Below are positions 1-64,000 of a stretch of DNA of 64,000 bases, piece by piece. Every line of letters begins with the position of its first letter. The stretch's first letter is position 1. The DNA lies in NCBI RefSeq assembly GCF_030409415.1, contig NZ_JAUFPW010000035.1, forward strand, positions 124,001-188,000, read 5' to 3'. This DNA is from Pedobacter aquatilis (GTDB taxonomy: Bacteria > Bacteroidota > Bacteroidia > Sphingobacteriales > Sphingobacteriaceae). The notes beneath the pieces were generated by a model. The model had not been told where the DNA came from. It saw only the letters and a program-made list of their open reading frames with translations, and made no database searches. Both the position numbers and the translations under genes were made by a program.

Positions 1-1
1 T

Positions 2-847
2 AACGAAAGCCTTTTATCTCTTCAATATGTACCTACTGTTAGGACATGGCAAAACTTTTGGGACTTTGCGCCCAGAACAGTAGGAGGACGCGTAAGTAAT
101 ATGGCGCCAACGCAAGAACTTGTTGACGATTACATTATGCTAAACGGCAGGGGAATTAAAGAGTCAGGCTCGGGTTATGTAGAAAGTAATCCTTACGTTA
201 ACCGCGATCCAAGGCTCACAGCAACTGTAGTTTATGACAGATATGTTTGGGTTAATCCAAATAATACAACCAAAACGATTTACATCAGGCCTGGCTCTGA
301 CCCCGTACAACCCGGTTTGGATGAATATTCACCAGGCTCTCAAAGCGCATCAGCAACAGGTTATTACTGGAGAAAATATTTCGATCCTATCGCTTTATCA
401 AGCTTTGTTTCAGGCAATAACTTACATCTTTTTCGCTATGCGGAAGTATTGCTTAGCTATGCGGAAGCCAAAAATAGCCTCGGACAGATGGATGCTGCAG
501 TTTGGACTAAAACAATAGCTGCCCTTCGCTCCAGAGCAGGTTTTACAGACCCACTGGCTTTAGCATTCCCATCCGGAGATTTAACCAGTATCATTAGGCG
601 GGAAAGACGTGCAGAACTTGCAATGGAAGGTTTGAGGGTAGACGATATCAGGCGCTGGAAGGTAGCTGAAACTACTATGAATGGTTTTGCACACGGTGCA
701 AAATTCGCCACTGACCAAACACTGGATGGAGGTTATATTAGAACACAGCAACGTAAATTCAATCCGCAAAGAGATTACCTTTGGGCGATACCATCTAGTG
801 AGACCAGCCTCAATAAAAATCTGACACAAAATCCGGGTTATCAATAA
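2..847 (+). CDS. RagB/SusD family nutrient-uptake outer-membrane lipoprotein, 3' part (5' end outside window)
   Basis: The frame is open from base 2 with no start codon or signal peptide, so this is the C-terminal ~281 residues of a longer protein. The first ATG (base 101) is internal. SusD proteins are surface lipoproteins that bind glycans and cap a SusC TonB-dependent channel. The family's C-terminal signature is visible: a tetratricopeptide-like helix (LFRYAEVLLSYAEAKN) followed by ERRAELAMEGLRVDDIRRW, and a closing segment with YLWAIPSSE, typical of the SusD C-terminus. The matching susC should lie just left of the window. It is the first of six closely spaced genes ending at 7673, which include GH76 and GH92 mannan enzymes, so the substrate is probably alpha-mannan. 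Family assignment is firm; substrate is inferred from neighbours. Confidence 0.93.
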   Translation, partial: NESLLSLQYVPTVRTWQNFWDFAPRTVGGRVSNMAPTQELVDDYIMLNGRGIKESGSGYVESNPYVNRDPRLTATVVYDRYVWVNPNNTTKTIYIRPGSDPVQPGLDEYSPGSQSASATGYYWRKYFDPIALSSFVSGNNLHLFRYAEVLLSYAEAKNSLGQMDAAVWTKTIAALRSRAGFTDPLALAFPSGDLTSIIRRERRAELAMEGLRVDDIRRWKVAETTMNGFAHGAKFATDQTLDGGYIRTQQRKFNPQRDYLWAIPSSETSLNKNLTQNPGYQ

Positions 848-857
848 TTAACGAACC

Positions 858-1985
858 ATGAAAAAATTAAATAAAATAATGGCTATGCTACTATTCGTAT
901 GTATAGCAGTAGTTTCCTGTAAAAAGGATGAAAAATCTTTGAATGAAAATGTTAGTACCGTTGGTGCCTTAAGTCTGCCGGTTAACTTGGCCAGCATTAA
1001 ACTAAACCCGTCAAATGCATCTGCCTCGCAGCAGTTCAAATGGTCTGCCGCACAAGGAGAGGATGGTGGATTGGTACTTTATGAAGTTGCTTTTGATAAG
1101 GATGGTGGGAATTTCTCTGCCCCTGTTTATAAAATAGTTTCTGATGGCGGAGGTGTACAGCCACAGGTAACAATTTCACATAAAGATTTAACTAAAATCG
1201 CAGCCCTTGCAGGCATTGCATCCTCATCAATTGGCAAGCTTACTTGGACTGTGATTGCTTCTAAAGCTAGCAACAGAAAAACAAGTCAAGAAATCAGAAC
1301 TTTACAACTTGAACGTCCAGCAGGTTTTGCAGAGGTGCCAACAGAATTGTACATAACAGGAACAGCAAGCGAAGGAGGAGATGATCTCAGCAAAGCATTA
1401 AAGTTAAAGAAGGTTGAGGAAGGCGTTTTTGAAATCTACACTTCACTAAAACCCGGAACTTACCAACTTACTGATAAACTTACTCAGGGCGGAAGGAAAT
1501 TTTATGCCGAGGCTGCATTAATAAAGGAAGGCACTTCTACAATTACCGTTACCGGCAGCACTAAACCGTATTACCTGAAATATGATTTTAATGCGGCCAG
1601 TGTTTTGGAAATGAGTGAGATACAAAGTGTAGGTTTATACATGTCTGCCTATGGCAATGAAATTGGCCAGTTAATTTATACATCAGGTGGAATATGGCAA
1701 TCGGATTTGATCCCTGTTGTTTTCTATCAATTTTCATGGGGTAGAGATGAGCGCTATAAATTTGCGTTCCATACCTCGACTGGCGTAAAATATATGGGCA
1801 GCAGCAATGTTAATAATGTTAGTCCCGTTGGTCAATCCGCTTCATATTTTTACCTTAATGCAGTGAGTAATGATCAATGGAATAATACTTATAAATTCAA
1901 TCCATCAGCAGATAATAAGAGTATTAAGGCTACGGTTAGCCTGAGTGCAGGAGGGCCTTATACACATTCCATCGCTACACAGTAA
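858..1985 (+). CDS. SusE-like outer-membrane lipoprotein
   Basis: This 375-residue protein begins with a lipoprotein signal peptide; the lipobox ends in VVSC, so Cys21 is the likely lipidated residue. Next comes an immunoglobulin-like SusE domain (roughly residues 35-150) with the family phrase KLNPSNASASQQFKWSAA. A C-terminal half (about 160-375) resembles the SusE/SusF starch-binding modules, with YITGTASEGG near its start. SusE/F proteins sit on the cell surface and hold glycan near the SusCD complex; they have no catalysis. The gene starts 10 bases after the susD stop and precedes a surface GH76 gene, so it is part of the same operon. I choose the ATG at 858 because it begins the signal peptide. 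The fold is clear; mannan binding is inferred from context. Confidence 0.85.
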   Translation: MKKLNKIMAMLLFVCIAVVSCKKDEKSLNENVSTVGALSLPVNLASIKLNPSNASASQQFKWSAAQGEDGGLVLYEVAFDKDGGNFSAPVYKIVSDGGGVQPQVTISHKDLTKIAALAGIASSSIGKLTWTVIASKASNRKTSQEIRTLQLERPAGFAEVPTELYITGTASEGGDDLSKALKLKKVEEGVFEIYTSLKPGTYQLTDKLTQGGRKFYAEAALIKEGTSTITVTGSTKPYYLKYDFNAASVLEMSEIQSVGLYMSAYGNEIGQLIYTSGGIWQSDLIPVVFYQFSWGRDERYKFAFHTSTGVKYMGSSNVNNVSPVGQSASYFYLNAVSNDQWNNTYKFNPSADNKSIKATVSLSAGGPYTHSIATQ

Positions 1986-2030
1986 TTTTTGCTTAGCCAT
2001 TTTATAATGCCTGCGGGCAAGATCTATCCT

Positions 2031-3239
2031 ATGAAAAATTTCCTCAAAAATGTTATCATTATATTAGCGCTCTTCTCAATGGTGGCCTGCAAAAAACAAG
2101 CGGTACAGCCCCCAGTGACACCACCGCCGGTCATCCCGCCGGTGGTTCCTGGCGCTGGTGTAAATTATCTGCAACTCGCTAAAGAAACCCATACTTTTAC
2201 AGTAAACAACCTCATAACGGCAAGCTATAGCTACCGGGCAAATACAACATCACATGCTGGTAATTGTTATGAATGGTATAACGTAAGCCAGATATATGCC
2301 GATGCGGCAATGGTAGCCGCTGGCGAATCCAGTTATCTAGCTTACATGAACAATACTTTTAAGTTTATGGAGAATATGTGGGACAAAAAAGATTTGAGAG
2401 GCGGTTATTTTGCTTCCGTAAATCTTGATGGGAGCGGGGCGGCCGGAGATAAATACGTGGATGATAATGCTTTGAGTGGTATGGTTTACCTCGAAGCTTA
2501 CGAAGTTGCCGCCGCTAGTGATAAACCTGTTTATTTGGCAAAGGCAAAGGCTTGTGGTGATTGGTTGATCAACAGTGGTCTTTGGGATAATGTTTATGGC
2601 GGTGGTTTCTATTGGAATACGTTAAAGCCTGAGAAACCTACCCAAACTAATGGTCTCGCATTGCAGCTTTTTCTTAAGCTTTACAGCATGACAGGAGAAT
2701 CGGTGTATAGGGAATGGGCCTTGATGGTTGATGCCTGGTTAACTCAAAAGATGTTTGATACCAATACCGGCCTTTACATATGGAAAATAGATGGTGCAGG
2801 CGAAGGAATTAAACGCACACAAAAATTTACCTATGACAATGCTATCATGGTAGAGGCATACCTGCTCTACAGTAAAATCATGAACGATGCATCTTATTTA
2901 ACAAAAGCGCAGAATATTGGCAAGGCGATGAACACTACGCTGTGGAACGCAGTATATAAAGGCTACGTTTTTAATACTGCCGAGGCCAGGATTAATCCGG
3001 CATGGTGCGCATGGGGCTCACAGGCTATGATTCGCCTTTATGAGTATGATAAGAATGAGAGCTGGCTGACTTATGCCAGAGAAAACATCAATCGGTTGAA
3101 TATTGCCAACCGAAACACCAGTAACTTTGGTTATTATTTTTTCGCTGGCTTTGATGGGCAAAACCGTTCAAGCGAAATGGAAACCGTTGACCAGGCATGG
3201 ATGCAAAGAATCCAGGCTATGTTGTCCAAGTATCAGTAA
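2031..3239 (+). CDS. Glycoside hydrolase family 76, surface lipoprotein (alpha-1,6-mannanase)
   Basis: The product is 402 residues from the ATG at 2031. An in-frame TTG at 1989 would add 14 residues before the signal peptide and is less likely. The lipobox ends MVAC, so Cys20 is lipidated; a proline-rich tether (residues 26-40) follows, as in surface enzymes. The (alpha/alpha)6 GH76 fold is indicated by HAGNCYEWYN and by the adjacent catalytic aspartates in KYVDDNALSG (Asp144-Asp145), the hallmark of family 76. GH76 enzymes cut the alpha-1,6-mannan backbone of yeast mannan or related bacterial glycans by a retaining mechanism. A surface lipoprotein of this family typically makes oligosaccharides for import. 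It lies between the SusE gene and GH92. Family is certain; exact linkage preference is not visible. Confidence 0.92.
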   Translation: MKNFLKNVIIILALFSMVACKKQAVQPPVTPPPVIPPVVPGAGVNYLQLAKETHTFTVNNLITASYSYRANTTSHAGNCYEWYNVSQIYADAAMVAAGESSYLAYMNNTFKFMENMWDKKDLRGGYFASVNLDGSGAAGDKYVDDNALSGMVYLEAYEVAAASDKPVYLAKAKACGDWLINSGLWDNVYGGGFYWNTLKPEKPTQTNGLALQLFLKLYSMTGESVYREWALMVDAWLTQKMFDTNTGLYIWKIDGAGEGIKRTQKFTYDNAIMVEAYLLYSKIMNDASYLTKAQNIGKAMNTTLWNAVYKGYVFNTAEARINPAWCAWGSQAMIRLYEYDKNESWLTYARENINRLNIANRNTSNFGYYFFAGFDGQNRSSEMETVDQAWMQRIQAMLSKYQ

Positions 3240-3254
3240 TCACAATTGCATTCT

Positions 3255-5609
3255 ATGAAAACAATACACAAATCATTTCCAATATCACTTGTCCTATTTT
3301 TATTTTACACGTCTGTTTCTGCACAGGATATATTGAAATATGTTAATCCGAACATAGGAACAGCACATAGCAGGTGGTTTTTCTATACGCCTGCGGCGGT
3401 ACCGTACGGTATGGCGAAACTGGCGCCATCTACAAATGGAAGTTACGGCAATAACCAGGGTTGGGAAGCGGTGGGTTACGATACCAGGCATAACTCTATT
3501 GAAGGCTTTGTTCATTTTCATGAGTGGCAGGTTGGAGGTATTAGTTTTATGCCTACGGCAGGTGCATTGAAAACAATCCCTGGAGAATTGGAAAAACCTG
3601 GCAGTGGTTACCGATCTGCTTTTGATAGGAAAAATGAATTAGCCCAGCCCGGCTATTATTCAGTTATGCTGGATGATTTTAAAATAAAAGCAGAATTGAC
3701 GGCTACCAAAAGGGTAGGATTTCACCGTTACACTTTTCCAAAAAATGATGCCTCCAGAATTATATTATCTGTGGGAAATGTGCAAGGGGAAAGTGGACCG
3801 ATAACAGATGCATCTGTTGAGATGATTGATGATACCCATTTTCAAGGTTTTGTAGTAACCAACCCTAAATATGTTGAGAAGTACGACCGCGGCGGAAGGG
3901 TTGCCATGTACTTTTTTGGCGCTTTAAGTAAAAAGCCGGCTAAAATCGGAGCGCTGGACAAAGAAAAAGCAACCAATGGTCAGATGTCTTCAAAAGGAGC
4001 AGGTGCTGGTTTATTTGTAGAATATCAAACGATAGAAAATGAAAAGATTGAGATCAAAGTTGGCCTTTCATACACTTCAATAGCCAATGCAAAACTTAAC
4101 GCTGATACTGAAGCAGCAAAACTCGATTTTGATGAGGCAAAATTGCGTGCACAGCAAGAATGGAGAAAAGAGTTAGGTAAGCTGAATGTTCAGGGTAAAA
4201 GTAATGCTGATAAGACTAAATTTTACACTGGGCTTTACCACGCTTTGCTTGGTAGAGGTGTGGCCAGTGATGTAAATGGGAACTTCCCAAGACACGACGG
4301 CAGCATCGGTCAGTTGCCAAAGGATAGTAAAGGCAAGTTTAGTTATAACTTTATGAATACTGATGCAATCTGGGGCGGCTTTTGGAATATTACCCAGCTA
4401 TGGGCATTGTCTTACCCTCAGCATTATAACGACTTTGTACACACCCAGCTCGAAATTTATAAGGAAAGAGGCTGGTTTGGTGATGGCATAGCCAATAGCA
4501 ATTTTGTATCTGGCGTAGGAACAAACTTTGTAGGGCTTGCTATAGTAGGGGCATATCAGGCTGGAATCCGCGATTATGATCTTGATTTAGCTTATAAAGC
4601 TGTACTGGGTAACGAGTTGGGTTACCAAAATCGGCCGGTAGGGTCGGGTAAAATGGATACCAGAACTTTCGTGGACAAAGGTTTTGTCCCCTATCTGGAT
4701 GCGGATGTAACAGACTCAACAGGCTCGCATTTTTCAGGTTCACACACCCTCGAATACAGTTATAGTGCTTTTGCCGCGGCCCAGTTTGCAAAAGCAATAG
4801 GAAAAACCTCAGATTATAAGAAACTCATTAACCTTTCTAATGGGTGGAAGCAGATTTTCGATGAGAATTTGAAATTGGTGAGACCAAAAACCGCTGACGG
4901 AAAATTCATTGATAAGTTCAATCCCTTGGAAGCTTGGCGGGGGTTTCAGGAAGGTAATGCTACCCAATATACCTTTTATGTACCGCATAACCCAAGAGCG
5001 CTAATCGCTCAGATTGGCAATCAGACCTTTAACAAACGGTTAAACGAAATTTTCGAGACCTCCCAGAAAAATGCTTTTGGGGGCGGTAAAACCATTGATG
5101 CTTTTGCCGGCATACAATCTCTATACAACCATGGTAACCAACCTAATCTACACATCAGCTGGCTGTTCAATTACGCATCAGCACCTTGGCTTACGCAGAA
5201 ATGGACGAGGGCAATTTGCGATGAATTCTATGGTACTGAGAGTATACATGGTTATGGATACGGCCAGGATGAAGACCAGGGACAACTTGGCTCCTGGTAC
5301 GTTATGGCGTCACTTGGTCTGTTTGATGTTAAGGGACTTACTGATTTAAGGCCAGCCATTCAGATTGGAAGTCCGGTTTTCGATCGTGCCGAAATTACCC
5401 TCGGAAATGGTAAACGATTGATAATTGAGGCAAAACAGAATGATAAAGAACATATTTATGTGCAATCTGCCACCTGGAACGGAAAGGTATTAAATAATGC
5501 CTGGTTATACCGAGATGAGCTGATGAAAGGCGGAAAGCTTATTTTAACAATGGGCAATAAGGCTAATAAAAACTGGGGCTTAAAAACACCTCCACCTTCA
5601 ACTCAATAA
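3255..5609 (+). CDS. Glycoside hydrolase family 92 exo-alpha-mannosidase
   Basis: The 784-residue product has a cleavable signal peptide (ending near SVSAQ, residue 24), so it is probably periplasmic. GH92 enzymes are calcium-dependent inverting exo-mannosidases, usually alpha-1,2 or alpha-1,3. The N-terminal beta-sandwich begins LKYVNPNIGTAHSRWFFYTP. The (alpha/alpha)6 domain carries QEGNATQYTFYVPHN, whose Glu566 aligns with the catalytic acid of characterised members, and GYGQDEDQGQLGSWYV, whose Asp672 and Asp674 match the catalytic base region. Length is normal for the family. A TTG at 3246 lies 9 bases upstream, but the ATG at 3255 gives a cleaner signal peptide. In this operon it would trim mannan side chains that the surface GH76 leaves. 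Linkage specificity cannot be read from sequence. Confidence 0.94.
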   Translation: MKTIHKSFPISLVLFLFYTSVSAQDILKYVNPNIGTAHSRWFFYTPAAVPYGMAKLAPSTNGSYGNNQGWEAVGYDTRHNSIEGFVHFHEWQVGGISFMPTAGALKTIPGELEKPGSGYRSAFDRKNELAQPGYYSVMLDDFKIKAELTATKRVGFHRYTFPKNDASRIILSVGNVQGESGPITDASVEMIDDTHFQGFVVTNPKYVEKYDRGGRVAMYFFGALSKKPAKIGALDKEKATNGQMSSKGAGAGLFVEYQTIENEKIEIKVGLSYTSIANAKLNADTEAAKLDFDEAKLRAQQEWRKELGKLNVQGKSNADKTKFYTGLYHALLGRGVASDVNGNFPRHDGSIGQLPKDSKGKFSYNFMNTDAIWGGFWNITQLWALSYPQHYNDFVHTQLEIYKERGWFGDGIANSNFVSGVGTNFVGLAIVGAYQAGIRDYDLDLAYKAVLGNELGYQNRPVGSGKMDTRTFVDKGFVPYLDADVTDSTGSHFSGSHTLEYSYSAFAAAQFAKAIGKTSDYKKLINLSNGWKQIFDENLKLVRPKTADGKFIDKFNPLEAWRGFQEGNATQYTFYVPHNPRALIAQIGNQTFNKRLNEIFETSQKNAFGGGKTIDAFAGIQSLYNHGNQPNLHISWLFNYASAPWLTQKWTRAICDEFYGTESIHGYGYGQDEDQGQLGSWYVMASLGLFDVKGLTDLRPAIQIGSPVFDRAEITLGNGKRLIIEAKQNDKEHIYVQSATWNGKVLNNAWLYRDELMKGGKLILTMGNKANKNWGLKTPPPSTQ

Positions 5610-5633
5610 TATCAATAAAGACTTTAGAAAAAG

Positions 5634-6812
5634 ATGAGATACCTTTTTATACTGATTTTTCTGTGCTGTACTCAGACTATCTTTGCTCAGAAAATTAAAT
5701 CTGCAGCAGAATATAAGCAAAGGGCTGATCAAATGTTTGAGAAAGTCTGGCGACTATACAGGGTGAGCGCATATACGGGTCTTTTTAGTGAGCATTATCC
5801 TTCGGGAAATAAAACAGAGCTTGATTATTTCCAAGGTGAGGGTGTTAAAGAAAAAGAAGTTAGTTTTCTCTGGCCGTTTTCAGGGATGTTTTCTGCCGCA
5901 AATGTGCTGGTCCGTTATCCTGATTTATCATCAACTTATAAAAAATATTTGGATACGCTTGCTACAGGTGTTTGGAAATACCGCGATACCACTCGAATGC
6001 CGGTTGGCTACCAAGCCTACCCGGCAACGCTGGAGAAATCAGATAGATATTATGATGACAATGGACTTGTCTGTATTGATTATTGTGAGGCTTACCTCAA
6101 TACAAAAAATATCGTTCTTAAAAATAAGGCTGAAGAGGTATTTGAGTTTATCATCAGCGGCTGGGATGAAAAATTAGGCGGTGGTATTTACTGGTTGGAG
6201 GGTCATAAAGACCAAAAACCAGCCTGTAGCAACGGGATGGCGACACTTGCAGCCCTCAAATTATATCAAATTTCAGGAAATGAAAAGTATCTTCTATGGG
6301 GAAAGCGATTTTACAGCTGGATGCACGATACACTCAGAAATCCTCAAGGCATTTATTATAATGATGTAAAAATGGATGCCAAAAAAAATGCCACCTATTA
6401 TACTTATAACACTGGCTCGATGCTTGAATCAGCAGTTTTACTGTTTAAATTTACCAAAGAGGTTCAATATCTGAAAGAAGCACAGGATGTCGCTGAACAA
6501 TCTTTTTTGTTTTTCTCAAAGGAAAAAAACGGCATCCGGGAATTCGATGTTGATTTACCATGGTTTTTGACGGAGCTCTTCAGAGGATACGAAGCGCTCT
6601 ATCACATCGACCATAACGCTAAATATGTAAAGGCCGTTATCTATGACTTGGACAAGGCGTGGGTACAGTCTGCAGATCGTTACGGCCTGCTTACCGCAAA
6701 ATGGTTAAACGATGAAGAATCCATAAGGAAACCCAAATGGTTGCTTGATGAAGCCTGCATTGCAGAACTTTACGCCCGCGTGAGTTTATTAAACCTAAAG
6801 AAAGAAAATTAA
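5634..6812 (+). CDS. Second GH76 family alpha-1,6-mannanase/mannosidase, secreted
   Basis: The product has 392 residues and a type I signal peptide (about residues 1-19, ending IFAQ) without a lipobox cysteine at the cleavage site, so unlike the GH76 at 2031 it is likely periplasmic. The family signature SDRYYDDNGLVCIDY holds the paired catalytic aspartates (Asp141-Asp142). Helical-repeat signatures of the (alpha/alpha)6 barrel follow, such as GGGIYWLEGH and YYTYNTGSMLESA. A surface plus a periplasmic GH76 in one locus fits the known scheme for yeast mannan use, where one enzyme makes large fragments outside and another finishes inside. It begins 24 bases after GH92 and ends 3 bases before the ROK kinase gene. 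Similarity to the first GH76 is modest, so they are probably not a recent duplication. Confidence 0.9.
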   Translation: MRYLFILIFLCCTQTIFAQKIKSAAEYKQRADQMFEKVWRLYRVSAYTGLFSEHYPSGNKTELDYFQGEGVKEKEVSFLWPFSGMFSAANVLVRYPDLSSTYKKYLDTLATGVWKYRDTTRMPVGYQAYPATLEKSDRYYDDNGLVCIDYCEAYLNTKNIVLKNKAEEVFEFIISGWDEKLGGGIYWLEGHKDQKPACSNGMATLAALKLYQISGNEKYLLWGKRFYSWMHDTLRNPQGIYYNDVKMDAKKNATYYTYNTGSMLESAVLLFKFTKEVQYLKEAQDVAEQSFLFFSKEKNGIREFDVDLPWFLTELFRGYEALYHIDHNAKYVKAVIYDLDKAWVQSADRYGLLTAKWLNDEESIRKPKWLLDEACIAELYARVSLLNLKKEN

Positions 6813-6815
6813 CCC

Positions 6816-7673
6816 ATGAATGCTAACATTGCTGTCGGCGTAGATATCGGCGGATCTCATATTATCGCAGCCTTAGTAGATCTGAGCGATGGAAGCATCA
6901 TTAAAGATTCTACATTTAGGCAAAAAGTAAATGCAGCCGAAAACCACAAAAGCATTATTACTACCTGGTGTAAGGTAATTGAAAGCAGCTTACAGAGTTT
7001 TGAAAACTCTGGAAATGTTGGGATTGCAATGCCTGGTCCATTTGATTATGAAAACGGCATCTCCTACATGAAGGGTATGGGCAAATATGATGCCTTATAC
7101 GGCTTAAATGTTAAACAGTTGATTAGTGAACAGCTCGGTGAACAAGTAAAGTCAGTGAGCTTTTTCAATGACGCCGGGTGTTTTCTTCAAGGAGAACTAA
7201 GCCACGGATCAATAGCACATTTTTCAAAAGTGATGGGATTCACGCTGGGTACCGGATTTGGTTCTGCGAGGGGTATTCTGGGGGTAGCTCAAGATGCCGA
7301 CTATTGGCGCCATCCTTTTATGGGTGGAATATGTGAAGATTTGTTTTCCTCAAGATGGTTTGTATCCAAATATAATGCTTACGCCCAAAGCAATGTATCA
7401 AACGTAAAAGAACTCATTGATAATGCAATTTTGGGCGGACCAATGTTACAGGTTTTTGATGAATTCAGTCTTAACCTTGGAGCATTTCTAACACAAATTC
7501 ATAAAAAAGAACGATTTGAATGTGTGGTGCTTGGGGGAAATATAGCAAAAGCATCAGGATTGTTTCTTCCACAATTAAAGCAATATTTAAAGACGATGTC
7601 CGTAGAAGCTGATATATTAATTTCCATTAAGGGTGAAGATGCAGCCTTAATAGGCGCAGCATTTTTGGCTTAA
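6816..7673 (+). CDS. ROK family sugar kinase (hexose kinase-like)
   Basis: This 285-residue cytoplasmic protein has the ATP-binding motif GVDIGGSHIIAAL at the N-terminus, a sugar-binding AMPGPFDYENG, a putative catalytic base in FFNDAG (Asp119), and the second phosphate-binding GFTLGTGFGSA. These define the ROK fold. The cysteine-rich zinc motif of many ROK kinases (CxCGxxGCxE) is absent; the corresponding segment reads GGICEDLFSSRW with one cysteine. The gene begins 3 bases after the GH76 stop and ends the operon, so it may phosphorylate mannose or glucose released by the upstream enzymes. A purely regulatory role is unlikely because there is no N-terminal helix-turn-helix. The substrate is an inference. 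Confidence 0.82.
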   Translation: MNANIAVGVDIGGSHIIAALVDLSDGSIIKDSTFRQKVNAAENHKSIITTWCKVIESSLQSFENSGNVGIAMPGPFDYENGISYMKGMGKYDALYGLNVKQLISEQLGEQVKSVSFFNDAGCFLQGELSHGSIAHFSKVMGFTLGTGFGSARGILGVAQDADYWRHPFMGGICEDLFSSRWFVSKYNAYAQSNVSNVKELIDNAILGGPMLQVFDEFSLNLGAFLTQIHKKERFECVVLGGNIAKASGLFLPQLKQYLKTMSVEADILISIKGEDAALIGAAFLA

Positions 7674-8113
7674 GCGTTATCCATATGTGATATGTAATAG
7701 GCATTTGCCTCTGGGATACGTCAAAACTCTGGCTCGCTCAAAACTATTAACTGTAATCCACCAACCGGTACCTTCTCACTACTGAAATCATACTTGAATT
7801 GTAAATTATTTCTTAGACAGTTCCAAAATAGCTTTTCAATAAAGCGGTTCGTTAACATTACAATTCTTATATATGAATATCGTTTTAATTGTGCCAATCT
7901 GATAAATCATCAAGTCCTTAAAGAATTGGTTCGTTTGAAATTCGGCGCTGGGTACGGATTATAAGGTAAAAACCCGTGTAAATTCATATTTACAGGGGTG
8001 TCTTTTTTAATGGTGCATCATTTTGAATTGCGAGATACTAAAATGCATCAATTTAAAGTGTGTATTCTGATTGATTAATGTATCAATAGTTTCGTTAGAA
8101 ACTCAAACATGAT
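7674..8113. other. Intergenic region between the mannan operon and the PAS kinase
   Basis: These 440 bases separate the ROK gene from the converging kinase gene. I see no open frame or RNA gene. The only clear structure is the terminator-like hairpin at 7972-8008. Confidence 0.6.
7972..8008 (+). terminator. Rho-independent terminator candidate
   Basis: Arms ACCCGTGTAAA (7972-7982) and TTTACAGGGGT (7989-7999) pair with one mismatch around a 6-base loop, followed by a run of six T at 8003-8008. It lies about 300 bases after the ROK stop, so it may end a long mannan-operon transcript. Confidence 0.55.
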
Positions 8114-10804
8114 TTATGAAATAGTAAAATAGAAAGTTGATCCTTTTCCTTGTTCGCTTTCTACCCAGATTTTACCATTGTGCCTTTTAATAATTTCTGC
8201 ACATAAATAAAGTCCAATTCCGAAACCTGAAATTGTTGTAGGTTGATTTGCAACTCTATAATATCTCTCAAATAGCTTTTCCCTATCTTCTTCACGAATG
8301 CCATAGCCTTGATCTTGCACCGATACCTGCATAGCTTTTTCTAAAGGTTTGCAACGGATATTTATTGTGCTACCAACGGGAGAATATTTTATCGCATTGC
8401 TAATAAAATTATTTATAACCTGACCAATCTTATCACGATCGGCGTTTACAAATGCTTCACCTTCGCTTGTGAAAATTAGTTTATGGCTTGTTACTGTAAG
8501 CTGGAATTCACTTTCTATTTCGCTAACAAGGTGAGAAAGATCGAAATACTGATTTTCGATATGTATTTTGCCCGATTCAAGCCTGGACATATTCAAAAAG
8601 CTATTGATCATGTTGGTCATCTTTTTAAGCTGATTGGTTGCTTTATCTAAAGCAGGCTGCGAAAAACTGTCCTCATTTTTCCTTGCTCTGATTTGAAGTA
8701 GCTGGAGATAACCGCTTATTGATGTGAGCGGAGTTTTTAGTTCATGGCTAACCATGCCAATAAAATCACTTTTCCGTTGTTCATCTGCTTTAGCTTCGGT
8801 AATATCAGCAACGATACCAACCATTTTGATTGCTTTGCCATCATTATCATATCTCGCTCGTCCGTGTGCATTAATCCAATGTATCGTTTCATCCGGCCAT
8901 TGTACTTCATATTCAGCCTGATAAATACTATGTGTATCAATTGCAGTTTTTACGCGTTCCCTAACATTATCTCGGTAAGCTGGCAACATGGCTTCAAAGA
9001 GTTGAGGATAAGAAAACGGTTCATCTAATGGCCTACCATAACAAGCTTTAAAACGGTCGCTACACTCCATGTCTCCGGTTTCCAAATCTACTTCCGTTGA
9101 GCCTAAGGCACCAGCATCCATGGCAATTTTTAAGCGGGTATTTGCTTCAGAAATTTCTTTCCTATAATTCACCTGCTCAGTTACATCTTGCAATACTCCG
9201 CTTAGTCTGATGGCTTGCCCCTTATTGTTAAACAAGGCTTTACCCTTTGCTCTAACAATTCTTGGTTTACCAGATAAAATTATTGTGTATTCTTTTTCAT
9301 AATTACCTCCAGAACTGATATTTAATGAATGTTGTATGGCTGAAGCAACTTCATTGCGTTCGCTTTCTGTAATTACATTGATTGCATGTTCAAGCTCTAT
9401 CTCTTCTCCTGGAGCTAATCCAAACCATGATTTAAGTAAGTCATTACCCGTGAATCGGCCGGTTATCGGATTAAGATCAAATGTGCCTAGATTTGCAGCA
9501 TTAATTGCCAGTTCAAGCTCATCCTGATTTCTGCTTAACTGTTCATAAAGCAAACTTAATTGTCGGTTGTATTCCGTCATTTCCTCGTTCGAAGCAATTA
9601 ATTCTTCGTTCAAGGCGGCTAGTTGTTCATTCAGTCTGTTTGTTTCCTTTGCAGCCGACTCAATTTGCTGCCTTGCGATTTCTAAGTCGCTAACATCAGC
9701 TGCTGTATTCATTACACCGTAAATCTTGCCAGAACCATCCCTTAATGCTGTAAAATTGTAATTGAAAAATGAAGTTTTTAATACACCATTCACTTTAAGA
9801 TTGAGCGCCTGATTTCGGGCGATAAAAGGTTTTCCTGTTAAAAATACTTCGTCAAGCTGTTTAAACACAGATTGATTTTCAAGTTCTGGAAGAATTTCTG
9901 TGTAACACTTACCAATTACATCGTTCCCCTTTCCCCACACATCCAAGATTGATTGATTTGCAAAGGCAATTCTAAGCTCGCGACCTAAATAGACTCCGAT
10001 TGGGAAAGGCGCACTTTCTATTATTGTTCGGGTTCGGTACTCACTATCAGCAAGATTCTTGATGCTCAATTCCAGATCATCCTTACTTTTCGCCAATTCT
10101 TCGTTTGATTTTAACAATTCCTCATTTGAGGCTCTTATTTCTTCGTTTGATGCTTCCAGTTGCTGGTTTAAGATAGAAATAGTTTCGAGCCTTTGCGCAA
10201 CACGTTTTTCAAGTGATGCATTGAGCGATTTGAGGCTATCTTTTGTAGAATGAAGTTCTTCATTGGTTGTTCTTATTTCTTCAAAAGCTGCAGCAAGCTC
10301 TTCGTTACTTGCCATCAATTCCTCATTTGAACTTGCTAATTCTTCGTTTAAAGCCTGCTCCCGGCCTAATGATTTTTCGGTTTCTATTGCTTTCTCATAT
10401 ATTTTATTCTTCAAATACCGCTCTGTAACATCGGTTGCGGTATGTAGGATGCAAATTGTTTTTCCATCACTATCCAATATGGCCTTGTACTCAAAATCGA
10501 AAAAAAAGGTTTCTCTTTTTCCATTAATTATCAACTCAGCAGGGGTGTCAGAACCGCCAATGGTTAAACCTTCTCTCCACACTTTTGCAAACATTTCGAT
10601 AAAAGGCTGTTCTTTAAGTTCAGGCAATGCAGCTTCTAAAGATTTTCCAATAACCGATTTATCCTTACCCCAGATATTTATCATTGCATCGTTGGCAAAT
10701 TGTATATAAGCTTCTTCTCCAACGTGAACCGCTGTAGCTGTTTTGGTATGCTGAAATATTTCCAGAAGCGTATCGACTTGAAGATAGGGAGGGCTTTGTG
10801 CCAT
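8114..10804 (-). CDS. Multi-PAS sensor histidine kinase
   Basis: The 896-residue protein has no signal peptide or membrane helix and is probably cytoplasmic. Order: PAS (about 10-130); a long coiled coil (about 140-255) built from repeated NEEL/SNEEL units; PAS (about 258-375), again followed by NEEL-type coiled coil; two further PAS domains (about 430-540 and 555-670, the last with a PAC-like end); HisKA with VSHELKTPLTSISG, phospho-acceptor His687; and HATPase_c with NFISNAIKYS, DQGYGI and SGFGIGLYL. It lacks a receiver domain and no response regulator is adjacent, so it is an orphan kinase. It converges on the mannan operon. The last PAS is very similar to the final domain of the GAF/PAS protein at 11530, which suggests common origin. 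The ligand is unknown. Confidence 0.9.
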   Translation of the reverse strand: MAQSPPYLQVDTLLEIFQHTKTATAVHVGEEAYIQFANDAMINIWGKDKSVIGKSLEAALPELKEQPFIEMFAKVWREGLTIGGSDTPAELIINGKRETFFFDFEYKAILDSDGKTICILHTATDVTERYLKNKIYEKAIETEKSLGREQALNEELASSNEELMASNEELAAAFEEIRTTNEELHSTKDSLKSLNASLEKRVAQRLETISILNQQLEASNEEIRASNEELLKSNEELAKSKDDLELSIKNLADSEYRTRTIIESAPFPIGVYLGRELRIAFANQSILDVWGKGNDVIGKCYTEILPELENQSVFKQLDEVFLTGKPFIARNQALNLKVNGVLKTSFFNYNFTALRDGSGKIYGVMNTAADVSDLEIARQQIESAAKETNRLNEQLAALNEELIASNEEMTEYNRQLSLLYEQLSRNQDELELAINAANLGTFDLNPITGRFTGNDLLKSWFGLAPGEEIELEHAINVITESERNEVASAIQHSLNISSGGNYEKEYTIILSGKPRIVRAKGKALFNNKGQAIRLSGVLQDVTEQVNYRKEISEANTRLKIAMDAGALGSTEVDLETGDMECSDRFKACYGRPLDEPFSYPQLFEAMLPAYRDNVRERVKTAIDTHSIYQAEYEVQWPDETIHWINAHGRARYDNDGKAIKMVGIVADITEAKADEQRKSDFIGMVSHELKTPLTSISGYLQLLQIRARKNEDSFSQPALDKATNQLKKMTNMINSFLNMSRLESGKIHIENQYFDLSHLVSEIESEFQLTVTSHKLIFTSEGEAFVNADRDKIGQVINNFISNAIKYSPVGSTINIRCKPLEKAMQVSVQDQGYGIREEDREKLFERYYRVANQPTTISGFGIGLYLCAEIIKRHNGKIWVESEQGKGSTFYFTIS

Positions 10805-11056
10805 ATATTGTACTAAGATATTTTACAATGATTTTAATTTTTTAACTATTAATATTGCCACTGGAGCAACTGCTTTTAAATTGTCGCGAAGCGCAGATTA
10901 CAATTAATTAAAACAGTTGCTATAATTTTGAATTATCAAACGATAACAATGAAATGATTATCACTCCATTAAATGGTTATATTCTAATTCATATAGTAAA
11001 GCAAATTGGAGATATAAATGTTTTTGTAAAATAAGATTTACGGCTTATTAATTAAT

Positions 11057-11338
11057 TTAACTTTTATTAATATCAGTTCTGCTATAGGAATCCCAGTCAT
11101 TATAACCCAAATATTGTGCAAGGCTATTCAATACAAATGGCGAGCATTTAAAATTTAAATCGCTCTGTTCGAAATAACGCTTTATGGTCGTTTGAGATAA
11201 ATAATTTCCTGTTTTGATAAATATATCCTGAGATATAGCCCTATAACTCGCATCTTTAAAATCTAGCGAAGTAGCCTTTGCCATAATTCTAATTTTCAGA
11301 TTTGCATGAAGTAGATTATCTGTATTCATAGCAAGCAT
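11057..11338 (-). CDS. Small 'LGYxDW'-type hypothetical protein
   Basis: This 93-residue basic protein has no named function that I recognise. The middle (GNYLSQTTIKRYFEQSD) looks like a helix-turn-helix-type helical segment. The end (VLNSLAQYLGYNDWDSY) resembles a short module at the N-termini of many Bacteroidota proteins, where a DNA-binding-like helical unit ends in 'LGYxDW'. It may therefore be a small DNA-binding or adaptor protein, but this rests on pattern resemblance only. Start choice is uncertain: Met1 (11338), Met4 or Met19 (11284) are possible, and the last gives 75 residues with the best-looking domain boundary. It lies between the two PAS-type sensor genes and is divergent from the one at 11530. 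Confidence 0.6.
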   Translation of the reverse strand: MLAMNTDNLLHANLKIRIMAKATSLDFKDASYRAISQDIFIKTGNYLSQTTIKRYFEQSDLNFKCSPFVLNSLAQYLGYNDWDSYSRTDINKS

Positions 11339-11529
11339 TAGTTAATAATTTTATTAACTTTTTGTGTTATGAATTGTTTTATCTTATGGTAGTCTTATGC
11401 ATTTTATTTGATTTATATCAATCATTAATATTGGTGGTCAGATTTTATAGTGGTTATTAAAACAAGAAACTGTTAACAGATGTTAATCAGATCCTTAAGG
11501 ATAAATTTGTCGTTATTAATATTAATAAA

Positions 11530-12897
11530 ATGATAAGCAGTAATACAAACGAGCCTTCTAATAATATAGAGATGAGAAGGATAGCTGCACTAGAATACTA
11601 TCGAATTGCTGGTACGCAACCAGAAGCAGCATTTGATGAGTTAACTAAATTAGCCAGTCGCGTATTTAATGTTCCAATTGCGCTGATATGTTTTATTGGG
11701 AAAGAGCAGGTTTACTATAAGTCAAATGTTGGTTATGGCACAGAAAATACTCAATCACGTTCTAATAGTTTATGCAATCAAGCAATGCAATCTAAGCAGG
11801 TTATGGTTATTAATGATGTTAGGATTGCCGCTCCCGATATCTCAAACCCAAAAGGAATAGCTTTCTATGCTGCGGCTCCTCTTATTACCCGGCAAGGAGA
11901 AAGAATTGGAACCATCTGTATCATGGATTATCAAAGCAGGAATTTCGATGAAAATCAACAAGAAATTTTATCCGGACTTGCTAAGGTAGTTATGGATAGA
12001 ACAGAATTGCGTCTTATTGCATTGGATGAAATATTACTTCGGGAACAGAATGAACATATAACTTCTCTTAATAACGAAATCGTTAATCGAAATACAGATT
12101 TGATGGAATACCAGGATCAGGTTTCGCAAGCAAATAGTCTTTTGGAAAGTATTCTTGATAGTTACGAACGCTTGTTTAAACATACTCCTGTTGCTATTGG
12201 TATTTGTTCAGGTTCAACTAAAATCATCTGGCAATCAAACGATGCCCTTAATAAAATTTTCGGAGGGGATGATTCTTTAATTGGACAACAACTCGATTCT
12301 GTAGTCAGCGAAGCAGGCGGAGTTAAGTTTATTTCGTTACTTGATGAAGTTTACACAACTCGTAAACCTTACCATGCTGCTGCAGTTAAATTGATAATAA
12401 ATTATAAGGGGGTTCCCAAAATTTTATATGCAAACCTTTCTTTACAGCCAGTTGCCAGGATGGGAGATGAGCCAGATAACATTATGTTTATCCTTGCCGA
12501 TGTTACTGAACTCGTCGTTTCTAAGCAGCTAACTCATGAAGCAAACCTGGTACTAACCAAAGCAATTGAAGTTGCTGGTATGGGCTATACTGTTGTTGAG
12601 TTTGCCACAGGTGAAATGACATCAAATAATCAATTAAAGAAGAATTATGGTTATCTTCCTGAACAATCATTTGGCTACTCTGATCTTTTTGACACGATAT
12701 TGCCTAAATATAAACAACGCATCAGAGAGGCTGTTCAGCATGCTATTGATACCAATGGGATTTACAGGGCAGAATACGAAGTGAAATGGAGTGATGGTTC
12801 TACCCATTGGATTAGAGGCTTTGGTAAGCCAGTATATAATGCGGATGGAAAAGCTACTCATATTATCGGTTTAAATCAGATTATTGATAAACCCTGA
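11530..12897 (+). CDS. GAF-PAS-PAS sensor protein without a kinase domain
   Basis: The 455-residue protein begins with a GAF domain (about 20-165; IALICFIGKEQVYYKSNVG and GTICIMDYQSR are typical). A coiled coil (about 165-210) and two PAS domains (about 212-330 and 335-450) follow. It ends directly after the second PAS, where related proteins continue into HisKA; no catalytic output domain is present. The last PAS closely parallels the fourth PAS of the kinase at 8114-10804 (shared pattern RAEYEVKWSDGSTHWI versus QAEYEVQWPDETIHWI). It could be a partner sensor that acts through another kinase, or a kinase that lost its 3' half. There is no membrane segment. Only 46 bases separate its stop from the converging SMP-30-like gene, so no remnant of a kinase domain follows. 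Confidence 0.8.
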   Translation: MISSNTNEPSNNIEMRRIAALEYYRIAGTQPEAAFDELTKLASRVFNVPIALICFIGKEQVYYKSNVGYGTENTQSRSNSLCNQAMQSKQVMVINDVRIAAPDISNPKGIAFYAAAPLITRQGERIGTICIMDYQSRNFDENQQEILSGLAKVVMDRTELRLIALDEILLREQNEHITSLNNEIVNRNTDLMEYQDQVSQANSLLESILDSYERLFKHTPVAIGICSGSTKIIWQSNDALNKIFGGDDSLIGQQLDSVVSEAGGVKFISLLDEVYTTRKPYHAAAVKLIINYKGVPKILYANLSLQPVARMGDEPDNIMFILADVTELVVSKQLTHEANLVLTKAIEVAGMGYTVVEFATGEMTSNNQLKKNYGYLPEQSFGYSDLFDTILPKYKQRIREAVQHAIDTNGIYRAEYEVKWSDGSTHWIRGFGKPVYNADGKATHIIGLNQIIDKP

Positions 12898-12943
12898 TTT
12901 CTTTTATTATACTGAGTTAAATAAAGTTTATTTAAAATTAACC

Positions 12944-13765
12944 TTAATACAATTTGTAGGCAATAACTGCATTAGTATTAAAAGTTGGTACATATAGTGT
13001 TTTACTTCTTGGGTTATAACCAATATCGGCAGTATTCATTTTACCTTGTACATCTAAAATTTTGGTCTTCGTTCCATTTTGTTTAACATGGTAAATTATT
13101 CCCGCCCAACAGGATGCAATAAAATCTCCATTTGGGAGTAGCTCAAGGCCGTCTCCAGATTTTTCTAATCCTGTAGTTATAACACTTCGTTCCTTTTTTG
13201 AATTAAATTTTACCAATTCAGTTCCAGCCAAAACATATAGGTTGTTTTTAGCGTGCTTCAATCCATTTGCTGCAGTTACATTCTCCAGATAAACTTCACT
13301 TTTTCTATTTGAGATACGATGTATTTTATTCATTCTAGTGTCTGAAACATATAAAATACCTTTATCATCAATTGTAATGTCATTTAGAAAAACGGCATCT
13401 TGAATAGTTAAAGAATCTGTAACCTTACCCTTTTTAATGTCTATTGCCAACACTTTATTAATATCTGCCACATACAATACATTTTTGTGTAACGCCATAC
13501 CTTTAGGTGCGTTCAAACCACTAATCCAAGAAGCATTTTTTAGGCTACCATCAAGATTTAAAATAGCGATGCCACCCTTACCATCTTTTTTGGCTGCCTC
13601 ACCATCAATAAGTGAAACAAATAATGTTTTTGAATCTGCATCATACAAAACAGACTCTGGAACAGGTAACTTTTCTTCGGATTTCCATTCTTCCTGTAGG
13701 CTTTGCGCATTTGCATTGGAGAGAGAGATAATTGCTGTAAATAGTAACGCAAGGAAAATTTTCAT
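12944..13765 (-). CDS. Secreted SMP-30/gluconolactonase-like beta-propeller protein
   Basis: The 273-residue protein has a signal peptide (ending NANAQ, about residue 21) and is predicted periplasmic or secreted. The body is a six-bladed-propeller type with recurring blades: PESVLYDADSKTLFVS, NAPKGMALHKNVLYVAD, LNDITIDDKGILYVSD and LELLPNGDFIAS. This pattern fits SMP-30/gluconolactonase/LRE-like proteins, which often bind a divalent metal and hydrolyse lactones or act as binding propellers. I cannot identify the metal ligands securely, and many Bacteroidota homologues are of unknown function. The gene is divergent from the PA2169 gene with about 230 bases between them. Confidence 0.75.
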   Translation of the reverse strand: MKIFLALLFTAIISLSNANAQSLQEEWKSEEKLPVPESVLYDADSKTLFVSLIDGEAAKKDGKGGIAILNLDGSLKNASWISGLNAPKGMALHKNVLYVADINKVLAIDIKKGKVTDSLTIQDAVFLNDITIDDKGILYVSDTRMNKIHRISNRKSEVYLENVTAANGLKHAKNNLYVLAGTELVKFNSKKERSVITTGLEKSGDGLELLPNGDFIASCWAGIIYHVKQNGTKTKILDVQGKMNTADIGYNPRSKTLYVPTFNTNAVIAYKLY

Positions 13766-13995
13766 TTGATGTTTAGATTATTGAAATGTGCCTTAATAAA
13801 CATTTTATTTCTTGATTTGATTGGATTTAACTGTTTTTAAATTTGTCCAGGTAAAAATTCTAAATTATCGCACATCACTCCTTTACATATATACGAGATG
13901 TTAAAATACTTTTTCGAAGGCATAATCAACAAGGTTAGAAAATTTTAAAAACAATCCTTATCACGTGGTGTTTTCAATACAATCTATTAAAAATT

Positions 13996-14457
13996 ATGGA
14001 AAATCAAGAAAGAACAACAGAAGTATTAAACGATTTAATTCAAATTAATAACGATCGTGCTGACGGTTTTGATAAAGCATCTGCTGATATCAAGGAAGAA
14101 AACATTGACTTGAAAGCAACATTTGAAAAATTATCTGATCAAAGCAGAAAAAATGTTACTGAATTAGCTGGTCTTGTTGGTAAACATGGTGAAAATCCTG
14201 ACACAGGTAATACCATATTGGGCAGCCTTCATAGGGCATGGATTGATATTAAGGCAAGTTTTGGTGGCGACGACAGAACGAGTATTTTGGAAGAGTGCGA
14301 ACGCGGTGAAGACGCCATTAAAAAGGCATATAAAGATGCACTTCAAGAAAATGAACTTGGCGAAGAAGTAAGAACAGTTTTACTTGATCAGCAACAAGGG
14401 ATTAACCTAAGTCACGATGCGATTAAAGCTTTACGTGACGCTCACAAAGCAATTTAA
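13996..14457 (+). CDS. PA2169 family four-helix-bundle protein (DUF2383)
   Basis: The 153-residue soluble, acidic protein is almost entirely helical. It has the DUF2383 opening (TTEVLNDLIQINNDRADGF), the middle HRAWIDIKASFGGDD and the acidic ILEECERGEDAIKKAYKDAL, which carries glutamates typical of ferritin-like four-helix bundles. The biochemical role of the family is not established; members often accompany stress genes. It is a single-gene unit with its own terminator at 14484-14512, and converges on a DUF4142 lipoprotein gene, another protein often linked to stress. The ATG at 13996 gives the full family length. Confidence 0.88.
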   Translation: MENQERTTEVLNDLIQINNDRADGFDKASADIKEENIDLKATFEKLSDQSRKNVTELAGLVGKHGENPDTGNTILGSLHRAWIDIKASFGGDDRTSILEECERGEDAIKKAYKDALQENELGEEVRTVLLDQQQGINLSHDAIKALRDAHKAI

Positions 14458-14483
14458 TCTTGAGATATTTATGATTAATAAAG

Positions 14484-14512
14484 AATGGGATTGTATAATC
14501 CCATTTTTTTTT
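14484..14512 (+). terminator. Rho-independent terminator of the PA2169 gene
   Basis: A perfect 9-bp stem (AATGGGATT at 14484-14492, AATCCCATT at 14497-14505) around a 4-base loop is followed directly by a T run to 14512, 27 bases after the stop codon. Confidence 0.85.
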
Positions 14513-14556
14513 GGCGAACAGCCATATTTTTTACATTAATTATGGAACATCCTTAA

Positions 14557-14592
14557 AAAAAGAAAACCCGGAATTTCCGGGTTTTCTTTTTT
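14557..14592. terminator. Bidirectional terminator between converging genes
   Basis: Arms AGAAAACCCGGAA (14561-14573) and TTCCGGGTTTTCT (14575-14587) are perfectly complementary, flanked by A on the left and T on the right. The structure can terminate both the PA2169 transcript and the DUF4142 transcript from the minus strand. Confidence 0.85.
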
Positions 14593-14606
14593 ATCAAATA
14601 TCGAAA

Positions 14607-15191
14607 CTATTTCATCGATTTTTTTATCTGTTCGATTTTGTCTAAATGAGCTTTCACAACTGGTGCTGTTTTCGAAGCAAAGGCTTTTAAGTCAGCGTCT
14701 TCACCATCTTTAGCTTCTTTTTCCATTAAATCGTAGGTTGATTTATGACCATCTACCATAGCATCAACATAAGCTTTATCGAAATCCGAACCGCTTTTTT
14801 TACTTAAATCATCCATTTTCTTCTGATGTTCAGCATCTACAGTTGTTGGTAGGGTTATGTTTTTCATAGCTGCAATAGACATTAGTTCTGTATTTGCTTT
14901 TCCGTGGTCACTAACCATCATGGTAGCAAATTCCTTAACTGAGGCATTTGTGCTTTTTTCAAGTGCTAATTTGCCCATTTCTACTTCGGCCATGCCGCCA
15001 ACTGCAGCAGTTGTTGCGAATTTAGAATCTTCTTCTGCAACTGCAATACCACCCGTCTCAGCCACATTAGAAGAGGTGTCTTTAGCCATGTTTAAACTAT
15101 CGGCTGTGTCTTTGGCATCATTGTTTCCGCTACAAGCCTGCAATCCAATCGCAATGACAGGTATAGCCATCACATAAAATAACTTTTTCAT
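14607..15191 (-). CDS. DUF4142 domain lipoprotein
   Basis: From the ATG at 15191 the product has 194 residues; a TTG ten codons upstream (15221) would only lengthen the signal peptide. The lipobox ends GLQAC, so Cys20 is probably lipidated. A low-complexity Asp/Ser linker follows, then a helical DUF4142 domain (about 55-190) with AEVEMGKLALEKSTNASVKE, MMVSDHGKANTEL and KAYVDAMVDGHKSTYDLM. The conserved histidines in SDHGKAN and DGHKST resemble ferritin-like metal sites; function of the family is unknown. It sits at the cell envelope. It is divergent from the 7TMR-DISM gene and terminates at the shared hairpin. Confidence 0.88.
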   Translation of the reverse strand: MKKLFYVMAIPVIAIGLQACSGNNDAKDTADSLNMAKDTSSNVAETGGIAVAEEDSKFATTAAVGGMAEVEMGKLALEKSTNASVKEFATMMVSDHGKANTELMSIAAMKNITLPTTVDAEHQKKMDDLSKKSGSDFDKAYVDAMVDGHKSTYDLMEKEAKDGEDADLKAFASKTAPVVKAHLDKIEQIKKSMK

Positions 15192-15334
15192 AGTAAATGT
15201 TTTTTGTTGTTGATTATACAACCTTAAAAATGATTAAAGGTTTTAAGAATTTCAATCGATTGAAATTTGATTCAAGAATACATTGAACATTGTAAATAAA
15301 GAATTGAGGGCTTAAGTCTATCAATTTTTGTATA

Positions 15335-17257
15335 ATGTATCAACTAACCATTATCCCATTGTTACATTACGTATTCAATCATCGAACTCAATTTCTGTTT
15401 TTGATAAAATCAAAAGCTATTGCCTATTTTATTTCATTTGTCTTTTTCACCTTAATCAGTGCTAAAATAAATGCTCAAATTCCACTTGCTATTGATGATG
15501 ATGCGCCGCATCAGATTTTTACTTACAATCAAATAGATATACTTGAGGATAAATCAGGGAAGTTAAATCTTAAAGAAGTACTTAGTCATGAAAATCAAGC
15601 ATTATTTAAGCCGAGTTTGAATAGAATACCAAAGAATGAAAATCATTCATCCACATATTGGTATCGGTTTAAAATTAATCATAATGCTTTATCCGCAAAT
15701 AGGTGGGTGCTCGAATTTTTTGACCAATCTATAGCTGATTTAACTCTTTACACCCCAAATGGTAAGCAAGATTATCAGTCTCATGTGTTTGGTACAGGTT
15801 ATAATTTTAGTAAAAGGGTATATCAACATAAAAATTTCACTTTCGATTTGATCAATAAAGCAGACGTTCAGCTTACTTATTATGTAAGAATTAAATCTCC
15901 ACATTCTGTAAGTGCCATTATTGTGCTAAGAGATTTGCATTGGTTTGTGGGTTATGCCCTGGGCGAATATTTTATTTTCGGTCTTTTCTATGGAATGATT
16001 ATCGTGTTTTGCCTATATAATTTACTAATGTATTTTGCGATTAAAGGAAAGCAATATCTTTTTTATGTGCTTTATAATCTAAGCATCGGACTTTATGAAA
16101 TGTGTAATGATGGAATCGCATTTCAATATCTTTGGCCAAATTTTCCGCTATTAAATATTTATGGTTTTGGTGTTGCCTTGTTTTTAAGCAGCATTTTTGG
16201 GATGCTTTTCACCTTAAACTTTCTATTTATAAAAGCAAAATCTCCAGCCTATTATAAGGTAATTGTTGCTTTAATAGTTCTTCGAAGCTTATTTTTTATT
16301 GCTTGCTTATTTTACACCCCGCTATTTAATTTTAAAATAGTCGAATTTATTCCACTTTTAGTGGTATTTATGGCAGGTTTTGATGTATACAGGAAGGGGT
16401 ACAAGCCTGCACTTTTTTTGATAATTGGCTACGGTTTCCTTGTTGCAGGCTTCAGCATAAAAATTTTGCTGCTTTTAAAGTGGCTACCTTATGGGCCGTT
16501 AGTTTACTACAGCCTGAGTATTTGCTTCGTTATAGAAATGGTAATAGTGTCTTTCGCCATTGGAAATAGTATCAGAACGCTTCGTAAAAAGAAAAGCGGG
16601 GCACAAAAAAGAGTTATTGAACAATTGAGGTTAAATGATAAACTTAATCAAACACTCAATGCCGAATTATCAATACTTGTAGAGCAGCGTACAGAAGAAA
16701 TTCAAACCAAAGCACAAATTATTGAACAACAGAATCTGGAAATTTCTTTAATGAATTCTATGTTGAAAAAGGATAATAACGAACTTAACCTAAACATAAC
16801 CCGAGCTACAAAAGCAAGGTTGAGTTCGAAAATGGTGGAATTTGAAGAGTTTAGCAGAATTTATCCTGATAAGGAACATTGTTATAAATATATTGCCGAA
16901 TTAAAGTGGTCTGGTGGTTATTGCTGCAAACGTTGTACAAACCAACATTTTTTAACTGGCCAAACTATTTACAGCAGGAGATGTACCAAATGTGGCTATG
17001 ATGAATCTGTAACGGCAAATACATTATTTCAAAACAGCAGAATTCCTATCAATAAAGCTTTGTACATGCTGTTTCTGGTTTGTAGCTCAAAGGGAACAAT
17101 ATCTTCCTACAAACTTTCCCAATTACTTTCTATTAGGCAAAGCACGTGCTGGACTTACAATTCTAAAATGCAAAAGTTGTTCAACCTTAAAAAGGATGAG
17201 ATAAAAAAAGCAGGTGAAGAAGGATGGAGCAAATTGCTGCTAACAGAACCTATTTAA
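15335..17257 (+). CDS. 7TMR-DISM membrane receptor fused to an IS1595-type transposase zinc-ribbon/HTH domain
   Basis: The 640-residue protein is a chimera. Residues 1-48 form a signal or anchor segment ending near KINAQ. Residues ~50-205 resemble the extracellular DISMED2 sensory domain (STYWYRFKI, WVLEFFDQSIADLTLYTP, YYVRIKS). Residues ~210-415 hold about seven hydrophobic helices of the 7TMR-DISM type. A coiled coil (about 425-495) follows. The C-terminus (499-640) is a zinc ribbon with Cys531-x2-Cys534 and Cys550-x2-Cys553, then a helical segment (ANTLFQNSRIPINKALYMLF, SYKLSQLLSIRQSTCW), the arrangement of the DNA-recognition part of IS1595-family transposases. The DDE catalytic domain is absent. 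7TMR-DISM proteins normally end in kinase, cyclase or similar outputs. The frame is uninterrupted, so this is likely a working membrane-bound DNA-binding receptor. It lies 236 bases upstream of susC. Confidence 0.82.
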   Translation: MYQLTIIPLLHYVFNHRTQFLFLIKSKAIAYFISFVFFTLISAKINAQIPLAIDDDAPHQIFTYNQIDILEDKSGKLNLKEVLSHENQALFKPSLNRIPKNENHSSTYWYRFKINHNALSANRWVLEFFDQSIADLTLYTPNGKQDYQSHVFGTGYNFSKRVYQHKNFTFDLINKADVQLTYYVRIKSPHSVSAIIVLRDLHWFVGYALGEYFIFGLFYGMIIVFCLYNLLMYFAIKGKQYLFYVLYNLSIGLYEMCNDGIAFQYLWPNFPLLNIYGFGVALFLSSIFGMLFTLNFLFIKAKSPAYYKVIVALIVLRSLFFIACLFYTPLFNFKIVEFIPLLVVFMAGFDVYRKGYKPALFLIIGYGFLVAGFSIKILLLLKWLPYGPLVYYSLSICFVIEMVIVSFAIGNSIRTLRKKKSGAQKRVIEQLRLNDKLNQTLNAELSILVEQRTEEIQTKAQIIEQQNLEISLMNSMLKKDNNELNLNITRATKARLSSKMVEFEEFSRIYPDKEHCYKYIAELKWSGGYCCKRCTNQHFLTGQTIYSRRCTKCGYDESVTANTLFQNSRIPINKALYMLFLVCSSKGTISSYKLSQLLSIRQSTCWTYNSKMQKLFNLKKDEIKKAGEEGWSKLLLTEPI

Positions 17258-17435
17258 CTAATGTTTTAGATATTTTTTCAGAAAAAAATAAATGTTTTTA
17301 AAGCGTATTAGTGATTATTTCACAATACGCTTTAATTGTATAGTTTGCATATATTCCATTATTTATCATTGCGGTTGAAACGTATTGCTTAGATTTATAA
17401 CTGTCTATTTAACAGTTAGTTATGAGTTATTTTTC

Positions 17436-17466
17436 TTGCTATTTGTTTTCAAATAGAATAGGTTTG
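17436..17466 (+). promoter_or_regulatory. Candidate Bacteroidota-type promoter for susC
   Basis: TAGGTTTG (17459-17466) matches the phylum's -7 consensus TAnnTTTG exactly. A TTG (17436-17438) lies 20 bases upstream, in the place of the -33 box. Transcription would start about 20 bases before the susC ATG at 17494. Two small inverted repeats (17399-17417 and 17439-17456) lie over and just upstream of it. Confidence 0.4.
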
Positions 17467-17493
17467 TGATTATAAATTTCTAAACCAAATAAT

Positions 17494-20400
17494 ATGAGAA
17501 AACAAATTACGCTACTTTTTAGCCTGGTTTGTTTTATGTTTTCGCTGGGGTATGCACAGCAGCTAAACATAAAAGGAACAATCAGGGACAAATCAGGAGC
17601 CGCCGTACCAGGGGTTTCCGTAAAAGTTAAAAATGCATCTTCAGGTGTATCTTCCGGTGGCGATGGTGAATATACCATATCAGCTGCTCCGCAGGCAATA
17701 CTAATATTTTCTGCCGTTGGTTATGCAAGTCAGGAAATTCCGGTTAACAGGCGTACAACTTTAAATGTAACATTAGCTGAAGAATCTCAGGATTTGACAG
17801 ATGTTGTTGTAATTGGATACGGAACGACAACCAAAAGAGATGCAACCGGTGCCATTTCAAGTGTAAAGGCAACCCAACTTGAAAATGAAAATCCACAGAG
17901 TTTATCTGATGTGCTGAGAGGCAATGTGCCGGGTTTATCGGTTGGTTTAAGCTCTAGTGCAAAGGGCGGTGGAGATTTCCTTGTTAGGGGAAAATCAACA
18001 CTTTCTGCAGGTAGTTCGCCACTTATTGTTTTAGATGGCGTTATTTACAATGGACAACTGGCCGATATTAATCCAAATGATATTGAATCTGTAGATGTTT
18101 TAAAGGATGCCAGTTCTTTGGCAGTTTACGGTGCTAAAGCGGCCACAGGCGTTATTGCCGTAACCACCAAAAAAGGTAGGGGAGATATGCCAACAATTAC
18201 CATAAATACCAATGCAGGTTTTGCCGAACTCGCCAAAAATATGCGTCCATATCAAGGGGAAGACTTTTTGAATTGGAGAGCAGATGTAATGAGGAGTGGC
18301 GCAATAACACCAGAATATTTATATAACGACCCAAGAAATTTGCCAACAGGCGTTTCCATCACACAATGGCTAAATGGACAAACCGGCGATCCGGTTGATT
18401 TATGGCTAAACAGACTTGGATTGGTTGCAAACGAAAAGGCAAACTATTTGGCTGGTAAAACCGAAAACTGGTATGATGATATCTTCAGAAAAGGCTTTCG
18501 TCAGGATCATACGCTTAGCCTTAGCGGGCGTAAACAGGAGGTTAACTATTATATGTCTTTAAATTATCAGAAAAACCAAAATCTGATAGAAGGTGGAGAG
18601 TACACGGCAATTCGTGGTCGTGTAAACCTGGAAGCAGAAGCAGCTAAGTTTCTGACTTTAGGCTTAAATCTTCAGTTTGCAGACCGGGATGAAGCACGCA
18701 CAGGAGATGGTAGCTTAGAAGCCGATTGGAATCAGCTAACTAACCTATCTCCCTATGGCGACAGGTACCTACCTAATGGAGAATTACGTAGAATTCCTAC
18801 TGATGACAGTGGGTTGAATGCAAGAAATCCATTCCTCGCAATGACGTACAATGAAAGGATGAATAAGCAAAACACAATTTTTGCAAGTCTTTATGGTAAA
18901 GTAAAATTACCATTTGGCATCACTTATCAGCTCAATTTTAGTCCGGGTTTAGATTTTTACAGAACTTTTGATTACCGTTCTTCCAGAAACCCTGATGTGG
19001 TTACACCAGGTGGTTCGGCTAGTCGTTCTAACGAAACCCGTTACAATTGGCAAATTGATAACCTCGTTAAATGGAATAAAACATTTGCAAGTATTCACAA
19101 TGTGGATGTAACCTTACTTGCCAATGCAGAAAAATATCAAACCTGGTGGACACAGGCAGCAAATGAAGGTTTTGTGCCTGGCGATGTGTTGAGCTACCAT
19201 AATTTATCAAGCGGTATTAAACCAACAACAAATAGTGAAGATAAGGTTTATACTGGTGATGCATTGATGGCAAGATTAAATTACACCCTTTTGCAACGTT
19301 ATATTTTAACACTTTCCGCCAGAAGAGATGGTTACTCTGTATTTGGCTTTAACTTCAAAAGAGCAACATTTCCTGCTGCAGCTTTTGCCTGGGTATTTAC
19401 CGATGAATCTTTTATGAAAGGCCAGAAATGGCTAGGTTATGGTAAACTTCGTGTTTCGTATGGCATAAATGGAAACCGTGATTTACGTAATCCAGATAAC
19501 GGAACAGTTGACCCATATGCGGCGCTTGCACAATTAGCAAGTGGTAAATATCAAACCGTAACGCCAAGTGGTGTAGCATCCGATGTAAATACGGTACAAA
19601 TTGGAAGTAAAATGGCAAACTCTAATTTGAAATGGGAAGAAACAACTGCATTAAACTTTGGATTAGATTTTTCAATTTTCAATGATAGAATAACCGGATC
19701 TATTGATGGTTTTACTAAAAAGACAAGCGATTTGTTGGTAAGACAAACTTTACCAAATGTTAGTGGCTATTCTACCGTTTATTCCAACCTTGCCCGTATT
19801 AATAATAAAGGAGGTGAATTTAACCTAACCACTAAAAACTTAACCGAAGGAAACATAAAATGGACCACCAACTTTAACGTTTCATTCAATCGGAATAAAA
19901 TCATTGCACTTGCACTTCCAACCGATGATCCGGGTAATGGATGGTTTATTGGAAAGGATATCGACATCATCTGGGATTATAACGTTCAGGGTGTATGGCA
20001 AACAAATGAAATGGCAGAGGCAGCTAAATTTACCAGAGCAGCAATTAAAGCCGGAGATTTTAAATTAGAAGATGTAAATGGAGATTATAACTATTCTGAT
20101 GCGGACAAGAAATTTTTGGGTTACCGTACACCCCGATATTTTCTGGCGATGAGGAACGAATTTAACATCTTTAAAAACTTCGATTTTTCATTTCAATTGC
20201 TTTCAAATTGGGGGCAATTAAAACAATACAATCAGGCTAAAAACCAACCGGGTAGTGTAGGTTTTGCAAGAGCTTCATCTTATGTTTTACCTTATTGGAC
20301 ACCAAACAACCCAATTAATGATTACGCAAGGCTAAATTCAGGTTCAAGCGGTACAAGCTACAATCTTTATTGGGATAATTCCTTTATCCGCCTAAATACT

Positions 20401-20580
20401 GTTGCACTTTCTTATTCAGTTCCTCAAAATTTGCTGGGTAAACTTAGGGTTAAAACGGCCAAAATTTATGCAAACGTAACCAATGCTGGTTATTATGCTC
20501 CTCAATGGACTTTCTGGGACCCTCAGAACAATGGGCCAACACCGAGATTTTATACTTTAGGCCTCAATGTTACATTATAA
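17494..20580 (+). CDS. SusC/RagA family TonB-dependent outer-membrane transporter
   Basis: The 1028-residue protein has a signal peptide (ending near GYAQ, residue 22), a CarboxypepD_reg-like beta-sandwich (about 25-100; GTIRDKSGAAVPGVSVKVKN), a TonB plug (about 110-235; VVVIGYGTTTKRDATGAISS and PLIVLDGVIYNGQ) and a long beta-barrel. The C-terminus ends in the aromatic-rich outer-membrane pattern RFYTLGLNVTL. It lacks the N-terminal STN domain, so it is not the FecR/sigma-signalling type. It imports oligosaccharides using TonB energy and pairs with the SusD encoded 12 bases downstream. Downstream lyase and GH88 genes suggest an acidic, uronate-containing glycan. The receptor gene at 15335 is a possible regulator by position. 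Confidence 0.95.
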   Translation: MRKQITLLFSLVCFMFSLGYAQQLNIKGTIRDKSGAAVPGVSVKVKNASSGVSSGGDGEYTISAAPQAILIFSAVGYASQEIPVNRRTTLNVTLAEESQDLTDVVVIGYGTTTKRDATGAISSVKATQLENENPQSLSDVLRGNVPGLSVGLSSSAKGGGDFLVRGKSTLSAGSSPLIVLDGVIYNGQLADINPNDIESVDVLKDASSLAVYGAKAATGVIAVTTKKGRGDMPTITINTNAGFAELAKNMRPYQGEDFLNWRADVMRSGAITPEYLYNDPRNLPTGVSITQWLNGQTGDPVDLWLNRLGLVANEKANYLAGKTENWYDDIFRKGFRQDHTLSLSGRKQEVNYYMSLNYQKNQNLIEGGEYTAIRGRVNLEAEAAKFLTLGLNLQFADRDEARTGDGSLEADWNQLTNLSPYGDRYLPNGELRRIPTDDSGLNARNPFLAMTYNERMNKQNTIFASLYGKVKLPFGITYQLNFSPGLDFYRTFDYRSSRNPDVVTPGGSASRSNETRYNWQIDNLVKWNKTFASIHNVDVTLLANAEKYQTWWTQAANEGFVPGDVLSYHNLSSGIKPTTNSEDKVYTGDALMARLNYTLLQRYILTLSARRDGYSVFGFNFKRATFPAAAFAWVFTDESFMKGQKWLGYGKLRVSYGINGNRDLRNPDNGTVDPYAALAQLASGKYQTVTPSGVASDVNTVQIGSKMANSNLKWEETTALNFGLDFSIFNDRITGSIDGFTKKTSDLLVRQTLPNVSGYSTVYSNLARINNKGGEFNLTTKNLTEGNIKWTTNFNVSFNRNKIIALALPTDDPGNGWFIGKDIDIIWDYNVQGVWQTNEMAEAAKFTRAAIKAGDFKLEDVNGDYNYSDADKKFLGYRTPRYFLAMRNEFNIFKNFDFSFQLLSNWGQLKQYNQAKNQPGSVGFARASSYVLPYWTPNNPINDYARLNSGSSGTSYNLYWDNSFIRLNTVALSYSVPQNLLGKLRVKTAKIYANVTNAGYYAPQWTFWDPQNNGPTPRFYTLGLNVTL

Positions 20581-20591
20581 GCATTACGAAA

Positions 20592-22466
20592 ATGAAAAAA
20601 TTAAACAAAAATATATTAGTATTTCTAGGATTTATTGGGCTAATTACAACAGCTGGCTGCAAAAAAACTTATTTAGATTCTGAGCAACTGTCTGCTTATG
20701 CTCCTGAAAATCTAAACAGTTTGGTTGCAATGAAGGCCGCATTAAACGGATTAGGATTGGCAACCAGAAGGGAGTTCTTCGGCGATTCGGCCCCCATGTT
20801 AACTGAATCAATTTTTTCTGATGTGGCTGTTGAAGGTACCACAGATAAAAATACACCTGCACAAGATTTAGTTTCCAGAATTACGCCTGATGCAAATTTG
20901 AATAGTGATGATTTTAATAAAATAGGATGGTATTGGGACAATGAATTCATCGCTGTTAGGCAAGCAAATACCATAATTTCTAATATTGATAAGCCAACTT
21001 ATTCATCTGAAGCAGAAAAAAATCTAATTCTGGGTTCAGCGCTTTTTTATCGAGCTTACAACTACTATAGATTAGTTCATCAGTTTGGAGATGTGCCATT
21101 ATTGTTAAAGGATTTGGATTCGCCAAGGGCTGATTTTTATTCTACCAAACGGGAGGTAATTTTGGCCAAACTTAAAGCAGATTTAGAATTTGCCCAGAAT
21201 TGGGTAACTGATGGCGGTAATAAAGGCGATGTAAGCAAAGGCGCAGTTAGTCATTTATTAACAAAAGTTAACCTGGCTTTAGCCAATTTTGATGATGCAA
21301 TTACTTCTGCAAATAATGTAATAAATGGCGGGAGATATGGAATTATGACCACTCGTTTTGGTAGTACAGCAGCCGATGCGACAAAGAATGTAGTTTGGGA
21401 TTTACATCGGATGGATAATAAATCTTTAGCCGCTAACAGAGAAGCCCTTTTCTTGGTTATTGATAGGGAAAATTTTGTTGGTTTCACAGCAAACGGTTCT
21501 CAATTAATGAGAAATACAGTGCCAGCCTGGCATTTCGCAAATGTAAAAACGCCTTCTGGAGCAACCGCAATTGTTGATGCGGTAACAGCGGAAATTCCTT
21601 TAACTAGAATGTATGGTAGAGGTATTGGCCGTTACAGAGGTACGCCTTACTCAACAAAATACATTTGGACTGATAATACAGATTATCGCCATGCAAAAGG
21701 AATGTGGATGGATATGACCGATTTAGTTTACAATAATCCGGCACTTAAAACCTCTACAAACGCTGCAGATAGAGCACTTTACGGACAACCATTACAACAA
21801 TATTCATCATCAAATCTTTCTCAGAGATTTACAAACGGAGCGCTTGATACCATCAGACACTGGTTTGGATGGCCACATTACAAGGTATTTATCAACTCGA
21901 CTAACGCACTGGCTAACGATCCTTACTGGACTCCGCCACGCGGTACAAATACAGATTGGTATGTGTTTCGCCTTGCCGAAACTTATTTGCTTCGAGCCGA
22001 AGCTTACTACTGGAAAGGCGATTTAGGCCTTGCTATGGCTGATTTAAATGTGGTGAGGGCGAGGGCAAATGCAACGCTATTTACAAATGCCAGCCAAATT
22101 AATATCGGAACAATACTCGATGAAAGAGCAAGGGAGCTTTATTGGGAAGAACCACGTAAAACAGAGTTAACCAGAATTGCTTACATTTTTGCACAAACCG
22201 GAAAAGCGGCATATAATGGTAAAAGTTATAATATGGCAACTTTCTCTGATAATAATTTTATGTACGATAGAATAATAGAGAAAAATGATTTTTACAAAAA
22301 TCAGGTACCAACATTACAGGGTGTAAATTATAAAATAGCACCTTTTCATGTGTTATGGCCTATTCCTGCAAGTGCACAAAGGTTTAATACCGAAGGTAGA
22401 ATAAATCAGAATAAAGGATATGCAGGTTTTGAGCAAAATGTTCCGGCGCTTGATAAGTTACCTTAA
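20592..22466 (+). CDS. RagB/SusD family outer-membrane lipoprotein
   Basis: From the ATG at 20592 the product has 624 residues; the in-frame upstream codons overlap the susC end and are not needed. The lipobox ends TTAGC, so Cys23 is lipidated. Helical TPR-like segments typical of SusD follow: LILGSALFYRAYNYYRLVHQ, then FGDVPLLLKDLDSPRADF, and near the end YVFRLAETYLLRAEAYYWKG with ILDERARELYWEEPRKTEL. It is a surface glycan-binding lid for the SusC encoded immediately upstream. A strong terminator follows at 22520-22553. Confidence 0.95.
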   Translation: MKKLNKNILVFLGFIGLITTAGCKKTYLDSEQLSAYAPENLNSLVAMKAALNGLGLATRREFFGDSAPMLTESIFSDVAVEGTTDKNTPAQDLVSRITPDANLNSDDFNKIGWYWDNEFIAVRQANTIISNIDKPTYSSEAEKNLILGSALFYRAYNYYRLVHQFGDVPLLLKDLDSPRADFYSTKREVILAKLKADLEFAQNWVTDGGNKGDVSKGAVSHLLTKVNLALANFDDAITSANNVINGGRYGIMTTRFGSTAADATKNVVWDLHRMDNKSLAANREALFLVIDRENFVGFTANGSQLMRNTVPAWHFANVKTPSGATAIVDAVTAEIPLTRMYGRGIGRYRGTPYSTKYIWTDNTDYRHAKGMWMDMTDLVYNNPALKTSTNAADRALYGQPLQQYSSSNLSQRFTNGALDTIRHWFGWPHYKVFINSTNALANDPYWTPPRGTNTDWYVFRLAETYLLRAEAYYWKGDLGLAMADLNVVRARANATLFTNASQINIGTILDERARELYWEEPRKTELTRIAYIFAQTGKAAYNGKSYNMATFSDNNFMYDRIIEKNDFYKNQVPTLQGVNYKIAPFHVLWPIPASAQRFNTEGRINQNKGYAGFEQNVPALDKLP

Positions 22467-22519
22467 TAAAATTGAAGAAAAATAGCGTATGCTCATGCGA
22501 GCCATTGTTTAGTTGTTTA

Positions 22520-22553
22520 AGCAATCCCATAAAAATGGGATTGCTAATTTTTT
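22520..22553 (+). terminator. Rho-independent terminator after susD
   Basis: An 11-bp perfect stem (AGCAATCCCAT at 22520-22530, ATGGGATTGCT at 22535-22545) with loop AAAA is followed by a run of six T. It lies 53 bases past the susD stop and directly abuts the GH3 remnant, so the lyase and GH88 genes probably depend on read-through or another promoter. Confidence 0.85.
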
Positions 22554-22554
22554 G

Positions 22555-22820
22555 AATAATTCAAAAGTTATGGAAAAATATCTTGTCTTAAAAGATAAAG
22601 CTGCCTCTATGCGGAGGCCTTATAAGGAAACCAAAGGTTTACAATCGCTGATTTCGAAACCTGGAGAAGTAAGCAGATTACTTTTGAAATCGATAAAGAA
22701 AAGCTATCTTTCTTTAATTCAAAATTAGAAAGGATAACCGAAGCTGAGCAATATAAAGTAATGATTGGAACAGCATCAGATAACATTAAACTTTCATTAA
22801 ATTTTGTATTTGAAAATTAG
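22555..22820 (+). pseudogene. Remnant of a GH3 beta-glycosidase C-terminal domain, frameshifted
   Basis: Only the fibronectin III-like C-terminal domain of a family 3 glycoside hydrolase remains. In one frame (22555-22668) the DNA reads DKAASMRRPYKETKG...KPGE; in another frame (22671-22820) it continues KQITFEIDKEKLSFFNSKLE then YKVMIGTASDNIKL up to a stop. Together these give the family's end pattern (DK.AS..RP.KELKGF...KPGE.K.ITF.I....L.F......W..E.G...V.IGTSS..I.L). The frame changes at about 22668-22671, as if one base were lost (expected Glu-Ser-Lys-Gln). No catalytic (beta/alpha)8 domain lies upstream; the terminator and susD are there instead. The remnant suggests this locus once encoded a GH3 enzyme that was deleted. 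Confidence 0.8.
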
Positions 22821-22852
22821 CCAGATATAATTCAAATTTTAGGAATTATTTT

Positions 22853-24037
22853 ATGAGAAAAAATATTTTAATATACATTTTGATTCTGCTAGGGCTATCT
22901 TCAACAGGTTTCTCTGTAACTAAAAATCGGCAGACCGTTGCTGTAAAAAAAGTGGTTCAAAATGTTTTAAAAAAACAAATATTAGCAGATGCAGCCTGGG
23001 CAATGAAACAAAAGCCCATTACGGTTACCGCTCATTATTCTTCCAGAAGCGCAGGCGGAATACATGATTTTTTTTCTGAAGCGGATTATTTTTGGCCTGA
23101 CCCACAAAATCCTGATGGACCGTACATTAACAGAGATGGCATGACTAACCCTGATAATTTCATCGAACACCGAAAAGCCATGATTCGTTTTAGTAAAATT
23201 ATTGGCGCACTTTCGTCAGCTTATATTCTAACAGGAAAAGATATTTATATAAAGCATGCAGTTTCGCATTTAAAAGCATGGTTTGTTGATTCAAAAACCC
23301 TGATGAATCCAAGTTTACTTTTTGCACAAGCTGTTAAAGGTCGTTTTACGGGGCGCAATTATGGTATTATCGATACTATTCATTTAATGGAGGTAGCACA
23401 AGGAACATTAGTTATGGAAAAATCAAATGCTTTTGATAAGGAAACATTAACTACTGTAAAAAAATGGTTTTCTGACTATATCCTGTGGTTAAATACATCA
23501 AAGCCAGGCATACAAGAGAAAACAGTTAAAAATAATCATGCAACCTGCTGGGCAATGCAAGTAGCATCTTTTGCAAAATTATGTGGAGATGAAAACATGC
23601 TTGATTCTATTAGAAATAACTTTAGAAATAATTTGCTACCAAATCAAATGGCTGTAGATGGAAGCTTTCCACTTGAGATGGCTCGTACTAAACCTTATGG
23701 TTATGCTATTTTTAATTTGGATGCAATGACAATGCTTTGCCATATATTATCAACAGAAAAAGAAAACCTCTGGAAGTTTGAAACTTCAGATGGAAAATCA
23801 ATAAAAAAGGGGATAGAATTTTTATATCCCTTTATTACAGATAAAAGCAAATGGACATTAAAGCCAGATGTAATGTATTGGAACAATTGGCCAGTTGCAC
23901 AGCCGTTTCTTGTTTTCGGTGCAAAAGCGTATGGTGCACAAAACTGGCTTAAAACCTGGAAAAATTTAGATCATAAACCTCAGGTAGAAGAGGTTATCAG
24001 AAATATGCCTATCCGAAATCCCTTAATATGGTTATAA
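22853..24037 (+). CDS. Polysaccharide lyase of the alginate-lyase fold (PF05426-like; PL5/PL38-type)
   Basis: The 394-residue protein has a signal peptide (residues 1-21) and an all-helical (alpha/alpha) body. Recognisable segments are ADYFWPDPQNPDGPYINRDG, HLKAWFVDSKTLMNPSLLFA, YGIIDTIHLMEVAQG and KNNHATCWAMQVASF (Asn228-His229), which fit the alginate_lyase family PF05426. Such enzymes cleave uronic-acid polymers by beta-elimination, with Asn/His neutralising the carboxylate. The characterised substrates of this fold include polymannuronate (PL5) and, in PL38, glucuronan or mannuronan. Because the next gene is a GH88 unsaturated glucuronyl hydrolase, a glucuronate-containing polymer is more likely than alginate. 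The stop codon lies inside the next gene's upstream region (3 bases before its ATG), so the two genes are co-transcribed. Confidence 0.82.
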   Translation: MRKNILIYILILLGLSSTGFSVTKNRQTVAVKKVVQNVLKKQILADAAWAMKQKPITVTAHYSSRSAGGIHDFFSEADYFWPDPQNPDGPYINRDGMTNPDNFIEHRKAMIRFSKIIGALSSAYILTGKDIYIKHAVSHLKAWFVDSKTLMNPSLLFAQAVKGRFTGRNYGIIDTIHLMEVAQGTLVMEKSNAFDKETLTTVKKWFSDYILWLNTSKPGIQEKTVKNNHATCWAMQVASFAKLCGDENMLDSIRNNFRNNLLPNQMAVDGSFPLEMARTKPYGYAIFNLDAMTMLCHILSTEKENLWKFETSDGKSIKKGIEFLYPFITDKSKWTLKPDVMYWNNWPVAQPFLVFGAKAYGAQNWLKTWKNLDHKPQVEEVIRNMPIRNPLIWL

Positions 24038-24039
24038 TT

Positions 24040-25233
24040 ATGAAACAAAAAATTAAAATATTGTTACTGATAATGCTGTGCGGTAGTGTAGCGCAGGCGC
24101 AAAAAAACAATATTAAAAAAGCGTTTGCTTCCGCAGAAAAACAAATGGAAGTACTGATTAAAAATGTAGATTCTGCAAGAAAAATTAAACCAAATTTGGT
24201 TTCGCCCAGAACGGTAGAAAACGGACAGTTTAAAATGGTTAACTCCAGAGATTGGACGAGTGGTTTTTTTGCGGCAGAACTTTGGTATTTGTATGCTTAT
24301 ACCAAAAATGAAAAGTGGCTAAATCTTGCTAAAAAATATACAGAGGATGTTAAAAAAGAGCAATTTAATAAAGGTACACACGATTTAGGTTTTATGATTT
24401 ATTGTCCGTTTGGTAATGGCTATAAATTAACGAATGATACCGCTTATCGAGGTGTAATTGTTCAGGCGGCAAAGTCACTTTCTACAAGATTTAACCAAAC
24501 TTCAGGCGTAATAAAATCTTGGGACCATAATGGAGATAAATGGAAATTTCCGGTAATAATTGATAATATGATGAACCTTGAACTGCTTTTCGAGGCTACA
24601 AAATTTACCGGAGATTCTTCATTCTATAAAATTGCAATTAGTCATGCAGATAATACTATAAAAAACCATTTCAGACCAGATTTTAGTTCATACCATGTGA
24701 TAGATTACGACACAACGCAGTATGGAAAAGTACGCCAAAAGGTTACTGCGCAAGGTTATGCAAATGAATCTTCATGGGCTCGTGGGCAAGCCTGGGCATT
24801 GTATGGGTATACGATGTGCTTCCGGGAAACTAAAAAACAGACTTACTTAAATCAAGCTGATGGAATTGCTGCATTTATTTTAGACTCTAAAATAACGCCA
24901 AAGGATGGTGTTCCATATTGGGATTATAATGACCCATTAATACCCAATACATCAAGAGATGCTTCTGCTGCTGCCATAACGGCTTCGGCACTTTATGAGC
25001 TGGCTGAATATAGTGCTAATGCTAAAAAATACCGTGCGGCTGCCGATAAAATTTTAAATTCTTTAGCTTCTGGGTACACCAATAACACTGGAGAAAATTA
25101 TGGTTTTCTGTTAAAACATAGTACAGGTCATCGCCCTGTTAAATCAGAAATTGATGTACCAATAAATTACGCTGATTATTATTATTTGGAAGCACTTTTT
25201 CGGAGCAACAATAACTCAATAAAATTGAACTGA
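24040..25233 (+). CDS. Glycoside hydrolase family 88, unsaturated glucuronyl hydrolase
   Basis: The product is 397 residues from the ATG at 24040. An ATG at 24028 overlaps the lyase stop and would add four residues before a clean signal peptide (residues 1-20, ending VAQA). The (alpha/alpha)6 fold shows the two key aspartates of UGL enzymes, GTHDLGFMIY (Asp115) and PVIIDNMMNLELL (Asp175), at the same spacing as Asp88/Asp149 of the Bacillus enzyme. WARGQAWALYGYT and INYADYYYLEAL complete the signature. GH88 removes the 4,5-unsaturated uronate left at the non-reducing end by polysaccharide lyases through hydration of the double bond. It therefore completes the job of the lyase encoded 3 bases upstream. 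Assignment is strong. Confidence 0.92.
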   Translation: MKQKIKILLLIMLCGSVAQAQKNNIKKAFASAEKQMEVLIKNVDSARKIKPNLVSPRTVENGQFKMVNSRDWTSGFFAAELWYLYAYTKNEKWLNLAKKYTEDVKKEQFNKGTHDLGFMIYCPFGNGYKLTNDTAYRGVIVQAAKSLSTRFNQTSGVIKSWDHNGDKWKFPVIIDNMMNLELLFEATKFTGDSSFYKIAISHADNTIKNHFRPDFSSYHVIDYDTTQYGKVRQKVTAQGYANESSWARGQAWALYGYTMCFRETKKQTYLNQADGIAAFILDSKITPKDGVPYWDYNDPLIPNTSRDASAAAITASALYELAEYSANAKKYRAAADKILNSLASGYTNNTGENYGFLLKHSTGHRPVKSEIDVPINYADYYYLEALFRSNNNSIKLN

Positions 25234-25364
25234 TAAATTGCTTTTTTCCGTTGAGTTGTTTAAAGTTGACTGGTTTATTATGAATTGATTGCGTTTGGTT
25301 GTCCTTGTCGTTTTCGAATAAAGTTTCGAACGTAGTATGGATTAATGATTAATAAAAAGTACTC

Positions 25365-25405
25365 AAACAGGCACTTCAAACTAATTAGAGGTGCTTGTTT
25401 GTTTT
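25365..25405 (+). terminator. Rho-independent terminator after the polyuronan locus
   Basis: Arms AAACAGGCACTTC (25365-25377) and GAGGTGCTTGTTT (25388-25400) pair, with G-T wobble, around a 10-base loop and end in a T-rich run. It lies about 130 bases after the GH88 stop and before the 2H phosphoesterase gene. Confidence 0.7.
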
Positions 25406-25454
25406 AACTCGATGGTAATTTAAACAAATCGGCCCCTTAATTCGTTAATTTGTT

Positions 25455-25949
25455 ATGAAAACTTGTATCCTCACTGCCAGATTAGATGAAGTGAGTCAAA
25501 ACTTCTTTAATGAGATGCGGGATCAATATTTTCCTAAAGAACGAAATCTACTTAAAGCTCATTTAACCCTTTTCCATAAACTTCCAGATACTTTATCCAA
25601 CCAAAAAATTCTTCAATCGATAAAAGAAAATGTTTTTAAAGTGAACGTAACTTCATTAAAAAGCATCGGTAATGGACTTGCTTATTTTATTGAAAGTGAT
25701 GAACTAAATAAATTACATGCTTACCTTCAAAAAGCCTTTGATAGCCAACTTATTTTGCAGGATAAGCAAGGTTTTCGTCCGCATATTACCATACAAAATA
25801 AAGTTACAGCAGAAGAGGCAAGAGAATTATTAAAACATCTTAAACCAACTTTTCAGCCATTTCAAATAAGTCTTGAAGGTCTTGACTTGTGGCATTATTT
25901 AGACGGACCATGGCAGCATTATCAATATTATCCTTTTGCTAAATTGTAG
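25455..25949 (+). CDS. 2H phosphoesterase (2'-5' RNA ligase-like)
   Basis: The 164-residue cytoplasmic protein carries the two H-x-T/S-hydrophobic motifs that define the 2H superfamily: AHLTLF (His36, Thr38) and PHITIQ (His110, Thr112). The length is typical of bacterial LigT/ThpR-like proteins, which hydrolyse 2',3'-cyclic phosphates or reversibly join 2'-5' RNA ends. The physiological substrate cannot be read from sequence. It has its own start after a terminator and is convergent with the membrane-anchored regulator gene downstream. Confidence 0.85.
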   Translation: MKTCILTARLDEVSQNFFNEMRDQYFPKERNLLKAHLTLFHKLPDTLSNQKILQSIKENVFKVNVTSLKSIGNGLAYFIESDELNKLHAYLQKAFDSQLILQDKQGFRPHITIQNKVTAEEARELLKHLKPTFQPFQISLEGLDLWHYLDGPWQHYQYYPFAKL

Positions 25950-25978
25950 TGCGTTGTTTTTTAGTGGATTAAGAAAAT

Positions 25979-26866
25979 TTATTCTCCATTGATTTGAAGC
26001 TTATACCCGATTCCGCGTATCACCGAGATTTTAATTTGAGTATCAATTTCAAGTTTTTTTCTAAGTTTTGATATAAACATGTCCAAACTTCTACCTACAA
26101 TAACGCCTTCATCCTCCCAAATCTCTTTTTGTAGTCGGCTCCGCTCTATGGTTTCGTTAGGTGCAGCTGCGAAGATGAGTAGTACACGCGTTTCGGTTGC
26201 AGTTAATTCTATTGCTCTTTCATCTACAATAAGCTTTCGATTTTTAGCATCAAACAATACAGAACCCAATGTAAAAGTATGGGGTTGTGGTTCATTAGGT
26301 AAAGTTTGTCCAGATTTATTCGATTTCAGAAAAATAAATCCAAATATGGCTAAAAGAGGTAAACTGCCAAAAAGATAGCTATTTTTAGCAATACCCGTTG
26401 TTTTGAATTTAATATTGATTATGTAAGGTGCTGATGGTTGTTTCCTACCTATGCAAGATACAATATCATCCCTTTTATCTCCCGATATTGCAAATCCGTA
26501 AGTTACGCTAGCATTGTTTCTATTTAAAACATTAACAATATAATCGGTTGCGAATGGATCTTTAGATAACAATCTTTTTGTTGTATTTACCAAAGAACCC
26601 GGCTGAAATGTAAGTTCATTCTCAAACTTGATTTGATATTCATTATCAGCAATCTTTTCAATCGGAAGTACTCTCGATTTACCATCTCCGGATTGTAGAA
26701 GCAATTCATGTCCGATTCTCCGGAGCAAAACTTCCCTTCTCGCAATTGCAAAATCATCAACATCGCTTGCACTGATTGCTACACACATTGCTGAAATAAA
26801 CAAAAGTATCATTAAACCAATAAAGTACTTGCCTTTACCAGATAGGAGATTCTGGAAGTTTAACAT
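25979..26866 (-). CDS. Membrane-anchored winged-helix (OmpR-type) transcriptional regulator
   Basis: This 295-residue protein has two transmembrane helices (about 13-33 and 163-180) that enclose a ~130-residue periplasmic segment, then a cytoplasmic C-terminal Trans_reg_C winged helix (about 195-293). Winged-helix signs are the segment IELTATETRVLLIFAAAPNE, RSRLQKEIWEDEGVIVGRSL and the closing ISVIRGIGYKLQ. There is no receiver domain, so it is a one-component regulator like ToxR/CadC but with the DNA-binding domain at the C-terminus. It may read the periplasm directly. It is divergent from the HD protein gene with ~217 bases between them. The ligand and targets are unknown. Confidence 0.82.
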   Translation of the reverse strand: MLNFQNLLSGKGKYFIGLMILLFISAMCVAISASDVDDFAIARREVLLRRIGHELLLQSGDGKSRVLPIEKIADNEYQIKFENELTFQPGSLVNTTKRLLSKDPFATDYIVNVLNRNNASVTYGFAISGDKRDDIVSCIGRKQPSAPYIINIKFKTTGIAKNSYLFGSLPLLAIFGFIFLKSNKSGQTLPNEPQPHTFTLGSVLFDAKNRKLIVDERAIELTATETRVLLIFAAAPNETIERSRLQKEIWEDEGVIVGRSLDMFISKLRKKLEIDTQIKISVIRGIGYKLQINGE

Positions 26867-27083
26867 GTTTTTGAAATTTTATTTACAAAGTTTACAATTT
26901 TATTTTCAATCCCGGCTTTTTTTGACCAGAAAAATATCAAAGTAATTTCACTAAATCGAAATAAGGATAATACTTATTTTCTGGTGCCTGTTGGCATTGT
27001 TGTAAATTGTTGTCAGTTCTTTCGAATCTCTTTCTACAGTTTTCCTCCAGAATTTGCCTTTAATATTGAAAAAAAATATAGAT

Positions 27084-27680
27084 ATGGAGGCGTATTCTGA
27101 TGTGTTGTTAACCAGGGTAGAAAAATTTGTTGTTGAGCATTTTAAAAAGCTTGATAATGACTTCCAATTCCATAATCTTGAGCATACTTTGCTGGTTGTA
27201 GAGGCTGCTAAGCTTATTGGGCGGGCAGCTGGCTTAACCAATGATGAAAGGTTTTTGCTTATTATTGCTGCTTTTTTACATGATGTTGGTTATGTAGAAA
27301 AATACATTGGTCATGAAGAGCGAAGTGCGATTATAGCCAAAGATTTTTTAAGCACTAATGGCTTATCGGCGGAACAAATAAAGATTATTGTTGGTTGTAT
27401 TTTGGCGACAAGGCTGCCGCAACATCCTGTTAATTTGCTGGAACAGGTTATTTGCGATGCTGATTTTTATCATTTTTCGATGGTTGATTATCCTGCCTTT
27501 GCGCTTAAACTTAAAGAAGAATGGGCATTAAAGCTTGGCAAGATTTACAACAAACAAGAATGGGAAACTATAAATCTTCAATTCCTCGAAGAGCATCGTT
27601 ATTTTACTGCCTTCGGACAAAAAATACTGCAGAAAAATAAAGATAAAAACATAGCAAAACTTGCTAAGCAAATAAGTTAA
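27084..27680 (+). CDS. HD domain phosphohydrolase-like protein
   Basis: From the ATG at 27084 the product has 198 residues; an upstream start at 27054 would add ten residues without domain content. Metal-binding residues of the HD superfamily are visible: FHNLEHT (His30, His34), AAFLHDVGY (His66, Asp67), IGHEERS (His77) and VICDADFYHF (an Asp in the last motif position). Such proteins hydrolyse nucleotides or other phosphoesters, and small stand-alone HD proteins are often of unknown substrate. The gene ends 27 bases before the response regulator and may be co-transcribed with it. There is no membrane segment. Confidence 0.78.
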   Translation: MEAYSDVLLTRVEKFVVEHFKKLDNDFQFHNLEHTLLVVEAAKLIGRAAGLTNDERFLLIIAAFLHDVGYVEKYIGHEERSAIIAKDFLSTNGLSAEQIKIIVGCILATRLPQHPVNLLEQVICDADFYHFSMVDYPAFALKLKEEWALKLGKIYNKQEWETINLQFLEEHRYFTAFGQKILQKNKDKNIAKLAKQIS

Positions 27681-27707
27681 GTTAATACAGAATTACTATT
27701 TTACATT

Positions 27708-28385
27708 ATGAAAATATTGGTGATTGAAGATGAGCAGGCTTTGTACGAAAGTATTTTGGCTTATTTTACCGGTGAGGGAAATTTGTGCGAACATGCAGCA
27801 GATTTTAACTCGGCGAGTGAAAAGATTGAGCTATACAGTTACGACTGCATCTTACTAGACCTTGGATTACCTGGAGGAGAAGGATTGGAGTTATTAACCC
27901 GGCTTAAAAAACTTAATAAACGCGATGGTGTGCTGATTATATCTGCTCGTCATTCGTTGGATGACAGACTTTCCGGACTTGATTTAGGTGCTGATGATTA
28001 CCTGGTTAAACCATTTCACCTTTCAGAATTAAAAGCTAGGGTAAGTGCAATTGTAAGGCGTAAAAACTTTGATGGCGATAATATTATCCGTTTCCAGGAA
28101 ATTAGTATTGATGTATCTGCAATGAAGGTTATGGTAAATGAAAAACCGGTTATCCTCACTAAAAAAGAATACGATTTGCTTGTCTATTTCTTATCGAATA
28201 AAAATAAGGTGGTTACGAAAAATGCAATGGCCGAACACCTTTGGGGCGATGAAATGGATTTGTCTGACGACTTCGATTTTATCTATACGCATGTGAAAAA
28301 CCTAAAGAAAAAGTTGGCCGAGGCCGGAGCTAAGGATTATCTTAAGTCGGTTTATGGTATTGGTTATAAGTTCACAGCGGTATGA
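27708..28385 (+). CDS. OmpR-family response regulator
   Basis: The 225-residue protein has a receiver domain (1-120; acidic pair IEDEQ, phospho-acceptor Asp51 in CILLDLGLPGGEG, conserved Lys in DYLVKPFH) and a Trans_reg_C winged helix (about 125-225; LTKKEYDLLVYFL and YGIGYKF). Its stop overlaps the start of the histidine kinase gene by four bases (ATGA), the usual coupling of a cognate pair. It probably controls the downstream PepSY, PAP2 and GT39 genes; that is an inference from neighbourhood. Confidence 0.94.
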   Translation: MKILVIEDEQALYESILAYFTGEGNLCEHAADFNSASEKIELYSYDCILLDLGLPGGEGLELLTRLKKLNKRDGVLIISARHSLDDRLSGLDLGADDYLVKPFHLSELKARVSAIVRRKNFDGDNIIRFQEISIDVSAMKVMVNEKPVILTKKEYDLLVYFLSNKNKVVTKNAMAEHLWGDEMDLSDDFDFIYTHVKNLKKKLAEAGAKDYLKSVYGIGYKFTAV

Positions 28386-29632
28386 AATTATCATCAAAAT
28401 ATAACCGGGTAAATATTGCGGCATCAGTAATTGTGCTGATTATTACAGGCTTTATTTATTATCTGGTGATTCACTTAATCTTAACAAACAAGTTGGATAA
28501 GGATTTAGAAGTTGAGGAAAATGAGATTAGGCACTATACCCAAACATTTCAAAAACTCCCGCTTCCAGGTATTTTTCTCGAGCAGCAAATTTCTTACCGA
28601 CATTTAGCCTCTGCATCGATTGTTAAAAGGGAATTTAGCAATGTCAATTATTTCAATTCGGAAGAAAATGAATTAGAGCCAGGACGTAGATTGGTTACCT
28701 CACTTCGTTTAAAAAATGAGGTGATTGAAGTCACCATTATTAAATCTAAAGTAGAATCAGAAGATTTATTGAGGGTGATTTTAATAATTACTTTAGGGGT
28801 TACAGCCATTTTGCTAGGTTCGCTTTTTTTAATAAACCGATTTGTTTTAAACAGACTCTGGCAGCCGTTTTACCAGGTGCTTAAACACATGAAAACTTTC
28901 GAGGTTAGCAGAATGGAAAATATTAGGCAAGAGCCAACCAATATTGATGAATTTATTGAGCTTAACCAATCTGTTAATTCAATGGCCGAGCGAGTAAAAA
29001 AAGACTACAAAGAGCTCAAGAGTTTTACAGATAATGCTTCTCATGAAATGATGACCCCCCTGGCCGTTATCAATTCCAAGCTTGATTCTTTACTGCAAAC
29101 AGATGCATTTACTGAACAACAAGGAACACTTTTGGAAGATATTTACCAGGCAACAGGCAGACTTTCAAGGCTTCATCAATCATTGTTATTGCTGGCGAAA
29201 ATTGAGAATAATTTAATACCCGATGTGCAGGAAGTAGATATAAAAGAGCTTCTGGAATCGAAGAAAAGGCAATTTCAAGAGCTTTTTGAACGAGATGGAT
29301 TAAAGGTTGAAGCGAAACTGGAAAACAAAACTGTTGTTATGAGTCGTTACCTTGCCGATATACTTTTAAATAATCTTTTTAGCAATGCAGTTAGGCATAA
29401 CATTCCAAATGGTAAAATAATCATTGATTTATCTGAATCTGCACTCACAATTTCTAACACCGGAAAAGATAACAACATAAAAGACAGGCTTTTTGATAGA
29501 TTTTCTAAATCAGGTGAATCAGAAGGCATGGGTCTTGGTTTGGCGATTTCCAAGCAAGTATGTAACCTTTATGGCTATCAGATTACTTATTCCAAAGAAG
29601 AGGATAAACATATTTTTAAAATTCTTTTCTAA
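28382..29632 (+). CDS. Membrane sensor histidine kinase paired with the OmpR-type regulator
   Basis: The 416-residue protein has two transmembrane helices (about 11-34 and 131-151) around a ~95-residue periplasmic sensor, a HAMP-like linker, HisKA (FTDNASHEMMTPLAVI, His221) and HATPase_c with NLFSNAVRHN, ISNTGK and GMGLGLAISK. It is a PhoQ/QseC-like architecture. Translational coupling with the upstream regulator indicates a cognate two-component system. The downstream PAP2 phosphatase and GT39-type transferase suggest it may sense envelope state or cationic compounds, which is inference. Confidence 0.92.
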   Translation: MKLSSKYNRVNIAASVIVLIITGFIYYLVIHLILTNKLDKDLEVEENEIRHYTQTFQKLPLPGIFLEQQISYRHLASASIVKREFSNVNYFNSEENELEPGRRLVTSLRLKNEVIEVTIIKSKVESEDLLRVILIITLGVTAILLGSLFLINRFVLNRLWQPFYQVLKHMKTFEVSRMENIRQEPTNIDEFIELNQSVNSMAERVKKDYKELKSFTDNASHEMMTPLAVINSKLDSLLQTDAFTEQQGTLLEDIYQATGRLSRLHQSLLLLAKIENNLIPDVQEVDIKELLESKKRQFQELFERDGLKVEAKLENKTVVMSRYLADILLNNLFSNAVRHNIPNGKIIIDLSESALTISNTGKDNNIKDRLFDRFSKSGESEGMGLGLAISKQVCNLYGYQITYSKEEDKHIFKILF

Positions 29633-29695
29633 AAAGCTACTAACTTCAGAATTACTACATATTTGCCTTATAGTTTTGATTAAAAAATTAAGACT

Positions 29696-30094
29696 ATGAA
29701 AAAGATTTTAGGAATTTTTGTACTTATGGGCGGCGTTGTTGCGGTTTCATTTGCGCAAAAGGTTGCAGATGCAAAGGTACCTGCTGCAGTTAAAGCTGCT
29801 TTTGCAAAAAATCATCCAGGCCTAAAAGCAAAATGGGAAATGGAAAAGCAGAACTACGAAGCAGAATTTACATCAAAAGGTATCGAAACTTCAGAAGTTT
29901 ATGCGGCATCTGGTTCTTTAATGGAAACTGAAGTTTCAATTAAATCAACAGAACTTCCGACAGCTGTATTGGCAAAATTAAAAGGAATGAAAATTGCCGA
30001 AACAGCAAAAATTACCAAAGCCGATGGAACAGTACAATACGAAGCGGAAGTAAAAGAAAGGATTTATTATTTGATGCCAAGGGTAATCCTGTAA
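29696..30094 (+). CDS. PepSY-like secreted protein, probable C-terminal frameshift
   Basis: The 132-residue reading frame has a signal peptide (ending VSFAQ, residue 20) and PepSY-like repeats: VPAAVKAAFAKNHPGLKAKW and ELPTAVLAKLKGMKIAETAK. These small periplasmic proteins are common in Bacteroidota and often sit beside two-component systems. The end looks wrong: in this frame it closes YEAEVKERIYYLMPRVIL. In the next frame, from 30058, the DNA reads KDLLFDAKGNPVKL and stops at 30102, which is the usual ending of the family. A single missing base near 30056 would explain it. The corrected gene would stop one base before the PAP2 start at 30104. This may be a real mutation or a sequence error. 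Confidence 0.75.
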   Translation: MKKILGIFVLMGGVVAVSFAQKVADAKVPAAVKAAFAKNHPGLKAKWEMEKQNYEAEFTSKGIETSEVYAASGSLMETEVSIKSTELPTAVLAKLKGMKIAETAKITKADGTVQYEAEVKERIYYLMPRVIL

Positions 30095-30103
30095 AGCTTT
30101 AGT

Positions 30104-30898
30104 ATGCTAAAAATCGTCCCTTTAATGTTGTTGTTTTTTGCAGCAACATTATCTTCAAATGCACAAGAAGCTGATTTATTACACCATATAATAACCATTG
30201 ATACTACAAGCAATTGGTATGCAGGAAATGTAGTCCAAAAAAAGAAGTTTAAAGTTGCTTCTTTCATTGTGCCTGCTGTTTTGGCTGGGTATGGTTTTGC
30301 AGCGGTTTACGATAAAGGTGCGCTCAATCAGCTTGATATGAGTACAAAAGCTGAATTGCAGGAAGACCATCCCTTATTTGCGGCACACGTTGACGATTCC
30401 ATGCAATTTGCGCCTGCGGCTGCGGTTTATGCTTTAAATCTATCTGGCGTTAAGGGAAAGCACAACCTTTTTGATGCGAGTATGCTCTACCTTACATCAG
30501 CAGCCGTGATGGGCTTATCAACACATTTTGTTAAACAGGGTATTGGCAGAATGCGGCCAAATAATAATGGCAATAATTCCTTTCCTTCTGGTCATACCGC
30601 TTCAGCTTTTATGGCTGCGGAGTTTTTGCATCAGGAATATAAAGATGTTAATCCATGGATTGGTTATGCAGGCTATTTTGTAGCCACTACCACGGGTACT
30701 TTAAGAATGTACAACAATAAGCATTGGTTTAGTGATGTAGTAGCCGGGGCCGGATTTGGAATTGCCTCCACGAAGATTGCTTATTTGGTTTACCCATACA
30801 TAAAGCAGGTTTTTAACAAGAAGCAAACTTCAAAATTTACAGTGATGCCTTATTACCAACCGAGAGGAGCGGGTTTGATGCTTTCTGGCAGACTTTAG
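30104..30898 (+). CDS. PAP2 family acid phosphatase
   Basis: The 264-residue protein has an N-terminal signal or anchor (residues 1-20) and the three-part PAP2 active site: KQGIGRMRP (Lys144, Arg151), SFPSGHTAS (residues 161-164 PSGH) and GTLRMYNNKHWFSD (Arg201, His207, Asp211). PAP2 enzymes act on the periplasmic face on lipid phosphates such as undecaprenyl-PP, phosphatidic acid or lipid A. It follows the PepSY-like gene directly and precedes a GT39-type transferase, which supports a role in lipid A or undecaprenyl-phosphate remodelling under the two-component pair. The exact substrate is uncertain. Confidence 0.9.
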   Translation: MLKIVPLMLLFFAATLSSNAQEADLLHHIITIDTTSNWYAGNVVQKKKFKVASFIVPAVLAGYGFAAVYDKGALNQLDMSTKAELQEDHPLFAAHVDDSMQFAPAAAVYALNLSGVKGKHNLFDASMLYLTSAAVMGLSTHFVKQGIGRMRPNNNGNNSFPSGHTASAFMAAEFLHQEYKDVNPWIGYAGYFVATTTGTLRMYNNKHWFSDVVAGAGFGIASTKIAYLVYPYIKQVFNKKQTSKFTVMPYYQPRGAGLMLSGRL

Positions 30899-30947
30899 TT
30901 TGTAATTATTTCCATCCTCATCATCTCTATCAAATAAATCATCATCG

Positions 30948-32429
30948 ATGAACATCTTCAACAGGATACAACTTTCCATTGGAAAACGCACAATTTACAT
31001 GCTGATTGGCATTATATTCATTCGTTTTCTTTCCATTTGGATAATGGGACCGATGCCTCAGGATGCCTATTATTTCTTTTATTCGCAACACCCTAGTCTA
31101 TCTTACTTCGACCATCCACCAGCAATTGCATACCTTTTATGGTTATTTACAACTGTCTTAGGTAAAAATGTATTTGCCATAAAATTAGCGGATTCCTTTT
31201 TAACAGCATTAACTTGTATTGCCGTTTACAAATTGAGTATCCGAATTTTTCCCAAATATGAAACCGAAAAAGTGATGATTCTTTTTTTGACTACGCTTAT
31301 GGTCAGCATACTTTCATTGGTTTCTACTCCGGATACGCCCTTACTCTTCTTTTGGACGGTTTCACTAATTGCATTATACAAGGCAATATTTAATCACCAG
31401 AAAAAATATTGGCTTATTGCAGGAGTTTTGATGGGTTTGGCATTTGATAGTAAATATACGGCTGTTTTTCTTCCGGCAGGTATGCTGCTTTTTTTGTTTT
31501 TATCAGCCACTCATCGTAAATACCTGTTAAGCATTTGGCCTTGGCTAAGCTGTTTAATTATGGTTTTGGTTTCCTCGCCAGTTATTATTTGGAATGTGCA
31601 AAACCACTTTGCATCATTTGCTTTTCAAAGCAGTAAACGGATGCAGGATGCAGCGGCCCTAAATTTCAAGCCACAACTATTTTTTGGCTTTTTAGGGCAT
31701 CAACTGGCGCTGCTAATTCCGATAGTTTTTATAGCAGTTATTGTTTCTGTAGTTAAATTGACAAGTAAATATGTATCCAAAAAACTGGAAATAACAGCGA
31801 GTGGTATTTTTCTACTATCGTTTTTTCTGCCAATTTTTTTAACCTTTCAGCTACTTTCGCCAATTTATTGGGTTAAAATAAATTGGATGATACCATCTTA
31901 TATTACCGGAATATTATTGGCGGGAAGTATGATCGATAAAAAGTGGCTTAAAATGCAAGTCATCCTTTCATTTATCGTTCATTTTGGGTTACTGCTGGAG
32001 TTGATATTTTATCCATTTCAAATAAAATCTGATGATACCTGGGTAGGATGGAAGTCGCTATTAGAAAAAACAAATTTACTTAAGAACAAATATAAGGCAG
32101 GCTTTATTTTTTCTGCTGATAGTTATAAGACCACGGCAGAACTGAATCTTTACAGCGATTCATTTATATATGGCCAAAATGTTATTGGGCAGCATGCCTT
32201 GCACTTTGATTTTATTGGTACAGATTTATCGGTTTTGAAAGGAAAGGATGCAATTTTTATAGATTCTGATCCTAAATTTAAAGATGTAAATAAGGAGGCT
32301 ATTTCTAATGATTCGTTGAAGCCTTATTTCAATTCTGTAATGCAGTTAAGGCCAATTATTGTTGAAGCAAATTCACGCCCGGTTCGTAAGTTTTATGTGT
32401 ATTTGTGTAAAGGTTATAAATTTCGATAA
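30948..32429 (+). CDS. GT39-type (ArnT/PMT-like) polyprenyl-phosphate glycosyltransferase
   Basis: The 493-residue protein has about ten to twelve hydrophobic helices and the family's N-terminal signature MPQDAYYFFYSQHPSLSYFD (Asp39 is the expected catalytic or metal-binding residue), plus FDSKYTAVFLPAGM. GT39/ArnT-like enzymes transfer a sugar from a polyprenyl phosphate donor to protein or to lipid A in the periplasm. It lies 49 bases after the PAP2 gene, in the same orientation. Together with PAP2 and the two-component genes this suggests envelope modification. It cannot be told from sequence whether the acceptor is lipid A, another lipid or protein. Confidence 0.85.
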   Translation: MNIFNRIQLSIGKRTIYMLIGIIFIRFLSIWIMGPMPQDAYYFFYSQHPSLSYFDHPPAIAYLLWLFTTVLGKNVFAIKLADSFLTALTCIAVYKLSIRIFPKYETEKVMILFLTTLMVSILSLVSTPDTPLLFFWTVSLIALYKAIFNHQKKYWLIAGVLMGLAFDSKYTAVFLPAGMLLFLFLSATHRKYLLSIWPWLSCLIMVLVSSPVIIWNVQNHFASFAFQSSKRMQDAAALNFKPQLFFGFLGHQLALLIPIVFIAVIVSVVKLTSKYVSKKLEITASGIFLLSFFLPIFLTFQLLSPIYWVKINWMIPSYITGILLAGSMIDKKWLKMQVILSFIVHFGLLLELIFYPFQIKSDDTWVGWKSLLEKTNLLKNKYKAGFIFSADSYKTTAELNLYSDSFIYGQNVIGQHALHFDFIGTDLSVLKGKDAIFIDSDPKFKDVNKEAISNDSLKPYFNSVMQLRPIIVEANSRPVRKFYVYLCKGYKFR

Positions 32430-32562
32430 ATAAGATAAGAGTGCAGTCTTGAAACAGAATTTGCCTGGCAGCTTAAATTTAACGATGCTTGGTTGCATTA
32501 CTATTTTTTTTAACTTTATTTTAATCGCACTTTAACAGGTGAACTTTAGCTTTGTTTTAACT

Positions 32563-33129
32563 ATGAGCACGAACCAAACTGAAGATTTTGAGCTTTTATT
32601 GCAGTTGAGTAATGATGATGAAAAAGCATTTGATCAATTGTTTGCCAAGTATTATCCGGGTTTAATAAGGTTTTGCAAATCGCTGCTTCAATCATCAGAT
32701 GGCGAAGCAGAAGATTTTGTGCAGGATGTTTTTGTTAAACTTTGGCAAGGCCGAAAGACGCGATCTATACACACCGCATTAAATTCCTTTTTATACACTT
32801 CGGTTAAAAATAAAGTTTACGATCATTTCCGAAAAAACAAGATTCGTGCTTTTGTTTCAGTTGATTTTATTGAGGATAAGCCGATAGAAAATTATCAAAG
32901 TCCGGATCAGGTGCTGATGTATAAGGAACTCCATCTGGATATTCACCAAATGATTGCCTTATTGCCCGAAAGAACTGAACTCGTATTTAGAATGAACCGA
33001 CATGACCATCTTTCTTACGAAGAAATAGCAAAAATGCTCGGCATTTCCCTAAATTCGGTTAAAACTCACATGTATCGAGCTTTAAAATTCCTGAAAGAAA
33101 ACTTTCGTCATTACAATTCCCCTTCTTAA
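32563..33129 (+). CDS. ECF-type RNA polymerase sigma factor
   Basis: From the ATG at 32563 the product has 188 residues; an in-frame GTG at 32539 would extend it by eight. Region 2 is seen in AFDQLFAKYYPGLIRFCK and EDFVQDVFVKLW, and region 4 in LPERTELVFRM and SYEEIAKMLGISLNSVKTHM. It belongs to the Bacteroidota ECF group that works with FecR-type anti-sigma factors and STN-bearing SusC transporters. The anti-sigma gene follows after 100 bases and susC after that. Activation is expected when substrate binds SusC and the signal passes through the STN domain to FecR, freeing this sigma factor. Confidence 0.94.
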   Translation: MSTNQTEDFELLLQLSNDDEKAFDQLFAKYYPGLIRFCKSLLQSSDGEAEDFVQDVFVKLWQGRKTRSIHTALNSFLYTSVKNKVYDHFRKNKIRAFVSVDFIEDKPIENYQSPDQVLMYKELHLDIHQMIALLPERTELVFRMNRHDHLSYEEIAKMLGISLNSVKTHMYRALKFLKENFRHYNSPS

Positions 33130-33229
33130 TGTTAAGTAATTGTTAATCATATTACTTTTTTGTTAAATGTAATTAATCTTGTAAGGATGTGATTATACTT
33201 TTTCGTCTTCCTTTTAAATACAACAGACA

Positions 33230-34225
33230 TTGGAAGAAAAAGAAATTTATTTATTAATTACACGATACCTGCAAAAGCAAACAACTACAGAAGAAAACGA
33301 AGTTCTCGCAGATTGGATTACAGATTCTGCAAAGAATGAGCAAACTTTTGAGGAGATTAAACTAACCTGGCAATACACTGTTTTTTCCAAAACGGAAGAA
33401 AGTGCCGATGCCCTTACAAGATTAAAATCAAGAATAAAACTTCATGAAGAGGAGAATATCGCAATCAAGAAACTGAATCCTTTTATGTGGAAAATGGTTG
33501 CAGCAAGTCTTGCCGCCATATTCATCGTTTCTTTTGGTCTTTACTATTTTTTGAAGCCTTCTCACGCAGCTAAAACCGAAATACTTATGGTAAGCACACG
33601 TTCAGGGGAAATGAAAAACATAACCTTAACTGATGGAACCAAAATATCGGTGGGGCCAAAAAGTATATTGCGCTATCCTGCAGTTTCTGTTGGTAATGAA
33701 CGAAATCTAGAATTAGATGGTGAGGCTTACTTTGAAGTTAGTAAAAATCCGCACAAACCCTTCCGCGTTAAAACTGCCGATTTAATTGTAAAAGTATTAG
33801 GAACGCATTTTAATGTTAATGCCAAAAAGAACCAAAAAGTAACAACCGTATCACTTCTGGAAGGCAAAGTTGAAGTTAACCTTAATGGTGACAAAGATGA
33901 TGCTTATTTGCTAAAGCCTGGTCAGGAACTTTCTTTTGACAGGAGCAGTCTTCGTATGTTTCAACGTAGCCTTGACAGTGTAAATGTGTTGGGCTGGATG
34001 ACTAAAACGCTCACTTTTAGTAATGAAAAATTGAGCGATGCTGCAGTTAAAATAGAAAATATGTATGGTGTTAAAATCATCTTTGCCGACCAAGCCACAG
34101 CCGATACACGCATTTATGCACAGTTTAAGGGCGATAAATTGGAAGATGTACTTACGATTATTTGCGCACCAGGAAATTTAGAATATCGTAAACAAGGAAA
34201 TAAAATTTACATAAACGCTAAGTAA
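33230..34225 (+). CDS. FecR family anti-sigma factor
   Basis: The 331-residue protein starts at a TTG. An in-frame stop at 33215 leaves no upstream ATG, and the first internal ATG would delete the cytoplasmic domain, so TTG is the likely start. It has a cytoplasmic anti-sigma part (1-85), one transmembrane helix (about 86-110) and a periplasmic FecR domain (about 120-215; TRSGEMKNITLTDGTKISVG and GEAYFEVSKNPHKPF). A C-terminal DUF4974-like domain (about 255-330) contains FSNEKLSDAAVKIENMYGVK. It links the STN domain of the next gene's SusC to the sigma factor encoded just before. Family and role are clear. Confidence 0.94.
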   Translation: MEEKEIYLLITRYLQKQTTTEENEVLADWITDSAKNEQTFEEIKLTWQYTVFSKTEESADALTRLKSRIKLHEEENIAIKKLNPFMWKMVAASLAAIFIVSFGLYYFLKPSHAAKTEILMVSTRSGEMKNITLTDGTKISVGPKSILRYPAVSVGNERNLELDGEAYFEVSKNPHKPFRVKTADLIVKVLGTHFNVNAKKNQKVTTVSLLEGKVEVNLNGDKDDAYLLKPGQELSFDRSSLRMFQRSLDSVNVLGWMTKTLTFSNEKLSDAAVKIENMYGVKIIFADQATADTRIYAQFKGDKLEDVLTIICAPGNLEYRKQGNKIYINAK

Positions 34226-34284
34226 TGAAATAGAAAGAAAAGAATTAAGACTGTGTTAAGCATAGTCACCTTAAAAAAAAGAAA

Positions 34285-34305
34285 CCGGCATGGTCGAGAT
34301 GCCGG
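34285..34305 (+). promoter_or_regulatory. Stem-loop between fecR and susC
   Basis: CCGGCAT (34285-34291) and ATGCCGG (34299-34305) form a 7-bp GC-rich stem with a 7-base loop, 52 bases before the susC start. No T run follows, so it is more likely an mRNA-processing or attenuation structure than a terminator. Confidence 0.45.
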
Positions 34306-34356
34306 CTATTAATCGCCAAATAAACACTAAAATTTAATTAACGAATTTGCTAATTT

Positions 34357-37300
34357 ATGAAAAAAAAGATCTACAATGCGTCTTTAATTTCGTTGAAAAA
34401 TGGTTTTACAATAGCCTGTCTATTGATGACTTTTTTCAACACTGCTTTTGCCAACCCTGGAAGAAACGCAGAAAAGAGTCTTGCCGAGGTAAAGTGCTCC
34501 ATCAAAATGAACAACCAATCTTTGGAAAATGTTTTTAACGTAATCCACAAACAAACCAATTTTAGCTTTGTATGTGTAGATCGTAATGGTTTTATGCAGA
34601 AACAAGTCAGCTTAAATGAAACCAACAGCAACTTAGAACAAGTGCTTAAGAAAATTTCATCGGCTGTGCCATTTACCTACACCAAGCTAAGCAATAAAAT
34701 TATTTTAAAACCATTAGAGAAATTGACCAACATCGAAGTGCCGAGAATTATCAAAGGTCATGTTACCGATAAAGATAATCAGGGTATTCCGGGTGTTTCA
34801 GTATTAATTAAAGGTACCAATACGGGTACAGTTACCAATCAAGATGGCGATTTCTCAATCAAAGCCGATAATGGTGCTGTTCTCGTATTTAAGAGTATTG
34901 GTTACCAAATTAAGGAAGTTTCTGTTGATGATGCAAACGCTTACAAAATTGAATTGCTCGAAGACAGTAAGGCATTATCAGAAGTGGTGGTTACTGCCCT
35001 CGGTATTAAAAAAGAACGTGCTAAATTGGGTTACGTAGTTCAGGAAGTTCAGGGCGAAAATTTAGTAAAAGCCAGAGAACCAAACATTATTAATTCACTT
35101 ACCGGTCGTGTGGCTGGTTTAAACATTACCAATTCAACCGACCTGTTTCAAGACCCGGGCATTTCATTAAGGGGTAGAAAACCCCTTGTTGTTATTGATG
35201 GTATTCCAGATCAATCGGCAGATTTATATCGTGTGAATGCTGATGATGTTGAATCGGTAACCGTTTTAAAAGGTGCAAATGCTTCCGCATTATATGGTTC
35301 AATCGGGCAGAATGGTGCCATTATGATTACCACCAAACGTGGTAAGGGCAAAGATTTAAGTATTGATGTAAATAGTTCCACGCAAATTCAGCCAAGTTTT
35401 ATCCGCATTCCTGAAGTACAAACGGAATATGGCGCAGGTTTTAAAGGTAAGTATACTTATGTTGATGGCTCAGGTGGTGGGCCAGAAGGTTCAGGCTGGA
35501 TTTGGGGACCAAAATTAGACCAACCAGATCCTACAACGCCGAGTGGCTTTTTTGAAACACCTCAGTTCAACAGTCCGAGAAATCCGGTTACTGGCCAGTT
35601 GGTTCCGTTGCCTTTTATCTCAAGAGGAAAAAATAATGTTAAAGATTTCTTCCAAACAGGATTAATAGCGAGTAACAACATCAGTATTACTCAGAGTGGA
35701 GATAAAGGTTCTTTCCGGGCATCAGCTTCGCATATTTACCAACGTGGTATTGTACCAAATACTGATTTACAAAACAGTTCATTCAATATTTCAGGAAATT
35801 ATAAGTTATCAGAAAACTTCACGGTTGATGCTAGATTAAATTATAACCGCCAGTTTACTAAAAACTTCCCTGAAACAGGTTATGGGCCAACAAACTATCT
35901 ATATAACTTAATTTTATGGACAGGTGCCGACGTAAGTGTTGAAGATTTGAGAGATTATTGGATTCCGGGTAAAGAAGGTATTCAACAGCGTAATTATAAT
36001 ACTTCGTACTATAATAATCCATATTTTCAGGCTTATGAATATTTAAGAGGTTACGATAAAGACAATACTTTCGGTTCACTAAATCTTAACTACAAGATAA
36101 GTCCATCTTTTAGTGTTCAATTTAGAAACGGTATCAACGGTTACGGTTTAAATCGTACTTACAAAGAGCCAATGAGTTATATCGGTTACGGTAATAAATC
36201 AAGAGGGCAATTTACCGTTGCAACCGGAAATTATATAGATTTAGTTTCGGATTTGATTGGTGATTACAACCACACTTTTACCGATAAATTTAAGTTACAC
36301 GCACAAGTTGGTGCAGCAAACTATTACAGAAATCACAAATATGGTTCTACCAGTACAGATGGTTTAACCATTCCGGGTTTTTATAATTTAAGCAATTCTG
36401 CAAACCCAATTCAGGGTAATAACTTTGTAGAAGAAAGACGTACAAGTAGTTTGTATGCGGTTTTAGATTTAGAATTTTTAAATGCAATTTACTTAACTGC
36501 AACTGGAAGAAACGATGTTATTTCTACGTTACCAACTGCAAATAATAGCTTTTTCTATCCATCGGTGACTACATCTGTGGTGGTTTCTCAACTTACTAAA
36601 TTGCCAAAGTGGTTTAGTTATTTAAAAGCTCGTGGTTCATGGTCGAGGGTTTCTAGTGCAACTTTAAATGATAACGCTTACACTTACAGTTATTTGCCAT
36701 CATTTAATAAGGGCACAATTTGGAATAGTGTTCCTTCTTTAACCTTTGGTGATGCTTTGCTAAATGGAAATCTTATACCTCAAACTTCTGACAGCTGGGA
36801 GGTTGGTGTAGATACTAAATTCTTCAATAATAGATTAAGTTTAGAGGCAACTTATTATCAAACCAAAGATTTTAACAATATTGTTTCAATCCCAACATCA
36901 ATAACAAGTGCATACAACAGCCAATTGGCAAATGGTAACGTTTTCCAACGTAAGGGTTTAGAGTTTGTACTTTCTGGAACGGTTTTAAAAAGCAGCGATT
37001 TCAGCTGGAACATGGCGGTTAACTTAAGTAAATACCGCAGATACCTTAAAGAAATTTATGGCGGTGCTGAAACCCTAAACTTTTTAAGAGTTGGCGATCG
37101 TACCGATAAAATCTTCACTTCAGTTTATCAAACCAACAGTCAGGGACAATTTATTTATGGTAGTAATGGTTTTCCGTTGAATGATACTTTCTCTAGATTT
37201 TTAGGTTATCAATCTCCAGACTGGACATATGGTATCGAAAATACCTTCAATTACAAAGCCTTTACTTTAAAGTTTTTGGTTGATGGACGTTTAGGCGGTA

Positions 37301-37782
37301 TGATGTATTCTACTACTAACCAAAAAATGTGGTGGGGTGGAACTAATCCTGGAACGCTTAACCAATATCGTGTAGATGCAAATGCAGGCAGATCTACATT
37401 TATTGGCGACGGTGTGGTTGTGGTTAGCGGTGCAGCTACTTATGATGCGAATGGAAACATTACCAGCGATACCCGCGTTTTTGCTCCAAATACAAGAGCG
37501 GTAAACTACATCGATTATATGACCAACACCAGTAACGGCGCTTATAACAACTACAATTACTTCTCGCAAACTTTCTTAAAATTAAGAGAGGTAACCATCG
37601 GTTGGCAAGTGCCAAGTAAGTTATTAGGTAAATCTTTTATCAAAGGACTTGATTTCTCAATTGTAGGACGTAACCTGCTCTTATTCTCAAAAATGCCAAA
37701 CGTAGATCCTGATCCAGCTTCAGATAATCTACAAACACCATCAACACGTTCATTTGGCTTTAATGTAAACCTTAAGTTTTAA
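34357..37782 (+). CDS. SusC/RagA TonB-dependent transporter with STN signalling domain
   Basis: The 1141-residue protein has a signal peptide (about 1-33), an N-terminal secretin/TonB STN domain (about 45-110; KCSIKMNNQSLENVFNVIHK and FVCVDRNGF), a CarboxypepD_reg-like domain (about 128-205), a plug (about 210-335; VVVTALGIKKERAKLGYVVQ, VVIDGIPDQS) and a large beta-barrel ending FGFNVNLKF. The STN domain marks it as a signal-transducing transporter that talks to the FecR protein encoded upstream. It pairs with the SusD encoded 11 bases downstream. Because the only hydrolase in this locus is an NPP-type phosphatase, the imported substrate may be phosphorylated rather than a plain glycan. Confidence 0.95.
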   Translation: MKKKIYNASLISLKNGFTIACLLMTFFNTAFANPGRNAEKSLAEVKCSIKMNNQSLENVFNVIHKQTNFSFVCVDRNGFMQKQVSLNETNSNLEQVLKKISSAVPFTYTKLSNKIILKPLEKLTNIEVPRIIKGHVTDKDNQGIPGVSVLIKGTNTGTVTNQDGDFSIKADNGAVLVFKSIGYQIKEVSVDDANAYKIELLEDSKALSEVVVTALGIKKERAKLGYVVQEVQGENLVKAREPNIINSLTGRVAGLNITNSTDLFQDPGISLRGRKPLVVIDGIPDQSADLYRVNADDVESVTVLKGANASALYGSIGQNGAIMITTKRGKGKDLSIDVNSSTQIQPSFIRIPEVQTEYGAGFKGKYTYVDGSGGGPEGSGWIWGPKLDQPDPTTPSGFFETPQFNSPRNPVTGQLVPLPFISRGKNNVKDFFQTGLIASNNISITQSGDKGSFRASASHIYQRGIVPNTDLQNSSFNISGNYKLSENFTVDARLNYNRQFTKNFPETGYGPTNYLYNLILWTGADVSVEDLRDYWIPGKEGIQQRNYNTSYYNNPYFQAYEYLRGYDKDNTFGSLNLNYKISPSFSVQFRNGINGYGLNRTYKEPMSYIGYGNKSRGQFTVATGNYIDLVSDLIGDYNHTFTDKFKLHAQVGAANYYRNHKYGSTSTDGLTIPGFYNLSNSANPIQGNNFVEERRTSSLYAVLDLEFLNAIYLTATGRNDVISTLPTANNSFFYPSVTTSVVVSQLTKLPKWFSYLKARGSWSRVSSATLNDNAYTYSYLPSFNKGTIWNSVPSLTFGDALLNGNLIPQTSDSWEVGVDTKFFNNRLSLEATYYQTKDFNNIVSIPTSITSAYNSQLANGNVFQRKGLEFVLSGTVLKSSDFSWNMAVNLSKYRRYLKEIYGGAETLNFLRVGDRTDKIFTSVYQTNSQGQFIYGSNGFPLNDTFSRFLGYQSPDWTYGIENTFNYKAFTLKFLVDGRLGGMMYSTTNQKMWWGGTNPGTLNQYRVDANAGRSTFIGDGVVVVSGAATYDANGNITSDTRVFAPNTRAVNYIDYMTNTSNGAYNNYNYFSQTFLKLREVTIGWQVPSKLLGKSFIKGLDFSIVGRNLLLFSKMPNVDPDPASDNLQTPSTRSFGFNVNLKF

Positions 37783-37793
37783 TCTGCACGAAT

Positions 37794-39251
37794 ATGAAAA
37801 AGACATTATATCTGTTATTATTTACTGCACTTACACAAGTAGGTTGCAAGAAATTTAGCGAATTCCAGACAGACCCCAACAAATCGACTATTGCTACGCC
37901 CGATTTACTTTTAAATGCAGTTGAGCAAACAGCTTTTCAAACAACTGATATTACGGTAGCATTTGCTTCACGCCAGATGGTTTATACCGATGCGGTTTCG
38001 TTAAGCCAATATTACGGCTGGAACAGAGGCAGCTTCGGTAACTTTAATAACCTACGTCAGGTTATGAAAATGGAGCAGGCCGCAACAAGTCAAAACAAAC
38101 CAGAATACCAGCCAATTGCAAAGTTTTTCAGGGCTTGGTATTTCTTACAATTAACCCAAATGTTTGGCGATATTCCTTACAGTCAGGCTTTAAAAGGCGA
38201 TGAAAATGTGCCTAGTCCGGTTTATGATAAGCAAGAGGATATTTATTTTAACATCTTGAATGATTTAAAAGCTGCTAACGGATTGATTACTGCAAACACG
38301 CCAAACATCCAGGGTGATATTGTTTTTAATGGCAATATGCAACAATGGAAACGTGTAATTAATACCTTATCGCTTAGGGTTTTGATGAGTTTATCCATTA
38401 AGGAAAACGATGCGAGATTTGAGGTTAAAAAGCGTTTTGCGGAGATTGTTGCTAATCCTACAGAATATCCAATTTTAACAAGCAATGCAGATAATGCACA
38501 ATTAAAGTTTTATGATTTAGCTGGAAACCGTTATCCATATTTTAATAATAACGATATACAAACCACCAACTACATGGAAGAAACTTTTGTTAATTTATTG
38601 AAATCGTTAAAGGATGTGCGTCTTTTTAACTTTGCAGATAAAGCCACCAAATTCTCGGCATTACCTGTAAACGATTTTAATGCTTATGGTGGTGCAAGAG
38701 GAAGCGCACCTGTTAATGAAAATAATGCAAAAACAGTTGCCGGTGAGGTTTCGAAAATTAAACCACGTTATTACAACAATCCAACTAACGAGCCAAGCAT
38801 TGCCTTAGGTTATGCAGAATTGCAGTTTATTTTGGCAGAAGGTGTGCAAAGAGGTTGGATTACCGGAAGCGCAAACGATTTTTATCAAAAAGGTATCAGA
38901 GCTTCTATGCAATTTTACGGCATTGATGAGGCCACAATTGTTACTTATCTGGCACAACCAGCGGTACAGTTAGCTTCAGCATCTGGTCCGATTTCCAATA
39001 TCATTACTCAAAAATACATTGCTTCATTTATGAATGGTGGATGGCAACCATTTTACGAGCAACGAAGAACGGGTTTTCCAGTTTTTGATACAACAGGTGC
39101 AGGTATGTTGAACGAAAAACGCATTCCTAAACGTTGGATGTATCCTGAATCTGAATTGAGGTTGAATCAACAAAATGTTTCAGCAGCAATTTCAAGACAA
39201 TATCCGCAAGGCGATGATATTAATCAGGTAATGTGGTTGCTTAAACCTTAA
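37794..39251 (+). CDS. SusD/RagB family lipoprotein (SusD-like_2 type)
   Basis: The 485-residue protein is a lipoprotein (lipobox TQVGC, Cys18) with the pattern of the second SusD family: KFSEFQTDPNKSTIATPDLLL, then PEYQPIAKFFRAWYFLQLTQ followed by MFGDIPYSQALKGDEN, and near the end RIPKRWMYPESELRLNQQN. It is shorter than the SusDs at 20592 and 52994. It binds the substrate at the surface for the STN-SusC encoded just upstream. A repeat element follows at 39311-39400. Confidence 0.92.
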   Translation: MKKTLYLLLFTALTQVGCKKFSEFQTDPNKSTIATPDLLLNAVEQTAFQTTDITVAFASRQMVYTDAVSLSQYYGWNRGSFGNFNNLRQVMKMEQAATSQNKPEYQPIAKFFRAWYFLQLTQMFGDIPYSQALKGDENVPSPVYDKQEDIYFNILNDLKAANGLITANTPNIQGDIVFNGNMQQWKRVINTLSLRVLMSLSIKENDARFEVKKRFAEIVANPTEYPILTSNADNAQLKFYDLAGNRYPYFNNNDIQTTNYMEETFVNLLKSLKDVRLFNFADKATKFSALPVNDFNAYGGARGSAPVNENNAKTVAGEVSKIKPRYYNNPTNEPSIALGYAELQFILAEGVQRGWITGSANDFYQKGIRASMQFYGIDEATIVTYLAQPAVQLASASGPISNIITQKYIASFMNGGWQPFYEQRRTGFPVFDTTGAGMLNEKRIPKRWMYPESELRLNQQNVSAAISRQYPQGDDINQVMWLLKP

Positions 39252-39310
39252 ACCTTAAATGGTGCTGTATCGTAATGAAGTGAATATTTGTAAAGGATTT
39301 GATTTGACGC

Positions 39311-39400
39311 TTTCGTCATGCTCAGCTTGACTGGGCATCTTAATGCTTAAGTTATACATTGTGCGCATTAAGATTTCCGTTTTCACGGCAATGACGACTT
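39311..39400. repeat. Nested inverted-repeat intergenic element
   Basis: The element has outer arms CGTCAT (39314-39319) and ATGACG (39391-39396) and inner arms GCATCTTAATGC (39335-39346) and GCATTAAGAT (39365-39374). It stands alone between susD and the phosphatase gene, does not look like a terminator and codes for nothing. Layouts of this kind are typical of dispersed, REP-like sequences. The copy number cannot be judged from one window. Confidence 0.6.
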
Positions 39401-39482
39401 TCCAAGATTAATCTAATATCAATATTAATTTATGATACAGTACCTCTTGGATTAAAAAATCTCAATATTTTAAAAGGAAGAA

Positions 39483-40712
39483 ATGATAAAAAAATCTATA
39501 GTGTTGCTTTTACTTACCATCTCGATGAATGTGTGGGCGCAAAAGGCAAAAAAAACAGTTTTTATTATAGCTGATGGTATTCCGGCAGATTTGATTGAAC
39601 GCCTTGACCTGCCAAATATCAAAAGAATCATTAAAGATGGAAGTTATACCAGAATGAGCGTTGGTGGTGAAAAGGGTGGTTATAGTCAAACACCAACCAT
39701 ATCTGCGGTTGGTTACAATAGTTTGTTAACAGGTGTTTGGTTTAATAAGCACAACATTCCAGATAACGATATCAAAGACCCGAATTACAATTACCAGAAT
39801 ATTTTCAGGTTTTTTAAAACCCAATACCCTGCAAAAAAGACTGCAATATTTTCGAGTTGGTTAGATAACAGAACGAAATTACTCGGGCATAATTTGCCTG
39901 CTGCCGGTAACTTACAAGTAGACCAATATTTTGATGGTTACGAATTAGATACGGTTAATTTTAAACATGATAAAGCCCGTGAGTTTATGGGTAGAATTGA
40001 TGAAAAAGTAATTAGTGAAGCTACTGCAACTTTGAAAAAAGATGCACCAGATTTATCGTGGATTTACTTAGAATATACAGATGATATGGGGCATATGCAT
40101 GGCGATAGTCCGCAGTTTACGGCTGCTATTAAGAAATTAGATGTGCAGTTGGGCAAGGTTTATGATGCGATAAACTATCGAAAAAAGAATTTTAATGAAG
40201 ATTGGTTAATGGTGGTAACTACCGATCATGGTCGGGATGAAAAAACTGGTAAAAACCATGGCGGTCAATCGGCCAGACAACGCAGTACCTGGATGCTAAG
40301 CAATTATCCAGGCTTAAATAATTACAGCAAATATTTTCACCCGGCGATTGTGGATATCATGCCAACAATTGCAAGATTTATGTCGGTTAATATTCCAAAA
40401 GCTAATCTTTACGAAGTAGATGGCATTCCATTAATTGGCGAAGTTTCGATAGCTGATATCAATGCAAATTACATTCAGGGAAATTTAGATGTAAGCTGGA
40501 AATCACTACAAAATACAGGAACAGTTAAAGTATGGATTGCGCCAACAAATAATTTTAAAGTTGGCAGAGTAGATAATTACCAGCTTTTAGCAGAAGTTCC
40601 GGTTAGCGATAATCATGCTTTGGTTAATGTAGAAAAATATCCTTCAAAATTCTATAAGGTTGTTTTAGAAGCTAAAAATAATACGCTAAATCGCTGGATA
40701 GTGTTGAATTAG
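39483..40712 (+). CDS. Secreted alkaline-phosphatase-superfamily hydrolase (NPP-like phosphodiesterase)
   Basis: The 409-residue protein has a signal peptide (ending VWAQ, residue 20). Metal ligands of the nucleotide pyrophosphatase/phosphodiesterase family are seen: Asp31 in FIIADGIP, Asp200/Asp201 and His204 in [11 protein letters not shown], Asp248-His249 in [11 protein letters not shown] and His259 in KNHGG. The nucleophile lies in [17 protein letters not shown], probably Thr72 or Ser74. A C-terminal ~80-residue beta-rich tail follows the catalytic domain. NPP-like enzymes split phosphodiesters or phosphomonoesters in the periplasm. It follows a SusCD pair, suggesting a phosphate-bearing substrate such as a phosphorylated glycan, teichoic-acid-like polymer or nucleotide; which one is unknown. 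Confidence 0.88.
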
Positions 40713-40750
40713 GAAATTACATTATCAATAGTTGATTAATGGTTTCTCTA

Positions 40751-40790
40751 ACAAAAAGGATTGAACTACAAATAGCTCAATCCTTTTTGT
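40751..40790. terminator. Bidirectional terminator between converging genes
   Basis: A 14-bp perfect inverted repeat (ACAAAAAGGATTGA at 40751-40764, TCAATCCTTTTTGT at 40777-40790) with a 12-base loop carries A/T tracts on both sides. It can stop the phosphatase transcript and the VOC transcript. Confidence 0.8.
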
Positions 40791-40798
40791 AATTATTG

Positions 40799-41236
40799 TT
40801 ATTGCATTTTTGCAGGATCATCATAATTTACCATCCAATTTACACCGAACTTATCAGTAAACATGCCGAAGTAGGCACCCCAAAAGGTATCACTCATTGG
40901 CATCGTTGCTTGCCCGCCTGCAGAAAGTCCGTTAAATAATTTATCAGCTTCTTCCTTACTGTCGGCATTTATTGACACTGAAAAATTATTGCCTTGTACA
41001 AAAGCGGATTCATATTGCTCGCCATTATCGCTTCCCATTAAAACTGAAGCGCCGGTAGGTAACGATACATGCATAACTTTGTTTTTATCAGCTTCTGAAA
41101 CAGGAAATTCCTCACTTGGTGGCATTTCGCCGAAGCGGCCGATGTAAGTAAATTCTCCTCCAAAAACAGATTTATAGAAATTGAATGCTTCCTCGCAATT
41201 TCCGTTAAAATTTAAATAGGTGTTTGTTGTTGCCAT
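40799..41236 (-). CDS. VOC superfamily protein (PhnB/glyoxalase-like)
   Basis: The 145-residue cytoplasmic protein shows the PhnB-like pattern: YLNFNGNCEEAFNFYKSVFG at the start, VMHVSLPTGASVLMGSD in the middle and FWGAYFGMFTDKFGVNWMVN near the end. PhnB-like proteins have the paired beta-alpha-beta-beta-beta modules of the vicinal oxygen chelate fold, often without a known substrate. It is a single gene with a terminator at its 3' end. No functional specificity can be read. Confidence 0.9.
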   Translation of the reverse strand: MATTNTYLNFNGNCEEAFNFYKSVFGGEFTYIGRFGEMPPSEEFPVSEADKNKVMHVSLPTGASVLMGSDNGEQYESAFVQGNNFSVSINADSKEEADKLFNGLSAGGQATMPMSDTFWGAYFGMFTDKFGVNWMVNYDDPAKMQ

Positions 41237-41734
41237 ATTCTTATTTAGTTTATTTGGTTGTTTAAAATATCTTAATGCTAACTGGTTCTGTTCTATATTT
41301 CAACATTTTCTGTAAAGCCCAGTTTTCTTATGCTTTTTTAAGTAAGTATATTTTTAGCAGCAAAGCTGATGCAGAATACACCAAATTCACCGAATTCATA
41401 AGTTGTTTTTTTACTCTAAATTAGAATAATTTATAACCAGCTGCAAGTTTTTTATTAATTTGAAATGAAGAATAAGTTTATTTAAATCTAATTTATTTCA
41501 TGATTTCGTAATTTTTAGTGCAATTGAATTATAAATCATATCTAACAATTTGTAAGCAAAATCCAGCGAATGGCAGCAGAAATGAAGACTGCAACTAAAG
41601 ATAATAGTGATGAGTTTATTGTAGTACCTCTTAACAACACTAATGCTCAACTGTCAAGGTAAATAGACCTGAATTTTAAAAAAATCTTTAAAATGAAAAA
41701 CGAGACCGCAGTAGAAAAACTGACTTGTCTCGTT
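41237..41734. other. Intergenic region between the VOC gene and tRNA-Arg
   Basis: About 500 AT-rich bases. I see only one small open frame (41570-41662) and the tRNA terminator near the right end. No RNA gene or repeat is evident in the rest. Confidence 0.5.
41570..41662 (+). CDS. Possible 30-residue small ORF
   Basis: An ATG at 41570 opens a 30-codon frame encoding MAAEMKTATKDNS followed by DEFIVVPLNN and ending NAQLSR. I do not recognise it. It has no hydrophobic segment, no terminator of its own, and could be a chance frame or the start of a decayed gene. It is listed only because the intergenic region is otherwise empty. Confidence 0.22.
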   Translation: MAAEMKTATKDNSDEFIVVPLNNTNAQLSR

Positions 41735-41735
41735 T
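41690..41735 (-). terminator. Terminator of tRNA-Arg
   Basis: Read on the minus strand, AAACGAGAC (41735-41727) pairs with GTCTCGTTT (41706-41698) and runs into a five-T tract (41700-41696). It begins at the tRNA 3' end. Confidence 0.7.
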
Positions 41736-41809
41736 GGTGCTCCCGACGAGATTCGAACTCATATCGATGGTACCGGAAACCATAATTCTATCCATTGAAC
41801 TACGGGAGC
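41735..41809 (-). tRNA. tRNA-Arg (anticodon CCG), CCA encoded
   Basis: On the minus strand the full cloverleaf can be drawn: acceptor GCTCCCG/CGGGAGC, D arm GTTC...GAAT, anticodon stem ATGGT/ACCAT with loop TTCCGGT, T arm ATGAG/CTCGT with loop TTCGAAT, discriminator A and encoded CCA (41737-41735). The anticodon CCG occupies 41776-41774 and reads the arginine codon CGG. The D loop carries the A expected at position 20 for arginine tRNAs. Confidence 0.94.
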
Positions 41810-41950
41810 TTTTGGCTGCAAATATAGGGATTACGACTTTATATTTTTCTCGATTGAAGAAAAAGATCCATCTAGGAATGAATTTTAAGCAATTTACAAT
41901 TTAGAAAAAATCTATTGTGTTTAAGAAAATTAAATAAATACTTACAATTC

Positions 41951-41973
41951 TTATTTAGAATAATTAAAAATAA
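41951..41973. promoter_or_regulatory. Palindrome upstream of the siderophore receptor (possible Fur-type operator)
   Basis: The 23-base imperfect palindrome (outer arms TTATTT and AAATAA, inner AAT and ATT) lies about 60 bases before the receptor start. Size and A/T content fit an iron-regulator box, but it does not closely match the classical Fur consensus. Confidence 0.3.
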
Positions 41974-42032
41974 TTTTCTAATCTCATTTTAATTTCATTC
42001 TTTTGCGCCAACTAAGAATTAATCTAAATAAG

Positions 42033-44435
42033 ATGTATAGAAAATCTACCCCTTTCCTTAAATTGTTCATGCTTTTCGTTTTCATTTCGACTAATGTATT
42101 AGCACAATCAAAAAATGGTTCTATATCTGGAACTATAAAAACCAGAGATGGTAATCCAGCAGCTTTTGTCAGTGTTGGTTTAAAAAACACCAATAAAACT
42201 ACACAGAGTGATGAAAAAGGAAACTTCCAAATAAAAAATGTAGTTGCCGGAACTTATACTTTAAAAGTTTCAGCTGTTGGAGTTTCTTCGCAAGAAAAAG
42301 ATTTATCAGTAAAAGATGGTGAAACTGCTAACATTTCTTTTTCAATTGCCGAATCTTCGTCTCAGTTAGATGAAGTTGCAATTAATGGTTACAGAACTCC
42401 AAATACAAAACCAGTAAACCTTGGCAAAATTGCAATTGCACCAAGAGATTTGCCTCAGGCCGTTCAAATTATCGGCACACAAGTAATTGCCGATCAGCAG
42501 GCAAACAGCCTTGGCGACGTAATGAAAAACGTTAACGGCGTGGCTTTAGGTGCAAATCGTGGTGGTGTAGGCGAGAATTTTTATTCTAGAGGCTACAGTT
42601 TGGGTTCGAACAATATTTTTAAAAACGGCGCGCGTACAGCAATAGGTGGCAGTCCCGAAGCAAGTACATTAGAATCTGTTGAGGTTTTAAAAGGTAGTGC
42701 TGCTTTACTTTATGGTGGTGTTACTGGTGGTGCTGTTGTAAACATGGTTACCAAAAAACCAAAATTCGAATACGGCGGTGAAGTTTTAATGAGAAGCGGA
42801 AGCTATAGCCAGTACAAACCAACGTTAGATCTTTATGGTCCGATTTCGAAGAAATTGGCTTTTAGGGCAATTGGTACTTATGAAAATGCCGGCAGTTTTA
42901 GAGATTACGTAAAGTCTAATCGCCTCTACATTAATCCATCCTTACTTTATAAAATAAGTGATAAAACTGAAGTTTTGGTGCAGGGAGATTATCTAAAAAG
43001 TGATTATACACCAGATTTCGGTGTGGGTTCTGTTAATAGCGTAATTGTAGATTATGGTCGCGAGAAATTCATCAATACGCCTTGGGCTTATAATAAAACG
43101 AATACAGCTACTGCACAAGCAAATATTACGCATCAGTTTAGCGAGAATTGGAAACTAAATGCGTTGGGGTCATTCCAATCTTATAATCGTAACTATTATG
43201 GTTCTGAACGGATTCAGGCAAATGCAACTGGTGTAGCATCCAGAAATTTGGCAAGACAAATTAGTCAGGAGTACACTTACAACCAGCAAATTAATTTGAA
43301 CGGTAATTTTAAAACTGGTGGTTTGAAGCATACTTTGTTAGTTGGTGTAGATGCCGACCAATCGAGAGTAACCAGCAATGCTTTTGCTTACGGTAAAACA
43401 GCGGCAGGTGCTAATATCACCACATATAATTATGGAAATGTAAATCTATTTGATCCAACTACATATTATGGTTCGGGCATTATGCCTGAAGCTTTTGCCA
43501 TAACCCAAACGCTAGCGCCAATATACAGGTATGGTGCTTTTGTTCAGGATTTAATCGAAATAACCAGCCAGTTTAAAGTTTTGGCAGGCATTCGCTATAC
43601 CGATCAAAAAAATTCAAGCTCAAGGGCTTTAAATTTAGAAACGGGCGCAATTACGCAAGGCGCAACTAAATTTGATGATGCCTTTTCTCCTAAACTGGGT
43701 TTAATTTATCAGCCTTTAAAAACAACATCGATGTATGTTAGCTATGCAAACAATTTTATCCCAAATTCTGGCATCGATGTAAATAGTCAGGCATTGCCAC
43801 CATCAATGGTTGATCAATATGAAGCGGGCGTTAAAAACGATTTCTTCGGTGGTAAATTAACTGCAAATTTAACCTACTATAAAATCATCAACAGCAACAT
43901 TTCACAAGCAGCAATTATGCCTGATGGAAGTACAAGCGCACTTTTCAGACAACTAAATGGCGAAACGACAAGTGATGGTTTTGAGGCAGATGTTACTGGA
44001 AACCTAGCTAAAGGATTAAATTTTTTAATGGGCTATTCTTACAACTATATGCGTTACACAAATACTGCAGCCGTTACCGGAATGATTGAAGATGTACGTT
44101 TGGTTGGAACTACAAAAAACACAGCTAATGCAACCTTGTTTTATACTTTTCAGGATGGAGCAGTTAAAGGCTTAAAACTTGGGGCTTCTGCATTTTATAC
44201 TGGAAAGCGCAACGGCGGATGGAATGATGCTAAAAATGCAACAACCATCAGATTAATTCCATTGGCTGCATTTACTACATTAGATTTCTCAGCAGGATAT
44301 ACCTGGAAAAAATTTGCTTTGCTTGCTAAAATGTCAAACATTACCAACGAGTTAAACTATTTTGTACATGAGAATTACAGTGTAAATCCAATTGCCCCGC
44401 GTCAGTTTTTAACAACGCTTTCTTATAAATTTTAA
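42033..44435 (+). CDS. TonB-dependent siderophore-type receptor
   Basis: From the ATG at 42033 the product has 800 residues; an upstream start at 42003 would add ten before the signal peptide (1-25, ending NVLAQ). Order: CarboxypepD_reg-like domain (about 29-110; GTIKTRDGNPAAFVSVGL), plug (about 125-235; PRDLPQAVQIIGTQVIADQQ, then NVNGVALGANRGGVGENFYS, VEVLKGSAALLYGG) and a 22-strand-type barrel ending FLTTLSYKF. The plug pattern is that of siderophore receptors (FhuA/FoxA class) rather than SusC, and no SusD is adjacent. It probably imports ferric siderophores or similar iron complexes and is expected to be iron-regulated. The exact ligand is not visible. Confidence 0.9.
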   Translation: MYRKSTPFLKLFMLFVFISTNVLAQSKNGSISGTIKTRDGNPAAFVSVGLKNTNKTTQSDEKGNFQIKNVVAGTYTLKVSAVGVSSQEKDLSVKDGETANISFSIAESSSQLDEVAINGYRTPNTKPVNLGKIAIAPRDLPQAVQIIGTQVIADQQANSLGDVMKNVNGVALGANRGGVGENFYSRGYSLGSNNIFKNGARTAIGGSPEASTLESVEVLKGSAALLYGGVTGGAVVNMVTKKPKFEYGGEVLMRSGSYSQYKPTLDLYGPISKKLAFRAIGTYENAGSFRDYVKSNRLYINPSLLYKISDKTEVLVQGDYLKSDYTPDFGVGSVNSVIVDYGREKFINTPWAYNKTNTATAQANITHQFSENWKLNALGSFQSYNRNYYGSERIQANATGVASRNLARQISQEYTYNQQINLNGNFKTGGLKHTLLVGVDADQSRVTSNAFAYGKTAAGANITTYNYGNVNLFDPTTYYGSGIMPEAFAITQTLAPIYRYGAFVQDLIEITSQFKVLAGIRYTDQKNSSSRALNLETGAITQGATKFDDAFSPKLGLIYQPLKTTSMYVSYANNFIPNSGIDVNSQALPPSMVDQYEAGVKNDFFGGKLTANLTYYKIINSNISQAAIMPDGSTSALFRQLNGETTSDGFEADVTGNLAKGLNFLMGYSYNYMRYTNTAAVTGMIEDVRLVGTTKNTANATLFYTFQDGAVKGLKLGASAFYTGKRNGGWNDAKNATTIRLIPLAAFTTLDFSAGYTWKKFALLAKMSNITNELNYFVHENYSVNPIAPRQFLTTLSYKF

Positions 44436-44463
44436 TCTTAAGATAATGCATTTATAAAGTGCA

Positions 44464-44495
44464 AAATGCCTCCTAATATTTTGGAGGCATTTTTC
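44464..44495 (+). terminator. Terminator of the siderophore receptor gene
   Basis: A 10-bp perfect stem (AAATGCCTCC at 44464-44473, GGAGGCATTT at 44483-44492) with a 9-base loop runs into a T tract, 28 bases after the stop codon. Confidence 0.88.
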
Positions 44496-44632
44496 ATGTG
44501 TTAAATTCATTGCTGAAGCAAGTTATTTTATTACATATTAGCTTTCCGAATCAATTTTCAACATTCTGTATTAAACTTGCTATTAATTCAAATTTGAATT
44601 TATAATTTGCAGCAGATAAAATGTACATATTT

Positions 44633-45514
44633 ATGGCTTCGGGTTTTTTTGCAATTTTAGATGATATAGCAGTTTTAATGGATGATGTGGCGGTAACCGC
44701 TAAGATTGCAACAAAAAAAACCGCCGGTATTTTAGGCGACGATCTAGCCGTAAACGCCGAAAAAGCAACTGGATTTTTATCATCCAGGGAAATACCTGTT
44801 TTGTGGGCAATTACAAAAGGCTCATTAATCAATAAAATTATAATTGTACCGATAGCTTTGTTGCTAAACGTTTTTTTCCCGATAGCAATAAAATATATAT
44901 TAATTTTAGGTGGTTTATATCTTGCATACGAGGGTGTTGAGAAAATTATAGAATTTCTGTTTCATCGTAAAAAACCTATAAAACAAGCAGCAGCAGAGGT
45001 TGTAAAAAGCGATGCTATGGTTGAGAAAGCCAAAGTAAAATCAGCAATTACAACAGATTTTATTCTTTCTGTAGAAATTGTAATCATTGCATTGGGTACG
45101 GTTTTAGATAAAAGCTTAACCCTTCAAATTTTAACGGTTTCGGTTGTGGCGCTAATTGCTACGGTTGGTGTATATGGAATTGTTGCGCTAATTGTTCGTA
45201 TGGACGATGCAGGCTTCAAACTTATCAAAAACTCTAACGATAAAGGTTTTCTATCTAAAGTTGGACATACCTTAGTTAAAGCATTACCATTAATTATTAA
45301 AACCTTGAATGTTGTGGGTACAATTGCCTTAATTTTGGTTGCTGGTGGTATTTTTAATCACAATATTGATTTCATTCACAACATTTTCCCAACGCTAATT
45401 ACAATAGTTAAAGAACTCGCATTAGGTTTGGTAGCCGGTTTATTAATGGTTCCTATTGCGGCCCTTATCAAAAAAGTGTTTAAAAAGAAAGAAGCAACTT
45501 CTACTGTTTCTTAG
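44633..45514 (+). CDS. DUF808 family membrane protein (YedI-like)
   Basis: From the ATG at 44633 the product has 293 residues and begins MASGFFAILDDIAVLMDD, the standard start of the family; an ATG at 44621 adds four residues. Other family signatures are KKTAGILGDDLAVNAEKATG and KGSLINKIIIVPIALLLNVF, followed by several membrane helices (about 70-110, 145-195, 225-285). DUF808/YedI proteins are inner-membrane proteins of unknown function. The 3' end overlaps the convergent response-regulator gene by 14 bases. Confidence 0.92.
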   Translation: MASGFFAILDDIAVLMDDVAVTAKIATKKTAGILGDDLAVNAEKATGFLSSREIPVLWAITKGSLINKIIIVPIALLLNVFFPIAIKYILILGGLYLAYEGVEKIIEFLFHRKKPIKQAAAEVVKSDAMVEKAKVKSAITTDFILSVEIVIIALGTVLDKSLTLQILTVSVVALIATVGVYGIVALIVRMDDAGFKLIKNSNDKGFLSKVGHTLVKALPLIIKTLNVVGTIALILVAGGIFNHNIDFIHNIFPTLITIVKELALGLVAGLLMVPIAALIKKVFKKKEATSTVS

Positions 45515-46319
45515 TATTTTTAGATTGAATATATTCAGAAGGAGACATACCAAATTGCTTGGAGAAATTTCGCCCAAAATGCGTTTGTGAGCTGTAACCT
45601 ACCTGCTCTGAAATCTCGTAAATTTTCAAATCACCATTATTAAGTAACTCGGCTGCCTTTTTCAATCGGGCAATGTTAATCAATTCATTCGGACTTAAAT
45701 TCGAAATCGATTTAATTTTACGGTACAGGGTTGGTCGGCTCATGTTCATGTGGTCTGCCAAATGCTCTACGTCCAATTGCGGGTTATCCAATTGCTGATT
45801 TATCAAATTTTGAAGTTTCTCCAAAAAATGTTCATCACTTTTAGAATACGCCATTGTTTTAATATGAATTAACGGCGAACTGGCAAAATAAGCCTTAATT
45901 TTGTTTCTGTTTTTTATTAACGATGCCACTTGTACTTGCAAAAATTCTGGTGAAAATGGTTTTTCTACATAAGCGTCGGCGCCCATTTCCAAACCTTCAA
46001 TTTTGGACTGTAAACTGGTTTTTGCTGTAAGCAAAATCACCGGAATGTGGCTAAACTCCAAACTTGATTTCATTTTTTCGCAAAGCTGGTAGCCATCCAT
46101 TCCAGGCATCATAACATCGCTAATTACTAACTGCACAATCTCTTGACTTAAAATTTCTAATGCCTCAAAGCCATTTTTTGCCTTTAAAACCTGATATTTT
46201 TCATTCAAATCATCAGCAATAAATTCAAGAATTTCTTCCTCATCATCAACAAGTAAAATTACAAATTTCTCTGGTTTATCATTTTGTCTGGTAAAGTCGT
46301 TCGCTATTGTTTTTTCCAT
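45501..46319 (-). CDS. Response regulator with AraC-type output (split hybrid two-component system)
   Basis: The 272-residue protein has a receiver domain (about 18-135; LLVDDEEEI, phospho-acceptor Asp68 in VISDVMMPGMDG, and VEKPFSPEF) and an AraC-type double HTH (about 165-268; LADHMNMSRPTLYRKIKSIS, IYEISEQVGYSSQTHFGRNF, FGMSPSEYI). In most Bacteroidota hybrid systems these domains form the C-terminus of the Reg_prop kinase. Here they are a separate protein whose start overlaps the kinase stop by 16 bases, so the pair is translationally coupled. It is expected to activate the divergent SusCD operon at 49776. It converges with DUF808. Confidence 0.94.
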   Translation of the reverse strand: MEKTIANDFTRQNDKPEKFVILLVDDEEEILEFIADDLNEKYQVLKAKNGFEALEILSQEIVQLVISDVMMPGMDGYQLCEKMKSSLEFSHIPVILLTAKTSLQSKIEGLEMGADAYVEKPFSPEFLQVQVASLIKNRNKIKAYFASSPLIHIKTMAYSKSDEHFLEKLQNLINQQLDNPQLDVEHLADHMNMSRPTLYRKIKSISNLSPNELINIARLKKAAELLNNGDLKIYEISEQVGYSSQTHFGRNFSKQFGMSPSEYIQSKNTKKQ

Positions 46320-49300
46320 TTTCCTTTCAAGTTAAATTCGATAAGCTGATGTATAGGTAGTTCGAGTACGAATAGGTTTTGTCCTTTAGCATTAACAGTT
46401 GCAAATAAATTTCCATCATGTAACTCTGCAAGTGATTTTGATATAGATAAGCCAATACCAGTGCCTTGTTTTACTTGTTGTTCTGTTGCCCTAAAGAATG
46501 GCTCAAAAATTTTATCTCTTAATTCGGCAGCAATTAGCGGTCCATCGTTCAATACCTCAATTTTGAAAAAATCAGGTTTGCCTTCACCAATCAGTAATTT
46601 TATTTCCGTTAATTTTTCACCATATTTTATAGCATTATCTGTTAGGTTGCTAATAATTTTGTAAAAAGCTTCAGTATCTACGTAGGCAAAAAAAGGTTCG
46701 TTAGGCATTATTAACGAAAACATCAGGTTTTTCTCCTCAGCCATTGGCTGAAAAATAATATTTATATCATTTAGTATATCAGAAATATTAGCATTTACAA
46801 AGTTTAATGAAAAGCCATTTACTTCTGTTTTTCTGAAATCGAGTAGCTGATTGGTTAATTTAAGTAATCTATCTGTGTTCCGGTTCATTACACGCAAGTT
46901 TTTTTCAATAAAAGGAACTGTTGCAGCTTGCTTAATAACTTTTTCCATCGGCCCTTTTATCAACGTGAGTGGCGTTCTTATTTCGTGTGCAATGTTGGTG
47001 AAAAATTCAATCTTGGCTTGATAGATTTCCCTTTCCTTTTTGTTCTCAAAAAGTTCCATTCTGCGTCTGGTTCTGCTTTCCATTTTTTGATGGTAGCCAC
47101 GTATAAGGTAATAAGCTAATGTAGTTAAAACGATAGCATATATTAAATAAGCCAAATTACTTTCATAAAAGGGCGGGAGTATGGCTATAAATAAGCGGGG
47201 ATTATTTTCGCTCCAGTTAGCTGCACCATTTATTAAGGCCTTAACTTCAAAAACATAATTACCTGCCGATAATTTTGTAAAATAAACCTTTCGGTTGGTT
47301 TTAAGGTGAATCCATTTATTGCTTAAGCCTTTCATTCGATATGCATATTGGGTCATATCTGGAGAGGTATAGCTTAATGCGGCAAAATCAATACTAAAAG
47401 ATGATTGAGAATCGTTCAAACTAATGTTATCGGTATAAAGAATAGATTTTTTAAGTACTGAATCCTGGTCAGAGATTTTACTTTCTTCATTATCAATTTG
47501 AAATCCAGTTAATTTAACTAATGGATTTATTGCATAGTTTTTTAATTCTTCGGGTTTAAAACTAATTAATCCTCTTACGCTGCCAAAATAGATACGCCCA
47601 TCTACATCTCTAAAACCAGAATTATAATTAAACTGATCTGTAAGCAAACCGTTAGAGCGGGAATATATTTTTACTGTCTTTTGAGCTGGGTTATAATGAA
47701 TTAAACCTCTGGTGCTGCCAATCCATAGCTTATTATCCTTATCCTCAATAATTCTAAAAAGAAAATTGCTTGGTAAACCATCCTTCGAAGTAATGTGTTC
47801 AAAATTATCTTCCTTAGGATTATAGAGATTTAAGCCACCACCATCTGTACTAATCCAAATGTTGCCCTTACTATCTTGCAAAATGCCGTTTATGGTATTA
47901 TGGGTTAAGCTTTTGCTAATTTTTGGGTTGTTTTTGTACTGCTTTACATCCTTACTATCTAACCTAAACCGGATTACGCCATCGTTAAAAGTTCCGGCCC
48001 AAATATTTCCATTAGCATCTTCCGTTATTAACTCATAAAATACTACCGGGATATTTGGCACAAGCTCAAAATCGTCGTTTTTTCTATCGTAGATATATAA
48101 TCCTGAAATAGTGGCTATTAAAATATCGCCTTTGCTGGTTTTGTAAAAACTAACGATAAAATTTGTACGTAACTTATTCCCTTTACCAGCAGAATAATGC
48201 TTTATAACCTTTTTGGTTTTAATATCAAGAATATCAAGACCGTGTTCAAAAGTACCGATCCAAAGTTTATTTCCATCTACCAGCAAACCATGAATATTAT
48301 AATAAGAAATACTTGATGATTTCCCGTTAGGAAGAAGATTTGTGAAAAGTCCTGTTTTGGGGTTAAGCATATTTAAACCGGCATCTTCAGTGCCAATCCA
48401 TAAATTTCCATCTCCATCCTTGCAAATTTCTCTTACATCGCTACCACTTATGGCATTATTATCTCTTTGAGGAAAATATTTAGTAAAGATTGAATATTGA
48501 CTTGAGTAATAGTTTACGCCACCAAAATACGTTCCTGCCCAAATTCCATTTTCACGATCTTTAAAAACAGTATAAATGGCATTGTCTGTTAAAGAATAGG
48601 GGTTGCTATATTGTTTTTTAAGGCGTGTAACTTGTTTGCTCGAGTAAATATAAACACCAGATTCTGTTGCAACCCAAAACTCATCGTTGGCGGCCTGTAT
48701 TATGTCGCGAACATAAATTGAAGTTTTGTCATCGTTAAAGGTTAAAACATCTTTAGTTAATCCGGTTTTTCTATCAAATAATTTTATACCTTGATTTGCC
48801 GTTCCTACAAGTATTTTCTGGTTGCCAACATCCAGCGTTCTGGTTGCCCAACTACTTTCTTGCGGGTTGGTTTTACTCATCACAAAGTGAGATTTAAAAA
48901 CCTTTTTTTTAGGGTTATATTCTTCGATAGTACCTTGCATTGTACTTATCCAAATACTTCCATCATTCATTATCGAAACAGCGTTTGCATCAAATGCAGC
49001 ATTTTTACCAAAAGCGTATAGTTTTTTCTGTTTACTGTTGTATAAATAAATTTTAAAAAGGGAAATAATCCAAAGGTTACCTTCTTTATCAGAATTTAAA
49101 TCATTAATTCGAAGATTTTCAGTTCCCTTAATTATTCTAAATTGTTCTTTCTGAGGGATATATTGATAAACGCCTTTGTTCGTTCCAACCCATAAATTAT
49201 GCTCAGCATCTTTATGTAAATCATATACCAAATCGTTTCCTAAACTGCCTGGTTGTTCTATATCGTAACGGTAAGTTTTAAATTGATAACCATCAAATCG

Positions 49301-49474
49301 GTTTAATCCATCTTTTGTGCCGAACCACATAAAACCATTTTCGTCTTGTGCGCTACAGAAAACGGTATTGTTCGATAGCCCATTTTCAACTTGGTAGTGT
49401 CGAAAATAGTAAGGCTGGGCAGAACAAAATTCTGCCAAAATAAGGATAGAGAATAAGAGGACTAATTTTTTCAA
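46304..49474 (-). CDS. Reg_prop (two-propeller) sensor histidine kinase of a split hybrid two-component system
   Basis: The 1056-residue protein has a signal peptide (1-19), a two-propeller periplasmic sensor (about 25-660) made of Reg_prop repeats such as DENGFMWFGTKDGLNRFDGY and GNLWIGTEDAGLNMLNPKTG, a Y_Y_Y domain (about 690-755), one transmembrane helix (about 774-793), HisKA (FFTNIAHEIRTPLTLIKGP, His830) and HATPase_c (NLTDNAIKYGE, GTGIGLSIS). Unlike classic hybrid systems it stops after the kinase core; receiver and AraC output are in the next, overlapping gene. Such sensors bind oligosaccharides from the locus they control. The SusCD operon starts divergently 302 bases away, which makes that glycan the likely ligand. 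Confidence 0.95.
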   Translation of the reverse strand: MKKLVLLFSILILAEFCSAQPYYFRHYQVENGLSNNTVFCSAQDENGFMWFGTKDGLNRFDGYQFKTYRYDIEQPGSLGNDLVYDLHKDAEHNLWVGTNKGVYQYIPQKEQFRIIKGTENLRINDLNSDKEGNLWIISLFKIYLYNSKQKKLYAFGKNAAFDANAVSIMNDGSIWISTMQGTIEEYNPKKKVFKSHFVMSKTNPQESSWATRTLDVGNQKILVGTANQGIKLFDRKTGLTKDVLTFNDDKTSIYVRDIIQAANDEFWVATESGVYIYSSKQVTRLKKQYSNPYSLTDNAIYTVFKDRENGIWAGTYFGGVNYYSSQYSIFTKYFPQRDNNAISGSDVREICKDGDGNLWIGTEDAGLNMLNPKTGLFTNLLPNGKSSSISYYNIHGLLVDGNKLWIGTFEHGLDILDIKTKKVIKHYSAGKGNKLRTNFIVSFYKTSKGDILIATISGLYIYDRKNDDFELVPNIPVVFYELITEDANGNIWAGTFNDGVIRFRLDSKDVKQYKNNPKISKSLTHNTINGILQDSKGNIWISTDGGGLNLYNPKEDNFEHITSKDGLPSNFLFRIIEDKDNKLWIGSTRGLIHYNPAQKTVKIYSRSNGLLTDQFNYNSGFRDVDGRIYFGSVRGLISFKPEELKNYAINPLVKLTGFQIDNEESKISDQDSVLKKSILYTDNISLNDSQSSFSIDFAALSYTSPDMTQYAYRMKGLSNKWIHLKTNRKVYFTKLSAGNYVFEVKALINGAANWSENNPRLFIAILPPFYESNLAYLIYAIVLTTLAYYLIRGYHQKMESRTRRRMELFENKKEREIYQAKIEFFTNIAHEIRTPLTLIKGPMEKVIKQAATVPFIEKNLRVMNRNTDRLLKLTNQLLDFRKTEVNGFSLNFVNANISDILNDINIIFQPMAEEKNLMFSLIMPNEPFFAYVDTEAFYKIISNLTDNAIKYGEKLTEIKLLIGEGKPDFFKIEVLNDGPLIAAELRDKIFEPFFRATEQQVKQGTGIGLSISKSLAELHDGNLFATVNAKGQNLFVLELPIHQLIEFNLKGKWKKQ

Positions 49475-49594
49475 GGCATTTATATTCGGCTATCAAATAT
49501 ATCAAACTCCTTATCTCATTTTGAATTAAATCAATTTTGAAATAATATGTAGAATTGATGATACAGTTTTTATAAAAATTGGTTTAAAACATTA

Positions 49595-49606
49595 TAAAAC
49601 GTTTTA
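49595..49606. promoter_or_regulatory. Perfect palindrome TAAAACGTTTTA
   Basis: A 12-base perfect palindrome with a central CG lies in the divergent control region. Operators of LacI-type regulators have this form, but no LacI-family gene is present in the window, so the binding protein is unknown. Confidence 0.35.
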
Positions 49607-49648
49607 GTTGTTAATTGAATGTAGGTATTTTTTTCTCGATAAATAGAA

Positions 49649-49678
49649 ACAAATTGAAGAAATATTGATACAAATTGA
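49649..49678 (+). promoter_or_regulatory. Candidate operator: direct repeats of ACAAATTGA
   Basis: ACAAATTGA occurs at 49649-49657 and again at 49670-49678, 21 bases apart. A third ATTGA at 49664 lies between them, so ATTGA recurs at 11- and 10-base steps, on one face of the helix. This suits a dimeric AraC-type regulator such as the one encoded at 45501. Confidence 0.5.
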
Positions 49679-49775
49679 TTGAATACTCCATCCCAAAATC
49701 GTTCATATTTGATACATAATAATTCAGGTAGCGAAAAATTACTTGATTAATAACTAACCAAATAATCTAAATTTT

Positions 49776-52700
49776 ATGAAAAAAACTTTATCCTCTTCCG
49801 GAGGGGAAGCTATGAATTCTTCGTGGCATTCGCCTCAGAAAAACGGTTTTAAGAAGTATAATTTTTCCCTCATAGGAAGCTGCCTCTTATTCTTTATTTG
49901 TTCAATTAATTTTCAAGCCTTAGCTCAAACTGTTATTACTGGAACCGTAGCCGATGAAAAAGGTGAAAAAATTGCAGGAGCAAGTGTTAAGGTTAAAAAT
50001 GCCACTACAGTTACCAGTACAAATGATGCTGGTGATTTTAAAATTACCGTTCAAGATAAAAATGCAATATTGGTAATTGCGTTTGTGGGTTATAACTCGC
50101 TCGAATATCCTTTAAATGGCTCTAGTAATGTGCGCATAAGGTTAGTTCCATCAACAAGCGATTTAAATGATGTGATTGTGGTGGGTTACGGTACTCAAAA
50201 AAGAGAATCAATTACCGGAGCTGTTGCAACCATAACCAGTAAAGATTTTGAACGTGTACATGGTGGTTCTACAGTTAGTACAGGCTTAGCGGGCAAATTG
50301 CCTGGAGTATCGTTCAGAATGCCTGATGGCAGACCGGGTGCGAGTGCAAATATCCAGATTCGAAACATGGGCGATCCGCTTTATGTTATCGACGGAATTC
50401 AGCAAGATGCCGGACAGTTCAATAATATTTCGCCAAATGATATCGAAAGTATAACCGTGTTAAAAGATGCTTCTGCAGCTATTTATGGTAGTCGTTCGGC
50501 AAATGGTGTAATTATCGTAACAACAAAACGTGGTGCAAATAGTACACGAAATACCTTTACTGTTGATGCGTATACTGGTTGGCAAAATTGGGTTCGTTTC
50601 CCGGAAACTACCGATGCATATACCTACATGTTGGGTAAAGCAACTGCAGAATTAAACGGTACAGGAACCACCGCAATTACACAAGCAGAGCTTGATAAAT
50701 GGAAAGCGGGTACAGAATATGGTTATCAAAGCCAAAATTGGAAAGACATTATCATTGCTCCAAATGCACCTCAATATTCTGTAAATCTTAACGCATCTGG
50801 CGGAACAGATAAATTAACCTATTACATTTCTGCAACCCGTTTAGATCAAAAAGGTGTTTATGGTACAGCAAGAGAATTTGAGTTTAACAGAACTAACATT
50901 CAAAGTAATGTTTCGGCAAAAATTACCGATCGTTTTAAAGTAAGTATGCTTATGAACGGCAGGATTGAAACTCGAGACCAACCTGGTGTGCCTGGAGGTG
51001 ATGATTATTTTGCAGCCAGATTTGCCTTACTGCGTAACCGCCCTACTGAGCAAGCCTATGCAAACGGAAATCCACTTTATCCAAATGATATCGGGCACAA
51101 CACCGAGCAATTTGCGGTACAAAGCAAGGCTTTAACAGGTTACTGGCGCTCAGATTGGCGTGTATTACAAACTAATTTGACTGCCGATTACGATACACCT
51201 ATAAAAGGTTTAAGCTTAAAGGGTTTATATTCTTACTACATTGCAGATAATGTTATTAACGGGCATGAATACACTTACGATGTTTACACCTACCGCCCGG
51301 AAACTGGTATTTATGAAAAGAAAGTTGGTAGCTCAAATCCTTATCGCGAGCGTAGAAATGAAAAAGTCATTACCAATACCTATCAGCTTCACGCCAATTA
51401 CAACCGTACTTTCGGTAAGCATACGGTTGGTGCGTTGTTATTAGCAGAGCGATTAGACAGATTCCGTACTTACACTTTCCAACATGCTGTACCAAAAACA
51501 AATGTTTTACCAGTTTTGCAATTTGCTGATTTAGATGGACAGGACTATACAGATCAACAGCAGGAAGAAGCTCGTATTGGTTATGTAACTCGTATAAACT
51601 ACAACTTCGATAATAAATATTACTTCGAATTTTCTGGAAGAAGGGATGCATCATGGAAATTTTCCCCTGATCGCCGTGTAGGTTATTTCCCTTCTGCATC
51701 CGTTGGATGGAGAATTAGTCAGGAAGGTTTTATGAAGAAATTATTAGGCGAAAACAGCATTTTAACCGATTTCAAATTTAGAGGTTCTTATGGTGTGCTT
51801 GGAGATGATAACATTAACATCGATCCTTTTGCGTACTTACCTGGCTATACGTATAACGTTGGTACGGTTATTTTAAATGGACAAACCATCGTTACATCAA
51901 GAGATAAAGGACCAATTATAAACAATTTAAGTTGGTTTAAAAGTAAAATTGCAGATGTTGGTGCCGATTTCTCTTTGTTTGGCGGAAAATTAAGTGGTTC
52001 AGCCGATTACTTCTATCGTAAACGTACCGGCTTAAGAGGTACTAAGAATGATATTTTAGTTCCTGCAGAATTGGGCTATAATTTAAGTGATGAAAACATT
52101 AATAGCGATGCCCAATATGGCGGAGAATTTATGCTTAGTTACAGAAACAAAATTGGCGAACTTAATTATAACGTTAGTGGTAATGCTGCACTTTCAAGAA
52201 GTAAATTTTTAGATTCTTACAAACCTCGTTTCAATAATTCAATTGATCAGTATCGCAATTCAAGAGAGAACAGGTATAATAATATTTTCTGGGGATATGA
52301 AGTTACAGGTCAGTTTCAAAGTGTAGAAGAAATTAACAATTACAAAGTAAATATAGATGGGCGTGGTAACCGTACGTTGCTTCCGGGAGATTTAATTTAT
52401 AAAGATCAGAATGGTGATGGTGTTATAGATGGTTTGGATGAACGTCCGATTGGCTATACCACAACTGGTCAACCTAATTTGATGTTTGGTTTTTCTGTTG
52501 GTTTATCTTACAAAGGATTTGATTTCGTAGCCGATTTCTCTGGCGGTTCTATGTATTCGTGGAACCAGAATTGGGAGCAAAGATGGCCTTTCCAAAATGG
52601 TGGTGCATTACTGCAAAACTTTGCAGATGATAGCTGGCACAGGGCAAATCCTTACGATTTAAACAGCCAATGGCTTCCTGGAAAATATCCTGCAATGAGA

Positions 52701-52982
52701 TATAACGATAATTCATTGAGTAACTATAATAAGAACTCAACCTTTTGGTTACATAATGTTACTTATTTAAGAGCTCGTACAATTGAATTGGGCTATACCA
52801 TTCCGAAAAAATGGTCGGAGAAAATCAAAATTCAAAATGCCAGAGTTTATGTAAATGGATACAATCTGTTCTCTTTAGATAATTTAAAAAGCTACGGTGT
52901 AGATCCTGAGATTGCTGATGATAATGGTTTACAATATCCGCAGAACAAGTTTGTTAATGTAGGCTTTAAATTATCGCTATAA
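49776..52982 (+). CDS. SusC/RagA family TonB-dependent transporter
   Basis: The 1068-residue protein has an unusually long N-terminal part before the signal core (LIGSCLLFFICSINFQALAQ, residues ~32-51). If the internal ATG at 49812 is used, the signal peptide is of more usual length. Then come the CarboxypepD_reg-like domain (about 52-130; ITGTVADEKGEKIAGASVKV), a plug (about 135-250; VIVVGYGTQKRESITGAVAT, DPLYVIDGIQQD) and a beta-barrel ending KFVNVGFKLSL. It has no STN domain, which fits control by the divergent two-component system. It pairs with the SusD encoded 11 bases downstream. Confidence 0.95.
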   Translation: MKKTLSSSGGEAMNSSWHSPQKNGFKKYNFSLIGSCLLFFICSINFQALAQTVITGTVADEKGEKIAGASVKVKNATTVTSTNDAGDFKITVQDKNAILVIAFVGYNSLEYPLNGSSNVRIRLVPSTSDLNDVIVVGYGTQKRESITGAVATITSKDFERVHGGSTVSTGLAGKLPGVSFRMPDGRPGASANIQIRNMGDPLYVIDGIQQDAGQFNNISPNDIESITVLKDASAAIYGSRSANGVIIVTTKRGANSTRNTFTVDAYTGWQNWVRFPETTDAYTYMLGKATAELNGTGTTAITQAELDKWKAGTEYGYQSQNWKDIIIAPNAPQYSVNLNASGGTDKLTYYISATRLDQKGVYGTAREFEFNRTNIQSNVSAKITDRFKVSMLMNGRIETRDQPGVPGGDDYFAARFALLRNRPTEQAYANGNPLYPNDIGHNTEQFAVQSKALTGYWRSDWRVLQTNLTADYDTPIKGLSLKGLYSYYIADNVINGHEYTYDVYTYRPETGIYEKKVGSSNPYRERRNEKVITNTYQLHANYNRTFGKHTVGALLLAERLDRFRTYTFQHAVPKTNVLPVLQFADLDGQDYTDQQQEEARIGYVTRINYNFDNKYYFEFSGRRDASWKFSPDRRVGYFPSASVGWRISQEGFMKKLLGENSILTDFKFRGSYGVLGDDNINIDPFAYLPGYTYNVGTVILNGQTIVTSRDKGPIINNLSWFKSKIADVGADFSLFGGKLSGSADYFYRKRTGLRGTKNDILVPAELGYNLSDENINSDAQYGGEFMLSYRNKIGELNYNVSGNAALSRSKFLDSYKPRFNNSIDQYRNSRENRYNNIFWGYEVTGQFQSVEEINNYKVNIDGRGNRTLLPGDLIYKDQNGDGVIDGLDERPIGYTTTGQPNLMFGFSVGLSYKGFDFVADFSGGSMYSWNQNWEQRWPFQNGGALLQNFADDSWHRANPYDLNSQWLPGKYPAMRYNDNSLSNYNKNSTFWLHNVTYLRARTIELGYTIPKKWSEKIKIQNARVYVNGYNLFSLDNLKSYGVDPEIADDNGLQYPQNKFVNVGFKLSL

Positions 52983-52993
52983 AATCAAATACA

Positions 52994-54895
52994 ATGAAAA
53001 AATTTATATATACATTATTTGCAATTGCGTTATTATCCTTTTCGCAATCGTGTAAAAAAGATTCAGAATTTTTAAATAAGCAGCCTACAAATACCTTAAG
53101 TGTAGATGCAACATGGAAAGATGCCAATCTCGTACTTTCGGTAATGGGCGATTTGTATGATCGTTTTCCAGATTTTCAAAGGGTAGAATCGTGGTGGCTT
53201 TATGCTGATTTTGATGAAGGATTTGGTTCAGCAGGTGGCGATTATTTTCGTCATCAAAACATAGAATATAATTACGATTCGTGGAATTATTGGGATTACG
53301 GTTACATCCGTGATATAAACTTGTTTATTAAACGAGGATTGGAACCAAATGCTTTATCAACAGCTGATAGAGATAGATTTATCGCTGAAGCAAGATTTAT
53401 CCGTGCCGGAGTTTATTTCGAAATGGTTAAAAGAATGGGCGGTGTACCAATAATCACCGAAGTTTTAGAATACGATTACAGTGGCGACCCAACTTATTTA
53501 CAACGTCCTCGTGCTAAAGAATCAGAAGTTTACGATTTTGTAATCTCTGAGTTGGAAGCAATTAAAGGTATTTTGCCAAATGCAGCAAATGTTCAGAGCC
53601 GTGCAAGTAAAGCGGCAGCGTTAGCAATGGAATCCAGAGCAGCACTATACGCTGCATCTATTGCGAAATATGGCGCATCAACACCATCCGTTTCGCTGGC
53701 AGGTGGCGAAGTTGGTATTCCGGCTACAATGGCACAAGCTTATTACAAAAAATCTTTAGATGCAGCTAAGGAAATTATCGCTGATGGTAAATATGCTTTG
53801 TATAATAAGAATCCGAATTTATCAGAAAACTTTGCGGCTTTATTTACAGATAAAGGCAACAATACCGAAATGATTTTTGTAAAGGACTTCAAACTTAAAA
53901 CAAATAAAGTTCATGGTTACACGATCGATAATCAACCTCGTTCGTCTGCAGAAGAACAGCAAGGTGGGCGATTGAATCCATCACTGAATCTGGTGCAATC
54001 ATTTGAGAAACTGGATAACACTTTTGCATCGCTACCAAATGTTGATGCAGCTGGTAATACGCTATACTACACAAATATTGGTGATATATTCGCTGGGAGA
54101 GATGCTCGATTAGCAGGAACAGTTATCTTACCAGGTTCTCAATTTAAAGGTAAAACTGTAGATATTTGGGCTGGTTATCAGCTTGCCAACGGATCTACAG
54201 TTACTGGCGATAATTTTGGACAAATTAAAACTAACGCTTTGCCAGGAAATGCGGGCGCTGTACAAGTTGTTGGCGGAGATGGACCAATTGATGGACTTGA
54301 ATTTAGTGCGCAATCTGGTTTTTACGTTCGTAAATTCTTGGATCCGGCTGCGGGTTCTGGTCAGATTGGTACAAGAAGTGAGGTTTGGTGGGTACGTTAT
54401 CGCTATGCGGAAGTATTGCTAAATGCGGCAGAGGCTAGTTTTGAAATGGGCGACGCAGCTGGAGCAGCCTTATATTTAAAACCGGTTAGAGACCGTGCTG
54501 GTTTAACTTCAGCACTTTCAGGAACTGAAATTACTTTCGACCGTATTGTACACGAGCGCAAGGTTGAATTAGCTTTCGAAGGGCATGAACTTTGGGATTT
54601 GAAAAGATGGAGGTTAGCTGATAAAGTTTGGAATGGTAATGCCATGAGCACCGCCGATTTTACAAACGCCAGCAATATTGGTTCTTCAACTAAACAAAGC
54701 ACCCAGGTTTTTGGCTTATGGCCGTATAAATATTACAACCCAGGCAATGCTAACCACAATAAATATGTTTTTAAGGTAGTAAAGCCAAGCCGTGTAACAG
54801 CAGCTCACCGTTTCCGTTTTGGAAATTATTATTCATTAATAAATCAGGATATTATCAACAGAAATCCAAAGATTGTTAGAAATCCAAATCAATAA
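52994..54895 (+). CDS. RagB/SusD family outer-membrane lipoprotein
   Basis: The 633-residue lipoprotein (lipobox SQSC, Cys20) has the SusD pattern: STADRDRFIAEARFIRAGVY then FEMVKRMGGVPIITEVLEYD, and in the C-terminal part YRYAEVLLNAAEASFEMGDA, IVHERKVELAFEGHELWDLK and RWRLADKVW. It caps the SusC encoded immediately upstream and binds substrate at the surface. The DUF3823 lipoprotein gene follows after 22 bases, a common third member of such loci. Confidence 0.96.
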   Translation: MKKFIYTLFAIALLSFSQSCKKDSEFLNKQPTNTLSVDATWKDANLVLSVMGDLYDRFPDFQRVESWWLYADFDEGFGSAGGDYFRHQNIEYNYDSWNYWDYGYIRDINLFIKRGLEPNALSTADRDRFIAEARFIRAGVYFEMVKRMGGVPIITEVLEYDYSGDPTYLQRPRAKESEVYDFVISELEAIKGILPNAANVQSRASKAAALAMESRAALYAASIAKYGASTPSVSLAGGEVGIPATMAQAYYKKSLDAAKEIIADGKYALYNKNPNLSENFAALFTDKGNNTEMIFVKDFKLKTNKVHGYTIDNQPRSSAEEQQGGRLNPSLNLVQSFEKLDNTFASLPNVDAAGNTLYYTNIGDIFAGRDARLAGTVILPGSQFKGKTVDIWAGYQLANGSTVTGDNFGQIKTNALPGNAGAVQVVGGDGPIDGLEFSAQSGFYVRKFLDPAAGSGQIGTRSEVWWVRYRYAEVLLNAAEASFEMGDAAGAALYLKPVRDRAGLTSALSGTEITFDRIVHERKVELAFEGHELWDLKRWRLADKVWNGNAMSTADFTNASNIGSSTKQSTQVFGLWPYKYYNPGNANHNKYVFKVVKPSRVTAAHRFRFGNYYSLINQDIINRNPKIVRNPNQ

Positions 54896-54917
54896 TATGT
54901 TACCAAGATATATAAAT

Positions 54918-55619
54918 ATGAAAAGCAGATATTTTTTAGCCATAGCACTAGTGATTGCAATGTTTGTTAGTTCTTGTAAAAAAGATAACTACGATGCGCC
55001 CGAGGTGGATTTTAATGGCAGGCTAGTTTACAAAGGCGAAGCCATTAATGTACAATACGGAAACGTAAATTTTGAATTGTGGCAACCAGGTTTTGGTAAT
55101 AATGGGGCAATTAATGTGAACATTAATCAAGAAGGTGGTTTTTCCTCAAAGTTGTTTGATGGCAATTACAAATTAGTTTTTTCTGCTAACCAAGGTCCTT
55201 TTTTATGGCCTAAAAATGCAGCAGGAAAACAAGATACCCTTCAGCTTAATCTGAGTGGAAGTAAAACCATGGATATTGAGGTTGTGCCATATTACATGAT
55301 TAGAAATGGTGTTTTAGCTGCGGCTGCGGGTAAAATAAACGCTAATTGCAGGTTAGAAAAAATCATAACCGATGCCAATGCCAGAAATGTTGAAAGTATT
55401 AGCCTTTATGTAAATAAAACACAGTTTGTAGATGGCTCAAACAGTCTTGCAACGCAAACCTTAACTGGTGCTGCAATAGCCGATTTAAATAATTTAAGTA
55501 TGAGTGTTAATATTCCAACAATAGTACCTACGCAAAACTATGTTTTTGCACGTATCGGCGTAAAAATTGCCGGAGTAGAAGATTTAATATTTACACCCGT
55601 TTCCAAATTAACATTTTAG
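54918..55619 (+). CDS. DUF3823 surface lipoprotein
   Basis: From the ATG at 54918 the product has 233 residues. The longer frame from a TTG at 54873 overlaps the susD end and is unlikely. The lipobox ends MFVSSC (Cys20). Two beta-sandwich domains follow: DFNGRLVYKGEAINVQYGNV then FELWQPGFG (about 30-120), and a second from about 125 to the end. DUF3823 proteins are encoded next to SusCD pairs and are thought to be surface glycan-binding proteins, comparable in place to SusE/F. The operon seems to end after this gene at a hairpin. Confidence 0.85.
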   Translation: MKSRYFLAIALVIAMFVSSCKKDNYDAPEVDFNGRLVYKGEAINVQYGNVNFELWQPGFGNNGAINVNINQEGGFSSKLFDGNYKLVFSANQGPFLWPKNAAGKQDTLQLNLSGSKTMDIEVVPYYMIRNGVLAAAAGKINANCRLEKIITDANARNVESISLYVNKTQFVDGSNSLATQTLTGAAIADLNNLSMSVNIPTIVPTQNYVFARIGVKIAGVEDLIFTPVSKLTF

Positions 55620-56107
55620 TTTTCTCGTTTTTGATCACCCGATGTTGTGGATATATTGCAAAATTAGCGGTTGCAATAACTTCAAGTTCGGGTGGTCATC
55701 TTTAAGTTTTGAATATCTTAATAAAAAAAGATAAATGTTAATTCTATTGTGCCTTATTTTTGATATAGGAAGCATTTTTTTAGGTGATAAAAGATTTCCA
55801 TTTCATCAATTAAAATAATAAATATTCAAATAACGCATTTATAAGGCATTTTTATATTGATACGTTATGTTGAAATTTTGAAACAATGCAAGTCGCTAAT
55901 TCGTACAAAAAACCTTTGTTTTGAAAGGTGATGTCTTATTCATCATGTAATATCTGGTGCCATCTGTGTATCAATCCAAACCAAATAATTATGAGCCAAT
56001 TTTAATCGCAATGCGATAAAAGAAAATATAAACCAGAACTATATAAATAAGTTCGAAAAGAAATTCTAAATATATCATTCAATCTATTTTTATAAATAAT
56101 ACACAAA
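55620..56107. other. Intergenic region before the GH5-like operon
   Basis: These 488 bases hold a large hairpin near the left end (55633-55697) and two copies of ATTGATAC: 55856-55863 on the plus strand, 55968-55975 on the minus strand. The same octamer lies in the susC control region at 49664-49671. I see no gene. A separate promoter for the GH5-like, epimerase and symporter genes is likely here. Confidence 0.5.
55633..55697 (+). terminator. Large hairpin after the DUF3823 gene
   Basis: GATCACCCGA (55633-55642) pairs with TCGGGTGGTC (55688-55697) with one wobble; an inner TTGCAA pair lies in the loop. A weak T-rich stretch follows. It begins 14 bases after the stop codon and may stop transcription of the SusCD operon. 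Confidence 0.45.
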
Positions 56108-57184
56108 ATGAAAATGAAAACTTATGTATTAGCCGCCCTAATCTTTATGTCGGGTGTAGGCATTGTTTTGGCACAAAAAAATAAAAAAGAACCAGGTAAA
56201 GTCTGGTCTGTAGAAAAAGCAAACGAATGGTATAAAAATCATAAATGGTTAACTGGCGCAAATTATATTCCTGCTAATGCCATTAATCAGTTAGAAATGT
56301 GGCAGGCTGATACATTTAGTCCAGAAATTATTGATAAGGAATTAGGCTGGGCCGAAGGTTTAGGCTTCAATACTTTAAGAGTATTTTTATATAGCAAAGC
56401 TTATAAGCAAGATCCTGAAGGTTTCTTGAAGCGGGTTGACCAATTTTTAGCGATAACCGAGAAACATAAAATTACACCAATGTTTGTGTTTTTTGATGAT
56501 TGCTGGAATAAGACATCAGAAATTGGAAAACAACCAGCACCAAAAACCGGTATCCATAATTCTGGTTGGTTGCAAGACCCAGGAGATCCGGCATCTAAAG
56601 AAGAAGCAAACTTTGCCGAACTCGAAGTTTATGTAAAAGCGGTGTTAACTAAATTTGCTAATGATAAACGTATATTACTTTGGGATTTATACAACGAGCC
56701 AGGAAATAGCGGGAAGTTAGAAACCACAATTCCATTACTTAACAAAACCATTGAATGGGCGAGGGCAGTAAACCCAAGTCAGCCAATTACTATTGGTTTG
56801 TGGAACTGGGGTTATGAAAAACTGAATAAAATTCAAATAGCAAATTCAGATATTGTAACTTACCACAATTATGAGGCTCCAGATTGGCACCAACGTACAA
56901 TTGATTTGTTAAAATCGATTGGCAGACCGCTTATTTGTACCGAATACATGGCTAGAAGTCGTAACAGTAGATTTGCAAATATCCTTCCAATGTTAAAAAA
57001 AGAAAACGTTGGCGCAATTAACTGGGGTTTTGTTGATGGAAAAACGAATACGAAATTTGCTTGGGATACACCTTTGGCAGATGGAAGCGAACCTATAGAA
57101 TGGTTTCACGAAATCTACAATCCGGATGGTACACCTTACCGCAAAGATGAAACAGATTTAATCAAGAAATTGAACGGAAAATAA
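56108..57184 (+). CDS. GH-A clan glycoside hydrolase (GH5-like)
   Basis: The 358-residue protein has a signal peptide (ending VLAQ, residue 23) and a (beta/alpha)8 barrel of clan GH-A. The acid/base is Glu197 in LLWDLYNEPGNSG and the nucleophile Glu279 in PLICTEYMARS, 82 residues apart. Other barrel parts are GFNTLRVFLYS and TPMFVFFDDCW. Close homologues in databases are often labelled 1,4-beta-xylanase or cellulase-family enzyme, but I cannot determine the subfamily. It is probably periplasmic and processes the oligosaccharide imported by the SusCD encoded upstream. It is followed by the epimerase and symporter genes, spaced 36 and 47 bases apart. Confidence 0.82.
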   Translation: MKMKTYVLAALIFMSGVGIVLAQKNKKEPGKVWSVEKANEWYKNHKWLTGANYIPANAINQLEMWQADTFSPEIIDKELGWAEGLGFNTLRVFLYSKAYKQDPEGFLKRVDQFLAITEKHKITPMFVFFDDCWNKTSEIGKQPAPKTGIHNSGWLQDPGDPASKEEANFAELEVYVKAVLTKFANDKRILLWDLYNEPGNSGKLETTIPLLNKTIEWARAVNPSQPITIGLWNWGYEKLNKIQIANSDIVTYHNYEAPDWHQRTIDLLKSIGRPLICTEYMARSRNSRFANILPMLKKENVGAINWGFVDGKTNTKFAWDTPLADGSEPIEWFHEIYNPDGTPYRKDETDLIKKLNGK

Positions 57185-57220
57185 TCCGTTCAGATAACCT
57201 TTAAATAAAATTATCTACCT

Positions 57221-58381
57221 ATGAAATCAAATATTTTAGTCGGATTATCATTAGTTATTTTGGCTTGGGGCTGCAGTTCGGGCACAAGTGAAAAATCATC
57301 TTTAGATTCTACAGACAAAAGCACCCAACTTTCTTTAGTGGCAGATTCCTTTAAAAGTACCTTAGATGGAAAGCAAACTTCACTTTATCTGCTTAAAAAT
57401 AAAAATGGTATGGAAGCTACCTTCACAAATTACGGTGGTCGTTTGGTTAGTTTAAACGTGCCAGATTCTGCAGGTAAAATGGTTGATGTTGTTGTTGGCT
57501 TTAAAAGCCTAAACGATTATAAAAATTCTACAGAGCCATATTTTGGAGCAACAATTGGACGCTTTGGTAATCGCATTGCGAAAGGAAAATTTGTATTGGA
57601 TGGCAAAACCTACACACTTTTTACAAATAATGGAATTAACACACTACATGGTGGTAAAAAAGGGTTTCAATATGTTGTTTGGGATGCAAGTCAGCCAAAT
57701 TCACAAACGCTGCTTTTAAGTTATAAAGCCAAAGATATGGAAGAGGGTTTTCCTGGTAATATGGATATTAAGGTAACTTATACTTTAACTGATGATAATG
57801 AGTTAAAGATGGATTACGTAGCAACAACCGATAAAAAAACCATTGTTAACTTAACCAACCATGCCTTTTTTAATCTAAATGGAGAAGGCAGCGGAACAAT
57901 TTTAAAGCACAATGTAGAAATTTTTGCAAACGAATATACTCCGGTAGATTCTACACTAATCCCTTTGGGCAAAATTGCTACGGTTAGCGGAACGCCTTTC
58001 GATTTCAGAAAACCTACTACAATTGGCGAACGGATAGATGCTAAAGATGAACAACTAACTTTTGGAAAAGGTTATGATCATAATTATGTTTTAAATAAAA
58101 CCAAAGCTTTGGGGATGTACCATGCGGCAACTGTTAAGGGCGATTTATCTGGTATCGTAATGGATATTTACACACAAGAGCCAGGTTTACAGTTTTACAG
58201 CGGCAATTTTATGCAGGGTAAAAACACTTTTAAAACCGGAATTAAAGATGATTTTAGGACTGCTTTTGCTATGGAAACGCAACATTTTCCTGATGCGCCG
58301 AACCAACCTAATTTTCCGTCGACAGTTTTAGAACCTGGCAAAACTTACAAAACCAGTTCTATATATAAATTTTCAAAATAG
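57221..58381 (+). CDS. Aldose 1-epimerase (mutarotase), lipoprotein
   Basis: The 386-residue protein has a lipobox ending AWGC (Cys18). Family features are ATFTNYGGRLVSLNVPD, ATIGRFGNRIAKGKF, the histidine motif NLTNHAFFNLNGEG and the C-terminal glutamate in METQHFPDAPNQPNF. Aldose 1-epimerase interconverts alpha and beta anomers of sugars such as galactose or glucose. The lipid anchor places it outside the cytoplasm, so it would prepare the free sugar for the symporter encoded next. Confidence 0.93.
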   Translation: MKSNILVGLSLVILAWGCSSGTSEKSSLDSTDKSTQLSLVADSFKSTLDGKQTSLYLLKNKNGMEATFTNYGGRLVSLNVPDSAGKMVDVVVGFKSLNDYKNSTEPYFGATIGRFGNRIAKGKFVLDGKTYTLFTNNGINTLHGGKKGFQYVVWDASQPNSQTLLLSYKAKDMEEGFPGNMDIKVTYTLTDDNELKMDYVATTDKKTIVNLTNHAFFNLNGEGSGTILKHNVEIFANEYTPVDSTLIPLGKIATVSGTPFDFRKPTTIGERIDAKDEQLTFGKGYDHNYVLNKTKALGMYHAATVKGDLSGIVMDIYTQEPGLQFYSGNFMQGKNTFKTGIKDDFRTAFAMETQHFPDAPNQPNFPSTVLEPGKTYKTSSIYKFSK

Positions 58382-58428
58382 CGAGATATAACCAAATCGC
58401 AAATTATTGATTAAATCATGCCAAATAA

Positions 58429-60120
58429 ATGAATAATTCACTCTTATCAACAAACGATTACATAATTTTTCTTGTCTATTTTGTAATTGTATCCGCATAC
58501 GGTATTTACATTTATAAAAAGAAAAAATCTGCCGAAGGCGGTTCTAAAGATTATTTTCTTGCCGAAGGTTCGCTAACCTGGTGGGCTATTGGTGCATCTT
58601 TAATTGCTTCAAATATTTCTGCCGAGCAAATGATTGGTATGAGCGGCTCAGGCTTTAAGTTAGGTCTAGCAATTTCAGCCTATGAGTGGATGGCTGCTGC
58701 AACCTTGATTATTGTTGCGGTGTTCTTTATGCCTGTATATCTTAAAAATAAGATATTTACCATGCCTCAGTTTTTAAGTCAACGGTACAATGATAAAGTT
58801 GCCATGATAATGGCTGTTTTTTGGCTTATGCTTTACATCGTTGTTAATTTAATGTCGATATTATATCTGGGTGCATTAGCAATAAGCGGGATTTCAGGTT
58901 TCAGTATTACTTTTTGTATCCTTGCTCTAGCCGTTTTTGCAGTAGTTATTACGCTGGGCGGAATGAAAGTAATAGGTTATACTGATGTAATTCAAGTGTT
59001 TTTCTTAGTGCTGGGTGGCCTTGTCGCAACATATATCGCCTTGAATTTAATTTCCGGCGGACAAGGAATTACCAAAGGATTCACAATGCTTCAAGCGGGA
59101 GCTTCAGAACATTTTCATTTAATATTTAAGAAAGACAATCCAAATTATATTGATTTGCCTGGTTTAAGTGTGCTTATTGGTGGTATGTGGATAGCCAATT
59201 TAAGTTATTGGGGATGTAATCAATACATTACTCAAAGAGCATTAGGCGCATCATTACCTACCGCAAGAGCAGGTTTGTTGTTTGCTGCCTTATTAAAAAT
59301 GTTAATGCCGGTAATTGTTGTTGTACCAGGAATTGCTGTTTATTATATCATAAAAAATAATGTTGGTGGTATAAGTCCGGATCATTTGCTTACTTCTTCT
59401 GGTGTTCAAGATCCAAACAAGGCTTATCCGGCATTGCTTACGCTTTTGCCGTCAGGCTTAAAAGGACTGTCTTTTGCAGCTTTAACTGCTGCTATCGTTG
59501 CATCTTTAGCTGGAAAAGCAAATAGTATTGCAACCATTTTTACATTAGATATTTATAAAAAAGCGTTTAACCAAAATGCAAGCGAAAAGAGATTAGTTAA
59601 CGTAGGTAAAATTACCGTTGTAGTTTCCGTATCATTAGCAGTTGCCTTATCCTTTGTTGTTGGAGAGGCTTTAATGGGCGAGGGTAAACAAGGCTTTCAA
59701 TACATTCAGGAATATACAGGCTTTGTTTCGCCTGGTATTTTTGCCATGTTTATTTTTGGTTTCTTTTGGAAAAAAACAACCTCAAACGCTGCTTTATTTG
59801 CAACAATAGGTGGATTTATTACATCTGTAATTTTAAAGTTTTTGCCTCGTTGGATAGATTTATCTGGCTTATACAATTTTGGTTGGGCAGTAAAAAACGG
59901 CAATGGTATTTATGAAATTCCATTCATGGATAGAATGCTCATCGTTTTCGCAGTTTGTGCTTTGGGTATGTACATCATCAGTATTTACGAAAACAAAAAA
60001 GGGGTTGTACCCAAGGGATTAGAAATTGACCCTAAAATGTTTAAAACCAATTGGAGTTTTGCAATTGGTTCTATTTTAACTATTGCACTAATAACATTGC
60101 TTTATACAATTTACTGGTAA
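58429..60120 (+). CDS. Sodium/sugar symporter (SSS family)
   Basis: The 563-residue inner-membrane protein has about 14 hydrophobic helices. Signatures of sodium:solute symporters of the SglT type are YFLAEGSLTWWAIGASLIAS then NISAEQMIGMSGSGF, MPQFLSQRYN and ALTAAIVASLAGKANSIATI near the sodium site. It is the last gene of the operon and would import the monosaccharide released by the GH5-like enzyme and mutarotated by the epimerase. Galactose or glucose are likely substrates by family; the actual sugar is not visible. Confidence 0.94.
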   Translation: MNNSLLSTNDYIIFLVYFVIVSAYGIYIYKKKKSAEGGSKDYFLAEGSLTWWAIGASLIASNISAEQMIGMSGSGFKLGLAISAYEWMAAATLIIVAVFFMPVYLKNKIFTMPQFLSQRYNDKVAMIMAVFWLMLYIVVNLMSILYLGALAISGISGFSITFCILALAVFAVVITLGGMKVIGYTDVIQVFFLVLGGLVATYIALNLISGGQGITKGFTMLQAGASEHFHLIFKKDNPNYIDLPGLSVLIGGMWIANLSYWGCNQYITQRALGASLPTARAGLLFAALLKMLMPVIVVVPGIAVYYIIKNNVGGISPDHLLTSSGVQDPNKAYPALLTLLPSGLKGLSFAALTAAIVASLAGKANSIATIFTLDIYKKAFNQNASEKRLVNVGKITVVVSVSLAVALSFVVGEALMGEGKQGFQYIQEYTGFVSPGIFAMFIFGFFWKKTTSNAALFATIGGFITSVILKFLPRWIDLSGLYNFGWAVKNGNGIYEIPFMDRMLIVFAVCALGMYIISIYENKKGVVPKGLEIDPKMFKTNWSFAIGSILTIALITLLYTIYW

Positions 60121-60591
60121 TACGCTCTATTTTAAAAGGCTTTATCAAAATTTAATTTGATCTTTTGTTAAGCAAGTTAAATTTCTTTTTTCTTTTATAA
60201 ACCTCACCCTACGAAGGTTTAGGTTAAGAGCAACGCCTGTTCTTTACCTCTCCTGAACGAGAGGGACTTTGCAGACAGATGCAAAAACTAAAAAAGCTAA
60301 CAGGGTGAGGCTAAAAAAACAAAATTTAATGCTATTGTTATACCGATGATTTTAATTTGATGCAGCCTCTTTTTATTTTAATATAGGGTGCCTTTAAGCA
60401 ACAGGTTTGTCGTTTTTAACAACTTTAAAAAAGACAATGGGTTAATTAATAATGTACCGCAATCTACATGAAAAGCTTCTACAGCAAATTTTTCATGCGC
60501 AGTTATAAAAATCAAAAACTGAACTTTATCTCTTAGTAAATAGTGGTTTCATTTGTATGGATTTGAAAACTGATAAATCATACCATTATTT
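60121..60591. other. Intergenic region after the symporter operon
   Basis: The 471 bases hold the inverted-repeat element at 60202-60310. Otherwise I see no gene or clear terminator. Confidence 0.5.
60202..60310. repeat. Terminal inverted-repeat intergenic element
   Basis: CCTCACCCT (60202-60210) and AGGGTGAGG (60302-60310) are perfect inverted ends. Inside, CCTCTC (60247-60252) and GAGAGG (60259-60264) form a second hairpin. The ~109-base unit has no coding capacity and looks like a REP/MITE-type dispersed repeat. Confidence 0.6.
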
Positions 60592-60759
60592 CTAATTCGC
60601 CGAATTTTTGGGCTGTTTTTTAAAATAAAGCCAGAATGCTATGCCCCATATTACAAAAATTGTGGCAATTCCAAGTTCTGGGTCGGCTATATTTAAAGAA
60701 AGAAACATAAAGCCCAAAGATATCAGCGATGCTATAAAGAAAATACTTATATTTTTCAT
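60592..60759 (-). CDS. Small two-helix membrane protein
   Basis: From the ATG at 60759 the product has 55 residues; an upstream start at 60813 would add 18 polar residues. It has two hydrophobic helices (SIFFIASLISLGFMFLSL and GIATIFVIWGIAFWLYF) separated by a short turn, and ends in a basic tail (KKQPKNSAN). I do not recognise the family. Size and layout are common for small inner-membrane proteins. The gene stands alone. Confidence 0.55.
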   Translation of the reverse strand: MKNISIFFIASLISLGFMFLSLNIADPELGIATIFVIWGIAFWLYFKKQPKNSAN

Positions 60760-60813
60760 AACTTTCTGATTAATTGGTGGTTGATTGTTAAATATAGAGA
60801 TTTTTTTTGGCAA

Positions 60814-61274
60814 ATCCTAATCAAATAATCTTGTTTTTGCAGAATTTACATTTTTAAGAACTAATGTAATTGATAGGTACTGTTATATTGAGTAAATAAG
60901 TGTTTTTACATCTGTTTATGACGTTTATTATGATTGGAATTTATTTTTATCAGTTATTTAATTAATAATAATGAACACACTGAATATGAAGAATTGATAA
61001 TCGAGAGCCTTTATTCACTATCTGAATGATTAAGCTTGATAATTGTTAAAATTTTGATATTGAATTACTTGCGTGATTGATGTTCTTAGGTTGTTTATCG
61101 ATAATAAAACTGAAACATGTTAAAGCTTTTGAAAATCTTTAAAGAAGCTGCATTTTAGAATTTGCATCCTTCGCAAATATTAAATACTTTTCTACCGTTA
61201 TAACGAGTCTATTGCAAAAAAGGTAGATATTTGTTATATTAACTAATCATTCCTATAATCCCTGATATAACATA
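60814..61274. other. Intergenic region before the multi-PAS sensor
   Basis: These 461 AT-rich bases show no open frame of note, RNA gene or repeat. The promoter of the multi-PAS gene must lie here but I cannot mark it. Confidence 0.5.
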
Positions 61275-64000
61275 ATGCCGGATACTTTTTATTCAGCTAT
61301 TTTTGACTCAATTACTGAGCCTTCACTAATTTTGAATTTTTCAAAAAACAGTGTCGACGTTATTGATGCATCCGCGAGTTTCATGAATTTCTTTAATTTA
61401 AAAAAAGATGAAATTATTGGTAAGCCTTACGATGCAGTACTTTCTCTTTGCAATTTAAAACATAATCAATTAATTAGACTTAATGATAAAATTGTTGAAG
61501 CGGTGAATTCTGATTCGGCGGTAAGTTGTGACCTCTATTACGAAGAAGACAAAAAACAATTTAACATCGAGTTTTGCAAACCATCGTATGTAAATAATCA
61601 ACACATAATTCTTAATAAATTTTGGCTTAGCGCTGTCGAAAACGCAGCATTACCTAAAAGTATTGATGAGCAAACGTTTAAGCTTTTAGTTCAGGAAGGA
61701 ATGGATATGATTGCCGTTTTAGATATAGAGGGCAAATATCAATACGTTAGCCCAACTTCTTTTAATATTTTAGGTTTAGCCCCGGATTATTTTATCGGTA
61801 AAAATGCTTTTGAGTTTATAAATCCTGATGATGCAGAAAGTGTTGGTTCTATATTATCGAGTATAAAACCTGGTGATAAAAGAACTTTACCACCATTTCG
61901 TTTTGTTGATAGTACTGGAAATTACAGATGGATTGAAACTGTACTTACCGATTTAACAAATGAGCCAAGTGTTTTAGGTATTGTTGCCAACTCCAGAGAT
62001 ATAACAGAGCGTATAAATTTTCAAAATGAAATATTATTAGCAAACGAAAGATACAAATATGTAACTAAAGCGACTGCTGAGGCAATATGGGATTGGGATG
62101 TTGCTACAAACTCACTTTATTGGGGGGAAGGCTTTTCTACCATTTTTGGGTATAGTGAAGCCGAACTGAAAAGCGATATGGACATCTGGTCTGTAAAAAT
62201 TCATCCTGAAGATTTAGAAAGAGTGGTTAAAGGATTAGATGAGGTTATTGAAAAAGGAAATCACCATTGGAGAGATGAATATAGAATGGAGCGAAGCGAT
62301 GGTTCTTACGCCACTGTTATTGATAATGGCTTTGTAATTTTTAATACCGAAGGTAATGCAATACGGGTTGTGGGTGCTATACAAGATATTTCTAAACGCA
62401 AGGCAGAAGAACAGCAACTAAAATTATTAGAATCGGTTGTTTTAAATACAACAGATTCTGTTGTAATTACTCGGTATAATCCTGATGATAAGCCGATTAG
62501 CAGGATTGTTTATGTGAACGATGCCTTTACCGAAATGACAGGTTACAGCCTTGATGAAATAAGAGCAGGCTCTCCTCGTATTTTAGAAGGTCCGCGTACA
62601 GATCAGGAAGAGGTTTCGAGGGTAATTTCTGAATTAGTAGAGGGCAAACCTGTAGAAGCAACCTTAATAAATTACAAAAAAAATGGGGATGAATTCTGGA
62701 CAAATTTCTCAATAACACCCATTGCCGATGAAAATGGTAAGTTTAATCGATGGATCTCAATCCAAAGAGACGTAACAGATACAAAAATAGAAGCAATCAG
62801 AGATAAGCTGTTATCAGAAATTGGTTTACTGTTTAACCAGCATTCCGATTTAAAGACAATAATGTACAAGGTATTATCAACAATTAGTAAATGCGGTAAT
62901 TTTTGTATAGCTGAGGTTTGGTTGCCAGATATTGAGCATAAAGAACTTGCATTGTTCTCTTACATCGTTGCTGATGAACAAATTGCAGAGTTTTATGATA
63001 GTACAAAAAGCCATAGAAAAGCCGCAAGGGGAGAAGGGCTTGCAGGTAAGGTTTGGGATAAAGATAAAATGGTTTCTTGGAGACTGGAAGAAGAATCTAA
63101 TAACATCATTCGTTTAACTGCTGCAAAAAAAGCTGGGTTAAAAACTGCTTTTGGCTTACCAATGATTGATAATGGGGTTCTTGTGGGCGTATTAATTTTA
63201 GCGGGCAGAGAGCAGCACCGTTTAGAAGGTATGGCCGTTTTATCTAACGATTTTGCTGAGCAATTAGGAATTGAAGTTAGCAGAAAACAATTAGAACAAG
63301 AACTAACTGAGATTTTTACTTTTGCGCCCGATATTTTAGCTATCATTAATAAAAATGGTTTTTTCACAAAAATAAATCCTGCGGCCGGCGAATTGCTTGG
63401 TTACACCGAAGCAGAACTTTTAAAATATCCATCCAGATCTTTTGTTCATCAGGATGATAGAAAGCAAACCGTTAAAATTATTAAAAATTTAAGTGCTGGT
63501 GGCGAGTCAAATAATTTTGAAAACAGATTCATCACTAAAAATGGCCAGGTTAAATGGTTATCATGGACGGCAAATTCAGTTTCTAATGAAGGTTCTATTT
63601 TTGCAGTAGCTAAAGATATTACCGAAAAGAAAATTTTAGAAGAACTACTTTTAAAAACTAATAGCCTTGCACGCGTAGGCAGTTGGGAAATAGATTTAGC
63701 AAATAAGTGGGTTTTTTGGTCGGATATAACTAGAGAAATTCACGAAGCGCCATCTTATTTTCAGCCAGATTTAATAAACAGTACCAACCATTTTAAAGAA
63801 GGAAAGAATAGAACCTTAATTGAAAGAAAATTTCAGGAGTGCATCAACTTTGGGCAACCATGGGATGAGGAAGTTGAAATAGAAACTTTTAAGGGTAACA
63901 ATAAGTGGGTAAGAACCATTGGGCAGGCTGAAATGGTTAACGATAAATGTACACGAATTTTTGGAAGTGTGCAGGATATAGATGATAGAAAGAAGGCCGA
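61275..64000 (+). CDS. Multi-PAS/GAF sensor protein, probably a histidine kinase (3' end outside window)
   Basis: The frame opens at ATG 61275 and runs without a stop to the edge (about 908 codons). There is no signal peptide or membrane segment. Domains in order: a degenerate PAS (1-110), PAS with PAC (about 135-250; ITERINFQNEILLANERYKY), PAS (about 255-375; GNHHWRDEYRMERSDGSYAT), a LOV-like or ordinary PAS (about 380-500; YVNDAFTEMTGYSLDEI and NYKKNGDEFWTNFSITPIAD, but without the GxNCRFLQ flavin motif), GAF (about 515-670; CGNFCIAEVWLPD), PAS (about 680-790) and a further PAS at the edge. A HisKA/HATPase output is expected beyond the edge but is not seen. Confidence 0.85.
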   Translation, partial: MPDTFYSAIFDSITEPSLILNFSKNSVDVIDASASFMNFFNLKKDEIIGKPYDAVLSLCNLKHNQLIRLNDKIVEAVNSDSAVSCDLYYEEDKKQFNIEFCKPSYVNNQHIILNKFWLSAVENAALPKSIDEQTFKLLVQEGMDMIAVLDIEGKYQYVSPTSFNILGLAPDYFIGKNAFEFINPDDAESVGSILSSIKPGDKRTLPPFRFVDSTGNYRWIETVLTDLTNEPSVLGIVANSRDITERINFQNEILLANERYKYVTKATAEAIWDWDVATNSLYWGEGFSTIFGYSEAELKSDMDIWSVKIHPEDLERVVKGLDEVIEKGNHHWRDEYRMERSDGSYATVIDNGFVIFNTEGNAIRVVGAIQDISKRKAEEQQLKLLESVVLNTTDSVVITRYNPDDKPISRIVYVNDAFTEMTGYSLDEIRAGSPRILEGPRTDQEEVSRVISELVEGKPVEATLINYKKNGDEFWTNFSITPIADENGKFNRWISIQRDVTDTKIEAIRDKLLSEIGLLFNQHSDLKTIMYKVLSTISKCGNFCIAEVWLPDIEHKELALFSYIVADEQIAEFYDSTKSHRKAARGEGLAGKVWDKDKMVSWRLEEESNNIIRLTAAKKAGLKTAFGLPMIDNGVLVGVLILAGREQHRLEGMAVLSNDFAEQLGIEVSRKQLEQELTEIFTFAPDILAIINKNGFFTKINPAAGELLGYTEAELLKYPSRSFVHQDDRKQTVKIIKNLSAGGESNNFENRFITKNGQVKWLSWTANSVSNEGSIFAVAKDITEKKILEELLLKTNSLARVGSWEIDLANKWVFWSDITREIHEAPSYFQPDLINSTNHFKEGKNRTLIERKFQECINFGQPWDEEVEIETFKGNNKWVRTIGQAEMVNDKCTRIFGSVQDIDDRKKA

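Follow-up and report, generated by a model that had tools for sequence, protein, structure and literature searches.

SusR is described in the available text of two papers (PMC3878776, PMC11216935) as a one-component activator of the susCD locus that spans the inner membrane. Operators of SusR-like regulators are predicted there as direct repeats with an unusually long spacing of 67 or 77 bp. For Proteobacteria, the accessible part of PMC8092284 lists a ChiS-family DNA-binding domain fused to 7TMR-DISM.

Here we analysed a stretch of 64,000 nucleotides from Pedobacter aquatilis, referred to as the window, which contains a receptor gene directly ahead of genes for the use of complex sugars. From its sequence the receptor is probably a direct on-switch for these adjacent genes, a reading that follows from a DNA-gripping piece of an old transposon at the end of the receptor and from adjacent sugar-use genes that carry a matching repeated tag. 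In broader terms, we consider it highly probable that the receptor is a membrane-embedded one-component activator of polysaccharide-utilization loci, with a transposase-derived output whose DNA binding is predicted. Environmental Bacteroidota carry many polysaccharide loci, and for part of them a conserved receptor family is named here together with its likely operator and targets.

Domain organisation of the receptor and its tail

The receptor possesses all features of the 7TMR-DISM class, i.e. the seven-helix domain PF07695, an extracytoplasmic DISMED domain and a C-terminal intracellular output, which is in this case the IS1595-type tail (Table 1). In a PDB search the DISMED2 sensor profile of relatives resembled the RetS sensor domain (3jyb/2xbz, E 2e-7 to 3e-7). 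In the AlphaFold2 model of the full receptor (mean pLDDT 82.6) a single helix joins the membrane part to the tail. The tail modelled alone reached a mean pLDDT of 87. Among the Pfam matches of the receptor up to E 10 there was no histidine kinase, receiver or AraC HTH, and likewise no sigma-70 region or FecR/anti-sigma domain. Judged by its domains, the receptor is a member of the 7TMR-DISM receptors and not a hybrid two-component system (HTCS); it is also not a transposase, because the DDE domain is absent. The initial annotation had proposed a 7TMR-DISM receptor with a DISMED2 domain and about seven helices in residues 50-415, with which the Pfam domains at 65-198 and 211-410 agree. Its view of an intact frame lacking the DDE catalytic domain was borne out too: the 640-aa frame is open and the match to the transposase model NF033547 covers only the start of that model.

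Table 1. Receptor, candidate regulatory elements and predicted target genes (positions within the window)
Feature	Position	Strand	Basis and remarks
Receptor gene, 640 aa	15335..17257	+	Open frame from ATG 15335 to stop 17257; full-length relatives
7TMR-DISMED2 periplasmic sensor domain, residues 65-198	15527..15928	+	PF07696 E 3e-29; RetS-like profile match
Seven-helix 7TMR-DISM_7TM domain, residues 211-410	15965..16564	+	PF07695 E 8e-40; helices in model
Long helix / coiled-coil linker, residues 393-498	16511..16828	+	AlphaFold2, low confidence 476-499
IS1595-type zinc ribbon, residues 512-555, CxxC...CxxC	16868..16999	+	PF12760; four Cys in 115/115
IS1595-type helical/HTH region, residues 567-619 (IRQSTCW)	17033..17191	+	NF033547 start; R601, T604 in 115/115
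Predicted operator copy 1, AAGCGTATTA	17301..17310	+	Inverted partner on minus strand 17323-17332
Predicted operator copy 2, AAACGTATTG	17378..17387	+	77 bp from copy 1
Bacteroidota-type promoter-like element TTG-N20-TAGGTTTG	17436..17466	+	48 bp past copy 2, 27 bp before susC ATG
susC-like TonB-dependent transporter gene, predicted target	17494..20580	+	TIGR04056 over cut-off (G000:C29:141566-144577); Plug domain
susD-like gene, predicted target	20592..22466	+	PF07980 E 3e-39; start hand-chosen in frame
Alginate-lyase-family gene (PF05426), predicted target	22853..24037	+	E 1e-84
GH88-type (unsaturated uronyl hydrolase family) gene, predicted target	24028..25233	+	PF07470 E 1e-13

The C-terminal 142 residues had been read from the start as the zinc ribbon and HTH of an IS1595 transposase, with Cys531, Cys534, Cys550 and Cys553 as zinc ligands. 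Rather than a tail devoid of similarity to IS1595 ribbons, we found a match of PF12760 (Zn_ribbon_IS1595) to residues 512-555 with E 6e-4 when the full protein was searched and 1.3e-4 for the isolated tail, where the score of 22.2 bits lies below the Pfam cut-off of 25.4. Just past the ribbon, positions 1-55 of the 215 positions of NF033547 (NCBIfam IS1595 transposase) matched the tail with E 1.1e-4, at a score of 22 bits that is far under the cut-off of 75. Since this match ends at position 55 of 215, it stops ahead of the catalytic part; the receptor ends soon after. These weak scores of the single sequence are made good by the matches in relatives: PF12760 was found at E ≤0.01 in 28 of 29 aligned relatives and PF07695 together with PF07696 in all 29. 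Moreover, the tail is about 40% identical over 115 residues to 300-residue IS1595-type transposases (L072, L077). The four cysteines were kept in all 115 distinct receptors, among which R549, E557, R601 and T604 were also invariant. The profiles, the transposase relatives and the tree described below all agree with the initial assignment.

The tree comprised 92 tail-like domains, namely 56 receptor tails hand-picked for spread and 36 transposase-like or solitary proteins. It was obtained by a quick method from 142 columns with a midpoint root and contains many unresolved forks. The 56 receptor tails formed one group (SH-aLRT 84) beside, not among, the transposases and transposase-like proteins. 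Nearest to this group was a long branch formed by a tail protein that stands alone, followed by IS1595-type proteins. One fusion of a receptor with a transposase tail would be the simplest, though not a proven, reading of the tree.

A PDB sequence search returned no solved relative of the tail. Fold comparison gave a best Foldseek E of 1.2, and a second fold search gave Z ≤4.3 with generic helical DNA-binding folds; this absence of a solved relative does not show a new fold. The helix-sheet-helix domain of the ChiS family did not occur among the listed fold matches to the tail, all of which were weak.

Several other proteins with similarity to the tail were encountered. A stand-alone protein of 137-151 aa (L091/L222, G405:C69) consists of the tail only; in the tree it has a long branch and is placed next to the tails of the receptors. 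A single genome (G407; L088, L210-L218) carries ten diverged IS1595-like proteins in frames of 306-339 aa, in which the catalytic VDE...GG signature seems to be lost as judged by eye. Inverted repeats flanked three of nine fetched copies, with one good case (L217, 26/30) and two weak ones, and no susC was seen inside the short flanks of these genes. They may represent a second domestication. A same-genus genome (L243, G239:C81) contains what appears to be a complete gene for an IS1595-type transposase, together with short inverted repeats ATTGAAATAGGC; by profile score its product ranks among the nearest to the receptor tails.

The linker bears on a different reading of the receptor, in which it is a membrane-tethered precursor and cleavage by a protease sets the tail free to act as a soluble transcription factor. 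The low model confidence at residues 476-499, just ahead of the tail, would suit a cleavable linker, and two truncated relatives, as read by eye, keep only one membrane helix, the linker and the tail. The linker varies in length, yet it keeps invariant residues across the 29 aligned relatives, which exceeds the needs of a passive tether. We consider such cleavage unlikely and favour a receptor that acts from within the membrane.

Conservation and gene neighbourhood

When the full-length protein was used as query, 194 of 251 family genomes had a match, a number in which tail-less receptors are counted too. The match reached through the tail in at least 85 of the 251 genomes (hand count among the matches listed). 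In a sample drawn across the phylum, the tail profile matched in 52 of 395 genomes, mostly in separate short proteins such as transposases, while receptor and tail occurred in one frame in 11 of the 395. Named relatives include Pedobacter, Albibacterium, Pararcticibacter, Siphonobacter, Sporocytophaga, Agaribacillus, Fulvivirga and Cyclobacteriaceae. The 115 receptors (contig set included) fell into 36 clusters at 65% identity, 26 of which contain a susC-linked member. The receptor family is thus real and conserved. The expectation of the initial annotation that relatives share the architecture held, and its counter-case, a tail that is absent elsewhere, did not. A chance recent insertion in one strain is ruled out by the widespread tail-bearing homologues.

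In the window the receptor gene is followed by susC, susD, the PF05426 alginate-lyase-family gene and the GH88 gene. We compared this order with 80 regions around tail-bearing receptors, which were hand-picked with the neighbours unseen from about 100 such places among the matches listed. As controls served 20 regions around tail-less 7TMR-DISM genes, mostly from other related genomes. Our profile recognised 83 tail-bearing receptors and 18 controls in these regions, two control regions having fallen out. The next gene was a same-strand susC for 48 of the 83 tail-bearing receptors versus none of the 18 tail-less ones (Fisher P 2e-6, relatedness ignored), and for six more of the 83 a susC was found at most three genes away. 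A next gene of any kind on the same strand was present for 75/83 receptors and 13/18 controls. In the contig set susC came next for 20 of 41 tail-bearing genes and lay within three genes for 8 more. The spacer between receptor and susC measured 232-864 bp with a median of 309 bp (69 pooled cases).

No susC was located within three genes of the other 29 receptors; for these we scanned the next same-strand genes, which amounted to 24 distinct genes (four receptors gave none and two share one). Glycoside hydrolases or lyases made up 15 of the 24 (GH30 6, GH2 5, PF05426 2, GH20 1, GH18 1). Control neighbours carried a response-regulator domain in 9/16 cases, a GH-family domain in 0/16 and a 3-keto-disaccharide hydrolase in 1/16. 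As to the link to particular loci that the initial annotation had asked about, susC adjoins 48 of the 83 receptors, and the receptors belong to many different polysaccharide loci and not to one operon.

Some further observations concern the surroundings of susC. In Cyclobacteriaceae (L057, L059-L062) a gene of about 600 aa is located between receptor and susC, with PKD domains in the L057 copy. The window itself contains a second susC-like gene (34357, within 32539-37782) with genes for an ECF sigma factor and a FecR-type protein ahead of it, which is the usual regulator pair for susC-type loci.

The candidate operator

The receptor-susC spacers contain a direct repeat, AARCGTATYR, whose copies are mostly 76-94 bp apart (34 of the 37 receptor-susC spacers with at least two sites). 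The motif was first spotted by eye in the very spacers that were later used for counting, and the follow-up tests below therefore weigh more. Using the core RCGTATYR, 63 distinct receptor-susC spacers gave 93 forward versus 10 reverse sites (forward 3.78 per kb), with at least one site in 54 and at least two in 37 of them. A further 30 receptor spacers contained 32 forward sites and one reverse site. In 22 other susC upstream regions 10 forward and no reverse sites were found; four of these regions had two or more sites, some of them where one gene parts receptor and susC. The strands were nearly balanced upstream of the receptors (7 forward, 9 reverse in 81 regions) and in 259 other intergenic regions of the same loci (23 forward, 21 reverse; 0.33 and 0.30 per kb). 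The 96 control regions (22 kb) held no forward site and one reverse site. Overall, a strict pair, as defined below, follows 48 of the 115 distinct receptors and at least one site follows 75. In the spacers of L165 (G115) and L063 operator copies one base off the pattern were read by eye.

Downstream of the sites we scanned for a promoter-like pattern, TTG-N17-22-TAnnTTT[GA], within 150 bp of a site. The element in the window is called Bacteroidota-type after the promoter consensus of this group. Of 93 distinct spacers, 73 contained a site and 58 a site together with a promoter-like element. The distance from motif to promoter was 36, 46-48 or 57-58 bp in 47 of these 58, i.e. it changed in steps of about one helical turn, where the bins were set after viewing the data and related spacers are not independent.

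The computed results are compatible with either sign of regulation, and the receptor could be a repressor or anti-activator that its ligand releases from the operator. The sites are, however, situated upstream of the promoter-like element and not across it, in a fixed helical phase (47/58), which is the usual geometry of an activator; the analogous SusR is also an activator according to the available text of PMC3878776. Repression thus appears improbable, and activation is the reading we pursue.

Genome-wide searches were carried out for the strict pair AARCGTATYR-N66-90-AARCGTATYR with the reversed pattern as control. The whole 4.6-Mb genome contains two strict pairs and no match of the reversed control. 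One pair is that of the window (17301-17387); the other (G000:C28:233-330) is followed by a PF05426 gene at a distance of 167 bp. Only two genes in the genome match PF05426, one in the locus of the window and the other directly behind the C28 pair. The motif as a general feature of susC was rejected: this genome has 42 susC genes that exceed the family cut-off, only one of them has a strict pair, and 20 receptor-less genomes have none. The four other susC upstream regions with two or more sites speak against this rejection.

These latter genomes are part of a same-genus set of 51 genomes among the matches listed plus that of the window, 32 with and 20 without receptor. The receptor-bearing genomes overlap the motif discovery set, the receptor-less ones do not. 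A strict pair was found in 27/32 genomes with receptor versus 0/20 without (Fisher P 4e-10, relatedness ignored). The five receptor genomes in which it was absent are G115, G120, G185, G194 and G203. The reversed control pattern matched once in the 52 genomes. The tail profile confirmed the split: the 20 receptor-less genomes have only short tail-like proteins of 151-324 aa, present in four of them.

The same-genus set contained 41 pairs, 26 within 1 kb of a tail and 15 not. The latter were the C28 site, one pair before susC in L170, one before the receptor in L038 and 12 others that we fetched. Among these 12, five were located directly ahead of susC-susD and one each before GH30, GH3-GH30, GH88 and PL14, the GH88 gene sitting beside a PF05426 gene. 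Three of the four single cases are 2.7-5.1 kb from a receptor and therefore belong to the same locus. Three of the 12 fetched pairs look like chance. In L038 the strict pair (150-244) is found upstream of the receptor gene at the contig start and a GH9/ThuA gene comes right after the receptor; autoregulation of this receptor is possible.

Two related loci (L052:5464-6429, L055:5605-6429) encode truncated relatives without DISMED2 or 7TM domain, read by eye as a single membrane helix, the linker and the tail. There, susC is divergent and upstream, and the pair, with a spacing of 78 and 79, is still directed towards susC, whose promoter-like box follows after 48 bp. Because these pairs face susC, the site is to be assigned to susC, and it accompanies the tail rather than the sensor or the receptor gene's 3' end.

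These data also bear on an indirect action, where AARCGTATYR is the site of a separate factor on which the receptor acts via its tail. Zinc ribbons are also able to mediate protein contacts, which would allow for such a role. However, the pair is absent from 20/20 same-genus genomes without receptor and it persists where the sensor half is lost and the tail is kept (L052, L055), such that we regard an intermediate factor as very unlikely. It is most implausible that the repeat belongs to the 3' end or the terminator of the receptor gene: copy 1 does make inverted repeats in the window and in some other spacers, but copy 2 is phased to the promoter-like element, pairs located away from any receptor precede susCD and lyase genes, and in the divergent loci (L052, L055) the pair belongs to susC. 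Taken as a site for the tail itself, the repeat strongly supports, together with the susC linkage, the early guess that the spacer 17258-17493 regulates the adjacent SusCD operon; this support comes from comparative genomics.

An origin of the operator as a relic of transposon ends is not supported by the present data. The inverted repeats found near related IS1595-type genes are without the operator core; the genes that gave repeats include L072, L077, L076, L220, L223 and L243, while several relatives gave none.

Four distant receptors (L067-L070) have a changed recognition helix, LRRNT[IV]W, and no strict operator pair. The L067 receptor (LRRNTIW) adjoins genes for a fumarase-type lyase and RecJ, not a sugar locus, and the neighbours of L070 (LRRNTIW) resemble those of L067, matched by gene size only. 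L068 and L069, likewise with a changed helix, have susC-susD next.

Proposed mechanism and comparison with known systems

We propose that the periplasmic DISMED2 domain would bind a glycan breakdown product, and that the seven helices and the long helix would relay the change to a pair of cytoplasmic tails. By its homology, each tail is a zinc-ribbon/HTH DNA-binding part that was captured from an IS1595 transposase. The tails may bind a pair of GKTWTTNAARCGTATCA-like sites in direct orientation, separated in most cases by 76-94 bp, with which they are associated across genomes, and a receptor dimer would then span both operator copies. The bound sites would sit on a helix face set by the promoter about 47 bp downstream, as the observed distances suggest. 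Given these positions, the tails would recruit RNA polymerase and thereby cause transcription of susCD and the lyase/hydrolase genes. Target genes would mostly adjoin the receptor gene and sometimes be located elsewhere in the genome. For the window the predicted regulon comprises susC, susD, the PF05426 lyase and GH88 genes as well as the only other PF05426 gene of the genome.

One operator core is common to receptors of less than 65% identity, and some genomes hold several receptors: two in several same-genus genomes and three in G076 and G174 (among the matches listed). With a shared core and several receptors per genome, either the flanking bases would give specificity or the signals would be pooled. 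A more far-reaching scenario is that a single capture of the transposase DNA-binding domain founded an unrecognised class of regulators of polysaccharide loci across Sphingobacteriales and Cytophagales. Its dimers would hold the operator copies over a 76-94 bp loop like a transposase holds transposon ends, with the pairing logic kept as a switch. We put this forward tentatively and consider it doubtful. If the proposed mechanism is true, the receptor would be a clear example from bacteria of a transmembrane protein that uses a domesticated transposase DNA-binding domain as its output. A periplasmic sugar signal would then reach a promoter without the help of a kinase.

We found no literature on a transposase-type output of 7TMR-DISM receptors or on 7TMR-DISM at susCD loci among the matches listed in a search of mostly freely accessible papers. 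The receptor family appears undescribed, and the evolutionary source of its output is unusual. The novelty initially assigned to it has to be narrowed: a DNA-binding output on 7TMR-DISM is not wholly new given the ChiS-family fusions (PMC8092284, available part), while we did not find a transposase-type output described. The ChiS-family fusion resembles the receptor in that a 7TMR-DISM part ends directly in a DNA-binding domain, and ChiS acts at the promoter of chb, which serves chitin use. In contrast, its domain is a proteobacterial helix-sheet-helix, for which the accessible text of PMC8092284 gives neither a transposase origin nor a susCD link.

Like the HTCS of Bacteroidetes, as far as the available descriptions go, the receptor is one membrane polypeptide that would sense fragments of a glycan and control the adjacent susCD locus. 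Signalling in HTCS proceeds through a histidine kinase, a receiver and an AraC HTH, none of which was detected in the receptor. IS1595-family transposases have the zinc ribbon and the following helices/HTH in common with it; the receptor differs by being without DDE and by its fusion to a sensor.

The SusR-like regulators of Bacteroides are compared here by their published description in the text available to us. Like them, the receptor spans the membrane and belongs to a susCD locus, and it would likewise be a one-component activator with a C-terminal DNA-binding part. Long-spaced direct repeats at susCD promoters are also shared, with a spacing of 76-94 bp between the predicted sites in our case. 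The sensor of SusR is not described as 7TMR-DISM in the accessible parts of PMC3878776 and PMC11216935, where its DNA-binding part is called unlike known ones. The best reading is that the receptor would work like SusR.
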